39,547 bases of DNA from a virus, in the IMG/VR virus record IMGVR_UViG_3300046001_010713, positions 1-39,547 of that record; one strand, written 5' to 3'. Of this stretch, positions 1 to 39,547 are shown one piece after another; within the stretch, counting starts at the first letter, position 1, and each line of letters begins with the position of its first letter. The notes below the pieces were generated by a model. The model was given only the letters and a program-made list of their open reading frames with translations. It searched no databases and was not told the DNA's origin. Made by a program: the position numbers and the translations under genes.

Positions 1-8
1 GGGCATAA

Positions 9-764
9 TTATTTCTTTTTAGCCATTTGTGCTTTAATAGCAATATCTCTTCCTATTTTCCAATCTTCACTATCTACATCACCATCGCCATCTCGATCTT
101 TACCTTTCTTTTCTGCTACTACTACATCTAATGGATCTTTTTCTTCAATTTTTAAGGCATCCATTGTAGCATCAATTTTAGCTACATTTTCTTCACCATC
201 TAAGTAATCAAAAGCACCTTGTAAATAGTCTTTAGCTTTGATAATATTTGATTGCCACCATTGTGGAAAATCTATTTCAGCACCTGTATCACCGTATGCT
301 TTAATTTTCTTATATAACATAGCAGCCATTTTAGCTGTTCTAGTTAATTCATTTTTAAGCATTCCTGGTTCATCATCTTGATGGCCTATGTCAATATCTT
401 CATTAACAAATTTATTTTCTTCTCTATCTTTTTCAATAAGAGCTAACACATTAATTAATTCAGCGTATGCTTGATCTAAACCTTTAATTACTTCAGGATC
501 CTGGTCCATACCAAAGTCCATAGCTGCTTCTACTTTTTTAAGTGTAGAACCAATATCAAATATTTTACCAGTTAATTCTGTGCCTTGAACTTCAGCTATT
601 TTTTTAGCTTTAGCAGTAGCGATAGCATACATAGATGCTTCGTCACCTTTAAAGGATTTTTTCATTCCTTTAACGATATCTTCTTTTTTCTTTTTCTCCG
701 CTTTAGTAAGAGCTCTTTCTCTTACAGCACGGCGTATCATTTCTTTTAATTCTGAATGTTTCAT
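9..764 (-). CDS. Hypothetical phage protein, possible virion/internal protein
   Basis: 251 residues, function not recognised. The N-terminus (MKHSELKEMIRRAVRE) is an amphipathic helix of a type often seen at the start of T4-like marine phage proteins. The body is charged and helical and is rich in Lys, Glu and Asp. Near the C-terminus is an acidic DRDGDGDVDSEDW segment that looks like a calcium-binding EF-hand or dockerin loop, followed by a Lys-rich tail. Its ATG overlaps the TGA of the preceding gene (ATGA), so the two are translationally coupled. It is the last complete gene at the left edge. A role as a packaged or structural protein is inference from the neighbours. Confidence 0.75.
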   Translation of the reverse strand: MKHSELKEMIRRAVRERALTKAEKKKKEDIVKGMKKSFKGDEASMYAIATAKAKKIAEVQGTELTGKIFDIGSTLKKVEAAMDFGMDQDPEVIKGLDQAYAELINVLALIEKDREENKFVNEDIDIGHQDDEPGMLKNELTRTAKMAAMLYKKIKAYGDTGAEIDFPQWWQSNIIKAKDYLQGAFDYLDGEENVAKIDATMDALKIEEKDPLDVVVAEKKGKDRDGDGDVDSEDWKIGRDIAIKAQMAKKK

Positions 765-1855
765 TTATTAAGTTTTACTTTTGCTTTTTCAGTATTAGGA
801 ACAAATTGTTTTCCTTTTTTAGAGCCAGCTACTTTCTTACGAGCAGTAGCAGCGCGTTCATCTTTAGTCAAGCGATTTGCTTTAGCGCGAGGGAGACAAC
901 GAGTAGTTGCTTTACCTTTTTTCATTGTGCCACAAGGACCTGTAATGTTGCCTTGAGTATCAATACGAACCCAATCTTCTTTTTGGAACCAATCGCGTAA
1001 GGATTCATCAATATTTCTTTTTGCAATATATTCTTCTACTTTATCTTCTTTATATCCTAATAATCGGCCTATTTCTCTAGTATCTTCAGCTGTAGCGTTT
1101 GATGCTAGATATCCATTATATTTTTCAGCTAATGCTTTTAATTTTAATGCTTTTTCTTTAGATTCAGGTAAATAAGCGACATATGCCTCATATGGATTTC
1201 CTTCAACACTCATTACTTTAATACCATTGTCTTTTATAACTTGTTGAACACGTTCCCAATTTTCAGGAGTATTCGATTTTTTAACTATAAAAGCAATATC
1301 ACGTTTTTTATTAGCCAATGTAGTAATAGCATCAACATCAGTATATGCTTCGGATGGGTCTATATCTTCACTCATTAATCCTTTACATACTTTAACAGCG
1401 CGTCCTGATAGATATGCAGATGGTTTTTCACCAGCTGCGATGCGACGATTATAGTAAGCTCTGCCTTTAGGGCATAGCTTTTTTTCATTTAATTCAAATG
1501 GACGCTCATCAGGATAATTTTCATAATAACTATCCATTATACTAGAAGCTGTATCTTTATCTAGAATAGCGACCCAGGTAGAATTATCATCTTCTATTCC
1601 ATATGCTTTAAGAAAAACTTTTTCTTGATTTTTTGATTGGTTATAAAGTAAATCTTTAACAGTTTGTAACGGTATTGAAAATTTTACTCTTTCATCACCC
1701 CAACTATCTGGATCAACCCCTGATGGGATAATATCAAATACGAATATTACTTCATCGGGTTCACTAAAATCCCATTCATCAGCATCGCTTAAATCAATGT
1801 TGATGTTTTGATTTTCTTTTAGTACTTCTAATAGTATGTCTGTTAATTTAATCAA
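761..1855 (-). CDS. Hypothetical protein with Cys-containing C-terminal domain
   Basis: 364 residues, function unknown. The start is TTG, overlapping the TGA of the preceding gene (TTGA). It is chosen because it restores the N-terminus MIKLTDILLE, which matches that of the gene at 2118-2435 (MIKLLDILTE). No early in-frame ATG exists. Two basic Cys motifs are visible: LCPKGRAYYNRR...KVCKGLM in the middle and a C-terminal segment with GPCGTMKKGKATTRCLPRAK followed by a Lys-rich tail. Similar C-terminal segments occur in T4-like cyanophage proteins of unknown function. The first ten residues resemble a T4 capsid-targeting peptide ending in LxE. Confidence 0.75.
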   Translation of the reverse strand: MIKLTDILLEVLKENQNINIDLSDADEWDFSEPDEVIFVFDIIPSGVDPDSWGDERVKFSIPLQTVKDLLYNQSKNQEKVFLKAYGIEDDNSTWVAILDKDTASSIMDSYYENYPDERPFELNEKKLCPKGRAYYNRRIAAGEKPSAYLSGRAVKVCKGLMSEDIDPSEAYTDVDAITTLANKKRDIAFIVKKSNTPENWERVQQVIKDNGIKVMSVEGNPYEAYVAYLPESKEKALKLKALAEKYNGYLASNATAEDTREIGRLLGYKEDKVEEYIAKRNIDESLRDWFQKEDWVRIDTQGNITGPCGTMKKGKATTRCLPRAKANRLTKDERAATARKKVAGSKKGKQFVPNTEKAKVKLNK

Positions 1856-2115
1856 CGCTTATATATTTTTAAACGCAAAGGCCCCGTACCTTTTATAGCA
1901 CGATGCCAAGTATGTCTCGGTATAAATATTGGTTGATTTAACGAAGTGGGCAAACTATTTTCAAGTTGTAATTGCCAATCTGTGTGTCCTATTATTTCTA
2001 TTGTGCGATCTTCATCATCGCGATGCCACAACAATTCGATAGGGTCTATATTTTCATCAAATTCACGAATGATATAGAAATCATTATTTTCTATATCGGT
2101 GTATGGATGACTCAT
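1852..2115 (-). CDS. Small cupin-like protein
   Basis: 87 residues. The motif order IELLWHRDDEDR, GHTDWQLQ, IFIPRHTWHRAIKG, LRLKIYK has the pattern of a single-domain beta-barrel of the cupin class. The His residues of WHRD and of PRHTWHR sit where metal ligands would be expected. I recall similar small proteins in T4-like marine phages, where they have no assigned function. It lies in a tight block, overlapping the next gene by four bases and starting two bases after the previous stop. No enzymatic role is claimed. Confidence 0.75.
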   Translation of the reverse strand: MSHPYTDIENNDFYIIREFDENIDPIELLWHRDDEDRTIEIIGHTDWQLQLENSLPTSLNQPIFIPRHTWHRAIKGTGPLRLKIYKR

Positions 2116-2117
2116 AA

Positions 2118-2435
2118 CTACTTGTTTCTAATCAAAAGTTCGCCTAATACTTCCAAACGCCCAACCTCTCTTTGAAATTCAGTTTGGGTCATATCTAGCG
2201 ATATTTTTTTATAAGTATCTTCAAATTCACTTTTAGCTTTTTCCATATCAAGTTTACCTTCAGCTGCTTTCTTATAGTATGGGGCTTTTACTTTAAAGTG
2301 GTGCCATGTTAATAATGATAATCCACCTTTTTCTTCAGCATTTGATGCTATTTTAGCAGCGCCTTTGCCACGGATAGTAGCAAAACTTTCAAATGTTTCT
2401 TTTACTTCAGTTAGTATATCTAGTAGTTTAATCAT
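2118..2435 (-). CDS. Hypothetical protein with capsid-targeting-like N-terminus
   Basis: 105 residues, mostly helical, function unknown. The N-terminus MIKLLDILTEVKE closely parallels that of the next gene (MIKLTDILLEVLKE). Both have an (L)xE triplet at residues 8-10, the position at which T4 internal proteins are cut by the gp21 prohead protease. The middle contains TWHHFKVKAPYYKKA, followed by a charged helical region. A packaged-protein role is inferred from this N-terminus only. Confidence 0.75.
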   Translation of the reverse strand: MIKLLDILTEVKETFESFATIRGKGAAKIASNAEEKGGLSLLTWHHFKVKAPYYKKAAEGKLDMEKAKSEFEDTYKKISLDMTQTEFQREVGRLEVLGELLIRNK

Positions 2436-2445
2436 ATTTTATATA

Positions 2446-3087
2446 TTACCAAAATCCTGAAAATGATGTTTTAAAACCTAATAGTTTGGCGTAACGTGGT
2501 AGACGACAGCTCCAATATGATGCTTTTGTTCTATCTTTTTTATTTGGACAATCATGACGTTTTGAAAACGCTTGACGTGCTTTTGGATTATTTAATTTTG
2601 CACGTAACCCTGTAGTATCACCAAATGATACTTTTTTAATTTTACCTTTATCTCTAACGTAAACGTAGAATTTCTTTGAACCACCACGCTTTGGTTTTCC
2701 AATTGGTGGTGTTTTTTTCTTTTTATCTGCTTCCTCAAGCTCTAACTCCTCATGTAATTGTACTAATTCATCAACTGAAATTGGGTAGTCTAATGGTACT
2801 CTAACGCCGTTATAAAACGCGTATTCCCCGATATTTGACTCAAGTAATTCAGCATCATCTTCTGTCACAGACAATAAACCTTCTTCGTATAACTCGCGTG
2901 CTTCGCGAAATAAAGAAAAATAATTTTCAGATAGTGGGCGATAAATGTTATGAATTAATTGTCTACCTTCTTCAATATGATATTGTAAACCTTCAGATAG
3001 TGTAATTAGTGCTTGTCCTTCTTTAAGCATTAATTTAGGACCATTACACCCACAATCATCAACTTCGTAAATTAATTGTTTTTTCAT
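2446..3087 (-). CDS. Conserved T4-like phage protein with YWSCRLPRYA C-terminal motif
   Basis: 213 residues in two parts. Residues 1-125 are acidic and begin with a Cys-containing segment (DDCGCNGPK). A basic linker (KKKKTPPIGKPKRGG) leads to a domain of about 80 residues: KKFYVYVRDKGKIKKVSFGD, then RHDCPNKKDRTKASYWSCRLPRYA, ending in FSGFW. I recognise that C-terminal block as recurrent in T4-like cyanophages and other marine phages, where it is annotated as structural or unknown. Its basic, Cys-containing character would suit nucleic-acid binding, but this is inference. Confidence 0.8.
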   Translation of the reverse strand: MKKQLIYEVDDCGCNGPKLMLKEGQALITLSEGLQYHIEEGRQLIHNIYRPLSENYFSLFREARELYEEGLLSVTEDDAELLESNIGEYAFYNGVRVPLDYPISVDELVQLHEELELEEADKKKKTPPIGKPKRGGSKKFYVYVRDKGKIKKVSFGDTTGLRAKLNNPKARQAFSKRHDCPNKKDRTKASYWSCRLPRYAKLLGFKTSFSGFW

Positions 3088-3093
3088 ACTATA

Positions 3094-3330
3094 TTATTTT
3101 GCATGCCACCAATTGCAACAATATTCGTCTGCTGGTGCCGGAATTTTAGCATCACCATCATGCCATTGAAGCCAGTATTTGTTATTACATAAATTGCCTT
3201 TTTCAACCCAATACTCACAGTTAGCACACATTGAACCACCTTTAGTTACACGCATGCCCGGTTTATGATCTGCTGGGTATTCAATTTTGCCTTCAGCAAT
3301 AAGTCCTAATAATTCGCTTAATTTATGCAT
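3094..3330 (-). CDS. Small Cys-rich protein, possible metal or Fe-S binding
   Basis: 78 residues. Cysteines at 35, 38, 48, 71 and 72 lie in SMCANCEYW, NLCNNKYW and DEYCCNWW, a spacing that resembles small high-potential iron-sulfur or zinc-binding proteins. Such proteins recur in T4-like marine phages without a known function. The N-terminus MHKLSELLGLIAEGK carries an IxE site similar to the capsid-targeting-like starts of neighbouring genes. The ATG shares one base with the stop of the preceding gene (TAATG). Confidence 0.75.
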   Translation of the reverse strand: MHKLSELLGLIAEGKIEYPADHKPGMRVTKGGSMCANCEYWVEKGNLCNNKYWLQWHDGDAKIPAPADEYCCNWWHAK

Positions 3331-3599
3331 TATTTTTGTTTTTCAAAAAAATCAACTTTAACACGTAATGCTGCTACTTCTCTAGTAAGATCAAGTACCA
3401 TTTTACGTAATTCATCTTTTTCACGAGCAGATTCAACAAGTAATGCTTCTAGTTTAGCAATTCTATCTTTGCAATCATGACGGATAAAATCTTCGTCACG
3501 TTCTCTTTGCATTGATTTTTTTTCGTAAAAACGAAAAGCCGCGGCACTACCTAATACCGTAATTGCTGTCATCAAAACCGTATAGATATTGTCGTTCAT
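3330..3599 (-). CDS. Membrane-anchored coiled-coil protein
   Basis: 89 residues. One hydrophobic segment at about residues 6-24 (YTVLMTAITVLGSAAAF) is followed by a charged region and a long heptad-like coiled coil (about residues 40-87: IAKLEALLVESAREKDEL and onward). A one-TM anchor with a coiled-coil stalk would fit an i-spanin or other lysis accessory protein, but there is no diagnostic motif and no recognisable partner. An ATATTTAT late-type element lies 16 bases upstream of the ATG. Confidence 0.7.
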   Translation of the reverse strand: MNDNIYTVLMTAITVLGSAAAFRFYEKKSMQRERDEDFIRHDCKDRIAKLEALLVESAREKDELRKMVLDLTREVAALRVKVDFFEKQK

Positions 3600-3615
3600 T
3601 TCCTAGAATTTTGAT

Positions 3616-3623
3616 ATAAATAT
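3616..3623 (-). promoter_or_regulatory. Candidate late promoter element
   Basis: ATATTTAT on the coding strand, 16 bases before the start at 3599. It is one of about ten such elements at operon starts in the left and central parts. No TTTG -33 box accompanies it. The last base overlaps the stop of the upstream gene. Confidence 0.35.
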
Positions 3624-4192
3624 TAAGAGTTTATTTTATTTTTTAATTGTTGTATACGATCCATAATTTGCTTTTTAACTTCTGCTTTATCTAACCCATT
3701 TCCCACCCAATTTTGGATAGTACCATCTTCCATTACATAAGTTCCATTAATTAAATCATCTAAAAATTGATCAATGCCATCAGTAATATTATCAGCAAAA
3801 TATTGTGCATTTTTATGAATCATATTGCGTTCGTATTCTTCATATTTGCCTTCTAATTTTAATAGGCTTTCCATTTCTGTAACACAATGTAAACACATTT
3901 GATGGATTCCATACATTTGTTTGTCAAATCTATGTTTCATTGGTTTTGAACATTTTGGGCAAAGTACAGGAGTTCCTACAGCATCGGTTTTACGTAATGT
4001 ACGTTTAATACCGTTTTTAATAGTCCATGTTTTACCATTTTCTTCCCAAACATCACCTTCAACGTGATGTTCTTCTGCTTTAGTATAACCAACAGAAGTA
4101 ACGGTTTTATCATGTACTTTTTTTTGCGCTAGATTTCTCATGCGCTGTAGATCTCGTTCAGTAAATTGTTTCTTTAGTGTAGTTTCTTTCAT
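3623..4192 (-). CDS. Zinc-ribbon protein of T4-like phages, function unknown
   Basis: 189 residues. A four-Cys zinc-ribbon is clear: CPKC at 78-81 and CLHC at 100-103. The N-terminal part (MKETTLKKQFTERDLQRMRN) is a basic helix, followed by the segment VEGDVWEENGKTWTIKNGIK. The C-terminal part is helical and acidic. The same architecture occurs as an unassigned conserved protein in T4-like phages of marine bacteria. It starts four bases after the stop of the metalloprotease/ART gene and is probably co-transcribed with it. Confidence 0.8.
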   Translation of the reverse strand: MKETTLKKQFTERDLQRMRNLAQKKVHDKTVTSVGYTKAEEHHVEGDVWEENGKTWTIKNGIKRTLRKTDAVGTPVLCPKCSKPMKHRFDKQMYGIHQMCLHCVTEMESLLKLEGKYEEYERNMIHKNAQYFADNITDGIDQFLDDLINGTYVMEDGTIQNWVGNGLDKAEVKKQIMDRIQQLKNKINS

Positions 4193-4196
4193 AACT

Positions 4197-5405
4197 TTAT
4201 TTTGTACTTAAATATCCACTTTCAATATCTTCAAACTCGTCTTCGTAATTTTTAATTAACATGATGTCTACTTTTATAGGATTGGCAGCGTTAATTACTT
4301 CATCTTCTAATTGATCACTCAATTTATCCATAAACTTTGGATTAAAGAACAATTCAGCATCGCCTGCTTTGGCTCTCATTACTACAGGTACACCTTCACC
4401 TTTTCGTTCAGCAGTACTAATAGCAAATGAAGCTGCAGGATAATAACGAGTGCTCCATGAAGATAATTTACGACGAGAAGAATATTCTTGATTTGGAATT
4501 ATAATAGTATCTTTAGTTTCCTCTTTATTAGGATTTTTATATAGTTTTGCTGCTTCTTCTTCACTTATAAAGGTTCCTCTATAAATGTAAGTATCAGGTG
4601 ACAATCCAGTATCTCCTATTTCTGGGTAGTCTTTTTTTAATATTCTAAATGTTTCTAAATATGGATCTAAATTTATACTGCTGTATATATTAGATTCAGA
4701 GTCAGCATATTTTTTTAAAAAATCAAATAGTTTTTCTTCAGTAGGAGTGTCTACTTCTACTTCATCTTTATACCATCCTATTTTAACACCTGAATCTTTA
4801 TCTCCAAATAAAAAATCTCCATATTCACCTTCTTTAATTAAATGCTCAAATAAATTAGGTTTTGCTTGAGCAAAGTTACGCATAATAACAGCTGCTCTAG
4901 AATTTGCTTCATTTTCATCATCACTACCTGTTTCACCAGATGTAGGAGTTAAACGACCGTCTAAATCTTGTTTATAGTGAACTAATTCATGAGCCAAAGT
5001 TCTAAATACATCAGCAGGATGTCTTTTAGCTATTACTATATGAATTGACTTATCACTTGGTCTATACCCACCCCAAGAGCGTAAATCAATAGCTTCTTGA
5101 GAATCATCAGATAATGTAATTTTAGGTAATTTATCTAAGTGAAGTTCATCCATTACGTGTTTCATGAACTCACTAACTAGATCTTTATTTAAATTTTCTT
5201 CTAAATTTAACTTAGCAAGTTTTGTATAATATTTTGGATCTTCTGTAAGATGGTCTTTGGCAATGCGTCCAGCAACTTTTGGATCTTTTGTATGTTCCAT
5301 TTCAACTTTAACGCCTTTTTTCCATTCTTTTTTAAGAATGTCAATGTCAACACCATGTTTATTTGCAATGTCTTGCAATGTCATTCCTTTTGATAATCCT
5401 GCCAT
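4197..5405 (-). CDS. Fusion of HExxH metalloprotease-like and ADP-ribosyltransferase-like domains
   Basis: 402 residues. The ATG at 5405 is chosen because a longer frame to 5510 would translate through the terminator at 5437-5466. Residues 1-65 form a helical domain (MAGLSKGMTLQDIANKHGVD) that I recall as common in marine T4-like phages. A gluzincin-like motif follows: HELVHYKQ at 139-146, with E164/E166 in DDENEANSRA as possible third ligand. The C-terminal part has the three marks of an arginine-type ADP-ribosyltransferase: Arg276 in YIYRG, SSWSTRYYPAASFA at 315-328, and E367-x-E369 in LEDEV followed by a hydrophobic strand. T4 Alt is a virion-packaged ART, so delivery with the DNA is plausible; that is inference. 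Protease activity and targets are unknown. Confidence 0.8.
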   Translation of the reverse strand: MAGLSKGMTLQDIANKHGVDIDILKKEWKKGVKVEMEHTKDPKVAGRIAKDHLTEDPKYYTKLAKLNLEENLNKDLVSEFMKHVMDELHLDKLPKITLSDDSQEAIDLRSWGGYRPSDKSIHIVIAKRHPADVFRTLAHELVHYKQDLDGRLTPTSGETGSDDENEANSRAAVIMRNFAQAKPNLFEHLIKEGEYGDFLFGDKDSGVKIGWYKDEVEVDTPTEEKLFDFLKKYADSESNIYSSINLDPYLETFRILKKDYPEIGDTGLSPDTYIYRGTFISEEEAAKLYKNPNKEETKDTIIIPNQEYSSRRKLSSWSTRYYPAASFAISTAERKGEGVPVVMRAKAGDAELFFNPKFMDKLSDQLEDEVINAANPIKVDIMLIKNYEDEFEDIESGYLSTK

Positions 5406-5428
5406 AGTAAATATAGTATATACTACAT

Positions 5429-5436
5429 ATAAATAT
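5429..5436 (-). promoter_or_regulatory. Candidate late promoter element
   Basis: TATATTTAT on the coding strand, 23 bases before the ATG at 5405 and directly after the terminator of the beta-barrel gene. A fresh promoter is needed here because the preceding terminator is strong. Confidence 0.45.
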
Positions 5437-5466
5437 AAAAAAAAGACCTGGGATAACCCAGGTCTT
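5437..5466 (-). terminator. Intrinsic terminator after the outer-membrane protein gene
   Basis: A perfect 10-bp stem (AAGACCTGGG / CCCAGGTCTT) with a 4-base loop is followed on the minus strand by a run of eight T. It lies just after the stop at 5488, in the gene-free interval 5406-5487. It is the strongest terminator in the left arm. Confidence 0.9.
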
Positions 5467-5487
5467 AAATTAAAATAATCGATATTT

Positions 5488-6024
5488 TTAGAATCGATAT
5501 AAAATTCCAAATTTAGGTGCGTTCAATTGATTATTAACACCTGTAAATCCAATTGAAAATGTAGATGTAGAACCAACATCTGTGTAGTCAATCAAACTAG
5601 CCAATGATGTACTAAGGGCTAAGTTTTTAGATACAAAGTAGTTAGCGCCAAGACCTACGTTTGCGTTTTTAACTGACGTTTCGTTATTGCCAGCTTTAGT
5701 AGTAGTGCTTGACAAACTTAATTGAGAGTAAACGTGAAATTTACTTCCAACACTTAATACGTAACATCTTCCAAAAGCACCAACACCATTTACTTTGGTG
5801 GTTGGGTTTTTACTAAATTCACCAGAAACACCTACGGCAAATTTATCAGTTAAAAAATATCCAGCGGCTGGATTGAGAAGGTACTGTCCATCAGTACCAG
5901 TTGCTTTTAAGTAAGACACTGTTCCTTCAGCAAATTTTTCTGCTTTTTTAAACTGTGCTTTTGTTGTAAACGACACTAGCATTAATGATAATGCGGTCAC
6001 AACGAATTTTACTTGTTTTTTCAT
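5488..6024 (-). CDS. Outer-membrane beta-barrel protein with signal peptide
   Basis: 178 residues from the ATG at 6024. A longer frame adds 13 residues that would read through the T-tract of the upstream hairpin. The first 24 residues are a Sec signal peptide (MKKQVKF, hydrophobic core, ending TTKA before Q). The mature part alternates short amphipathic beta strands and turns (NPAAGYFLTDKFAVGVSGEF, VGLGANYFVSKNLALSTSL) and ends in GILYRF, with the terminal aromatic typical of barrel proteins assembled by BAM. It resembles the small opacity/OmpA-type barrels of Bacteroidota. A role in altering the host surface, such as superinfection exclusion, is inference; a cellular origin of the gene is likely. 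Confidence 0.8.
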   Translation of the reverse strand: MKKQVKFVVTALSLMLVSFTTKAQFKKAEKFAEGTVSYLKATGTDGQYLLNPAAGYFLTDKFAVGVSGEFSKNPTTKVNGVGAFGRCYVLSVGSKFHVYSQLSLSSTTTKAGNNETSVKNANVGLGANYFVSKNLALSTSLASLIDYTDVGSTSTFSIGFTGVNNQLNAPKFGILYRF

Positions 6025-6040
6025 AATTGTTTTTTTGGTT

Positions 6041-6071
6041 AAAAAATAAAAAAGCAGAGACATAATGTCCC
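6041..6071 (-). terminator. Hairpin and T-tract in the leader of the beta-barrel gene
   Basis: Stem GGGACA / TGTCTC (6 bp, one G-T pair) with a 3-base loop, followed on the minus strand by TGCTTTTTTATTTTTT, ending 17 bases before the ATG at 6024. It can be the terminator of the primase-nuclease transcript or an attenuator in the beta-barrel leader. Confidence 0.55.
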
Positions 6072-6142
6072 CGCTAGCGCGTTATGCATACTTGTATTAT
6101 AATATGTCTGTAGCAGTATTTTTGAAATTTTTAGTTTCATGT

Positions 6143-6150
6143 ATAAATAT
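6143..6150 (-). promoter_or_regulatory. Candidate late promoter element upstream of the beta-barrel gene
   Basis: CATATTTATA on the coding strand, about 119 bases before the ATG at 6024 and just after the stop of the nuclease gene. If used, its transcript would contain the hairpin at 6041-6071. Confidence 0.3.
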
Positions 6151-6151
6151 G

Positions 6152-6934
6152 TTAAGATAGCTTTACTGAGGTGGGCAATAGCTCAGTCATGGGTTTAGAG
6201 TCAGGGTTCTCTAGTTTATATATGTCGTATATTTTAAGAAACATTTCAAAATTACGATCAATATCACCTATTGTTTTTAATTGCCATCCTTTACCTTGAA
6301 TTGCATCACCTTTACCTTCACCCCTAGTAGATGCTTTCAACCATAAAATACCTGTTTCCTCAATTGGTGTGTCATGTGTTTCATTCCATGCTTTAGCATA
6401 GGAAGCTAACTGTAAATCGTATGATGTATGGAGTGAATTTGATGTTTTAACATCCAGTAACCACACTTTACCTTTTAATTTAACAATTAAGTCGGCTGTA
6501 CCAGCATACTTATGGTTGTCTGAAAATAAGTGGTATTCAGTAGCTATAAGCTCAGGTTTATGTGTATTCCAAAATTCAGAGAATTTAAGAATCATTTTCC
6601 AAACATCAAGTGAATAAATAGCACTTCCAAATTCATCAATCCATTTAATTTCCTCTCCATTTAAAAATGCTTCTACTGCGTTATGTACTTGAGTACCTTC
6701 AGCAGCAGCTCTAGAGGCAATAATATCACTATTATGTCCTACATCTTTAAGCCAAGAATGAAAAAATTGGTTTTTAGGAAAATAATTTAAAATAGAGGAA
6801 ACAGAAGGATAATACTCTTCGTTGCGTCTATAGAATCGTTGATCCAAAACATTAATTTGTTTATTATCCGCACTATATTCTACAATACGTTTAATTTTTG
6901 GATCCTTAATAATGTTTACATTTTTATCTATCAT
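6152..6934 (-). CDS. PD-(D/E)XK nuclease (RecB/Cas4-like exonuclease fold)
   Basis: 260 residues. The core motifs occur in order: AAAEGTQVHNAVEAF with His84, E133 (ATEYHL), AGTADLIV with D148, LLDVKTS with D161 and K163, and QLASYAKAW, the QxxxY helix of the RecB-like family. These are the metal-binding and catalytic residues of PD-(D/E)XK nucleases. The gene overlaps the primase by four bases (ATGA), so the two are coupled and probably act together in phage DNA replication or recombination. It may replace a T4-type exonuclease; the exact substrate cannot be read from sequence. Confidence 0.85.
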   Translation of the reverse strand: MIDKNVNIIKDPKIKRIVEYSADNKQINVLDQRFYRRNEEYYPSVSSILNYFPKNQFFHSWLKDVGHNSDIIASRAAAEGTQVHNAVEAFLNGEEIKWIDEFGSAIYSLDVWKMILKFSEFWNTHKPELIATEYHLFSDNHKYAGTADLIVKLKGKVWLLDVKTSNSLHTSYDLQLASYAKAWNETHDTPIEETGILWLKASTRGEGKGDAIQGKGWQLKTIGDIDRNFEMFLKIYDIYKLENPDSKPMTELLPTSVKLS

Positions 6935-7884
6935 ATTAATTCTAATTTTTTACTTACAAGAGTAGAAAAAGTTAGGGGCGGAGTGGCTTCGATGTTCTCA
7001 AGGAAACGTTCGAAGCCGATTTCGTTTGCATCTTTTCCACCTAGTTCTACTAAATAAACTTCTTTACCGTATGAAAGTAGTTTTTCACAATGCTTAATTG
7101 CTTCTTTTAAAGCATCATTGTCAAGTGCAATATACACCTTTTGTACTTGGGAACCAACTATTTTTTTCATTAGTTGTTCTGAAATGTTTTTTCCAAATAA
7201 CGGAATAACGTTGCGTTTAATTGTTAAAGCATCAAATATACCTTCAACAAGAATAATAGGTGTATTCCAATTAATGTAATATTCCCAACCAATAATATTT
7301 CTATCTACTGCTGGGTTTTTATATTTTTGTGGATCGTCTGAAAGATAGGTGCGTGTGGAATAAAAGTTTAAAATACCATTTTCATTATATGATGGTATGA
7401 CAATGCGTTTTGAAAAATTACCTTCAGCACAAAATCCAATGTTATATTTAATTATATCGTTTTCAGTAATACCACGTTGCTTAAGAAATTTAATGGCATG
7501 ACGTGCTTCAATTTGTGAAATTTTATCTAGGCTGGGTGTGTTAGAGAGGGGAATAAATTCTTTAGGGAGAGAAATTGTATAGGATTGTTGTTCTTGTTTT
7601 TTTCCGGGTTTGATAAGGGAATTTAATTCGGCTATACGATGTGAAGGTGCCTTAATTTTTTTAAATAATGAAGAAATAGATTTACCCTTTTCCTCACAAA
7701 CCCAACAATGCCAAGGATTTTCCTTTTTTTCGTTTGTGTGAAGTTGAATTTCTAATTTAAACTTAGTATGATGGCAAAATGGGCACCTAAATGCCGCATT
7801 ATTTCTTGCTGTTGAACGGCCTTTACCAAGTACCGATTCTAACAACACCATTAACATTTTTTCCCTTATTCCCTCTTCATTCAT
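6931..7884 (-). CDS. DNA primase (DnaG/T4 gp61-like)
   Basis: 317 residues from the ATG at 7884. A TTG five codons earlier is possible, but the ATG is preceded by GTT like most leaders in this phage. Residues 34-63 form a zinc-binding primase domain (CPFC at 34-37, HCWVC at 59-63). The TOPRIM core follows: ILVEG with E214, ALDND with D255 and D257, and GGKDANE with D285. It makes RNA primers for lagging-strand synthesis; the length is close to T4 gp61. It heads an operon with the PD-(D/E)XK nuclease behind a host-type promoter at 7913-7944, which suggests early expression. Confidence 0.9.
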   Translation of the reverse strand: MNEEGIREKMLMVLLESVLGKGRSTARNNAAFRCPFCHHTKFKLEIQLHTNEKKENPWHCWVCEEKGKSISSLFKKIKAPSHRIAELNSLIKPGKKQEQQSYTISLPKEFIPLSNTPSLDKISQIEARHAIKFLKQRGITENDIIKYNIGFCAEGNFSKRIVIPSYNENGILNFYSTRTYLSDDPQKYKNPAVDRNIIGWEYYINWNTPIILVEGIFDALTIKRNVIPLFGKNISEQLMKKIVGSQVQKVYIALDNDALKEAIKHCEKLLSYGKEVYLVELGGKDANEIGFERFLENIEATPPLTFSTLVSKKLELI

Positions 7885-7912
7885 AACATTTTTTTTCAAA
7901 ACCCCTGTAGGT

Positions 7913-7944
7913 TAAAGTTACGGGAAATTCTTTAGTCTACCAAA
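7913..7944 (-). promoter_or_regulatory. Host-type promoter for primase and nuclease
   Basis: TTTG (7941-7944), 20 bases, then TAACTTTA (7913-7920) on the coding strand. This fits the Bacteroidota -33/-7 pattern. It lies within the 3' end of the GIY-YIG gene and starts transcription about 25 bases before the primase ATG. Confidence 0.55.
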
Positions 7945-8360
7945 TCTTTCTTGAAAAACTTTCCTAAGATATTATCATTATAGGAGAGACTAGGTGAAAC
8001 AAGGCATTCAAACTTACATTGGTAATGCATTTCATAGTATGTAAGTTGTTTTTTAGTTTTACATGGTTTAAGTATCATACATTCAAAATGATCCTCACCT
8101 AATACTCTAACAGCTTCAAGTAATTCTTTAGAAGAACCCCAATATGTTTTCCAGTCACTTTCAACACGGACTATTTCGGTAGTAGGTTTACGTCCTGGTC
8201 CTATTTGTTCTGCTAGTTGTTTTTTGGTTAATTTTTTCTTTTTATTAAACCAAAAATATTTTTTACCAATGTAAAATTTTCCGTCTGTTAGGTTTGTAAT
8301 TTTATAAACAAAACCTAAGTAATCTTCAGGATTTAATATATCCCAATAATTCCATTTCAT
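7932..8360 (-). CDS. GIY-YIG family endonuclease
   Basis: 142 residues. The family signature is split between GFVYKITN (16-23) and FYIGKKYFW (29-37), followed by WKTYWGSSKEL (70-80) and a candidate catalytic Glu at 110 (YYEMHYQCKFEC). The insertion between motifs (about residues 38-60) is Lys-rich. Such free-standing nucleases of T4-like phages are often Seg-type homing endonucleases, but a DNA-processing role is equally possible. It lies between the structural module and the primase operon and starts six bases after the previous stop. Confidence 0.8.
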   Translation of the reverse strand: MKWNYWDILNPEDYLGFVYKITNLTDGKFYIGKKYFWFNKKKKLTKKQLAEQIGPGRKPTTEIVRVESDWKTYWGSSKELLEAVRVLGEDHFECMILKPCKTKKQLTYYEMHYQCKFECLVSPSLSYNDNILGKFFKKDLVD

Positions 8361-8366
8361 AACATA

Positions 8367-8717
8367 TTATTTATCATATTTAACCACAAAAGTCATATCA
8401 GTATTTTGTGATAGAGGAATTGGTTGTGCCAATTTAGCTACAGCCAATAAATCGTTTTGTTCATTATATAAACCAACTGTTGTAACATAAGGTTCAAAAT
8501 AGGATGCAGTAACAAAATATTTTACTTCAGGAATAGGAGAAGTTAATGATTGACTAAAAAATCCACTTCCACTAAATAAATTATCCTGTAATAAAGTAGG
8601 GTTGTATGACAGATTAAATTCATTATCCTTTACATGACAAATTACGTTTTGCTCATATATAACCATTTCATTTTGAAATGATAGATTAAAACTTGGAGCT
8701 AAAGCAACTGAAGGCAT
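8367..8717 (-). CDS. Small phage structural protein sharing a C-terminal module
   Basis: 116 residues. The last 45 residues (YVTTVGLYNEQNDLLAVAKL...TFVVKYDK) match the C-terminus of the protein at 15409-16431 (FITTVGLYNDQNELLAVAKL...VKLDY). The rest is beta-rich and not recognised. The shared module suggests a common attachment or assembly site in the tail. It is transcribed with the preceding fibre-like gene, from which it is separated by 19 bases. Confidence 0.75.
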   Translation of the reverse strand: MPSVALAPSFNLSFQNEMVIYEQNVICHVKDNEFNLSYNPTLLQDNLFSGSGFFSQSLTSPIPEVKYFVTASYFEPYVTTVGLYNEQNDLLAVAKLAQPIPLSQNTDMTFVVKYDK

Positions 8718-8736
8718 AATTTAAATAATTTATATT

Positions 8737-9477
8737 TTAAGAACATTGAGGAAAAGCATAAGCTGAAACCCAATTATAGTTTGAATCAAATTGCCACAAC
8801 CCACCATTTATAAAAACATAAAGAGGGCCATCATTACTTAATGGAAGATTTCCACCTGAGTCTGTATAGAGAGGACAAAAAACTCCAAAATTTCCAAGGT
8901 TACAAAGAGACCAAAGACTTTGAGGGTTATAAGCAGCATTGTTACATGCATCAAATGCTGTTGCTCCCCAACCACATCCTATAAATTCAGTAAAAACTAA
9001 TGGTGGTGGTGATGAAGGAGTTATAGATGGTGTTCTAGTAATTGTTGGTGTTGGTGTCGGTGATTGAGAGGCACCTATAGTAGGTGATGGAGTAACAGAA
9101 AGTGTAACACTTGGAGTAACTGTTCTAGTTGGAGTAACTGTTGGTGTTAATGTTCTAGAAGGAGTTACAGTTGGAGTAACTGTGGCGCTAATACTGCGTG
9201 TTGGAGTAATTGAAGGAGTAATAGTAGGAGTTGGTGTAACTGAAAGTGATGGGGAAGGAAATGGTAATATTTCTTCATTTGCACAACCAAACGCTTCATT
9301 AGTAACTACAATAGATGATGAAGGAACACCAAGAGGAACATTTACAAGATATCCTGCCTCTAATTCAGGTCTAGTTACGTTAGAGGCATACAAGGTTTGT
9401 CCACTGCTACCTGAAAGATAGACATTAAATGGTCCTGGTGAATTTCCTTGATCATAATATATTACGTAAGTAGGCAT
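8737..9477 (-). CDS. Fibre-like protein with Thr/Pro/Ser repeat linker and Cys domain
   Basis: 246 residues in three parts: an N-terminal beta domain of about 70 residues with one Cys; a linker (about 77-155) of repeated TPTxTPS units; and a C-terminal Cys-containing domain (FIGCGWGATAFDACNNA ... LYVFINGGLWQFDSNY ... FPQC). The same linker type occupies most of the next gene, and the C-terminal domain has a similar layout to that protein's Cys domain (AC, then LY, then a terminal C). It is probably a tail or fibre appendage; receptor binding is inference. Confidence 0.7.
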   Translation of the reverse strand: MPTYVIYYDQGNSPGPFNVYLSGSSGQTLYASNVTRPELEAGYLVNVPLGVPSSSIVVTNEAFGCANEEILPFPSPSLSVTPTPTITPSITPTRSISATVTPTVTPSRTLTPTVTPTRTVTPSVTLSVTPSPTIGASQSPTPTPTITRTPSITPSSPPPLVFTEFIGCGWGATAFDACNNAAYNPQSLWSLCNLGNFGVFCPLYTDSGGNLPLSNDGPLYVFINGGLWQFDSNYNWVSAYAFPQCS

Positions 9478-9520
9478 ATTGTTTTTATATCAATGTAATG
9501 AAAAATATTGATATCTCCAC

Positions 9521-9528
9521 ATAAATAT
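9521..9528 (-). promoter_or_regulatory. Candidate late promoter element
   Basis: TATATTTAT on the coding strand, 43 bases before the ATG at 9477, in the 54-base interval after the giant repeat gene. Confidence 0.35.
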
Positions 9529-9531
9529 ATT

Positions 9532-12500
9532 TTAACATGGACCTATATCTAAATACACATAATAATCATAAGTACCTGATACAATAGTAATACTACAATA
9601 AGCAGATGCTGTAAATAAGTCACATTGTGAATTACTACAACCACCAGTACCACTAACACCTGCTGCTACTTGTGCTCCACTGGCATTAGCAGCTAATTCT
9701 ATAGTATCACCAACAGATACACCAAATGTTCCACTATTAGTTACTGATTGAAATACTTCAATATTAGAATTTTTATAAATGGCCATATCTCCAGAAGTAG
9801 AATCTGTATTTGTAGTTTGCCAAATAACTTGATAAACTGGTGTAGGAGTAATAGTTGGTGTTGGTGTTGGAGTAGCGGTTATACTAGGAGTAGGTGTTAT
9901 TGATGGAGTAGCGGTTATTGATGGTGTAGGTGTTATACTTGGTGTTTGAGTTCTAGTTGGTGTAGGTGTAATAGTTGGTGTAGGTGTTACACTAGGACAA
10001 GCTCCTAATGATGTAACTATACCTCCAGTTCCAATATAACATTGACCACCAACTGAGAAATGTTTTAAAACTGTTGTTACTGTACAAGTAGCATTACTAT
10101 ATAATTGTTTACCTGCTGCTAGTACACCACAAGTATATACAGTTTGAGGAGAACTAGTTTGTGCACAAGCTTCAGCACAATCATTTCCCTCATAAACTAC
10201 AGTTGCTGTACAATTACAAGGTGTAACAGTAGGAGTTGGTGTTAATGTTCTAGTAGGTGTAATACTAGAAGTTGGTGTAATTGTTCTAGTAGGAGTGATA
10301 CTTGGAGTAGCAGTAATACTAGGTGTAGCTGTTCTAGTAGGGGTAATTGTAACAGTTGGTGTAATAGAAGCTGTTGGTGTAATACTAGGTGTTCTACTAA
10401 ATGTTGGTGTTGGAGTAATAGATGGTGTTGATGTTATTGATGGTGTTATAGTTCTAGTAGGAGTTACAGTAGGAGTAGCAGTAACAGACGGTGTAGGTGT
10501 TATACTAGGTGTAGCAGTTATACTAGGTGTAATTGTTCGTGTTGGAGTAATACTAGGTGTAGCTGTTATAGATGGTGTAGCAGTTATACTAGGTGTAGCT
10601 GTAATTGATGGAGTTATTGTTCTAGTTGGTGTTATACTAGGAGTAGCTGTAATACTAGGTGTTGGAGTGATAGAAGGTGTTACAGTTACACTTGGTGTTA
10701 CAGTTTGAGAAGGTGTAATTGTACTAGTAGGTGTAATTGATGGTGTTACTGTTACACTTGGAGTAACAGTTACAGATGGAGTTACAGTACTAGAAGGTGT
10801 AATTGTTCTAGTTGGTGTAATTGATGGAGTTACAGTTACACTAGGTGTTATAGTAACAGTAGGAGTTACAGTTTGTGAAGGTGTAATTGTTGTAGTTGGA
10901 GTTATACTAGGTGTTATAGTAACAGATGGCGTTACTGTACTTGTAGGAGTAATACTAGGAGTAGCAGTTACTGTTACAGTTGGTGTTATACTAGGAGTAA
11001 TTGTAACTGATGGTGTAATTGTACTTGTAGGAGTAATGCTCGGTGTTACAGTTATTGTAACTGATGGTGTAATAGAAGGTGTTATAGTAATACTAGGTGT
11101 AATAGTAGAAGTCGGAGTAATTGATGGAGTTACTGTAACAGTAGGAGTAATTGATGATGTTGGGGTTATAGTAACTGTAGGGGTAATACTTGGAGTAACA
11201 GTCACACTAGGTGTAACTGTACTAGTTGGTGTTATACTTGGGGTTACAGTTACAGTTGGAGTAACCGTCACACTTGGAGTTACAGTTACAGATGGAGTAA
11301 TAGTACTAGTTGGTGTAACACTTGGTGTTATAGTAACAGTTGGAGTTATACTAGATGTAGGTGTAATAGTTGGTGTTGGTGTTTCACTAGGTGTTACAGT
11401 TACACTTGGAGTAATAGTTTGAGAGGGAGTTACAGTAATAGTTGGGGTTATAGAAGGTGTTACTGTTACTGTTGGTGTTACAGATGCTGTAGGTGTAACT
11501 GTTAAAGTAGGAGTTATACTTGGAGTCTCAGTTATACTAGGAGTTATTGTAACAGTAGGGGTTACAGTTACACTAGGAGTAACAGTAATGGTTGGAGTTG
11601 TAGATACAACAGGTGTTGCTGTTACACTAGGAGTGGGTGTTATAGTTGGAGTAATAGATGGAGTAACTGTTGATGTTGGTGTTTCACTAGGTGTTACAGT
11701 TACAGTTACAGTAGGAGTTACTGTTTCACTAGGAGTAACAGTCACTGTAGGTGTAATAGTAACACTAGGTGTTATTGAAGGGGTTTCTGTTATAGAAGGT
11801 GTAATAGTAACAGATGGGGTAACAGTCACACTTGGAGTAATAGTAGAAGTTGGAGTAATACTTGGAGTAACAGTTACACTAGGAGTTACAGTTTCCGAAG
11901 GAGTAATTGTTACACTAGGTGTTACAGTAAAAGTTGGTGTAACTGAAGGTGTTATAGTTACAGTAGGTGTAATAGTTTGAGTTGGAGTAACCGTCACACT
12001 TGGAGTAACAGTTACAGTTACAGACGGTGTTACTGTTTCACTTGGAGTTACAGTAACAGTTGGTGTTACAGTTTCACTCGGAGTAACAGTCACACTTGGA
12101 GTTACTGTAGCTGTAGGAGTTACAGTAGGTGTAATTGTTTCAGAAGGAGTAATTGTAACAGTAGGAGTTATTGTTTGTGAAGGTGTAATTGTTGTTGTTG
12201 GTGTAATTGAAGGTGTGATTGTAACTGTAGGAGTTACAGTTTCACTTGGTGTAATTGTAACAGTAGGAGTAATATTAGGTGTTTCTGTTATAGAAGGTGT
12301 AATTGTTACAGTTGGTGTTACAGTAGGAGTAATTGTCTCACTTGGAGTAATAGTAACTGTTGGTGTTACTGTTTGAGATGGAGTAATAGTAGTAGTAGGA
12401 GTAACACTAGGTGTTACAGTTTCACTAGGTGTTACAGTTACAGTAGCTGTAGGTGTTATAGAAGGTGTTACTGTTACAGACGGAGTAACAGTAGGAGTTA

Positions 12501-14370
12501 CAGTCTCACTAGGTGTTATAGTAACTGAAGGAGTAATTGTTTGAGTTGGAGTGACAGTTGTACTTGGAGTTACAGTTACAGTAACACTTGGTGTTATAGT
12601 TGATGTAGGTGTTACAGTAGAAGTAGGAGTAATAGTTGGTGTTTCAGTAATAGTAGGTGTAATAGTAACTGTTGGTGTTACTGTTTCACTCGGAGTTATC
12701 GTAACTGAAGGGGTAATTGTAGAAGTTGGCGTTACAGTTGGTGTAACTGTTTCACTTGGAGTAATCGTAACACTAGGAGTTATTGTTGGGGTTGTACTTG
12801 GAGTAGTAGTAACTGTAGGAGTTACAGTTACAGAAGCCTCTATAGTTGCTGATGGTGTAAAAGAAGGTGTTCTACTTACTGTATGGCTTGGTGTTACAGT
12901 GACAGTAGGAGTAACAGTTGGTGTTTCAGTTGGTGTAAGTGAAGGTGTTGATGTTATTGATGGAGTAACAGTTGCTGTAGGGGTTTCACTTGGTGTAACA
13001 GATACAGTAGGAGTAATAGTTTCACTTGGAGTGATTGTAACAGTAGGGGTTAATGTTGATGTTGGTGTTACTGTAGGAGTAATACTTTCACTCGGAGTTA
13101 TTGTTACTGATGGAGTGATAGTTGTAGTAGGAGTAACAGATGGTGTTTCTGATGGTGTAACAGTAGGTGTTGGAGTTTCAGTTGCAGTAGGTGTAATCGT
13201 TGCAGTAGGTGTAATTGAAGGTGTTTCAGTTATACTAGGAGTGATTGTAACTGTTGGTGTTACAGTTTCACTTGGAGTTATTGTAGGAGTAACAGTTATA
13301 CTTGGGGTAATAGTAGATGTCGGTGTTATAGATGGTGTTACAGTAACAGTAGGTGTTATAGTACTTGTAGGAGTAATACTAGGTGTTTCTGTAATGCTAG
13401 GTGTAATTGTTACAGTAGGTGTAATTGTTTCACTCGGAGTGATAGTTGGTGTTGGTGTTAATGTTTGAGTTGGAGTTATAGTAGGGGTTACTGTTGCACT
13501 TGGTGTTACAGTTACTGTTGGAGTTATAGTTTGAGTTGGTGTTACAGTAGCAGTAGGTGTAATAGTAGGTGTTATAGTTTCACTCGGTGTGATTGTTACT
13601 GTTGGCGTTATAGTAACTGATGGTGTAACAGTTGCTGTTGGAGTTATTGTTGTTGCTACAGTACTTGTAGGAGTAACTGTAGGAGTAATAGTTTCACTTG
13701 GAGTTATAGTAACTGATGGTGTAATAGTTTGAGTTGGAGTAATACTTGGAGTAACAGTTACACTTGGAGTTACTGTTTGAGATGGTGTAACAGTTACACT
13801 TGGAGTTACAGTTTCACTAGGTGTAATTGTAACTGTAGGAGTTATAGTTTCACTAGGAGTAATAGTTCTAGTTGGTGTAATAGTTGGTGTTGTACTAGGA
13901 GTTACAGTTACTGTTGGAGTTATAGTAGAGGTAACAGTAGCTGTAGGTGTTATAGACGGTGTTATTGTTTTAGTAGGAGTTATAGTAACCGATGGAGTAA
14001 CAGTTGCGGTAGGAGTAATAGTTGAAGCTACAGTTGCTGTAGGAGTAACTGAAAGGGTTTTTGTTATGGTAGGAGTTATAGAAGGAGTTCTAGTGATACT
14101 TGGAGTAATACTAGGTGTTGCAGTTACTGTTACAGTAGGTGTAGGTGTAAAAGTTGGAGGAGGAGTAAATAATATAAGTGTATTACTTTGAAAAAAAGGA
14201 TCAACCGCTTGTATATAAGCAGCATATGTTGCTGAAGGAACAGGAGCATAAGAAGCAGATCCACTTGAGTTATTAGCATATATAATGACATCCTGCAAAC
14301 CAGTTTCATAATACTGGTCTACATAAAGCACTGAAGCTGTAACATCAAATGAAGCTGAAGTGTATCCCAT
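9532..14370 (-). CDS. Giant Thr/Pro/Ser-repeat fibre-like surface protein
   Basis: 1612 residues. The first ~68 residues are a globular beta domain. About 1,315 residues (to ~1385) are then almost pure TP(S/T)xT(V/I) hexads. A Cys-rich domain of about 75 residues follows (CNCTATVVYEGNDCAEAC ... LYSNATC ... CYIGTGG), then a second short repeat block (about 1460-1510) and a C-terminal domain of about 100 residues (VYQVIWQTTNTDSTSGDMAI ... CSNSQCDLF ... YVYLDIGPC). Repeated prolines predict an extended stalk, with small domains near the tip. It lies in the tail module, so a long fibre or virion decoration is likely. The repeats could carry O-glycans, though the Asp of the known Bacteroidota sequon is absent. 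Confidence 0.8.
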   Translation of the reverse strand: MGYTSASFDVTASVLYVDQYYETGLQDVIIYANNSSGSASYAPVPSATYAAYIQAVDPFFQSNTLILFTPPPTFTPTPTVTVTATPSITPSITRTPSITPTITKTLSVTPTATVASTITPTATVTPSVTITPTKTITPSITPTATVTSTITPTVTVTPSTTPTITPTRTITPSETITPTVTITPSETVTPSVTVTPSQTVTPSVTVTPSITPTQTITPSVTITPSETITPTVTPTSTVATTITPTATVTPSVTITPTVTITPSETITPTITPTATVTPTQTITPTVTVTPSATVTPTITPTQTLTPTPTITPSETITPTVTITPSITETPSITPTSTITPTVTVTPSITPTSTITPSITVTPTITPSETVTPTVTITPSITETPSITPTATITPTATETPTPTVTPSETPSVTPTTTITPSVTITPSESITPTVTPTSTLTPTVTITPSETITPTVSVTPSETPTATVTPSITSTPSLTPTETPTVTPTVTVTPSHTVSRTPSFTPSATIEASVTVTPTVTTTPSTTPTITPSVTITPSETVTPTVTPTSTITPSVTITPSETVTPTVTITPTITETPTITPTSTVTPTSTITPSVTVTVTPSTTVTPTQTITPSVTITPSETVTPTVTPSVTVTPSITPTATVTVTPSETVTPSVTPTTTITPSQTVTPTVTITPSETITPTVTPTVTITPSITETPNITPTVTITPSETVTPTVTITPSITPTTTITPSQTITPTVTITPSETITPTVTPTATVTPSVTVTPSETVTPTVTVTPSETVTPSVTVTVTPSVTVTPTQTITPTVTITPSVTPTFTVTPSVTITPSETVTPSVTVTPSITPTSTITPSVTVTPSVTITPSITETPSITPSVTITPTVTVTPSETVTPTVTVTVTPSETPTSTVTPSITPTITPTPSVTATPVVSTTPTITVTPSVTVTPTVTITPSITETPSITPTLTVTPTASVTPTVTVTPSITPTITVTPSQTITPSVTVTPSETPTPTITPTSSITPTVTITPSVTPTSTITPSVTVTPSVTVTPTVTVTPSITPTSTVTPSVTVTPSITPTVTITPTSSITPTVTVTPSITPTSTITPSITITPSITPSVTITVTPSITPTSTITPSVTITPSITPTVTVTATPSITPTSTVTPSVTITPSITPTTTITPSQTVTPTVTITPSVTVTPSITPTRTITPSSTVTPSVTVTPSVTVTPSITPTSTITPSQTVTPSVTVTPSITPTPSITATPSITPTRTITPSITATPSITATPSITATPSITPTRTITPSITATPSITPTPSVTATPTVTPTRTITPSITSTPSITPTPTFSRTPSITPTASITPTVTITPTRTATPSITATPSITPTRTITPTSSITPTRTLTPTPTVTPCNCTATVVYEGNDCAEACAQTSSPQTVYTCGVLAAGKQLYSNATCTVTTVLKHFSVGGQCYIGTGGIVTSLGACPSVTPTPTITPTPTRTQTPSITPTPSITATPSITPTPSITATPTPTPTITPTPVYQVIWQTTNTDSTSGDMAIYKNSNIEVFQSVTNSGTFGVSVGDTIELAANASGAQVAAGVSGTGGCSNSQCDLFTASAYCSITIVSGTYDYYVYLDIGPC
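9838..9995 (-). repeat. Second TP(S/T) repeat block of the giant protein
   Basis: A shorter run of the same hexad-coding repeats separates the Cys-rich domain from the C-terminal domain. It is in frame with the long block and uses the same codons. Confidence 0.8.
10215..14160 (-). repeat. 18-base-period repeat array coding for Thr/Pro/Ser hexads
   Basis: Nearly 4 kb of degenerate 18-base units on the coding strand (ACACC(T/A) plus (A/T)C(T/A)GTTACT-like sextets) encode TP(S/T)xT(V/I). Many neighbouring units differ only at third positions, which fits expansion by unequal recombination followed by drift. The opposite strand therefore shows long open frames rich in Gly and Val, which are not genes. 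Confidence 0.9.
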
Positions 14371-14385
14371 TTTCTTTTTTCTTTT

Positions 14386-15387
14386 TTATGGTGCTAATTG
14401 AGTAAATTCTACAACCAATTCACCACTTCCACTTACTAAAGGAGAAGCTAATATAATTAATGATGGTTCTCCTATAGACATTTCAAATTCACAATTTGGA
14501 TCTAATACATTAACTCTTATCTTTCCTAAGTTACTTGTTAATGGATTACAATATGATCCTGTAACTTGGAATGTATAGAAGGTTTCATAAACACCTACTC
14601 CAAGCCCACTAAAGGACATTGTTACTGTATTATTAGAACCTGTGCTAAAGAATTGTATATCTCCTCCTGATAGTTGTATTGATTGATTTATAAGGATATT
14701 TCCATTTAAAACATCATTGGCTAATGGAGATATTGAAATACTAACAGGGTTTCCATAATCACTTCTTGTAATAGTAACAACATCATCGTAAGCAATAGGA
14801 GTTAATGGGAATATTCCTTGATAATCTTGATTTGTAAGTACTACAATACCTTCTGGGTAGAAAATATTTCCTGAATGGGTTGTGTAATTATCATATATAT
14901 TTCCTTTACCATCATCTGTAAGGTTATATGTAGATGAAGTCATTTGGAAACTGTATGGTAATATTCTTTCACCATAAATTTTAGGGGATATAGAAAGCAC
15001 TTTAATAGATTCTCCAACACCAGTTGGAAAATTGCTAATAAATGCTGGGTCGTTGTTGAAATCAAAATATGAGCGAGATGCTCTTAATCCTGTAGGATTT
15101 CCACTATAATAAATTGAGGAAGCAAGAGAAGCAGTTGATAGATATAAATTATCTCCGTATTCATGATAAAACATTTGGTTTATCATGTCATACATTAATC
15201 TATCATATTGTCCATTTGTAATAGGTTCTCCACCTGGGTCGAAAGTACCTGTTATATAAGTACCATTGTATATGTCGACATAAGGATCATCTACTGGTAA
15301 AGGACAATAGTTAAAATTCCATTGCTTGTTAGCTATAACAGGTACTGTTATAACATCTGAAGACTTTAACTTTTTGAATGATCCCAT
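14386..15387 (-). CDS. Phage structural protein
   Basis: 333 residues, beta-rich, with few charged residues and many Ser, Thr, Gly and Asn. The N-terminus (MGSFKKLKSSDVITVPVIA, then NKQWNF) is of a type I recall in virion proteins of Bacteroidota phages. The C-terminal third resembles an immunoglobulin-like fold (VTITRSDYGNPVSISISPLA ... VNVLDPNCEFEMSIGE). It is transcribed between other structural genes, with 15- to 21-base spacers. A tail or fibre-base role is inferred from position. Confidence 0.75.
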   Translation of the reverse strand: MGSFKKLKSSDVITVPVIANKQWNFNYCPLPVDDPYVDIYNGTYITGTFDPGGEPITNGQYDRLMYDMINQMFYHEYGDNLYLSTASLASSIYYSGNPTGLRASRSYFDFNNDPAFISNFPTGVGESIKVLSISPKIYGERILPYSFQMTSSTYNLTDDGKGNIYDNYTTHSGNIFYPEGIVVLTNQDYQGIFPLTPIAYDDVVTITRSDYGNPVSISISPLANDVLNGNILINQSIQLSGGDIQFFSTGSNNTVTMSFSGLGVGVYETFYTFQVTGSYCNPLTSNLGKIRVNVLDPNCEFEMSIGEPSLIILASPLVSGSGELVVEFTQLAP

Positions 15388-15408
15388 TTAATAACATTAT
15401 TATCTAGA

Positions 15409-16431
15409 TTAGTAGTCTAATTTAACTTTAATTAAGGCTTCCTTAGTAAAATCTTTAACTAATGGTCTACTTAATTTAGCAACCGCTAATAATTCATTTT
15501 GGTCGTTATATAAACCAACTGTTGTAATGAATGTTTGTGGATTGTTAATTAACGTGGTGTAAATTAAATTACCATTACTATCTATGATTGAAGGGTTTGT
15601 TGTATAATTAAAGTCTTGGTTTTTAACTCTTGTAAAGAAATAATGTGATGATACATCTTCAGCTGATTGTAGAGCAAAATAAGCACTAGATGACATTGCT
15701 GTATAAAATTGAAACTGAATGTTACTATCAGTTCCAGGAGCAGCTACAGCTGGATTAAAGTTGATACCACCATTTGCTTGAGACTTAGATAATGCTGTTG
15801 GATTTAAAATGATAATATCATTATCTGGGAACAAATATCCATAAATAGAAGCTGAAGCAGCAGCTGTATATTGTGTGCCACCACTACCACTAATTAAATT
15901 ATAATATAATAAACCATTAGTTGTATAGTTAGTAGTAGAAGTAATTTGACTATCATCAGTTAAAGATATTTCGTAAGTAGTATTCTTTAATTTTAATGTC
16001 ATAGAACCAGGTTGGATATGTTCCTTATATCTATTTCTAGCTACGTTAATAACATATATACCATTTGGATTATCATTACCAAATTCAAAACTTCCACTTT
16101 CTGTCCCCAATAACAATGTTCTATATTGGCCATAAACTACCCTAGTAGGTGTTATAGCAGAACCATCTGGTAAATTTGTAGTTACTGATGGGCTTATGTA
16201 ATTGGAACCACTTCCGTATTTGTTGCCGTATTGTACGGCCATTTGTATAGAGGAAGAAGTAGAAGTTAAAGCACCTGGGTATTCACTATATACATTTAAA
16301 TAGAATGAACTGGTGATTACACTAGAAGTAAAGAAAGTAGATAATACATTAGTATCACCACTCCACATTGGACGTACTACTGTTTCCGTACTTACTACTG
16401 AATCTTCTGGGTTATATCTTACGAATGACAT
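15409..16431 (-). CDS. Phage structural protein with shared C-terminal module
   Basis: 340 residues, beta-rich. The N-terminus MSFVRYNPEDSVVSTETVVR and an inner segment GIYVINVARNRYKEHIQPGS recur in Bacteroidota phage virion proteins as I recall them. The C-terminus (TTVGLYNDQNELLAVAKLSR) is shared with the small protein at 8367-8717. It probably belongs to the tail or baseplate periphery. Confidence 0.78.
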   Translation of the reverse strand: MSFVRYNPEDSVVSTETVVRPMWSGDTNVLSTFFTSSVITSSFYLNVYSEYPGALTSTSSSIQMAVQYGNKYGSGSNYISPSVTTNLPDGSAITPTRVVYGQYRTLLLGTESGSFEFGNDNPNGIYVINVARNRYKEHIQPGSMTLKLKNTTYEISLTDDSQITSTTNYTTNGLLYYNLISGSGGTQYTAAASASIYGYLFPDNDIIILNPTALSKSQANGGINFNPAVAAPGTDSNIQFQFYTAMSSSAYFALQSAEDVSSHYFFTRVKNQDFNYTTNPSIIDSNGNLIYTTLINNPQTFITTVGLYNDQNELLAVAKLSRPLVKDFTKEALIKVKLDY

Positions 16432-16442
16432 ATATTAATTTA

Positions 16443-17105
16443 TTAAGAATTTGTTTTTGTTATAGTTAACGGAATAGTAATTCTAGCACCACTATCTCTA
16501 CCTAATACTGTAATTGTAGTTGATATTTGAGTTAAACTAGAACCAAACAATGTATTAATTGTAGTACCAGTTAATGTGAATGAAGTACCAATTAAAGTTT
16601 GGCTTACAGATGAACCAAGTGTTTGAGTAACACCAGTTGCTGTAACTTCAGCACCTGCAACACCAGTTGAAGAGAATGTAGATAAGAATCTAACATCAGC
16701 TACTGTTATGGCATATCCATTGGCTTCAAAAGTACTTGTAGCACCTAAGTAGTTCAATGTTTGTGGAGTAATTGTAATTGTTGAACCTTGTCTTAAATTA
16801 ATTGCATTGTATCCTACACTAATTACTGGTAACTTAGCAGTACCTCTTGGTAATGTTACTAGCTTAAAGATCATGATTTGTGTATCATCTGGGAAAGCTT
16901 CAATTAAAGGCATTGCCTCAATAGCTTGACCATAAAATGCAGACCCTGATGGATGTTGAGGGTTATACAAAGTATAGTCAACTTCATCGTCTGCTAATGA
17001 AAACTGTGTGATTTGGAACGACCCGTCGTTGCGAGCCATTAATTCCCTACCTTTAGCTGTTAAAACTGCATCAATTGTTACAGTATTGTTATTTAAAATA
17101 GCCAT
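16443..17105 (-). CDS. Phage structural protein
   Basis: 220 residues. The N-terminal third (VDAVLT-like: TIDAVLTAKGRELMARNDG, then SFQITQFSLADDEVDYTLYN) is a conserved signature of virion proteins in Bacteroidota and some other environmental phages. The C-terminal half is a Thr/Ser-rich beta region. It is the first gene of an operon reading into the giant repeat gene. A tail role is inferred from the neighbourhood. Confidence 0.8.
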   Translation of the reverse strand: MAILNNNTVTIDAVLTAKGRELMARNDGSFQITQFSLADDEVDYTLYNPQHPSGSAFYGQAIEAMPLIEAFPDDTQIMIFKLVTLPRGTAKLPVISVGYNAINLRQGSTITITPQTLNYLGATSTFEANGYAITVADVRFLSTFSSTGVAGAEVTATGVTQTLGSSVSQTLIGTSFTLTGTTINTLFGSSLTQISTTITVLGRDSGARITIPLTITKTNS

Positions 17106-17125
17106 TCTTTTAATGTATTTTGATT

Positions 17126-17133
17126 ATAAATAT
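17126..17133 (-). promoter_or_regulatory. Candidate late promoter element
   Basis: ATATTTAT on the coding strand, 20 bases before the ATG at 17105, in a 48-base gap between structural genes. Confidence 0.4.
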
Positions 17134-17153
17134 TTAATTCTTGTGGATCTAGA

Positions 17154-20100
17154 TTATGTAGTTACACCAACTCCAACGTCTACTAACTGTTGATTTACGT
17201 TTCTATTTATGGTATCTATGTTAGCCATTACTGCTGGGCTAATGTTTTGTGGAATTATATAGCCATATGATGTTTTTCCTTCTGGTTTTGGAAAATCAAG
17301 TATTACACTTGTTTCATCTATAATGCGTTTTATAAATAAAATTTTATAATATTGACTACATAAATTTCCAAAATAACCATCTATATCTTCATAAGTAACA
17401 AAGTATATAAATGATGTATTATTAGGACCAGCTACTGTAACTACACTTTTAACAGTATATTCTAGAATAGGACCGTTTGCGTTTGTGATTTGTATTACTA
17501 TCTTATCGTTTGGTTCTAAAGAGAATGGATAGAAAATATCACCATAATCTTCATACAAACTACCATAAGAAGCAGATACTTGAGAATCTAAAGGATTAAA
17601 GAATAAAGAAGGTCCATAAAAATTAGATAAATTATTATTTAAGTAAAAAGCATTTTGTGTTTGGTCTACACATACTTCTATATTATTAGCAATTAAATTT
17701 CCATTTGTAGGAACCACTTTAATGGATCCATAAGGATTTAAATAAGCCTGAGAAACACCACCAGAATCAATAAAAAATCTAAATTCCACTTTATCCCCAG
17801 GATTTACAGACCCCGTTGTATTTATATCTATTGATCTTCTAAATAAAAATGATTGATTTGCATTTCCCGTTACTGGAATAGAATCTATATTAGTATAATA
17901 TGTTATGTTAAAAATATTACCCATAGTAGGAATAGTAGGTAACTCTACCCAAATTATTCCTAAATAAACAAACTGATCATCTCCAAAACTTGGTACATAT
18001 ATCCTACCAGTTACGTCATATGCTCTAAATGTTTTATCACCTCCTGTAATAGAAATAGTATTTACAACTTGTCCAAAAACATTCACTTGACGTATGTCAT
18101 ATCCGTTAAGTAAAATAATATCAAAGACATCTTGGCTTGGAGTAAATGAATATTGATTATATCCATTTGGTAAATTTTCTAAAACAGCATTATAATATCC
18201 ACCTTGATAAGCAACCGTTTGTTTATTTTGATCTAAAAGAGTATAAGTACCTGTTGAACTACTTAACCACAATTCCATACTAGCTGTAAAAGTATTAGCA
18301 GGATTTATTATAGAAGCGGTTGTTTGGATATTAAAATCATAAGTAAATTGATAAATACCTTCAGCTGGTATTTGATAATATGAAGATGTTGAGTTAAAAG
18401 AAGTGCCACCAGGACCAGAACCTGTAAAGAAGTATCCTCCAAAACTAGTATTTGATCCTGTTATATTAAATAAATTCCACACTTCTTGCATATTAACAGT
18501 ACCAGCAGCAGAATAACTTGATGACACATAAGGGGAACCAAGTTGCCCCACAGGCACTAAACTTCCTGAAGAAGCAAAAACAGTAAAGTAACGGTTAACT
18601 ATGTTTGAAGAACTACCTACTACAGAATTAAACACAGCAGATGCTGTCCAGTTTGCTGGGGCTGATTCTGAACCATAGGCATAAAATATTGGGAAATAAC
18701 TATACCCACTTTCTGCTATAAGTTTATTTCCGTTAGTTTGAATTTGATTTCCAAATTTCTTAGGATCAAATAACGATACATTTAAAAAGTCTCCTGTTTC
18801 AAATGTATTTTGAACTTCCTCCCAGTTTCTATTACGTAAGTTTAATTCTGTTAAACTACCACTTTCATTTACAAGGTATTTTAAAGTAGCATTAGTTTTA
18901 TAGGGTAAATAACGGTTTTCTACCACTTCAGTAAATAAACCTAATTTTTTAACATTATAATTAATTACTGGGGATTGGCCATATGAGTTATCTCCCACAG
19001 ACCATGTATTAAATTGTCTTCCATATAATTGAACACCACTATATCTAGGACGTGTATATGCTGTTAAACTTAAATATGAATCTTGTAATTCAACAGATCC
19101 ACTAATTGAATATGAGGTAAAGTTTCTTCCTAAAGCATCTGTAGATAAAATAGGTATTAATTTTTTTCTATACTCTGATGTTAAACTTACGTCAACATTA
19201 TTTTGTAATACGTTAAAGTCAGAATTTAAAAAGAAGTTTTCTGGTCTAGGTGAATCATAATTTAATACGAAATCCGTATTTCCACTTATAAATCCTGGAG
19301 GAATATATCCAATAGTATTGTCTACTAAAAATGGATTTCTATTATTTTCCTGAAAAACTAAATAAGTATCAAGAGAAGAACCAGGTATATTACCATTATA
19401 ATAATCTGCTTTGTCTCCTGCTAAATAATAATAGTACGGATCATAAACAGGTTCTAATGAAGCACTTTCTGGTGTAGCGGAAAATTCATTTGTTCTAAAG
19501 AATAAAGGTTGGTATTGAGCAACTTTAGGCCTTTCAAGTACAGGGGATTTAATAGAAACACCTGTCCAAGTATTACCTCTAGCAGGTGTAAAATCTTTGA
19601 CCATTTTAAATAATGAATTGTCAAAGAATTGTATTAATCTTATAAACCCACCATAATCAAATGGTTCATTAAATGTTTGTCCAAACCAGTATTCACGTTC
19701 ATATGATAATGAAGGATATGTATTTAATTGTAAATCTCTTGGGTCTCCAATATAATCATCTAATATCCAATTAGGATTAATAGCAACAATTGAAGCTGAT
19801 ACGGCGGCATCAATTTGTGTTTCTGGTGAAAACGAAACATCAATAAAATGTAAATCTTGGCTTTTAACAGCTCTAGATGATGTAGGTGATGTTTCTAATC
19901 GTTTGATTGGAGATAATACACTACCTGTAATGATATTTGAACCAATATTAATTTTATCTGTAGTATATCCTTTTAATTCTTGAGAATCAGTCATTCCACC
20001 ATATTCCTTAATAGGAAGAATAGAACCTGTAATGCCAAATAATGTAATTAATCCTTCTAAACCACCATGTGCTCCTTTAGCTTTAAATAAATAAGGAAGA

Positions 20101-21749
20101 TTATGGTATAAACGTTTGTAAGAATCTAATGTTAAATCTTTTCTTGGAACGTTGTTTAAGAAACTACTTGATGGTGAATAATCACCATTAAAGTCAACAC
20201 TACCACTATATCCACCCACTTGGTAATCCAACACAGTTTGATCACCTTGCGAGTTATATAATTTCATTCCAAATGATTGTAACCAATCATATACTAAATC
20301 TTGAGAAATACCTCTATTAAGATTATTGTTATTATCCCAAAGGTCTGTTAATTTATCAATATAGATCCAAACATTATCAAAATATTGACCTATCATATTG
20401 ACAAATGTCAAATATGGGAGATAATTAGAAGGATCGTCTGTAATATAAGACGGAATTGATCCTAATAAAATATCTTTATTATTAATATCATAAGCAACTG
20501 CTACTTCAGAAGCACTAAAAAACCAATTCTGTGCTGTTGATGATGCTGATGGGTATAATGTGTATGGTTGTGTAGAATTAGTTTTAGGATAAGGAGCAAT
20601 ATTGTATTCAAAGAATGATCCTGTTTCTAAAGTATATTCTACAATAGAAGATGTTAATGAACTTGAAGTATAATATAAGTAATACTCAAACCCATCAAAC
20701 TTAGAAATTATTTCATTTATACTTGAACTAGCTCTAGTTACGGAAGAAACTAATGATGGATTACTAGCTGTTAAAGGAGAATTATTGTTAATTTCTGCTT
20801 GATAAGAGGTAATTTCACCTATTTTATACATGAAATTATACACCCTATTTTCAGCAGAACTGTAATGTATAAAGTCGTTTAAAACACTAAAATCTATATT
20901 AATATTAGTATTCTGGTTGTTAATTACATTTAAAACAACTTGATAATAAGATCCTGTAAGTGAAGAAACAAGTTGATTGTAATTATTATAAGGTGTAGGA
21001 ACTACATTTTTTAATTCTAAATCAATATCAAAGTTAGGTCCTTTTAATCTAGGTTGAGGTGGAGGAGTAATTAATTTGTCTAAATTAAGATCAAATATAT
21101 AAGGATTAACTATTTCCTCTACAACCCAAAATGTATCTTTTAAAGCAATATTGTTAGGAAGTGGATTAGCTAATTTAAATAATATACTAGCATTTCCATC
21201 ACTATCAACATCACTTACTGCATTAACGGCTATTGATTGGTTATTACTTCCAAAGTTTAATATTACATAGTAATAGTAAGGAACAGTAGCTTGTCTTTGA
21301 GTAAAACTTGAAACTATTGAAAGTAATTGATCATTCGTTAAGATGGTCGAATTTACTCTTACTTCAGTTCTATCGGTAGAAATCTGCTGGATAAATAGCT
21401 GGTTACTAAAAGGTTCACCTGATATTTTTCTAAAGAAATTATATCTAGTGGTTACTTCACCTGATTCATATCCTAAATTTCTAATATCTTGAATAGGGTC
21501 TATTTCAAGAACAGGAAGTAAACTTTGAGAATACCCAACATTAGAAGGTAACTTATATGATTGATAATTATAGTTTGTATTTAATACACTACCTCCAAGA
21601 TCAAAAACATAAAACTCAATATAATCGTTAGAAGCACCAAACGTTTCTTGTTGTACACTAGGAAGTAATAATCTTTCATCCTGTAGTGGATAACGATTAA
21701 TTATGTCTGTATTAAGAACTTCGCCTACTATAGTAATATTAGATGCCAT
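17154..21749 (-). CDS. Very large tail/baseplate structural protein
   Basis: 1531 residues. It is rich in Asn, Ser, Tyr and beta strands throughout. The N-terminal part (MASNITIVGEVLNTDIINRY) leads to long beta stretches. A more helical, conserved region at about 480-580 (LTDLWDNNNNLNRGISQDLV; RKDLTLDSYKRLYHNLPYLF; KGAHGGLEGLITLFGITGS) looks like the helical core of P2 gpI-type baseplate proteins, although I am not certain. The C-terminal 400 residues look like carbohydrate-binding beta domains. It overlaps the preceding gene by 11 bases. Baseplate-to-fibre attachment is the most likely role. Confidence 0.75.
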   Translation of the reverse strand: MASNITIVGEVLNTDIINRYPLQDERLLLPSVQQETFGASNDYIEFYVFDLGGSVLNTNYNYQSYKLPSNVGYSQSLLPVLEIDPIQDIRNLGYESGEVTTRYNFFRKISGEPFSNQLFIQQISTDRTEVRVNSTILTNDQLLSIVSSFTQRQATVPYYYYVILNFGSNNQSIAVNAVSDVDSDGNASILFKLANPLPNNIALKDTFWVVEEIVNPYIFDLNLDKLITPPPQPRLKGPNFDIDLELKNVVPTPYNNYNQLVSSLTGSYYQVVLNVINNQNTNINIDFSVLNDFIHYSSAENRVYNFMYKIGEITSYQAEINNNSPLTASNPSLVSSVTRASSSINEIISKFDGFEYYLYYTSSSLTSSIVEYTLETGSFFEYNIAPYPKTNSTQPYTLYPSASSTAQNWFFSASEVAVAYDINNKDILLGSIPSYITDDPSNYLPYLTFVNMIGQYFDNVWIYIDKLTDLWDNNNNLNRGISQDLVYDWLQSFGMKLYNSQGDQTVLDYQVGGYSGSVDFNGDYSPSSSFLNNVPRKDLTLDSYKRLYHNLPYLFKAKGAHGGLEGLITLFGITGSILPIKEYGGMTDSQELKGYTTDKINIGSNIITGSVLSPIKRLETSPTSSRAVKSQDLHFIDVSFSPETQIDAAVSASIVAINPNWILDDYIGDPRDLQLNTYPSLSYEREYWFGQTFNEPFDYGGFIRLIQFFDNSLFKMVKDFTPARGNTWTGVSIKSPVLERPKVAQYQPLFFRTNEFSATPESASLEPVYDPYYYYLAGDKADYYNGNIPGSSLDTYLVFQENNRNPFLVDNTIGYIPPGFISGNTDFVLNYDSPRPENFFLNSDFNVLQNNVDVSLTSEYRKKLIPILSTDALGRNFTSYSISGSVELQDSYLSLTAYTRPRYSGVQLYGRQFNTWSVGDNSYGQSPVINYNVKKLGLFTEVVENRYLPYKTNATLKYLVNESGSLTELNLRNRNWEEVQNTFETGDFLNVSLFDPKKFGNQIQTNGNKLIAESGYSYFPIFYAYGSESAPANWTASAVFNSVVGSSSNIVNRYFTVFASSGSLVPVGQLGSPYVSSSYSAAGTVNMQEVWNLFNITGSNTSFGGYFFTGSGPGGTSFNSTSSYYQIPAEGIYQFTYDFNIQTTASIINPANTFTASMELWLSSSTGTYTLLDQNKQTVAYQGGYYNAVLENLPNGYNQYSFTPSQDVFDIILLNGYDIRQVNVFGQVVNTISITGGDKTFRAYDVTGRIYVPSFGDDQFVYLGIIWVELPTIPTMGNIFNITYYTNIDSIPVTGNANQSFLFRRSIDINTTGSVNPGDKVEFRFFIDSGGVSQAYLNPYGSIKVVPTNGNLIANNIEVCVDQTQNAFYLNNNLSNFYGPSLFFNPLDSQVSASYGSLYEDYGDIFYPFSLEPNDKIVIQITNANGPILEYTVKSVVTVAGPNNTSFIYFVTYEDIDGYFGNLCSQYYKILFIKRIIDETSVILDFPKPEGKTSYGYIIPQNISPAVMANIDTINRNVNQQLVDVGVGVTT

Positions 21750-22092
21750 TATTTGCTAGTTGTTGTGTTAAATTTGCATTTTGGGTTTCTGCGTCTAATA
21801 ATTGTTGTCTTAAATCAGTTATTTCTTGTAGTAAAGCTTGAACATCAACATCCTCAGCAAAAGTAACACCTAAATATTCTGCTTCTCTGTTTAATATATA
21901 AGTGTGTGAATTGATTTCTCCTTCTCTAGGTATCTCAAAAAATAACTCATCATATAAAGCAAAAAATTCATCTATTGTTATTTCAGGAACCGTTGGTTCT
22001 GTAACACCTAATTCTCTAAATTGTGTGTCTATAACTTTAGAGAATCTATTCTTGTCGTATATTGCACGTCTAACAGGAATATTTTCTGCCAT
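21739..22092 (-). CDS. Hypothetical tail-module protein with C-terminal coiled coil
   Basis: 117 residues. The first half (MAENIPVRRAIYDKNRFSKV) is charged and helical. The last 35 residues are a Gln/Leu heptad coiled coil (LLQEITDLRQQLLDAETQNA). Its ATG shares one base with the stop of the upstream gene and it overlaps the downstream gene, so it is translated in a coupled block of baseplate-region proteins. Possibly a trimerising or adaptor protein. Confidence 0.7.
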   Translation of the reverse strand: MAENIPVRRAIYDKNRFSKVIDTQFRELGVTEPTVPEITIDEFFALYDELFFEIPREGEINSHTYILNREAEYLGVTFAEDVDVQALLQEITDLRQQLLDAETQNANLTQQLANNGI

Positions 22093-23180
22093 TATTTATT
22101 TATTTTAAATGTATATTGATTATCAAATACCATTGTAGATCCATTAGAAAAAGTAGATTTAATTAATATCTTATAAAGTCTTTCAGGTTGAAGACCATTC
22201 ATATATAAATTAAAATAGTTTCCGTTTGGATCACAACTTACTTTAGTGTAGTTAACATCATAGTCTATAACATAATCTCCTGTATCTACGTCTTGAAGAG
22301 CATAATAAGAGGCAGATGGTAAAGCACTATTTAAAGTATAAACAGATACTGTTGTAAATTGTCTTGCAGGGTATATAGGTCTAGCGTTTACTCTAAACTG
22401 ATATTTGGTATCTCTATCATATTGGCCTATATTATTCCCTACAGTAACTGTGGTATTATTATTAGATAATACAGCTAAAGAACCAGTATTGTATACACTA
22501 TCATTCCACCTAATTTCAAGTTGTGGAGGATAAATAGTATGGGTATCTTTAGAAAAGAATTTTAATGAATAAGATGATGAAGGATTAAATTCATATCCTG
22601 ATTCCATTCTAACTAGGAAACCATCATTTTTAACATTTAGATTATTAAAATTACCTACAATATCAGTAACTTCAATATCTGTATCTTTTGTACTATTAAT
22701 AGCAAAAGATTGAGAATCTTCAAACAATGTGTACCATGTTGCTCCTCCAGGGCTATCGTTTTGAAACGATGCCGTAGTATCAGCAGCAAAACTAGAAGTA
22801 CGCCAATTATTAGTACTATTTCTTTGTTTCCATGTACAATCTGTTGTTACCGATGGATCATATAAAAATCTACCTGTACCTACTTCCCAAGATTGAGAAA
22901 CAGGATTAACAAATAATGTGTAATTATCTGGCAATTCAGTACCATCAGCAACGAATAATTTTAAAAATGCTTTGTAGTTCCCGGGACCACCAGCTTTAAC
23001 AATAGTTTCTTGAATTTCTGAAAGAGGGAATTGAACTAGAATTCGTGATACCTGCGCATCGTTATTAGAAGATGATGGTTCATTTTGAATTTCTAATATT
23101 TGATCAAGCCCCGTATTCATTAGGGGATATGCGGAGTAAATAGTAGTGTCCTTTTCAGGATATATTTTATAGATGGCCAT
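22092..23180 (-). CDS. Structural protein with DNRLRE-like beta domain
   Basis: 362 residues. The N-terminus (MAIYKIYPEKDTTIYSAYPL, NTGLDQILEI, then RILVQFPLSEI) follows the pattern of DNRLRE-type beta-sandwich domains (KDTTIYS, N.G..., LV.F). The C-terminal half (QYDRDTKYQFRVNARPIYPA) resembles a fibronectin- or immunoglobulin-like module. Its position between gp6 and the 1531-residue protein suggests a baseplate periphery or fibre-connector role, where T4 carries gp7 to gp10. Confidence 0.75.
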   Translation of the reverse strand: MAIYKIYPEKDTTIYSAYPLMNTGLDQILEIQNEPSSSNNDAQVSRILVQFPLSEIQETIVKAGGPGNYKAFLKLFVADGTELPDNYTLFVNPVSQSWEVGTGRFLYDPSVTTDCTWKQRNSTNNWRTSSFAADTTASFQNDSPGGATWYTLFEDSQSFAINSTKDTDIEVTDIVGNFNNLNVKNDGFLVRMESGYEFNPSSSYSLKFFSKDTHTIYPPQLEIRWNDSVYNTGSLAVLSNNNTTVTVGNNIGQYDRDTKYQFRVNARPIYPARQFTTVSVYTLNSALPSASYYALQDVDTGDYVIDYDVNYTKVSCDPNGNYFNLYMNGLQPERLYKILIKSTFSNGSTMVFDNQYTFKINK

Positions 23181-23197
23181 CTATTAATTTATTTACA

Positions 23198-23205
23198 ATA
23201 AATAT
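23198..23205 (-). promoter_or_regulatory. Candidate late promoter element
   Basis: TATATTTAT on the coding strand, 17 bases before the ATG at 23180, in the 32-base gap after the gp6-like gene. Confidence 0.4.
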
Positions 23206-23212
23206 AGAATTA

Positions 23213-25027
23213 TTAGAAAGTTACAACTCTACCTTGGATATCCAAGTCAGGGAATCTAACCTCAAATATAGATGGATCTAACGAAGGATACAAAATATCA
23301 TTTCTAATAGCACCCTGTACGTCATAACTGTATGGAGAATAATTACCTCCTGAAAGATTTGTAAAGCTAAACTTTACAACTGACTGTACACCTTTAATTT
23401 GTAATAAAAGACCAGCAACATCTGATATAATAACTGGCTGGTTAATTTGCCATTTATCTATATCAAAGTAGTCTTGTAGTGCTAAAATACAATCAGATAA
23501 TATTTGTTGGTTACTTAACCCTGGAATAACTGTTATATCAAAGTTAATACCTATATTAATGTAAAAGGCATCTTTGATAGTAATAGCATCTGTAACCATT
23601 CTAAATGGTTGTAAGTATTCCTTTAAATTAGTTTTAAGATCAAGTGTAGCGTTTTCTAATTGTTTATTATCATTATAAGCTAAAATATACATTGATAAAG
23701 CAAGCGGGTTATTATCAATTAATGGGTCATTACCTGCTTGAACCGATAAAGCGGATGCTTGTTCTACGTATACTTTAGCAATAGTACCAAATTGGGATGG
23801 CATACTTAAAGCACGAGTCATATAATCGTCTTTAGTTACTGATCTCAATTGGGCTGAAAATGCATTTAATGTATTCAAACGAATTTCTTCTACTGTATCT
23901 CCTCCTCTACCACCACTTGAAGGTATTGGATTAGTACAAACTAATGTAGTTAAAGAAGTATTTGTATTAGCAGGGTTTGTAGCTGTTATACCTGCTGTTG
24001 ATAATATTTGTATAATATCTCCTGCTGGTAAATTAGACTCAACACCTCCTCCTACTGTGTATTGAACATATAAACTAATATTAGCAGGTACAGTACCATA
24101 CTGTTTAGTATAGAACACAGCAGCCTGATTGTAATTATTTACTAGGTCAGATGTATCTGCTGGTGGTATTAATCCAAGTTGAATTGTATTTGGGTTTGGA
24201 ATAATAACATCATCAGGATCATTTACATACATTCCTGAACCAAACTGTAATTCTACAATATCGTCTGTTTTAATTCTTGTAACATAACGATTTGGTGTTT
24301 GTAATAAACTTAATAAATAAGGAACTTTATCAATATTAGCTCCCGTATTAACAGTTTTATTAATGATATTAGATTGAGCTAAATAAGGTACTTCATACCA
24401 TACACTACTATCACTTCCTGTTACTTGTAATACCTGTAAAAAGTTAGGTTCATTTAATTCAACTGAAGTGAACTTAACAGGTGCTCCAAAAGTAAAATTT
24501 GTACTTTTAATTTCAGCAGAAATTGCTCTTGTAGATTTTTTAAATAGATAATTACTTGCATTAAACAAACTAATTTCTACAGATCCAGTATCATTAAAAT
24601 CTACTCTATCAACTGTTAAAAATTTAATACCTGTAGATACAGAAGCAAGTTGTGTATTTTCTGGGATTGTTAATGCATAGCTTAAATCAGGTTGACCTGC
24701 TACAATAGGTACTCTTTGGTAAAAGTCAATTGTAGTAACAGCAGCATAAGATGTTTTAGGGCGGTATCCTAATGAATAGGCCATGTTTAACAAATTCTGT
24801 TTTTCAACAGCCGTTAAAACAAAGTTTTCTTGAATTTGGGTATCAGTATAAAACGATAATACATCACCAACATAAGCAGCCATTTCAATAAACATCGTAC
24901 CAGGGGATGCTTCTGAAAAGTCTGTATAAGTGTTTGGGAAATAATTTTTTGCAAACTCAATAAGGGAAGCCTTAAATTGAGTAAAATTCTTATTTAAATA
25001 TGATATGTTTTTATTATTGTTTGCCAT
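23213..25027 (-). CDS. gp6: Baseplate wedge protein, T4 gp6-like (baseplate J family)
   Basis: 604 residues, near the 660 of T4 gp6. The N-terminal signature FKASLIEFAKNYFPNTYTDF, SPGTMFIEMAAYVGDVLSFY, then NLLNMAYSLGYRPKTS is typical of gp6 proteins of T4-like phages. The C-terminal third (GRGGDTVEEIRLNTLNAFSA, then RSVTKDDYMTRAL) matches the baseplate J core. In T4, gp6 dimers link neighbouring wedges into the ring that opens at sheath contraction. It shares one base with the gp25-like gene and is translated with it. Confidence 0.93.
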   Translation of the reverse strand: MANNNKNISYLNKNFTQFKASLIEFAKNYFPNTYTDFSEASPGTMFIEMAAYVGDVLSFYTDTQIQENFVLTAVEKQNLLNMAYSLGYRPKTSYAAVTTIDFYQRVPIVAGQPDLSYALTIPENTQLASVSTGIKFLTVDRVDFNDTGSVEISLFNASNYLFKKSTRAISAEIKSTNFTFGAPVKFTSVELNEPNFLQVLQVTGSDSSVWYEVPYLAQSNIINKTVNTGANIDKVPYLLSLLQTPNRYVTRIKTDDIVELQFGSGMYVNDPDDVIIPNPNTIQLGLIPPADTSDLVNNYNQAAVFYTKQYGTVPANISLYVQYTVGGGVESNLPAGDIIQILSTAGITATNPANTNTSLTTLVCTNPIPSSGGRGGDTVEEIRLNTLNAFSAQLRSVTKDDYMTRALSMPSQFGTIAKVYVEQASALSVQAGNDPLIDNNPLALSMYILAYNDNKQLENATLDLKTNLKEYLQPFRMVTDAITIKDAFYINIGINFDITVIPGLSNQQILSDCILALQDYFDIDKWQINQPVIISDVAGLLLQIKGVQSVVKFSFTNLSGGNYSPYSYDVQGAIRNDILYPSLDPSIFEVRFPDLDIQGRVVTF

Positions 25028-25443
25028 TACTCAAAATTAACTGTTACTGTGTCTGTTTGTCCTGAAATTAGAATTTGATATATTATTTTAATAACTAAAG
25101 AATTACTAACATTATTTGGTTCTTGTGTAAATTCTATATTATTAATTGATATTTCAGGAATATACACTTGAACACTGTCTCTAATACTATCTTCAATATC
25201 GCTAAAAGAGGCTTCAGTCATTGGGTTAAATAACTGAGATCTTAAAGTTGTTCCAAAATTAGGATTGTCAATCCTTTCACCTTGGGAGGTTAATATTAGA
25301 TTAATTAAATTATATTTCAATTGGTCTTTAGTTGAAAAAGTACTATAAAATACACCAGGAGCGTTAAACGGAAGTCTAACGCCTATTGCTGTGTTTCGCT
25401 GTAGATCTCTAGGATCAACTCTAGTACTTCTTACGTAAGCCAT
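25027..25443 (-). CDS. gp25: Baseplate wedge protein, gp25-like
   Basis: 138 residues, close to the 132 of T4 gp25. The family core is visible: NLILTSQGERIDNPNFGTTL, FNPMTEASFSDIEDSI, then YIPEISI. This GPW/gp25 fold forms part of the wedge core that binds gp6 and starts the sheath. It sits directly before gp6 and overlaps it by one base, an order common to contractile tails. Confidence 0.93.
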   Translation of the reverse strand: MAYVRSTRVDPRDLQRNTAIGVRLPFNAPGVFYSTFSTKDQLKYNLINLILTSQGERIDNPNFGTTLRSQLFNPMTEASFSDIEDSIRDSVQVYIPEISINNIEFTQEPNNVSNSLVIKIIYQILISGQTDTVTVNFE

Positions 25444-25769
25444 TATTGAACATTTCTAAAATTACTAACTTCACCTGGATTTTGTCTCATTTCTGCAGCA
25501 ACTTGAGCCAGCATGTTTTGGTAAACATTTTGTTTTTGAGCTGGTGTAGTTGGTTTGGCTTGTGGCGCTCCTTGCATTCCCATTTGATCCATCAAACTTT
25601 GACGGAAAGCAGCAGGGTTAACATTTTTAGTAGTTAAATTAACTGTAGGCCATTCCTCAGTAGCAGCTAATGATTCCTGGATTTTTTGTTTGCCGATATT
25701 GGCTAGTTCTTCTTTCAAAACTTCCCTAACGGCTTCTTTAATTAGATTTTTTAAGTCTTGTGTTTTCAT
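25443..25769 (-). CDS. Hypothetical protein with amphipathic N-terminal helix
   Basis: 108 residues. The N-terminus MKTQDLKNLIKEAVREVLKE is a strong amphipathic helix with an IxE site, similar in style to starts in the 0-3.3 kb block. The remainder is Gln/Pro-rich (GMQGAPQAKPTTPAQKQN). It shares one base with the gp25-like gene, so coupling with baseplate assembly is likely. The function is unknown. Confidence 0.7.
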   Translation of the reverse strand: MKTQDLKNLIKEAVREVLKEELANIGKQKIQESLAATEEWPTVNLTTKNVNPAAFRQSLMDQMGMQGAPQAKPTTPAQKQNVYQNMLAQVAAEMRQNPGEVSNFRNVQ

Positions 25770-25773
25770 ATCA

Positions 25774-25781
25774 ATAAATAT
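25774..25781 (-). promoter_or_regulatory. ATATTTAT element next to a start codon
   Basis: ATATTTAT on the coding strand, only four bases before the ATG at 25769 and overlapping the stop of the previous gene. The spacing is too short for a normal leader, so this copy may be coincidental or serve a leaderless transcript. Confidence 0.2.
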
Positions 25782-27088
25782 TAAGCTTCGAGATTTCGTT
25801 CGTCGATTTGGAGTTTTAAATCTTCAATTAAAACATCAGAATTTAATGTAAATGATGGTTGTGTACGTAATACGATAAATCCACTTCTATCTAAAGCAAC
25901 AGCATATCTACGTTTATTTCCATCTACTACAAATTTAGGATCATTTTCTTCATATATTGCAAAAGTAAATCCTTTATATGAAACATTAGGTACTGCACCT
26001 AATTGACCACCACCTTCTAACTGTGCTACTAATGCATTAATTTCATTTGGTGATAAGTCATTGTCAATTGCTTTATCAATAATATCGCTAATTGGTAATA
26101 ATCTTGATTTTTGGTATTGTACTTCAATTACTAATCCATTTAATGCTTCTCTAGTAATTCCTAACATTACTGTTATAGAATCTAATGTCATTATAGCATC
26201 TGTTATTTTTTTAACAGTACCCGGAGTTGCTGGGGTAGGGATTAATAATAGTATTCTAACAACTATAGAAATAATTCTTAATATTCTTTCTAAAGTTCTA
26301 ATTGTATTTCTAATTTTAGTAATTTGACGTTCAGCTTTATTTAATTCAACTAAAGCAGCATTTCGTACTACCCTTGCTCTTAATACATCCTGTTTAGTTT
26401 GAATATTTAAAATTTGTTCGTTTACTCTATCAACTAAATCAGTTAATTGCTGTACTATTTTAGCTAATCGCTGAACTTCTCTATTCAATAATTTAGATAT
26501 GATAAATAGAGCTGCGGCTTTAGCTAATGATCTAATTGCTGAACTATTTTTCTTTGCAATTGCTCTAGCATCATTTATTTTAATTTTTTTAACATCTTGT
26601 TTAACAATAGTATCACTTTTCCTTTCAGATGCTTCTACTGTTTGTTTTAATTCTCTTTTCCTAAATATATTTCCTACTCTTCTTGTAAGATCATCTACTT
26701 TAGTTTGAACAGCTTCTAAAAATTTAGTAAGTTGTTGAACTTCTTTTTCTGCTTTTTTCTTTTTTTCCTCTGCAACTTTTAACTTTTTATCGGCTTCATT
26801 TGATAAATTTTGTCTTATTTGTTCTGAATTTGCTCCTGGTTGGTTAGCTTGTTGGTTGAATGTTGCTGGGTCTGGAGCAAGAGTAGCAGCAGCAGCTAAA
26901 GCAGCATCAGCAGATAATTGTTTGTTACTTAAAGTACCAGCATATGATTTAGCTTGTATAGCAGCTGCTTTAGCTTGTTCATATAGTGCTTTAGCATTTT
27001 CATACCTACGTCTTCCCTCTTCGTATAGTTTACGATTTTCCTCTATCTCTTTTTGAGTATTTTCTATCCTTTCATCAATAGTAGCCAT
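25781..27088 (-). CDS. Long helical/coiled-coil tail protein
   Basis: 435 residues, function not recognised. Residues 1-230 are almost continuous charged helix with Ala/Gln/Lys heptads (RIENTQKEIEENRKLYEEGR, YEQAKAAAIQAKSYAG, EEKKKKAEKEVQQLTKFLEA). Two hydrophobic stretches follow (about 190-203, KAAALFIISKLL, and about 280-300, IISIVVRILLLIP). The C-terminal 110 residues are a mixed alpha/beta domain. Hydrophobic helices within a coiled coil, next to hub and wedge genes, would suit a protein inside the tail tube or hub that later meets the membrane. It shares one base with the preceding gene. Confidence 0.7.
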   Translation of the reverse strand: MATIDERIENTQKEIEENRKLYEEGRRRYENAKALYEQAKAAAIQAKSYAGTLSNKQLSADAALAAAATLAPDPATFNQQANQPGANSEQIRQNLSNEADKKLKVAEEKKKKAEKEVQQLTKFLEAVQTKVDDLTRRVGNIFRKRELKQTVEASERKSDTIVKQDVKKIKINDARAIAKKNSSAIRSLAKAAALFIISKLLNREVQRLAKIVQQLTDLVDRVNEQILNIQTKQDVLRARVVRNAALVELNKAERQITKIRNTIRTLERILRIISIVVRILLLIPTPATPGTVKKITDAIMTLDSITVMLGITREALNGLVIEVQYQKSRLLPISDIIDKAIDNDLSPNEINALVAQLEGGGQLGAVPNVSYKGFTFAIYEENDPKFVVDGNKRRYAVALDRSGFIVLRTQPSFTLNSDVLIEDLKLQIDERNLEA

Positions 27089-28296
27089 TATAAGGTCTTT
27101 ACAGTTTTAGAAAGTAAATTATCTTTATTTAACTTTTTAGTATTATTACTAAGATATGTTTGTAATTTTTCGGCAGCTAAAGCTATATCCATAATAGTTA
27201 TACCTTCAGGAGTAGCCTTAGCATCAATTATATCAGTGCTAAAATCACTTAATGCCTTATATAATCCAGATAAAAGTTGTCTTAAATTATTTCCTAAAAC
27301 AACAGGTTGAAGTTTATTAAATGAAGTATCTATTGATGGTCCTAAAGCAATAATATTATCTTGTATAGTTATTCCTGTTTTATCACTTTGCATATAAACA
27401 GGACCTTGAGAATATAATTCAACACCTGTTCTACCAAATACTAATACTTCATCTGATTTAGAAGAAATAATAGTTCTATCAGCATTTATAATTGCTTGAG
27501 GATTTGAATAGGAAGATATACCAATAGGTTCAGTAATATTACTTAAACGTACGTTACCTATATTTAAAGGAACAATTTGTTGAGATGTTAAGTAAAATGA
27601 AGATCCATCTTGGTTAATATTTTCAACGTATAAATCAGAACCTGAAGGTTTAAATCCATGTTCATTTGAAAGAATAAGAATAGGATTACTATTTAATTCT
27701 CCTGGGTTGGTAGACCATGGTGTTAAATCTTTATCTCCTGATCTATTTGTACTTCCAAAACGAAGTGAATTTCCAAATCGACCTTCTAAAACATAGTCAC
27801 CTTCAAATGTTTGTACTCCTCTAAAATCAGAATTTTGTGTAAATGAATTATATAATAAATCTTTATTTTCATTAATAAATAATCCGTTAAATTGAGGGCT
27901 ATTCCATGCATTAATTACACTTAAGTAATAAGTTTCTTCTGTTTTATTTGTAATAGGAGAAGGTGCTGATGGTAAATCCATCAACAATACTATTTCACCT
28001 GGTAATGGGAAATACTTTTGGTTTGGATATAAAGGTAAAGCAGTAGGTAACGTAGCAAGAGTAGCATCATTCAACTGATCCAAAGGAATTTCAGTTGATT
28101 CATCATATATTTGATACAATATAGTTCCTACACCAGCCCAACCACCATTAGCATCCCATACTTTTTCAGGGACACTAGTTGGGCCTAATATAACAGCATA
28201 AACCTTTCCTGTCTTAAATTGAAAAGGAGGCAAAAAGTTATTATTACCAATAGAGGTAGTAATAAACGATAGACCTTCTCTTATTCTAGTACTCAT
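27088..28296 (-). CDS. Baseplate hub/spike-like protein
   Basis: 402 residues. The N-terminal part (FKTGKVYAVILGPTSVPEKV ... PLPGEIVLLMDLPS) has the look of an OB-fold as in gp5-type hub proteins. The middle has the segments VQTFEGDYVLEGRFGNSLRF, GSTN and NPILILSNEHG, which I recall in gp5-like baseplate proteins of marine T4-like phages. Later repeated strands (VFGRTGVELYSQGPVYMQS) suit a beta-helical spike. No lysozyme domain is seen, unlike T4 gp5. Placement directly before the wedge genes supports a central hub role. Confidence 0.65.
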   Translation of the reverse strand: MSTRIREGLSFITTSIGNNNFLPPFQFKTGKVYAVILGPTSVPEKVWDANGGWAGVGTILYQIYDESTEIPLDQLNDATLATLPTALPLYPNQKYFPLPGEIVLLMDLPSAPSPITNKTEETYYLSVINAWNSPQFNGLFINENKDLLYNSFTQNSDFRGVQTFEGDYVLEGRFGNSLRFGSTNRSGDKDLTPWSTNPGELNSNPILILSNEHGFKPSGSDLYVENINQDGSSFYLTSQQIVPLNIGNVRLSNITEPIGISSYSNPQAIINADRTIISSKSDEVLVFGRTGVELYSQGPVYMQSDKTGITIQDNIIALGPSIDTSFNKLQPVVLGNNLRQLLSGLYKALSDFSTDIIDAKATPEGITIMDIALAAEKLQTYLSNNTKKLNKDNLLSKTVKTL

Positions 28297-28297
28297 A

Positions 28298-28651
28298 TTA
28301 GTTATTTGTAGGTCCGCTAATGTTGTCTCCTACTTCTTTTACAGCAGAAAACAATTGTTCTTTTTCAGCCTCACTTAAAATATAACTAGCAGCTTCATCA
28401 CTATTACTAGATAATGCACGCTGAACAATACCTGCTAATTTAACAAGTTGTTCATCATTTTTAACACTAATATTAAGGTGCTCAGCAATTAAAGGAACAA
28501 TCATAAGAGCCGATTGAGCGTCACTGACCAATGGTTTAAGAGTCTCAATTAGGTCTCTAATTTGCTTTTCTTTATCCTTAGAATTGGTATATATGTCCTT
28601 GAGTAAATCAGAAAACTTTTTACTGCCCCACATTACTTGATCAAAATTCAT
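28298..28651 (-). CDS. Small helical protein at the start of the tail module
   Basis: 117 residues, predicted all-helical, acidic (MNFDQVMWGSKKFSDLLKDI ... LSEAEKEQLFSAVKEVGDNI). No family is recognised. It is the first gene after the late sigma gene and precedes the hub-like gene by one base, so it is probably a tail assembly factor or minor structural protein. Confidence 0.7.
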   Translation of the reverse strand: MNFDQVMWGSKKFSDLLKDIYTNSKDKEKQIRDLIETLKPLVSDAQSALMIVPLIAEHLNISVKNDEQLVKLAGIVQRALSSNSDEAASYILSEAEKEQLFSAVKEVGDNISGPTNN

Positions 28652-28667
28652 TGTCTAATTTTTGACT

Positions 28668-28675
28668 ATAAATAT
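28668..28675 (-). promoter_or_regulatory. Candidate late promoter for the hub/wedge operon
   Basis: TATATTTATA on the coding strand, 16 bases before the ATG at 28651 and directly after the gp55-like gene. This would begin the transcript for hub, gp25 and gp6. Confidence 0.45.
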
Positions 28676-28690
28676 AGAAGCAGTAAAAGT

Positions 28691-29494
28691 TTATATATTT
28701 ACATACCCCTGTTCGTAATATGAATTATATAATTGAACATAAACAACCTTTAACTTTTTAATTATTTTAGTGATTTGGGGTGTTTCAACATCAACCATCT
28801 CACGTATATAAATGTAAAGGGCTTTTTTATTGAATATGTCTAATGATTCACATTTACGAAATAGCTCCATTATAGCATCAGCTGTTTTAGCATCATTTTC
28901 TTTAGGGAATAATTTATTAAGATTTTTATCTATATACTTAATATACAATCCCATGAACTCTGTAAGGCTATAGTCTTGGCTATAATGCTCATTTAGTGTT
29001 TCTTCTTTAATTTTTTTATCATCATCTACTTCGGCCAAGTCACCTTTGTCTTGTAGTTTTTGATAATTTTTCTTATTTTTAAGGATAAGGTAACGCTTTG
29101 CAATAGTACCAAAATATGAATAAGCTTTACCTTTATGTGGTTTATAAAGCTTAAGTTTTTCAAGTAAAAATGCAATTACTTCCTGCTGCATATCTTCTAC
29201 GGATTCACCATCCATATAATAAAACTTAAACGTATGAATAATATTTTGGGTTAATTTAAAAAACCCATACTCAATACGTTCGCGATACACAGTATTTCTA
29301 AACTCCTGGTCATCTGAGGCTACATATTCCACAATAGCGTTTTGAGTATCCTCAGTAAAATAAGTATTAGATGTTTTAGGTTTACGTTTGCGTACTTTTC
29401 CAGATTTAGTATACTCGACAGTTACTAAATTATCTTCTACTAGAAGACTATTGGTTTGGTTGTTGTCCACGCTTTTTATTAATGTTAAAGTCAT
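28691..29494 (-). CDS. gp55: Late-transcription sigma factor, T4 gp55-like
   Basis: 267 residues. The middle carries a sigma-70 region 2-like block: YGFFKLTQNIIHTFKFYYMD, SVEDMQQEVIAFLLEKLKLY, then GKAYSYFGTIAKRYLILKNK, equivalent to the core-RNAP-binding and -10-recognising helices of gp55. It is longer than T4 gp55 (185), with a basic N-terminal extension (KSGKVRKRKPKTSN). Region 4 is not seen, as expected for gp55, which recognises only a -10-like element. The gene overlaps its upstream neighbour by 47 bases. A host-type promoter at 29952-29983 would express it before the tail genes. Confidence 0.85.
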   Translation of the reverse strand: MTLTLIKSVDNNQTNSLLVEDNLVTVEYTKSGKVRKRKPKTSNTYFTEDTQNAIVEYVASDDQEFRNTVYRERIEYGFFKLTQNIIHTFKFYYMDGESVEDMQQEVIAFLLEKLKLYKPHKGKAYSYFGTIAKRYLILKNKKNYQKLQDKGDLAEVDDDKKIKEETLNEHYSQDYSLTEFMGLYIKYIDKNLNKLFPKENDAKTADAIMELFRKCESLDIFNKKALYIYIREMVDVETPQITKIIKKLKVVYVQLYNSYYEQGYVNI

Positions 29495-29756
29495 TTAATT
29501 CGCTTTGTAATGTTTTTACACTCTCAAAGAACCAACCAATTTCATCATCAGAATGAAACGTACCTTTAGCATCTATATCTTCCAAACGTCTATTAGTATT
29601 ATTTACAGCATTAGAAAAAAGGGCAATATATTGATCTTGTGAATCAACAATTTTTTCCAACTTTTCTACTTTTTTAAATAAATTATAAGACACATATCCC
29701 GAAATAGAAGCCAAAGCCGATAAAATAATAATTGTTATAATCATAATTAGTTCCAT
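29448..29756 (-). CDS. Membrane-anchored coiled-coil protein next to gp55
   Basis: 102 residues. A hydrophobic N-terminal segment (residues 4-25, IMIITIIILSALASISGYVS) is followed by a coiled coil (KKVEKLEKIVDSQDQYIALF) and an acidic motif (HSDDEIGWFFESVKTLQSEL) that I recall from T4-like marine phages next to replication or late-transcription genes. The 3' end overlaps the gp55-like gene by 47 bases in another frame and its start overlaps the preceding gene by ten bases, so all three are likely one transcript. Function unknown. Confidence 0.7.
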   Translation of the reverse strand: MELIMIITIIILSALASISGYVSYNLFKKVEKLEKIVDSQDQYIALFSNAVNNTNRRLEDIDAKGTFHSDDEIGWFFESVKTLQSELNDFNINKKRGQQPNQ

Positions 29757-29929
29757 TCATCGTTTTCAATAGAAATATTATCCTGCAACTGTTGAAGTAA
29801 CGTTTTAATCATTTCTAATCTAGCATTAACTTGTTGAAGTGAACCTCCACGATTCAAATCAATTTCTAATGCACGTAATTGATGTTCAAGTTTTTCGATT
29901 TTTGAAAGTGCTTGTTGTTTATATTTCAT
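29747..29929 (-). CDS. Short coiled-coil protein
   Basis: 60 residues from the ATG at 29929. A GTG eight codons earlier would overlap the -7 box of the promoter at 29952-29983, so the ATG is preferred. The protein is one long charged helix (QALSKIEKLEHQLRALEIDL ... LEMIKTLLQQLQDNI). No family is recognised. It is the first gene of the transcript that includes the late sigma factor. Confidence 0.65.
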   Translation of the reverse strand: MKYKQQALSKIEKLEHQLRALEIDLNRGGSLQQVNARLEMIKTLLQQLQDNISIENDEWN

Positions 29930-29951
29930 AAAATATTTTTTAAGTATTATC

Positions 29952-29983
29952 ACAATATACGACCTTTATTTTCAATAACCAAG
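29952..29983 (-). promoter_or_regulatory. Host-type promoter for the late-sigma transcript
   Basis: CTTG (29980-29983), 20 bases, then TATATTGT (29952-29959) on the coding strand. It differs from the early consensus at one base in each box. It gives a leader of about 20 bases to the ATG at 29929. Confidence 0.4.
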
Positions 29984-30027
29984 TTTTCAACGCCCTATTT
30001 TTAGAGCGATTTTACCCTTACTCCTCA

Positions 30028-30035
30028 ATAAATAC
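30028..30035 (-). promoter_or_regulatory. ATATTTAT-like element in a 140-base gap
   Basis: GTATTTAT on the coding strand, in the gap 29930-30093, next to a CGTATATACA half-palindrome (30034-30043). It may be a second start for the late-sigma transcript. The rest of the gap shows no gene. Confidence 0.2.
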
Positions 30036-30093
30036 GTATATACACGCATTTTAACAAGAAAGATAGCCTAAAAGGTTTTTACACACTTTAGAC

Positions 30094-30360
30094 TTAACGA
30101 CGAGACGCCTCAACCATTTGTTTGAGGTTAATTTTCTTAATTGGATACGAAAAAGTCTTCTTATCAATCAACTTATCAAGCAATTGTATCTCAATTGGAT
30201 TATCAGTTATAAAGATACATTTATCATCAGCACCATCACCAGGAATATCAATAAAATTTTGAGTATTAAGCTTAGTACCAGGTTTAACCTGACCAAGAAA
30301 ATCATTCATTTTGTTAGTGAAGGCTGCTTTATCGCGATCGCGCATTAAATATTCTGCCAT
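30094..30360 (-). CDS. Hypothetical protein
   Basis: 88 residues, basic at the C-terminus (YPIKKINLKQMVEASRR), with a central acidic FIDIPGDGADDKCIFITDNP segment. No family is recognised. It stands alone between two gaps, behind a TATATTTAT element, so it may be expressed with the late genes. Confidence 0.65.
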   Translation of the reverse strand: MAEYLMRDRDKAAFTNKMNDFLGQVKPGTKLNTQNFIDIPGDGADDKCIFITDNPIEIQLLDKLIDKKTFSYPIKKINLKQMVEASRR

Positions 30361-30386
30361 GATATAATTTTGAGTATATACTGGAT

Positions 30387-30394
30387 ATAAATAT
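30387..30394 (-). promoter_or_regulatory. Candidate late promoter element
   Basis: TATATTTATA on the coding strand, 26 bases before the ATG at 30360. No TTTG box at the -33 distance. Confidence 0.4.
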
Positions 30395-30405
30395 ATGAAA
30401 GGACT

Positions 30406-30597
30406 TTAGGTACCGTGCTTTTTGGATTTGCGCTTATGTTTATCCAATTCAAACTTATAATAACGAATATTATTACCCTTAGCAGAGAAAAATTCCTTAA
30501 TTTCCGGCTTACCATAATTAGTCTCAATATTCATAACCAACTCGGGACTAATAGTATGGATATAATCAACAGTAAATTGAGAATAAATAAGAATCAT
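30406..30597 (-). CDS. Hypothetical small basic protein
   Basis: 63 residues; the C-terminus is strongly basic (KFELDKHKRKSKKHGT). Its ATG directly abuts the TAG of the GIY-YIG gene, which shows co-translation. The frame is preferred over two overlapping frames (30345-30527 and 30594-30791) because of that junction. Function unknown; nucleic-acid binding is possible from charge alone. Confidence 0.6.
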   Translation of the reverse strand: MILIYSQFTVDYIHTISPELVMNIETNYGKPEIKEFFSAKGNNIRYYKFELDKHKRKSKKHGT

Positions 30598-31068
30598 CTA
30601 AATACCAGCATTGTTTTCACCAATAATACGAATAATAACATCCTCAGCCATCTTGGGAGTAACGGCAAACCCCTCCTTATTAACGTGATACTCCCACAAT
30701 TGTGTATGGACCATACCCTCAATATGCGATGGGGCCTTACAAGCAAATGAATTAATAATATACCACGGGGTAATAACACCCGTACCACCATTAATTTCTT
30801 TTAAACGCGATTGGGGTGTACGATCCGTATATCCAATTTTTAATATACCTGGTTGTCCTTTATTTTCCAACACGTATATATAACCTTCATTAAATGATAA
30901 TTGGGCATCAAAACTGTGTCGCTTAATCCAATAATGAACAAGTTCAAATTCTGGATCATGTGGATCTGGTGTAAGTGTATAGGCATTGGCATATACAACG
31001 GATTCACCTTCATTTTTAGGGTAATACTCGCGTTTAGCCTCCTCCATTGTGATAAGCTTTATCATCAT
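30598..31068 (-). CDS. GIY-YIG superfamily protein, T5orf172 type
   Basis: 156 residues. The C-terminal 90 residues carry the T5orf172/MUG113 form of the GIY-YIG fold: GYIYVLENKG (62-71), LKIGYTDRTPQSRLKEINGG (76-95) with Arg88, a His/Glu pair at IEGMVH (116-121, E117), and KEGFAVT (131-137). The N-terminal 60 residues are not recognised. This class occurs in phages and mobile elements; nuclease activity is expected, while the biological role is unknown. It overlaps the upstream gene by four bases. Confidence 0.8.
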   Translation of the reverse strand: MMIKLITMEEAKREYYPKNEGESVVYANAYTLTPDPHDPEFELVHYWIKRHSFDAQLSFNEGYIYVLENKGQPGILKIGYTDRTPQSRLKEINGGTGVITPWYIINSFACKAPSHIEGMVHTQLWEYHVNKEGFAVTPKMAEDVIIRIIGENNAGI

Positions 31069-31283
31069 AAGATAATACCTTTAACTACTACGTGCGTAGA
31101 TGGGTTTAAAACAAATTTAGCATCTTCATGTGGACCATAATACCAAGCTTCATTTACATTCAAGGCAATTTCTTTTTCCTCACCTATAACAACATCACAA
31201 TATCCACCTTCGTATCCATTAGTGAATACATGTAAATCGGGATCTAGCTGTTGTAATTGTTGGATTAATTCTTTAATGGTCAT
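31065..31283 (-). CDS. Conserved small phage protein
   Basis: 72 residues. The N-terminus MTIKELIQQLQQLDPDLHVF followed by GYEGGYCDV is a common signature of small phage proteins of unknown function found in many phages. It overlaps genes on both sides by four bases (31065 and 31280), within a translationally coupled operon. Confidence 0.8.
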   Translation of the reverse strand: MTIKELIQQLQQLDPDLHVFTNGYEGGYCDVVIGEEKEIALNVNEAWYYGPHEDAKFVLNPSTHVVVKGIIL

Positions 31284-31477
31284 TTTCTAAATTTAGAGAT
31301 GAAAAAATCAAAACAAAATAACCAATCAAACATGATTGCTCGTGGAATACTAGAAACATACAAATCAAATGTAAGTGGTTGTTCAAAAACCTCTGCCTTA
31401 ATAGATGCATAACGAAATGCTCCTAATGTTGAGGCAATTAAAACATAAACTAAAAGTACTAATTTTAATGTTTCCAT
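31280..31477 (-). CDS. Small membrane protein
   Basis: 65 residues from the ATG at 31477. An upstream in-frame ATG at 31495 lies inside the -7 box of the promoter at 31495-31525 and cannot be used from it. A hydrophobic helix covers about residues 5-22 (KLVLLVYVLIASTLGAF) and a second, weaker one lies near the C-terminus (IMFDWLFCFDFFI). It overlaps the next gene by four bases. Function unknown. Confidence 0.65.
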   Translation of the reverse strand: METLKLVLLVYVLIASTLGAFRYASIKAEVFEQPLTFDLYVSSIPRAIMFDWLFCFDFFISKFRK

Positions 31478-31494
31478 GATTTTTAATTTAGACA

Positions 31495-31525
31495 TTAATT
31501 TACGTATATACGCTTGGTTTCCAAA
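31495..31525 (-). promoter_or_regulatory. Host-type promoter with palindromic spacer
   Basis: TTTG (31522-31525), 19 bases, then TAAATTAA (31495-31502) on the coding strand. The spacer contains the 10-base palindrome CGTATATACG (31503-31512), a possible operator. It drives the operon 31477 to 30406. Confidence 0.55.
31503..31512. promoter_or_regulatory. CGTATATACG palindrome, candidate operator
   Basis: A perfect 10-base palindrome in the spacer of a host-type promoter, abutting its -7 box. An identical copy lies upstream of another promoter at 36086-36095, and a one-base variant is at 30034-30043. Confidence 0.35.
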
Positions 31526-31786
31526 AAAAGATTGTCAAAAGAAAGGTTTCACCCCCTATAGATATTTGGCGAAAGGGGTATAATGGATTTTGTGGAGCCA
31601 AAATCTAGCAATATTTTGTTGGATATTTGTATATATGCGCGCCTTGGGTAAAGATCGTAGTTTATCTGTGAGTACGGGGCAGGCCGCGACATATATGCGG
31701 CCCGTCGATGGACCGCTATTGCCGTGGGGTCATAACGATAGCGGAGCGCTATCGCCCCGCTATCGAGTATCCTTATTTTCTTTTTT
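31526..31786. other. Gene-free interval with a GC-rich structured island
   Basis: I see no convincing gene here. The part at about 31637-31766 is far richer in G and C than the surroundings. It contains CGATAGCG / CGCTATCG as an 8-bp hairpin stem (31736-31743 and 31747-31754), a further direct copy CGCTATCG at 31758-31765, and a GCCGC / GCGGC pair around 31683-31701. An AACCCCC-like / GGGGT pair flanks 31550-31580. An RNA gene, an origin or a recently acquired segment are the candidates. Confidence 0.5.
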
Positions 31787-32068
31787 TTATACCATTAACG
31801 GATTTGCCGCTACGATATTGTCAATTAACTTATAATCACTATGACCATTATATAATTGATCATCAATTTGTATTGCAATGCCTAAGTTATTCTGTATACA
31901 ATCATCTAATACAGTCAGTACTGATAACATATCATAATTACTTAAGTCCATTTCAACATAATATATGTTATTAACTGCATCATCAATTTCAATATTAAAT
32001 CCTAGTTTCTGATATTCAGATAATACTTTGTAATTGGCATCTACAAATGCAAACATTAACTTTTTCAT
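31787..32068 (-). CDS. Hypothetical acidic protein
   Basis: 93 residues, acidic (DLSNYDMLSVLTVLDDCIQN), predicted alpha/beta. No family is recognised. The leader AAAATTAAAAGTTATG before its start is the one shared by many right-arm genes, which supports the start and its early class. Confidence 0.7.
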   Translation of the reverse strand: MKKLMFAFVDANYKVLSEYQKLGFNIEIDDAVNNIYYVEMDLSNYDMLSVLTVLDDCIQNNLGIAIQIDDQLYNGHSDYKLIDNIVAANPLMV

Positions 32069-32105
32069 AACTTTTAATTTTAATTATTTAATCATTTTAA
32101 CATGT

Positions 32106-32131
32106 TAAATATAATAAATTTAGTTATGTTT
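32106..32131 (-). promoter_or_regulatory. Weak host-type promoter
   Basis: TATATTTA (32106-32113) on the coding strand, 37 bases before the ATG at 32068. A TTTG box is not clear at the expected distance; the region would overlap the end of the lipoprotein gene. Confidence 0.35.
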
Positions 32132-32258
32132 ATTGAGGAACTCTTGTGATTAATTTGCTTCTACCTTTACACCCATATCCGTTTGTAGCACAGCTGGTTA
32201 ATCCAGATAATAGAGCTAACATTACAATTATTAACAGTATTACTTGATGTGGCTTCAT
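32130..32258 (-). CDS. Small lipoprotein (42 residues)
   Basis: A short frame opening two bases after the TAA at 32260. It starts MKPHQVILLIIVMLALLSGL and has a lipobox LTSC at residues 20-23, so the mature protein would begin with lipidated Cys23 and hold only 20 residues (ATNGYGCKGRSKLITRVPQ). A positively charged mini-domain attached to the envelope resembles phage superinfection-exclusion lipoproteins such as T5 Llp in design, not in sequence. It is transcribed with the two-TM protein upstream. Confidence 0.75.
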   Translation of the reverse strand: MKPHQVILLIIVMLALLSGLTSCATNGYGCKGRSKLITRVPQ

Positions 32259-32259
32259 C

Positions 32260-32460
32260 TTATTTAATTTTATAAATTAATCGTTTAAGGTCATTTACTT
32301 CTTCCTTTTGTTCCTCTATAATCACGAAACATAGGAACACGACTGCCATTAGTAAGGTGATGAACATGAATGTTAGATCTAAATTGGTTTTAGCTGTAAA
32401 CATTAAATACAATGCTAACACCCCTAATACTACACTGATAATACCATTTACTATTTTCAT
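32260..32460 (-). CDS. Two-helix membrane protein
   Basis: 66 residues with two transmembrane segments (about 6-23, IISVVLGVLALYLMFTA, and 28-49, LDLTFMFITLLMAVVFLCFV) and a charged cytoplasmic tail (EEQKEEVNDLKRLIYKIK). It forms an operon with the lipoprotein gene. A holin cannot be excluded, but an envelope-modifying or immunity function fits the early promoter and the lipoprotein partner better. Confidence 0.65.
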   Translation of the reverse strand: MKIVNGIISVVLGVLALYLMFTAKTNLDLTFMFITLLMAVVFLCFVIIEEQKEEVNDLKRLIYKIK

Positions 32461-32479
32461 ACTTATTAATTTTATAAAT

Positions 32480-32511
32480 TAAATATAAGGAGGGGAATTG
32501 TGTTCCCCTCC
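32480..32511 (-). terminator. Terminator hairpin fused to the next promoter
   Basis: A perfect 9-bp stem (GGAGGGGAA / TTCCCCTCC, 32489-32511) with a 5-base loop is followed on the minus strand by TTATATTTAA. The T-rich tail contains the -7-like TATATTTA (32480-32487) used to start the two-TM/lipoprotein operon. Confidence 0.7.
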
Positions 32512-32518
32512 TATTCCG

Positions 32519-32764
32519 TTATATTCCAAATTTAGCTCTTGTTTCAACGTATTCATTATACAATCCACCTCGTTGATATATTACACCCAAGGCACTTAAT
32601 AGCACTTTTGAAGTGCATTTATGACTTATCCCCATAAAATCACATACTTGTCTTTTGACATTAACGTAATTGGGGGCAAGGTGTTGTTTGTGTTTAATGT
32701 GCATTATAGTATCTAACAATAATGCTTTCACTTGCAGGCGATTGAATGTTACTGTTTGTTCCAT
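32519..32764 (-). CDS. Hypothetical protein
   Basis: 81 residues, basic and helical (VKALLLDTIMHIKHKQHLAP, then NVKRQVCDFMGISHKCTSKV). It could be a small helix-turn-helix protein because of the short helices around LLSALGVIYQRGG, but no family is recognised. Single-gene unit between a host-type promoter and a strong terminator. Confidence 0.65.
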   Translation of the reverse strand: MEQTVTFNRLQVKALLLDTIMHIKHKQHLAPNYVNVKRQVCDFMGISHKCTSKVLLSALGVIYQRGGLYNEYVETRAKFGI

Positions 32765-32783
32765 ACGTTTTAATTTTATAAAT

Positions 32784-32814
32784 TAAATATAACACAGTTT
32801 GTTGGGTTAACAAA
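32784..32814 (-). promoter_or_regulatory. Host-type promoter
   Basis: TTTG (32811-32814), 19 bases, then TATATTTA (32784-32791) on the coding strand, followed by the AATTAAAACGTATG leader of the gene at 32519-32764. Confidence 0.6.
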
Positions 32815-32815
32815 T

Positions 32816-32837
32816 GGACCCCCTAGAAAGGGGGTCC
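32816..32837 (-). terminator. Stem-loop after the gene at 32842
   Basis: GGACCCCC / GGGGGTCC with one more T-A pair gives a 9-bp stem and 4-base loop directly after a stop codon. The following T-tract is weak (ATTTGTT), and overlaps the next promoter. Confidence 0.55.
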
Positions 32838-32841
32838 GTAA

Positions 32842-33051
32842 TTAAAAATTAAAAGTATGAACAGTCTTTATTTGGCCATGATTCCAGTCTTCCATTATTT
32901 GATTTGCTCGATCAATTCCGTCTCTACTTCTACACATTCTAGACACGTTCAATTGTTTCATCCATTCCTGGAATTTAGGGTCCAGTTGTGTTTGTAGTCG
33001 TTCTTGTTCAAGCCGTTCCCATTGTTCAATGGTAATGTCTTTTATGTTCAT
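32842..33051 (-). CDS. Hypothetical protein
   Basis: 69 residues from the ATG at 33051, chosen because it has the AATTAAAAGTTATG leader; a longer frame to 33162 would overlap the promoter and the upstream gene. Helical and charged (MNIKDITIEQWERLEQERLQ), with a basic CRSRDGIDRANQ segment. No family is recognised. Confidence 0.65.
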   Translation of the reverse strand: MNIKDITIEQWERLEQERLQTQLDPKFQEWMKQLNVSRMCRSRDGIDRANQIMEDWNHGQIKTVHTFNF

Positions 33052-33066
33052 AACTTTTAATTTAAA

Positions 33067-33100
33067 TAAAGATATGAAGAGGGGTTTAGTTCCCCTCTTC
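33067..33100 (-). promoter_or_regulatory. Promoter -7 box preceded by a stem-loop
   Basis: TATCTTTA (33067-33074) lies directly after a 9-bp stem (GAAGAGGGG / CCCCTCTTC, 33076-33100) that begins within the last codons of the upstream gene. The hairpin replaces the TTTG box, so this is a stem-loop promoter cassette or a terminator-promoter overlap. Confidence 0.45.
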
Positions 33101-33400
33101 GTCCAAATAATTTCCAAGTACACCTTCAACCACACGTTTAATTTTATTGTCATCAAACTCAATACTTGTTAACTCCACCTCACGATAATTCATTTCCAAC
33201 TCATAATCACTAAGTACATCTGTACCCCAACTACTAAATTCGTTTTGGAGTGCCTCCACAACGTCATCAATAATCTCTTTAGTGATACCTCCACCATTCA
33301 ACTCATTTACCCATTTAATTACTTCACTTACTGGTACGTAAGCAATCTTTACTAATTCATCTGATGATTGGAGCTTGTCCAATAATTGTTGTTTTGTCAT
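33086..33400 (-). CDS. Hypothetical acidic protein
   Basis: 104 residues, acidic, helical (MTKQQLLDKLQSSDELVKIA; ITKEIIDDVVEALQNEFSSW). Ends in VLGNYLDEEGN, encoded within a terminator-like hairpin. No family is recognised. Confidence 0.7.
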   Translation of the reverse strand: MTKQQLLDKLQSSDELVKIAYVPVSEVIKWVNELNGGGITKEIIDDVVEALQNEFSSWGTDVLSDYELEMNYREVELTSIEFDDNKIKRVVEGVLGNYLDEEGN

Positions 33401-33440
33401 AACCTTGATTTTTAATTTTTAATTAATCAAATTAACAAGT

Positions 33441-33470
33441 TAAATATACACAAAAAAATTGTGTTTCAAA
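33441..33470 (-). promoter_or_regulatory. Host-type promoter
   Basis: TTTG (33467-33470), 18 bases, then TATATTTA (33441-33448). Its 40-base leader shares TTAATTTGATTAA and AAATCAAGGTTATG with the leader of the AT-hook gene. Confidence 0.6.
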
Positions 33471-33651
33471 ATGTTTCCCTAATTAATACTTCCACTCTAG
33501 CTTGTGTGTACTTTGCTTTTACATTTTCATACATCTCCATTGCTTCAATTAGTTGTGTTCTTACTGTACCTGATTGAAACTCATTATCAACCTTAATGTA
33601 ATAGGTAACATCACCTATTGTATTAAATTCTTTAACTAATTCAATTGTCAT
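33466..33651 (-). CDS. Hypothetical protein
   Basis: 61 residues with a beta-strand N-terminal half (NTIGDVTYYIKVDNEFQSGT) and helical C-terminal half (QLIEAMEMYENVKAKYTQAR). No family is recognised. Single-gene unit with its own promoter. Confidence 0.65.
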   Translation of the reverse strand: MTIELVKEFNTIGDVTYYIKVDNEFQSGTVRTQLIEAMEMYENVKAKYTQARVEVLIRETF

Positions 33652-33670
33652 AACTTTTAATTTTATAAAA

Positions 33671-33701
33671 TAAAGATATGTAAAATAATTATGTTTACAA
33701 G
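33671..33701 (-). promoter_or_regulatory. Host-type promoter
   Basis: CTTG (33698-33701), 19 bases, then TATCTTTA (33671-33678), before the AATTAAAAGTTATG leader of the gene at 33466-33651. Confidence 0.55.
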
Positions 33702-33712
33702 CTGAAAATTTG

Positions 33713-33743
33713 TTTGGAAACCAAATAATCTTTTTTACATTTA
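33713..33743 (+). promoter_or_regulatory. Plus-strand host-type promoter
   Basis: TTTG (33713-33716), exactly 19 bases, then TACATTTA (33736-33743), with TTTGGAAACC as in minus-strand copies. It is the only good match I found pointing right and stands back to back with the promoter at 33671-33701. Confidence 0.55.
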
Positions 33744-33748
33744 CATTG

Positions 33749-33890
33749 TCATTTGGACGGGCGCCCTATGAAATGGGTGGAGGGATCAGAGGTAGGCTGC
33801 CTAAGACGTCTTCCACTATCCCCAAAATAAAATTGGTCTAAAATTACGAATAAGAATTTGGTTTCCCAAATCATACCAGGACAACAAAAG
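33749..33890 (+). ncRNA. Candidate small RNA from the plus strand
   Basis: The region directly after the plus-strand promoter is GC-rich over about 75 bases (33755-33825) and holds several self-complementary parts: GGGCGCCC, GTGGA / TCCAC, GGGAT / ATCCC and AGACGTCT. No gene of normal size fits; a 20-codon frame (33768-33830, beginning MKWVEGSEVGCL) is present and may or may not be translated. The 3' end is not defined; the hairpin at 33889-33922 could stop it, but has no T-tract on this strand. Confidence 0.4.
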
Positions 33891-33922
33891 ACCCAGTTCA
33901 TTAATTAAAACGAACCGGGTCT
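33889..33922 (-). terminator. Terminator after the AT-hook gene
   Basis: An 11-bp stem (AGACCCGGTTC / GAACTGGGTCT with one G-T pair) and T-rich tail TTTTGTTG on the minus strand, 28 bases after the stop at 33950. Confidence 0.8.
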
Positions 33923-33949
33923 AGTTGATAACCCCTAAATTACCAACAA

Positions 33950-34201
33950 TTAAGCCACTTCTGTTGTGGCTTGTTTCTTTGGGCGTCCACGCTTCACAAC
34001 TTCACCATTTGCAATTCGTTCTGCAAACGCTGCGAGACGTTGCTGGCGTGCACTGTTTTCATTTGGTTTACGTCCACGTTGAACACTTAATCCTTGCTCT
34101 GCCAATGCGGCACGAGTTGCAAGTTTCAACTGACGAGCGCTGTTAGGATTTACCTTACGTCCACGCTGTTTTGTTTCGGTTGTCTGAATTGTTGTTTCCA
34201 T
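33950..34201 (-). CDS. AT-hook-type DNA-binding protein with internal repeat
   Basis: 83 residues, strongly basic. Three AT-hook-like cores are visible: QRGRKVN (12-18), QRGRKPN (41-47) and KRGRPKK (70-76). The first two belong to a duplicated unit RGRKxNxNSARQ (13-24 and 42-53). AT-hooks bind the minor groove of AT-rich DNA, which suits an AT-rich phage. Likely a nucleoid-like or transcription-modulating early protein. It has its own promoter and terminator, and lies next to the repeat-rich gene-free region. Confidence 0.75.
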   Translation of the reverse strand: METTIQTTETKQRGRKVNPNSARQLKLATRAALAEQGLSVQRGRKPNENSARQQRLAAFAERIANGEVVKRGRPKKQATTEVA

Positions 34202-34247
34202 AACCTTGATTTTTGTTTTTTTTATTTATTTAATCAAATTAACAAAC

Positions 34248-34278
34248 TAAATATACTATGTTTTTATTTGGTTTCAAA
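34248..34278 (-). promoter_or_regulatory. Host-type promoter for the AT-hook gene
   Basis: TTTG (34275-34278), 19 bases, then TATATTTA (34248-34255) on the coding strand. Confidence 0.6.
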
Positions 34279-34785
34279 ATTTTCCTTAACAAAAAAACAT
34301 ATTTCTGGATATACAAAAACATTTGAAATGATTTGTTGATGTCGCGCTGAATTCATGCATACAAACACAACACCATTACCCACATTACTCTGTTTCATTC
34401 CACATATTATCAAATATCCATACATAAAAAAATACCGATATGTTTATGTTTTGATATACTTATATGCTATCTTCCATATTTGGAACGTTTAACATATAAC
34501 ATAAATCTATGTTAATTTGTTGAGTTTCCCGCGTAAACTTCAATTACCTCTTGTCAATCACGCCTATGGTCACATAAAAAGAAGGCGCGGTAACTACGTT
34601 ATATTCAACCATAATGTTATACCAGTATGTTCCCACGTAGGGACGTTACCCGTTTCTATCGTTCCCCCGTTTCACCGTCCGACGTTTACCCACATTACGT
34701 TTATCCACATTACGGTTCCCACGTAACGTTATATTCTTTCCTGCTTTAATTGCATTAACAAAAAAACGCAACAGAAAAAAATTCA
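34279..34785. other. Gene-free region with DnaA-box-like tandem repeats, candidate origin
   Basis: No credible gene is seen; the plus-strand frame at 34517-34726 has no family features. Repeats include TTACCCACA (34376-34384 and 34686-34694) and TTATCCACA (34701-34709), the last identical to the canonical DnaA box. The last two are in tandem 15-base units (34685-34699, 34700-34714). GTTCCCACGTA occurs at 34629-34639 and 34715-34725, and ACGTTATATTC at 34596-34606 and 34726-34736. The arrangement is that of a replication origin or a multi-site regulatory region. Confidence 0.5.
34685..34728 (+). repeat. Tandem 15-base iterons
   Basis: TTTACCCACATTACG and TTTATCCACATTACG are adjacent 15-base copies, followed by a degenerate 14-base third copy GTTCCCACGTAACG. 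Confidence 0.75.
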
Positions 34786-35001
34786 TTACTCGTCGTTTTT
34801 ATTATCCAAAAATTCATCGGTACTCTCCGCCACACGATATTTCATGTTCATATTATGTCTGAGTTCATCTTCTTCTAATATACGTTCCTTATTTGCTTCC
34901 CACCATTCCCTATAGCTTGGTGATGTTAACATGCTTCGCTCATGTTGTTCATTATCCCATTGCTTTGCGTTTGGGTCCGTTTCATTGCTATAAACTGCCA
35001 T
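34786..35001 (-). CDS. Hypothetical acidic protein
   Basis: 71 residues, charged, helical (DNEQHERSMLTSPSYREWWE), no family recognised. It follows the gene at 35016-35249 by 14 bases and is probably co-transcribed from the promoter at 35277-35307. It is the last gene before the 584-base gene-free region. Confidence 0.65.
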   Translation of the reverse strand: MAVYSNETDPNAKQWDNEQHERSMLTSPSYREWWEANKERILEEDELRHNMNMKYRVAESTDEFLDNKNDE

Positions 35002-35015
35002 ATACTATGTTTAAT

Positions 35016-35249
35016 TTATTCATCAATATCATTTCCGTCCATATCAAAATCCTCATACGTTTCACATACCTCTCTCAATTCTTGCCCTAGTTCCGATTTG
35101 ACATCTATTGTTCCTTCATTATCACTTGTGATGAACCAAAAATCTACTATTTCATCCTCTTGACATTGCACATAAAAAACATCGTCTGGTCCTTCAATAG
35201 TCCAATGAATTGTTCTGTAAATTACCTTGTCGGTTACTTGATAATCCAT
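35016..35249 (-). CDS. Hypothetical acidic protein
   Basis: 77 residues, beta-rich N-terminal part (DKVIYRTIHWTIEGPDDVFY), very acidic C-terminus (ETYEDFDMDGNDIDE). No family is recognised. Acidic, small, early proteins of this kind often bind and inhibit host enzymes in phages generally; this is only a class-level remark. Confidence 0.65.
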   Translation of the reverse strand: MDYQVTDKVIYRTIHWTIEGPDDVFYVQCQEDEIVDFWFITSDNEGTIDVKSELGQELREVCETYEDFDMDGNDIDE

Positions 35250-35276
35250 AACTTTTATTTTAATTATTTAATACGT

Positions 35277-35307
35277 TAAATATAAGAAAAAAACTTGGTC
35301 ACTCAAA
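35277..35307 (-). promoter_or_regulatory. Host-type promoter
   Basis: TTTG (35304-35307), 19 bases, then TATATTTA (35277-35284), driving the genes at 35016 and 34786. Confidence 0.6.
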
Positions 35308-35502
35308 ATATCCATTTTGTTGATGCCATACTCCGTTTATTTGTATCTCAATTGTGTAATCGCCGTTGTATTTTCTATTTTCGGGATGTGTTAACCATAC
35401 CTTAACACCTTGTTCCCAAATTTTTAATTCATCCCCGTCCCACGCTTGCTCAATGGTTTCTAGTTGTTGCAAATCGCGTTTGCTGTAACTAATTGTATTC
35501 AT
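35299..35502 (-). CDS. Hypothetical protein
   Basis: 67 residues. The C-terminal part (YNGDYTIEIQINGVWHQQNG) suggests beta strands, the N-terminal part a helix (KRDLQQLETIEQAWDGDELK). No family is recognised. The -33 box of the next promoter is embedded in its last codons. Confidence 0.65.
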   Translation of the reverse strand: MNTISYSKRDLQQLETIEQAWDGDELKIWEQGVKVWLTHPENRKYNGDYTIEIQINGVWHQQNGYFE

Positions 35503-35523
35503 AACTAATTTATTTAATTACCT

Positions 35524-35555
35524 TAAACATACACACAAAAAACTTGGTTTACAAA
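35524..35555 (-). promoter_or_regulatory. Host-type promoter
   Basis: TTTG (35552-35555), 20 bases, then TATGTTTA (35524-35531), 21 bases before the ATG at 35502. Confidence 0.55.
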
Positions 35556-35791
35556 TGATTACCCGTAAGCATATTTTGCTTAGTTGTAACCATTAGTGGT
35601 GTTTCCCTTGTTCCATACACCCAATGATATAACAAATCATTTACCAATTCTGCATAAAATTCTGGATCTGCCTTGATATCTTCAAGCGTTGATTCAAATG
35701 CATTTTCAATTTGCTTTGACCTGTCTACATAGTTAATATCAAGGTAAGGATTGTACCTTTTGTCTGGTGCAAATAGTGGTGTTGTTGTCAT
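35549..35791 (-). CDS. Hypothetical protein
   Basis: 80 residues, helical acidic middle (KQIENAFESTLEDIKADPEF). No family is recognised. It begins seven bases after the gene at 35799-36035 and shares its promoter. Confidence 0.65.
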   Translation of the reverse strand: MTTTPLFAPDKRYNPYLDINYVDRSKQIENAFESTLEDIKADPEFYAELVNDLLYHWVYGTRETPLMVTTKQNMLTGNHL

Positions 35792-35798
35792 AACCTAT

Positions 35799-36035
35799 TT
35801 ATTTAATTACCTTAAAATACTTCTTTACATCATTATATTCCCACCAACCATCATTACATTCACCTTTCCACTCACCTTCAATACAAATAAAATCCCCATC
35901 TTCATCTTTTTCCCACACATCACCTACAACCAACAAATGAGAAAAAGAACTCTGAAATTCCTTCTCATCTATCATTCCTATACCACTCAAATCCTCGGAC
36001 ACATAGTAAGCGTTTTTTACTACTTTGATTTTCAT
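35799..36035 (-). CDS. Hypothetical protein, EGEW-motif family
   Basis: 78 residues, beta-rich. The segment VVGDVWEKDEDGDFICIEGE followed by WKGECNDGWWE parallels GDAVKLIKTEEGSVYVEGEW followed by GWCSGWE in the protein at 36823-37035, so the two appear to be paralogues with a small SH3-like barrel. Function unknown. First gene of a two-gene unit. Confidence 0.7.
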   Translation of the reverse strand: MKIKVVKNAYYVSEDLSGIGMIDEKEFQSSFSHLLVVGDVWEKDEDGDFICIEGEWKGECNDGWWEYNDVKKYFKVIK

Positions 36036-36054
36036 ATGTTTTAATTTTATGAAT

Positions 36055-36085
36055 TAAATATACAAACAAAAATTATGTTTCCAAG
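36055..36085 (-). promoter_or_regulatory. Host-type promoter with upstream palindrome
   Basis: CTTG (36082-36085), 19 bases, then TATATTTA (36055-36062). The palindrome CGTATATACG (36086-36095) directly abuts the -33 side. Confidence 0.55.
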
Positions 36086-36095
36086 CGTATATACG
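36086..36095. promoter_or_regulatory. CGTATATACG palindrome, candidate operator
   Basis: Identical to the palindrome at 31503-31512 and likewise placed at the edge of a host-type promoter, here abutting the -33 box. Confidence 0.35.
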
Positions 36096-36122
36096 TATGT
36101 TTGTATTGATGTGTTGTACTGC

Positions 36123-36153
36123 AAAAGCTCTGCTATTTTTTATTTAACAGAGC
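36123..36153 (-). terminator. Stem-loop terminator
   Basis: GCTCTG / CAGAGC stem (36127-36132 and 36148-36153) with a 15-base AT-rich loop and a short TTTT tail, spanning the stop of the gene at 36140-36382. Confidence 0.5.
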
Positions 36154-36382
36154 CGTAAACCATCAAGTTTTCAATAACACACATATACGACCCTTCTCTA
36201 TTAAAACCATGTGCCTCGTACCATAACAACAAATCTTCAATTGATTCACATTCGTTTATTTCATCTTTCATTCCGTTGATATACGGAACAGGGTCATTAC
36301 CTTCATCGCTATGAAAATCGTTGAGCCATTCTGCTTCACTTTTGATAACGATTTGTTTCAAATCATTTAGTGTTATAGCCAT
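36140..36382 (-). CDS. Hypothetical acidic protein
   Basis: 80 residues, helical and acidic (MAITLNDLKQIVIKSEAEWL; DEINECESIEDLLLWYEAHG). No family is recognised. Follows the gene at 36396-36587 by 13 bases, and its 3' end lies in a terminator hairpin. Confidence 0.68.
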   Translation of the reverse strand: MAITLNDLKQIVIKSEAEWLNDFHSDEGNDPVPYINGMKDEINECESIEDLLLWYEAHGFNREGSYMCVIENLMVYGSVK

Positions 36383-36395
36383 AACCTTGATTTAA

Positions 36396-36587
36396 TTACA
36401 TATAAATTTGTTCTGCTATGTATTCGGCTAAGTCATCATCATAAATCAATTCGTCCTTGTCGTTAAACAATTCCCAATCGATGATTTTACCTCTATCATC
36501 TAGATACTCCTTGTATGTGTATCTGTTTTCTTCTACTATTACTTCGTAAATAGTAGTTGTTGTTGTTAGTTGTGATAGTATTTGCAT
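36396..36587 (-). CDS. Hypothetical acidic protein
   Basis: 63 residues, acidic, beta-rich then helical (YEVIVEENRYTYKEYLDDRG; DDLAEYIAEQIYM). No family is recognised. First gene of a two-gene unit. Confidence 0.65.
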   Translation of the reverse strand: MQILSQLTTTTTIYEVIVEENRYTYKEYLDDRGKIIDWELFNDKDELIYDDDLAEYIAEQIYM

Positions 36588-36602
36588 AACCTTTTATTTA
36601 GT

Positions 36603-36633
36603 TAAATGTATAAACAAAAACTGCGTTACCCAA
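36603..36633 (-). promoter_or_regulatory. Host-type promoter
   Basis: TTGG (36630-36633), 19 bases, then TACATTTA (36603-36610), 15 bases before the ATG at 36587. The -33 region lies in the 3' end of the upstream gene. Confidence 0.5.
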
Positions 36634-36817
36634 TTTTGAAATCGGTGTATTGTTCTGCTAGTTCGATTACTTCACCTTCATCTAGTACCATTACACCACC
36701 TTCGTCATATAACCCCCAAATGCCATTGTTTACAAATATCCATTTGTCTTCATGTTGTTGAAATTCTGCTCCGTATTTTTTTAATGCTTTCAAAGCACCA
36801 TTTAAAATCATATTCAT
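36626..36817 (-). CDS. Hypothetical protein
   Basis: 63 residues (LKALKKYGAEFQQHEDKWIF, then NNGIWGLYDEGG). A short beta-hairpin-like region with acidic C-terminus. Begins five bases after the upstream gene, so co-transcribed with the EGEW-motif protein. No family is recognised. Confidence 0.65.
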   Translation of the reverse strand: MNMILNGALKALKKYGAEFQQHEDKWIFVNNGIWGLYDEGGVMVLDEGEVIELAEQYTDFKIG

Positions 36818-36822
36818 AACTT

Positions 36823-37035
36823 TTATTTTATTGTAACGTTATAGTTTGTATCCATCATTTTAAAATGTACAACAAATTCCTTTGGACTAAAAATTAATTC
36901 CCAACCACTACACCAACCCCACTCTCCTTCAACATACACTGATCCTTCTTCTGTTTTGATGAGTTTAACTGCATCACCTTGCATAGCAACAACATTTTCA
37001 TTGTCTGCTATTCCTTTAATACATTCAAATTTCAT
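36823..37035 (-). CDS. Hypothetical protein, EGEW-motif family
   Basis: 70 residues, beta-rich. It shares the GD-(x)n-EG-(x)n-VEGEW-GxC-xGW pattern with the protein at 35799-36035. Likely a small barrel of SH3-like topology; function unknown. First gene of a two-gene unit. Confidence 0.7.
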   Translation of the reverse strand: MKFECIKGIADNENVVAMQGDAVKLIKTEEGSVYVEGEWGWCSGWELIFSPKEFVVHFKMMDTNYNVTIK

Positions 37036-37051
37036 AACTTATTTATTTAGT

Positions 37052-37086
37052 TAAATGTAAAAATAAAAGCTAGGTTTTCCTAGCTT
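37052..37086 (-). terminator. Terminator overlapping a promoter -7 box
   Basis: An 8-bp stem (AAGCTAGG / CCTAGCTT, 37067-37086) with an AAAA loop and the tail TTATTTTTACATTTAA on the minus strand. The tail contains the -7 box TACATTTA (37052-37059) for the gene at 36823-37035. Confidence 0.7.
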
Positions 37087-37493
37087 CATTCTGGATGTAA
37101 TTCGTATAGATTTATTGTTTCCTTGGTATTTATTTTGTAACACTCCCAATAATCACCATCAAACACATACAAATAATCTACATTGTCATCTTTAAGTAAA
37201 TCATTAAAATATGCGGTTCGTTTACTTGTATCTGATTCACCTCTGTCTCGTCCATAGGCTAAACACCATTTTTCGTTGTGTGTAGTTCTATCGTTAAAAT
37301 CTTGTTTTTCACCGATTTCTTCTGATAAAATACTCAAACTACCTAAGTCAAGTAATTGCCTTACTTTGTTAATGTTTTGGTAGTGTTCAGCTAAAATTTT
37401 TCCGTTGTGCTGTGGATAACCATCATAGTGACAATAAATGTAATCAATGGTTCCATCTGTGTTTCTAACACCAATGTGTGATCTTGTTGCCAT
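37086..37493 (-). CDS. Conserved phage protein (MATRSHIGV family)
   Basis: 135 residues. The N-terminus MATRSHIGVRNTDGTIDYIY, then CHYDGYPQHNG, is a widespread signature among phage and bacterial proteins of unknown function. The rest alternates acidic loops and Tyr-rich strands (DYLYVFDGDYWECYKI). It lies downstream of the tRNA-like gene and has no promoter of its own, so the two are probably one transcript, ended by the terminator at 37052-37086. Confidence 0.85.
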   Translation of the reverse strand: MATRSHIGVRNTDGTIDYIYCHYDGYPQHNGKILAEHYQNINKVRQLLDLGSLSILSEEIGEKQDFNDRTTHNEKWCLAYGRDRGESDTSKRTAYFNDLLKDDNVDYLYVFDGDYWECYKINTKETINLYELHPE

Positions 37494-37509
37494 AACCTTT
37501 ATTTTTTAG

Positions 37510-37607
37510 TAGTCAGGACAGGATTCGAACCTGTAAATCTTTTCCTTGTGTACTCTAACAATTAAGAGTGTATAAGGTTTTTACGTCTAACATTCCGCCA
37601 CCTGACT
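37510..37607 (-). tRNA. tRNA-like gene, Leu-type ends, abnormal anticodon arm
   Basis: On the minus strand there is a perfect 7-bp acceptor stem (AGTCAGG / CCTGACT) with discriminator A and no CCA, a perfect T-arm (ACAGG TTCGAAT CCTGT), and a D-arm region TGGCGGAATGTTAGACG resembling Leu tRNAs, with one of the usual D-loop GG pair lost. The middle 48 bases do not fold into a normal anticodon arm plus variable arm. Instead they give one long interrupted hairpin (CCTT / AAGG and ACTCT / AGAGT with an 8-base loop). The anticodon cannot be assigned. It may be a decayed or specialised tRNA-like RNA. Promoter at 37622-37653. Confidence 0.6.
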
Positions 37608-37621
37608 ATCTTTTATTTATT

Positions 37622-37653
37622 TAAATATACAAACAAAAATTTGGTTTATCTAA
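37622..37653 (-). promoter_or_regulatory. Host-type promoter for the tRNA-like gene
   Basis: TTAG (37650-37653), 20 bases, then TATATTTA (37622-37629), 14 bases upstream of the tRNA-like 5' end. Confidence 0.5.
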
Positions 37654-37923
37654 TTAATTATCTTCTACATCACCCCAAGAATTGATATAAAACCTATATC
37701 CTGCTTCTTCAAGTGCTTTACTAATTTCTCTCGCAATGTGCCAACGTGGCTCTGTATCATGTACTTCAGGATGTTTTGCTTCTACCTTATCAAGACCCTC
37801 ATTATAGATCTTTTCAATATCTTCTTTAGTTAATCGAGTCTTACCCAAGATCTTTTTCTTGACTGACTTGACCATTGATTCGCAGGCTCGATCACCTGCT
37901 GGTGTAAACATTTCGTATGGCAT
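37654..37923 (-). CDS. Hypothetical protein
   Basis: 89 residues, helical, with a C-terminal strand (AGYRFYINSWGDVEDN). Basic N-terminal half (DRACESMVKSVKKKILGKTR). No family is recognised. Single-gene unit. Confidence 0.7.
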   Translation of the reverse strand: MPYEMFTPAGDRACESMVKSVKKKILGKTRLTKEDIEKIYNEGLDKVEAKHPEVHDTEPRWHIAREISKALEEAGYRFYINSWGDVEDN

Positions 37924-37939
37924 AACCTTTTTATTTAAT

Positions 37940-37971
37940 TAAAGATAAAAACTTTATTTGGTTTCTTCAAA
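37940..37971 (-). promoter_or_regulatory. Host-type promoter
   Basis: TTTG (37968-37971), 20 bases, then TATCTTTA (37940-37947), with the AAATAAAAAGGTTATG leader. Confidence 0.6.
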
Positions 37972-38430
37972 CTTAAACGCATTACGAATAGGACGTCTAA
38001 AACCATTATTCCTAATTTTAAAATTACCATTATCATAAATAACCCCATCCTTAATAGTTAAAGCGTGTCCCCTTACTAATATAAAATAAGTACCTTTGTT
38101 GTGTTTCTGAGAAAATGTTCCTACTGTATATTGAACTTTCTTGTGGGTATAATCAGGGTTATACAAATCATTAGAAGAAATAGATATAAAATGTTTATTA
38201 TTTATTTTTACCTCTGCATTTGAAAGGATTGATAGTTTAATAGCAGTTAGTGATGTTCCCTCTCGATCAGGTCGTTTTAGATTTTCTTTAACCCATTTGT
38301 GTGCTGTTGGATAATCTGTGTCTGCGGCAATAGCCATTGCTCTAACAACACAATCATTGTTTTCCCATTCAAATCCTGTTTTATCTAAAACAGATGTTGA
38401 ACTAATTACTTCTGGTTTGTTATTATTCAT
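37954..38430 (-). CDS. Cysteine-peptidase-like protein (C39/papain-like fold)
   Basis: 158 residues. The pattern NNDCVVRAMAIAADTDYPTA with Cys27, then GTYFILVRGHALTIKDGVIY with His122 and a following Asp/Asn (D133 or N134) is that of a papain-like Cys-His dyad in small phage proteins related to the C39 group. Activity is plausible because Cys, His and the Asn/Asp are in the right order, but the substrate is unknown. Single-gene unit; an early role against host proteins is conceivable. Confidence 0.7.
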   Translation of the reverse strand: MNNNKPEVISSTSVLDKTGFEWENNDCVVRAMAIAADTDYPTAHKWVKENLKRPDREGTSLTAIKLSILSNAEVKINNKHFISISSNDLYNPDYTHKKVQYTVGTFSQKHNKGTYFILVRGHALTIKDGVIYDNGNFKIRNNGFRRPIRNAFKFEETK

Positions 38431-38447
38431 AACCTTTTTTATTTGTA

Positions 38448-38480
38448 TAAATGTACAAACAAAAATTTAGTTTCTAAAAA
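38448..38480 (-). promoter_or_regulatory. Host-type promoter
   Basis: TTAG (38474-38477), 18 bases, then TACATTTA (38448-38455), with TTTTTGTTTG directly before the -7 box as in several other copies. Confidence 0.5.
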
Positions 38481-38484
38481 CTAA

Positions 38485-38721
38485 TCACTTCACAATTTCA
38501 CTATATTTCTTCCAATTAACGGCTCCATATGAAGCATCTTCAATAGGCATAGCTAACATACATTCATTATCAAATTTACCTATTGCTATAAAACCAAACC
38601 CTTCACAAATAAGTGGTATGTAATAGTCATTTTCCAATAGTTCAAATTCCAAAAGTATATCAAAATCACCTTCAAACCCCATATCATGGAGTTCACAATA
38701 CTGCTTACTAAAATCAGCCAT
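38485..38721 (-). CDS. Hypothetical acidic protein
   Basis: 78 residues, acidic, beta-rich (NDYYIPLICEGFGFIAIGKF). No family is recognised. Starts 11 bases after the upstream gene and has no promoter of its own; co-transcribed with it. Confidence 0.68.
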   Translation of the reverse strand: MADFSKQYCELHDMGFEGDFDILLEFELLENDYYIPLICEGFGFIAIGKFDNECMLAMPIEDASYGAVNWKKYSEIVK

Positions 38722-38732
38722 GTTATGTTATT

Positions 38733-39083
38733 TTATTCATTAACAAACTCTACAGTTGCAGAAATATAATACTGTCCTCCTTGTTTCCCTATAAACCCTG
38801 GAGAACAAGGGCAAGTACAACCACATTTTTGTCTCCAACCCCATTCTTCATTTTTTACTGCTTCATAAACATTAGGAAATTCTTCCTTTAGTTTTTCAAT
38901 AACAACAGGGATTACTTCTGTTTTCCAAACCTTAGATGGGCGATCATGTCTGTTAAATAAATTGTCTAGGACAGTTTCATTTTCAGGCCAAATATAAAGT
39001 TTGTTTGATCCTTTATACGGTTCGTTTTTTCTGGTGTGGTACGGTTCGTACTCGGCTTTTAAGCCTTTAATTGTAAATTTCAT
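38733..39083 (-). CDS. Hypothetical protein with Cys cluster
   Basis: 116 residues. Near the C-terminus is a dense Cys run (WRQKCGCTCPCSPGFIG) that could bind a metal, followed by QYYISATVEFV. The N-terminal half is basic (MKFTIKGLKAEYEPYHTRKN). I recall similar Cys-run proteins in phages without function. First gene of a two-gene unit. Confidence 0.72.
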   Translation of the reverse strand: MKFTIKGLKAEYEPYHTRKNEPYKGSNKLYIWPENETVLDNLFNRHDRPSKVWKTEVIPVVIEKLKEEFPNVYEAVKNEEWGWRQKCGCTCPCSPGFIGKQGGQYYISATVEFVNE

Positions 39084-39098
39084 AACCTTTTATTTATA

Positions 39099-39129
39099 TG
39101 AATGTAAGAACAAAAATTGGGTTAACAAC
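39099..39129 (-). promoter_or_regulatory. Host-type promoter
   Basis: GTTG (39126-39129), 19 bases, then TACATTCA (39099-39106). Weaker boxes than the consensus, with the -33 part inside the upstream gene. Confidence 0.4.
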
Positions 39130-39484
39130 AGTCACCCCAATCTTGTCTAATCCTAAAACCTAAAATTGTCGATAGTATTATATCTTCCTGTTCAAATAAA
39201 GCATTTCCAGGAGCATCATCATCAGCAATTGTTAGTATTTCAGATATACTAACAGCCTTATTTACTTTCTCGATTTGTTTTTCACTTATGTTTTCTGATG
39301 TTCGAATCATATCAGCAAACATTTCAACATCAGCTAAGCAATCATTATTGGCTGCGTTTTTAATTTCATTCATCATGTCTGTACAAAAATCATAACTTGA
39401 TCTTTTAATTAGATCAATTACTTGCCTTTTAGCAACATTTAAATTATACTTTTTTTCAAGTACTTGGGGTTTTTTCTTTGCCAT
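39122..39484 (-). CDS. Hypothetical helical protein
   Basis: 120 residues, helical and charged (NVAKRQVIDLIKRSSYDFCT; ISEKQIEKVNKAVSISEILT), ending in DWGDCC. No family is recognised. It is the rightmost complete gene. Confidence 0.7.
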   Translation of the reverse strand: MAKKKPQVLEKKYNLNVAKRQVIDLIKRSSYDFCTDMMNEIKNAANNDCLADVEMFADMIRTSENISEKQIEKVNKAVSISEILTIADDDAPGNALFEQEDIILSTILGFRIRQDWGDCC

Positions 39485-39504
39485 AACCTTTATTTTTATT
39501 TAGA

Positions 39505-39534
39505 TAAATGTATGAAAGAAAATTTAGTTTCTAA
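39505..39534 (-). promoter_or_regulatory. Host-type promoter
   Basis: TTAG (39531-39534), 18 bases, then TACATTTA (39505-39512), followed by the AAAATAAAGGTTATG leader. Confidence 0.5.
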
Positions 39535-39547
39535 ATTACCACTTGTG

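What the first reader, a model, noticed from the sequence alone, without database searches (positions are those of the whole stretch)
4197..5405. A metalloprotease-like domain fused to an ADP-ribosyltransferase-like domain, possibly virion-delivered
One 402-residue protein carries HELVH (139-143) with a downstream ENEAN segment, and the R / SSWST / ExE triad of arginine-type ARTs (Arg276, 315-320, E367-x-E369). T4 Alt, a packaged ART, modifies host RNA polymerase at infection. A protease plus ART in one phage protein is not something I know. The late-type promoter and the neighbouring genes with capsid-targeting-like N-termini make a packaged host-takeover effector a reasonable hypothesis.
Basis: partly seen in the sequence, partly recalled or inferred. 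Interest (0 to 1): 0.85.

Follow-up and report, generated by a model that had tools for sequence, protein, structure and literature searches.

The report
Phage protein joining protease and ADP-ribosyltransferase
A virus of bacteria encodes one protein that looks like a zinc protease joined to an enzyme that tags other proteins with ADP-ribose, probably to take over the host cell, and it is a new variation on a kind of phage weapon that is already described.

Summary
On the minus strand, 4197-5405, a 402-residue protein has every motif named, at the stated positions. It has three parts: DUF5661 (12-66), a zincin-type metallopeptidase (about 70-190) and an ADP-ribosyltransferase (ART)-like domain (195-402). 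HExxH and E164 are invariant in the 21 sequences aligned. R276, S316-x-S318 and E367-x-E369 are invariant in all 11 distinct ART-bearing proteins found. A weak model of the ART part matched mainly ART-superfamily structures, at modest Z (best 6.2). No Pfam, NCBIfam or PDB sequence matched that part, and comparison with T4 ModA/Alt was not significant.

Peptidase-ART fusions in phage "polyvalent proteins" are in print (PMC5512222), so the pairing is not new. Different here are the R-S-E-type ART, a module present or absent in one syntenic locus, and fusions to ParB-like or nucleotidyltransferase-like parts. Virion delivery is plausible but indirect: a late-type box, T4-type prohead protease in relatives, and cleavable-looking leaders on 9 of the 11, though not on the window's own protein. 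Best reading: a late-made, probably packaged effector that ADP-ribosylates a host protein.

The parts
4197..5405 (-). Whole 402-aa protein: DUF5661 + zincin-type metallopeptidase + ART-like domain
   Evidence: ORF list and translation
5208..5405 (-). DUF5661 domain, residues 1-66 (Pfam match 12-66, E 2.3e-14)
4836..5198 (-). Zincin-type metallopeptidase domain, residues about 70-190
   Evidence: PHROG 87 metallo-protease E 8e-4; model and structure matches
4977..4991 (-). HELVH, residues 139-143 (on helix 130-148 of the model)
   Evidence: HE..H invariant in 21 aligned sequences, 11 of them fetched by motif-bearing patterns; also in 7 of 7 of a set fetched otherwise; helix in model
4914..4916 (-). 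E164, predicted third zinc ligand on helix 162-181
   Evidence: invariant in 21 aligned sequences and 7 of 7; E166 varies
4200..4823 (-). ART-like domain, residues 195-402
   Evidence: 11 distinct proteins; structure matches mainly ART superfamily
4578..4580 (-). Arg276 on the first core strand (YRG)
   Evidence: invariant 11 of 11; strand in model
4452..4460 (-). S316-W-S318, just before a helix
   Evidence: invariant 11 of 11; helix follows in model
4299..4307 (-). E367-x-E369, predicted catalytic E-x-E a few residues before the last core strand
   Evidence: invariant 11 of 11; in a stretch with pLDDT under 50
5429..5437 (-). TATATTTAT, late-type promoter-like box ending 23 nt before the start codon
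   Evidence: ATATTTAT also within 80 nt upstream of 10 of 10 other ART genes
5445..5464 (-). Hairpin followed by a T run: terminator-like element between the upstream gene and this gene
   Evidence: read from sequence
3623..4192 (-). Downstream neighbour (189 aa, two CxxC pairs), found near the metallopeptidase gene with or without ART
   Evidence: 18 of 21 loci; not L008, L009, L036
2118..2435 (-). Neighbour with MIKLLDILTE leader, candidate head cargo
761..1855 (-). Neighbour with MIKLTDILLE leader (TTG start), candidate head cargo

Best explanation
It is a late-expressed, modular phage effector of a T4-type (gp21/gp23-encoding) myovirus, probably of Bacteroidota. The N-terminal DUF5661 module is of unknown role. 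The middle domain is a minimal gluzincin (zinc held by H139, H143 and E164; E140 as general base). The C-terminal domain is an R-S-E-type mono-ADP-ribosyltransferase that should bind NAD+ through R276 and S316-W-S318 and transfer ADP-ribose with E367-x-E369, most likely to arginine on a host protein. Shown here: the motifs and their conservation, zincin-like and ART-like structure matches at modest scores, conserved synteny, presence or absence of the ART module in the same slot, and the box upstream. Inferred: catalysis, zinc binding, arginine specificity, that the box is a late promoter, packaging in the head and ejection into the host, the host target, and whether the protease cuts its own linker (low-confidence residues 187-217) to free the ART or cuts a separate protein.
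For: Motifs at the stated places. Zincin: PHROG 87; model pLDDT 75-96 per ten-residue block over residues 71-180, with HELVH and E164 on two successive helices; structure rows include IrrE/PprI, selecase, Wss1, lethal factor and ArdC. ART: R, S-x-S and E-x-E invariant in 11 of 11, on the first strand, before a helix and before the last strand of the model. Of 41 entries listed with Z 2 or more, 35 are ART-superfamily by title or recall, including the first 17 rows. The best viral model match has E 1.4e-5, to an unannotated mimivirus protein; a Salmonella phage protein named ART-PolyVal-like also appears, E 0.087. Purifying selection. ATATTTAT upstream of the window gene and of 10 of 10 other ART genes, against a shuffle mean of 0.9 and maximum of 4. 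Exonuclease, peptidase-ART and the 189-aa neighbour lie in that order in 12 of 12 ART loci. gp21-type protease and gp23 in 7 of 7 related records searched, 4 of them ART-bearing. [LI]xE at positions 11-16 in 9 of the 11 ART-bearing proteins.
Against: The ART model is weak (mean pLDDT 67, pTM 0.62; E-x-E stretch under 50). Foldseek gave no PDB match at E 0.001 or better for either model. The best Z values are 8.4 (peptidase model, to a protein titled hypothetical) and 6.2 (ART model), a range that the tool warns can be a common arrangement. No Pfam ART family matched any of 11 members. hhalign to T4 ModA/ModB/Alt gave probability 0.3%, E 0.22, score 15.4, and the best of 60 column-shuffled controls scored 24.9. 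The window's own protein and L003 lack a leader, and [LI]xE at positions 6-16 is common: 95 of 264 other ORFs. In L003, L005 and L109 the box ends 4 nt before the assumed start codon, too near for a usual promoter unless translation starts later. No virion proteomics was found.
Confidence: 0.55

Rival explanations
1. The protein is made late and acts only inside the producing cell, not packaged: the ART modifies host or phage proteins during assembly or late transcription.
For: The window protein and L003 lack a leader; a late-type box precedes the gene.
Against: 9 of the 11 ART-bearing proteins have [LI]xE at positions 11-16; some standalone peptidase relatives start in the register of T4 IpII/IpIII, for example L038 and L039; the gene sits beside genes with a shared leader.
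Confidence: 0.3
2. The metallopeptidase is the working part, processing itself and other head cargo during maturation, and the C-terminal domain is cargo that can be exchanged.
For: The peptidase is the constant part: it occurs alone, with DUF5661, with ParB, with nucleotidyltransferase-like parts or with a different C-terminal part. Iyer et al. propose autoprocessing for such domains (PMC5512222, passage).
Against: gp21-type prohead protease is present for head maturation; the ART domain shows the same dN/dS as the peptidase between the window and L003.
Confidence: 0.3
3. The C-terminal domain keeps the ART fold but acts as a NADase or on nucleic acid or small molecules, for example in counter-defence, rather than modifying host proteins.
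For: The clades that hold R-S-E ARTs include NADases (PMC9503650, passage). Some relatives carry nucleotidyltransferase-like parts: the immuto protein is annotated NadR, and L015 matches CoaD best (E 2.9e-7, below its cut-off) and NMN adenylyltransferases more weakly, a possible link to NAD supply.
Against: E-x-E points to arginine modification by a recalled rule; no direct test.
Confidence: 0.2
4. The C-terminal domain is not an ART: the motif and the structure matches are coincidence in a new alpha/beta fold.
For: Weak model, no sequence-family match, hhalign not significant.
Against: 35 of 41 listed structure rows are ARTs, 2 uncertain and 4 unrelated, and all five predicted catalytic residues are invariant.
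Confidence: 0.1

Closest known systems
Polyvalent proteins of phages and conjugative elements (Iyer et al. 2017, PMC5512222)
   Same: Several unrelated enzymatic domains in one phage protein; zincin metallopeptidase as the hub domain; fusion to ART and to ParB-like domains; proposed delivery with the genome (passages).
   Different: Polyvalent ARTs there have an H-Y-D active site; this one is R-S-E. This protein is small (402 aa), carries DUF5661, and lies in phages whose relatives encode a T4-type gp21 protease.
T4 Alt, ModA, ModB
   Same: R-S-E type motif order Y-R-G ... S-x-S ... A-x-x-F-A ... E-x-E as in ModA relatives; T4-type head genes in the relatives; Alt is head-packaged and ejected (PMC9026906, passages).
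   Different: No significant profile match; fused to a peptidase and DUF5661, and in homologues to ParB-like or nucleotidyltransferase-like parts; no leader on the window protein.
Synechococcus phage B23 and S-SRM01 short metallopeptidase proteins; Flavobacterium phage immuto_2-6A protein immuto26A_183
   Same: The same peptidase domain (46%, 35% and 25% identity); immuto shares much of the gene order.
   Different: No ART match was found in them. Immuto's 907-aa protein is annotated NadR and has a second HExxH by eye.

Membership tests
Zincin-like (gluzincin) metallopeptidase | HExxH on an active-site helix | tested here: met
   HELVH on helix 130-148; HE..H invariant in 21 aligned sequences, partly by choice of search pattern, and in 7 of 7 of a set fetched otherwise
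Zincin-like (gluzincin) metallopeptidase | Glu third ligand on the following helix | tested here: met
   E164 on helix 162-181, invariant in 21 and in 7 of 7
Zincin-like (gluzincin) metallopeptidase | Zincin fold | tested here: met
   The listed rows are nearly all zincins or the similar YbeY fold over residues 61-195; best Z 8.4, Foldseek best E 0.04, so modest
Zincin-like (gluzincin) metallopeptidase | Zinc-dependent proteolysis | not testable with these tools
   Needs purified protein
R-S-E clade of the ART superfamily | Arg on strand 1, Ser of S-x-S, Glu of E-x-E in order | tested here: met
   R276, S316/S318, E367/E369 invariant in 11 of 11, placed on the model
R-S-E clade of the ART superfamily | ART fold | tested here: inconclusive
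   35 of 41 listed rows are ARTs, but best Z 6.2 and a weak model
R-S-E clade of the ART superfamily | NAD-dependent ADP-ribosyl transfer | not testable with these tools
   Needs assay
Alt/ModA/ModB family | Significant sequence-profile similarity | tested here: inconclusive
   hhalign probability 0.3%, E 0.22, few sequences on both sides; the best of 60 shuffled controls scored higher
ART-PolyVal (H-Y-D) family | His, Tyr, Asp active site | tested here: not met
   Arg-Ser-Glu instead; definition from PMC5512222
Phage polyvalent protein (class, Iyer et al. 2017) | Two or more unrelated effector domains in one mobile-element protein | tested here: met
   DUF5661 + peptidase + ART-like; homologues add ParB-like and nucleotidyltransferase-like parts
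Phage polyvalent protein (class, Iyer et al. 2017) | Delivered into the host with the genome | not testable with these tools
   Only indirect signs
T4-type CTS-bearing internal head protein | N-terminal leader ending in [LI]xE | tested here: not met
   Absent from the window protein and L003; [LI]xE present at positions 11-16 in 9 of the 11 ART-bearing proteins

The most novel reading that the evidence does not exclude
In a lineage of T4-type Bacteroidota phages, one syntenic late gene is an exchangeable effector platform. A head-cargo metallopeptidase carries interchangeable N-terminal modules (T4-like leader, DUF5661, degenerate ParB, nucleotidyltransferase-like) and C-terminal modules, one of which is a new R-S-E ART family. 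It is packaged by a leader system that the same phages put on many unrelated proteins, and after ejection the peptidase frees the ART, in some members together with an adenylyltransferase-like domain that might supply NAD as its substrate.
Probability: 0.3. Interest if true: 0.75.

Novelty: new variant of a known kind. Interest (0 to 1): 0.52.

Why it matters
If the reading holds, Alt-style head-delivered ADP-ribosylation extends from Tevenvirinae to phages of other bacterial groups, joined to a protease on one chain and exchanged as a module. The N-terminal leader shared by unrelated neighbouring proteins would also let one predict the injected proteome of these uncultured phages from sequence alone. 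The leader idea and the packaging of the peptidase are testable by virion proteomics of the cultured relative, Flavobacterium phage immuto.

Tried and rejected
Sequence searches of PDB with the whole protein (none) and with the ART profile (none); the peptidase profile gave 4 weak rows, best E 0.069. The ART region had no convincing match in phage records (one row, E 4), and none of 261 pattern stretches in genome contigs encoded a relative, so it was found only in IMG/VR contigs. The ART profile in phages phiN3, immuto, S-SRM01 and B23: none of 4, with no positive control in that call, although a phiN3 protein appeared among structure matches. hhalign of the ART family with T4 ModA/ModB/Alt and five relatives was not significant. 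Pfam scan of 11 ART members: only chance-level families.

The TATATTTAT box alone is not more frequent in the window than chance (30 of 100 shuffles reach 5), nor is ATATTTAT (71 of 100 reach 10). The signal is in its position: ATATTTAT in 8 of 42 upstream stretches of the minus-strand ORFs that I chose, against none of 1000 shuffles reaching 8, and in 10 of 10 other ART genes. L071, without ART, lacks it.

The general [LI]xE test is only modest: 19 of 31 peptidase proteins against 95 of 264 other ORFs at positions 6-16, p 0.006, and 10 of 31 against 36 of 264 at positions 7-8, p 0.011, after reduction from 926 ORFs to 295 non-redundant N-termini. The other ORFs include candidate cargo. The leader pattern (looser than MIKLxDILxE) was stronger: 101 of 1818 ORF starts, against a shuffle mean of 0.1; those loci overlap, so the 1818 are not independent.

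The first ParB comparison contained a few columns of the peptidase on both sides. I repeated it without them: probability 76%, E 2.3e-5, score 34.5, against at most 20.1 in 60 column shuffles.

Papers: PMC5512222, PMC9503650, PMC7824862, PMC9026906 and PMC3012670 were seen as passages only. The rest were seen as listings only. DUF5661 is named in no held paper. Searches for immuto virion proteomics found none. That this ART family is not in print rests only.

Full report
What is there. The finding lies on the minus strand. The ORF runs from ATG at 5405 to the stop at 4197-4199, 402 aa. The window is a 39.5 kb virus record. An identical protein occurs on two longer IMG/VR contigs.

Domains. Pfam recognises only DUF5661 at 12-66 (E 2.3e-14). 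PHROG 87, metallo-protease, matches 73-174 weakly (E 8e-4). Nothing curated matches the C-terminal half.

Metallopeptidase. In an alignment of 21 sequences, the window's included, H139, E140, H143 and E164 are invariant. Eleven of these came only from a scan whose patterns hold HExxH or the ENE segment, so the agreement is partly built in. A 7-sequence set fetched by other patterns or by tblastn agrees. E166 is Q in L091 and W in L095, so E164 is the likelier zinc ligand. AlphaFold2 gives residues 71-180 pLDDT 75-96 by block, with HELVH on helix 130-148 and E164 on helix 162-181. This is the arrangement that Iyer et al. describe for zincin peptidases of polyvalent proteins (PMC5512222, passage). 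Foldseek and VIA list IrrE/PprI, selecase, Wss1, lethal factor, ACE and ArdC. The best Z is 8.4, to AQ_1354, and no Foldseek E-value is below 0.001.

ART-like domain. Scans of IMG/VR gave 14 contigs with 11 distinct proteins, the window's included (identities checked). R276, S316, W317, S318, E367 and E369 are invariant in all 11, at 57-82% identity to the window; 55 of 208 positions are invariant. T319 varies. A model of the domain alone is mediocre (pLDDT 67, pTM 0.62), but it puts R276 on the first core strand, S-x-S before a helix and E-x-E, in a stretch under pLDDT 50, a few residues before the last core strand. Foldseek against PDB found nothing significant. VIA re-alignment of Foldseek's top 1000 listed 41 entries with Z 2 or more. 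Thirty-five are ART-superfamily (KptA/Tpt1, cholera-type, pertussis, exotoxin A, PARPs), two are uncertain (CNFy, VPA0770) and four are unrelated. The best Z is 6.2, which alone would be weak; the agreement among rows and the invariant motif are what persuade. Among viral models the best match is an unannotated mimivirus protein, E 1.4e-5. dN/dS is about 0.10 for both domains between the window and L003, and 0.06 to 0.34 for four other ART pairs.

Modularity and synteny. In 12 of 12 ART loci tested the exonuclease gene, the peptidase-ART gene and the 189-aa neighbour lie in that order; primase and GIY-YIG genes precede them in 11 of 12 (L110 ends before them) and the holin-like gene follows in 10 of 12. 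L016, L018 and L019 have a nucleotidase-like gene in between. The same slot holds L005 (DUF5661 + ParB + peptidase, then a stop and the next gene; no ART), L024, L025 and L071 (other C-terminal parts), L046 (nucleotidyltransferase-like + peptidase) and immuto26A_183. The peptidase domains of the window and L005 are 89% identical, so I infer a recent gain or loss of the ART. Six of the 11 ART-bearing proteins were compared as one profile with the clear ParB of L024/L005 (Pfam ParB_N in L005; PHROG ParB in L024). With peptidase columns removed the match has probability 76% and E 2.3e-5, above 60 shuffles. L015 has a nucleotidyltransferase-like N-terminus, best match CoaD below its cut-off; L109 resembles it by eye.

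Expression and packaging. ATATTTAT lies upstream of 8 of 42 window genes, against none of 1000 shuffles reaching 8, and within 80 nt upstream of 10 of 10 other distinct ART genes, against a shuffle maximum of 4 in 1000. In L003, L005 and L109 it ends 4 nt from the assumed start, which does not suit a promoter. All 7 related records searched, 4 of them ART-bearing, encode T4-type prohead protease and gp23; in one of them gp23 is cut by the contig end. A leader of the general form M[IKR][KRT][LIVYF]xx[LIF][LI]xE stands on 57 distinct ORFs, whose remaining parts fall into 16 groups without detectable similarity; the examples printed for 14 of the 16 groups start MIKL. T4 IpII and IpIII begin MKTYQEFIAE, with the same [LI]8 and E10. 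In T4 IPIII, residues 4 and 7 matter most for targeting and residues 8 and 10 for processing (PMC9026906, passage). Several standalone peptidase relatives start in the same register, for example MKKFKQYLKE and MKAFRNFIKE. Nine of the 11 ART-bearing proteins have [LI]xE at positions 11-16, where 95 of 264 other ORFs have it at positions 6-16. The window protein and L003 have none. So delivery is likely for the family and unproved for this member.

Comparison with the known. Peptidase-ART fusions are published as part of polyvalent proteins. Head-packaged ARTs and the enrichment of ARTs in myoviruses are published too (PMC9503650, passages). What differs is the R-S-E active site, where polyvalent ARTs were described as H-Y-D. 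Sequence kinship with Alt/ModA could not be shown: the one aligned stretch does put SWST against the ModA serine motif, but at probability 0.3%, and the best of 60 column-shuffled controls scored higher.

Verdict. A real, conserved, probably enzymatic two-enzyme phage protein; a new variant of a known kind. The main uncertainties are the ART fold (modest scores), the target, and whether this member is packaged.

Noticed in passing
761-1855 and 2118-2435; many loci: A shared N-terminal leader, mostly MIKLxDILxE, stands on 57 distinct ORFs in 16 groups of otherwise dissimilar proteins; it looks like this phage group's capsid-targeting signal.
   Followed up: partly
9532-14370, minus strand: A 1612-aa protein made mostly of Thr/Pro-rich TPSITPTxT repeats, among tail genes.
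   Followed up: no
5488-6063, minus strand: A 191-aa protein with a signal-peptide-like start and, by eye, outer-membrane-barrel-like sequence just upstream; of the 21 loci tested only L011 (the identical contig) has it, and L003 has a phosphoesterase-like ORF there.
   Followed up: partly
L010:4270-6993 (immuto26A_183): A 907-aa protein of a cultured Flavobacterium phage, annotated NadR, holds this peptidase domain and by eye a second HExxH near its C-terminus.
   Followed up: partly
L008:3881-5834 (Synechococcus phage S-SRM01): A standalone copy of the peptidase lies next to a separate gene annotated cytidyltransferase; in L046 and relatives the two kinds of domain are one protein.
   Followed up: no
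3623-4192, minus strand: A 189-aa protein with two CxxC pairs lies near the peptidase gene in 18 of 21 loci whether or not ART is present; function unknown.
   Followed up: partly
7932-8360, minus strand: PHROG 447 calls this protein NAD synthetase while other PHROGs call it homing endonuclease; the first label looks wrong.
   Followed up: no
L109:3528-5627: The nucleotidyltransferase-like N-terminus appears by eye to have lost the usual HxGH motif (PPYNNQ), so it may be inactive there.
   Followed up: no
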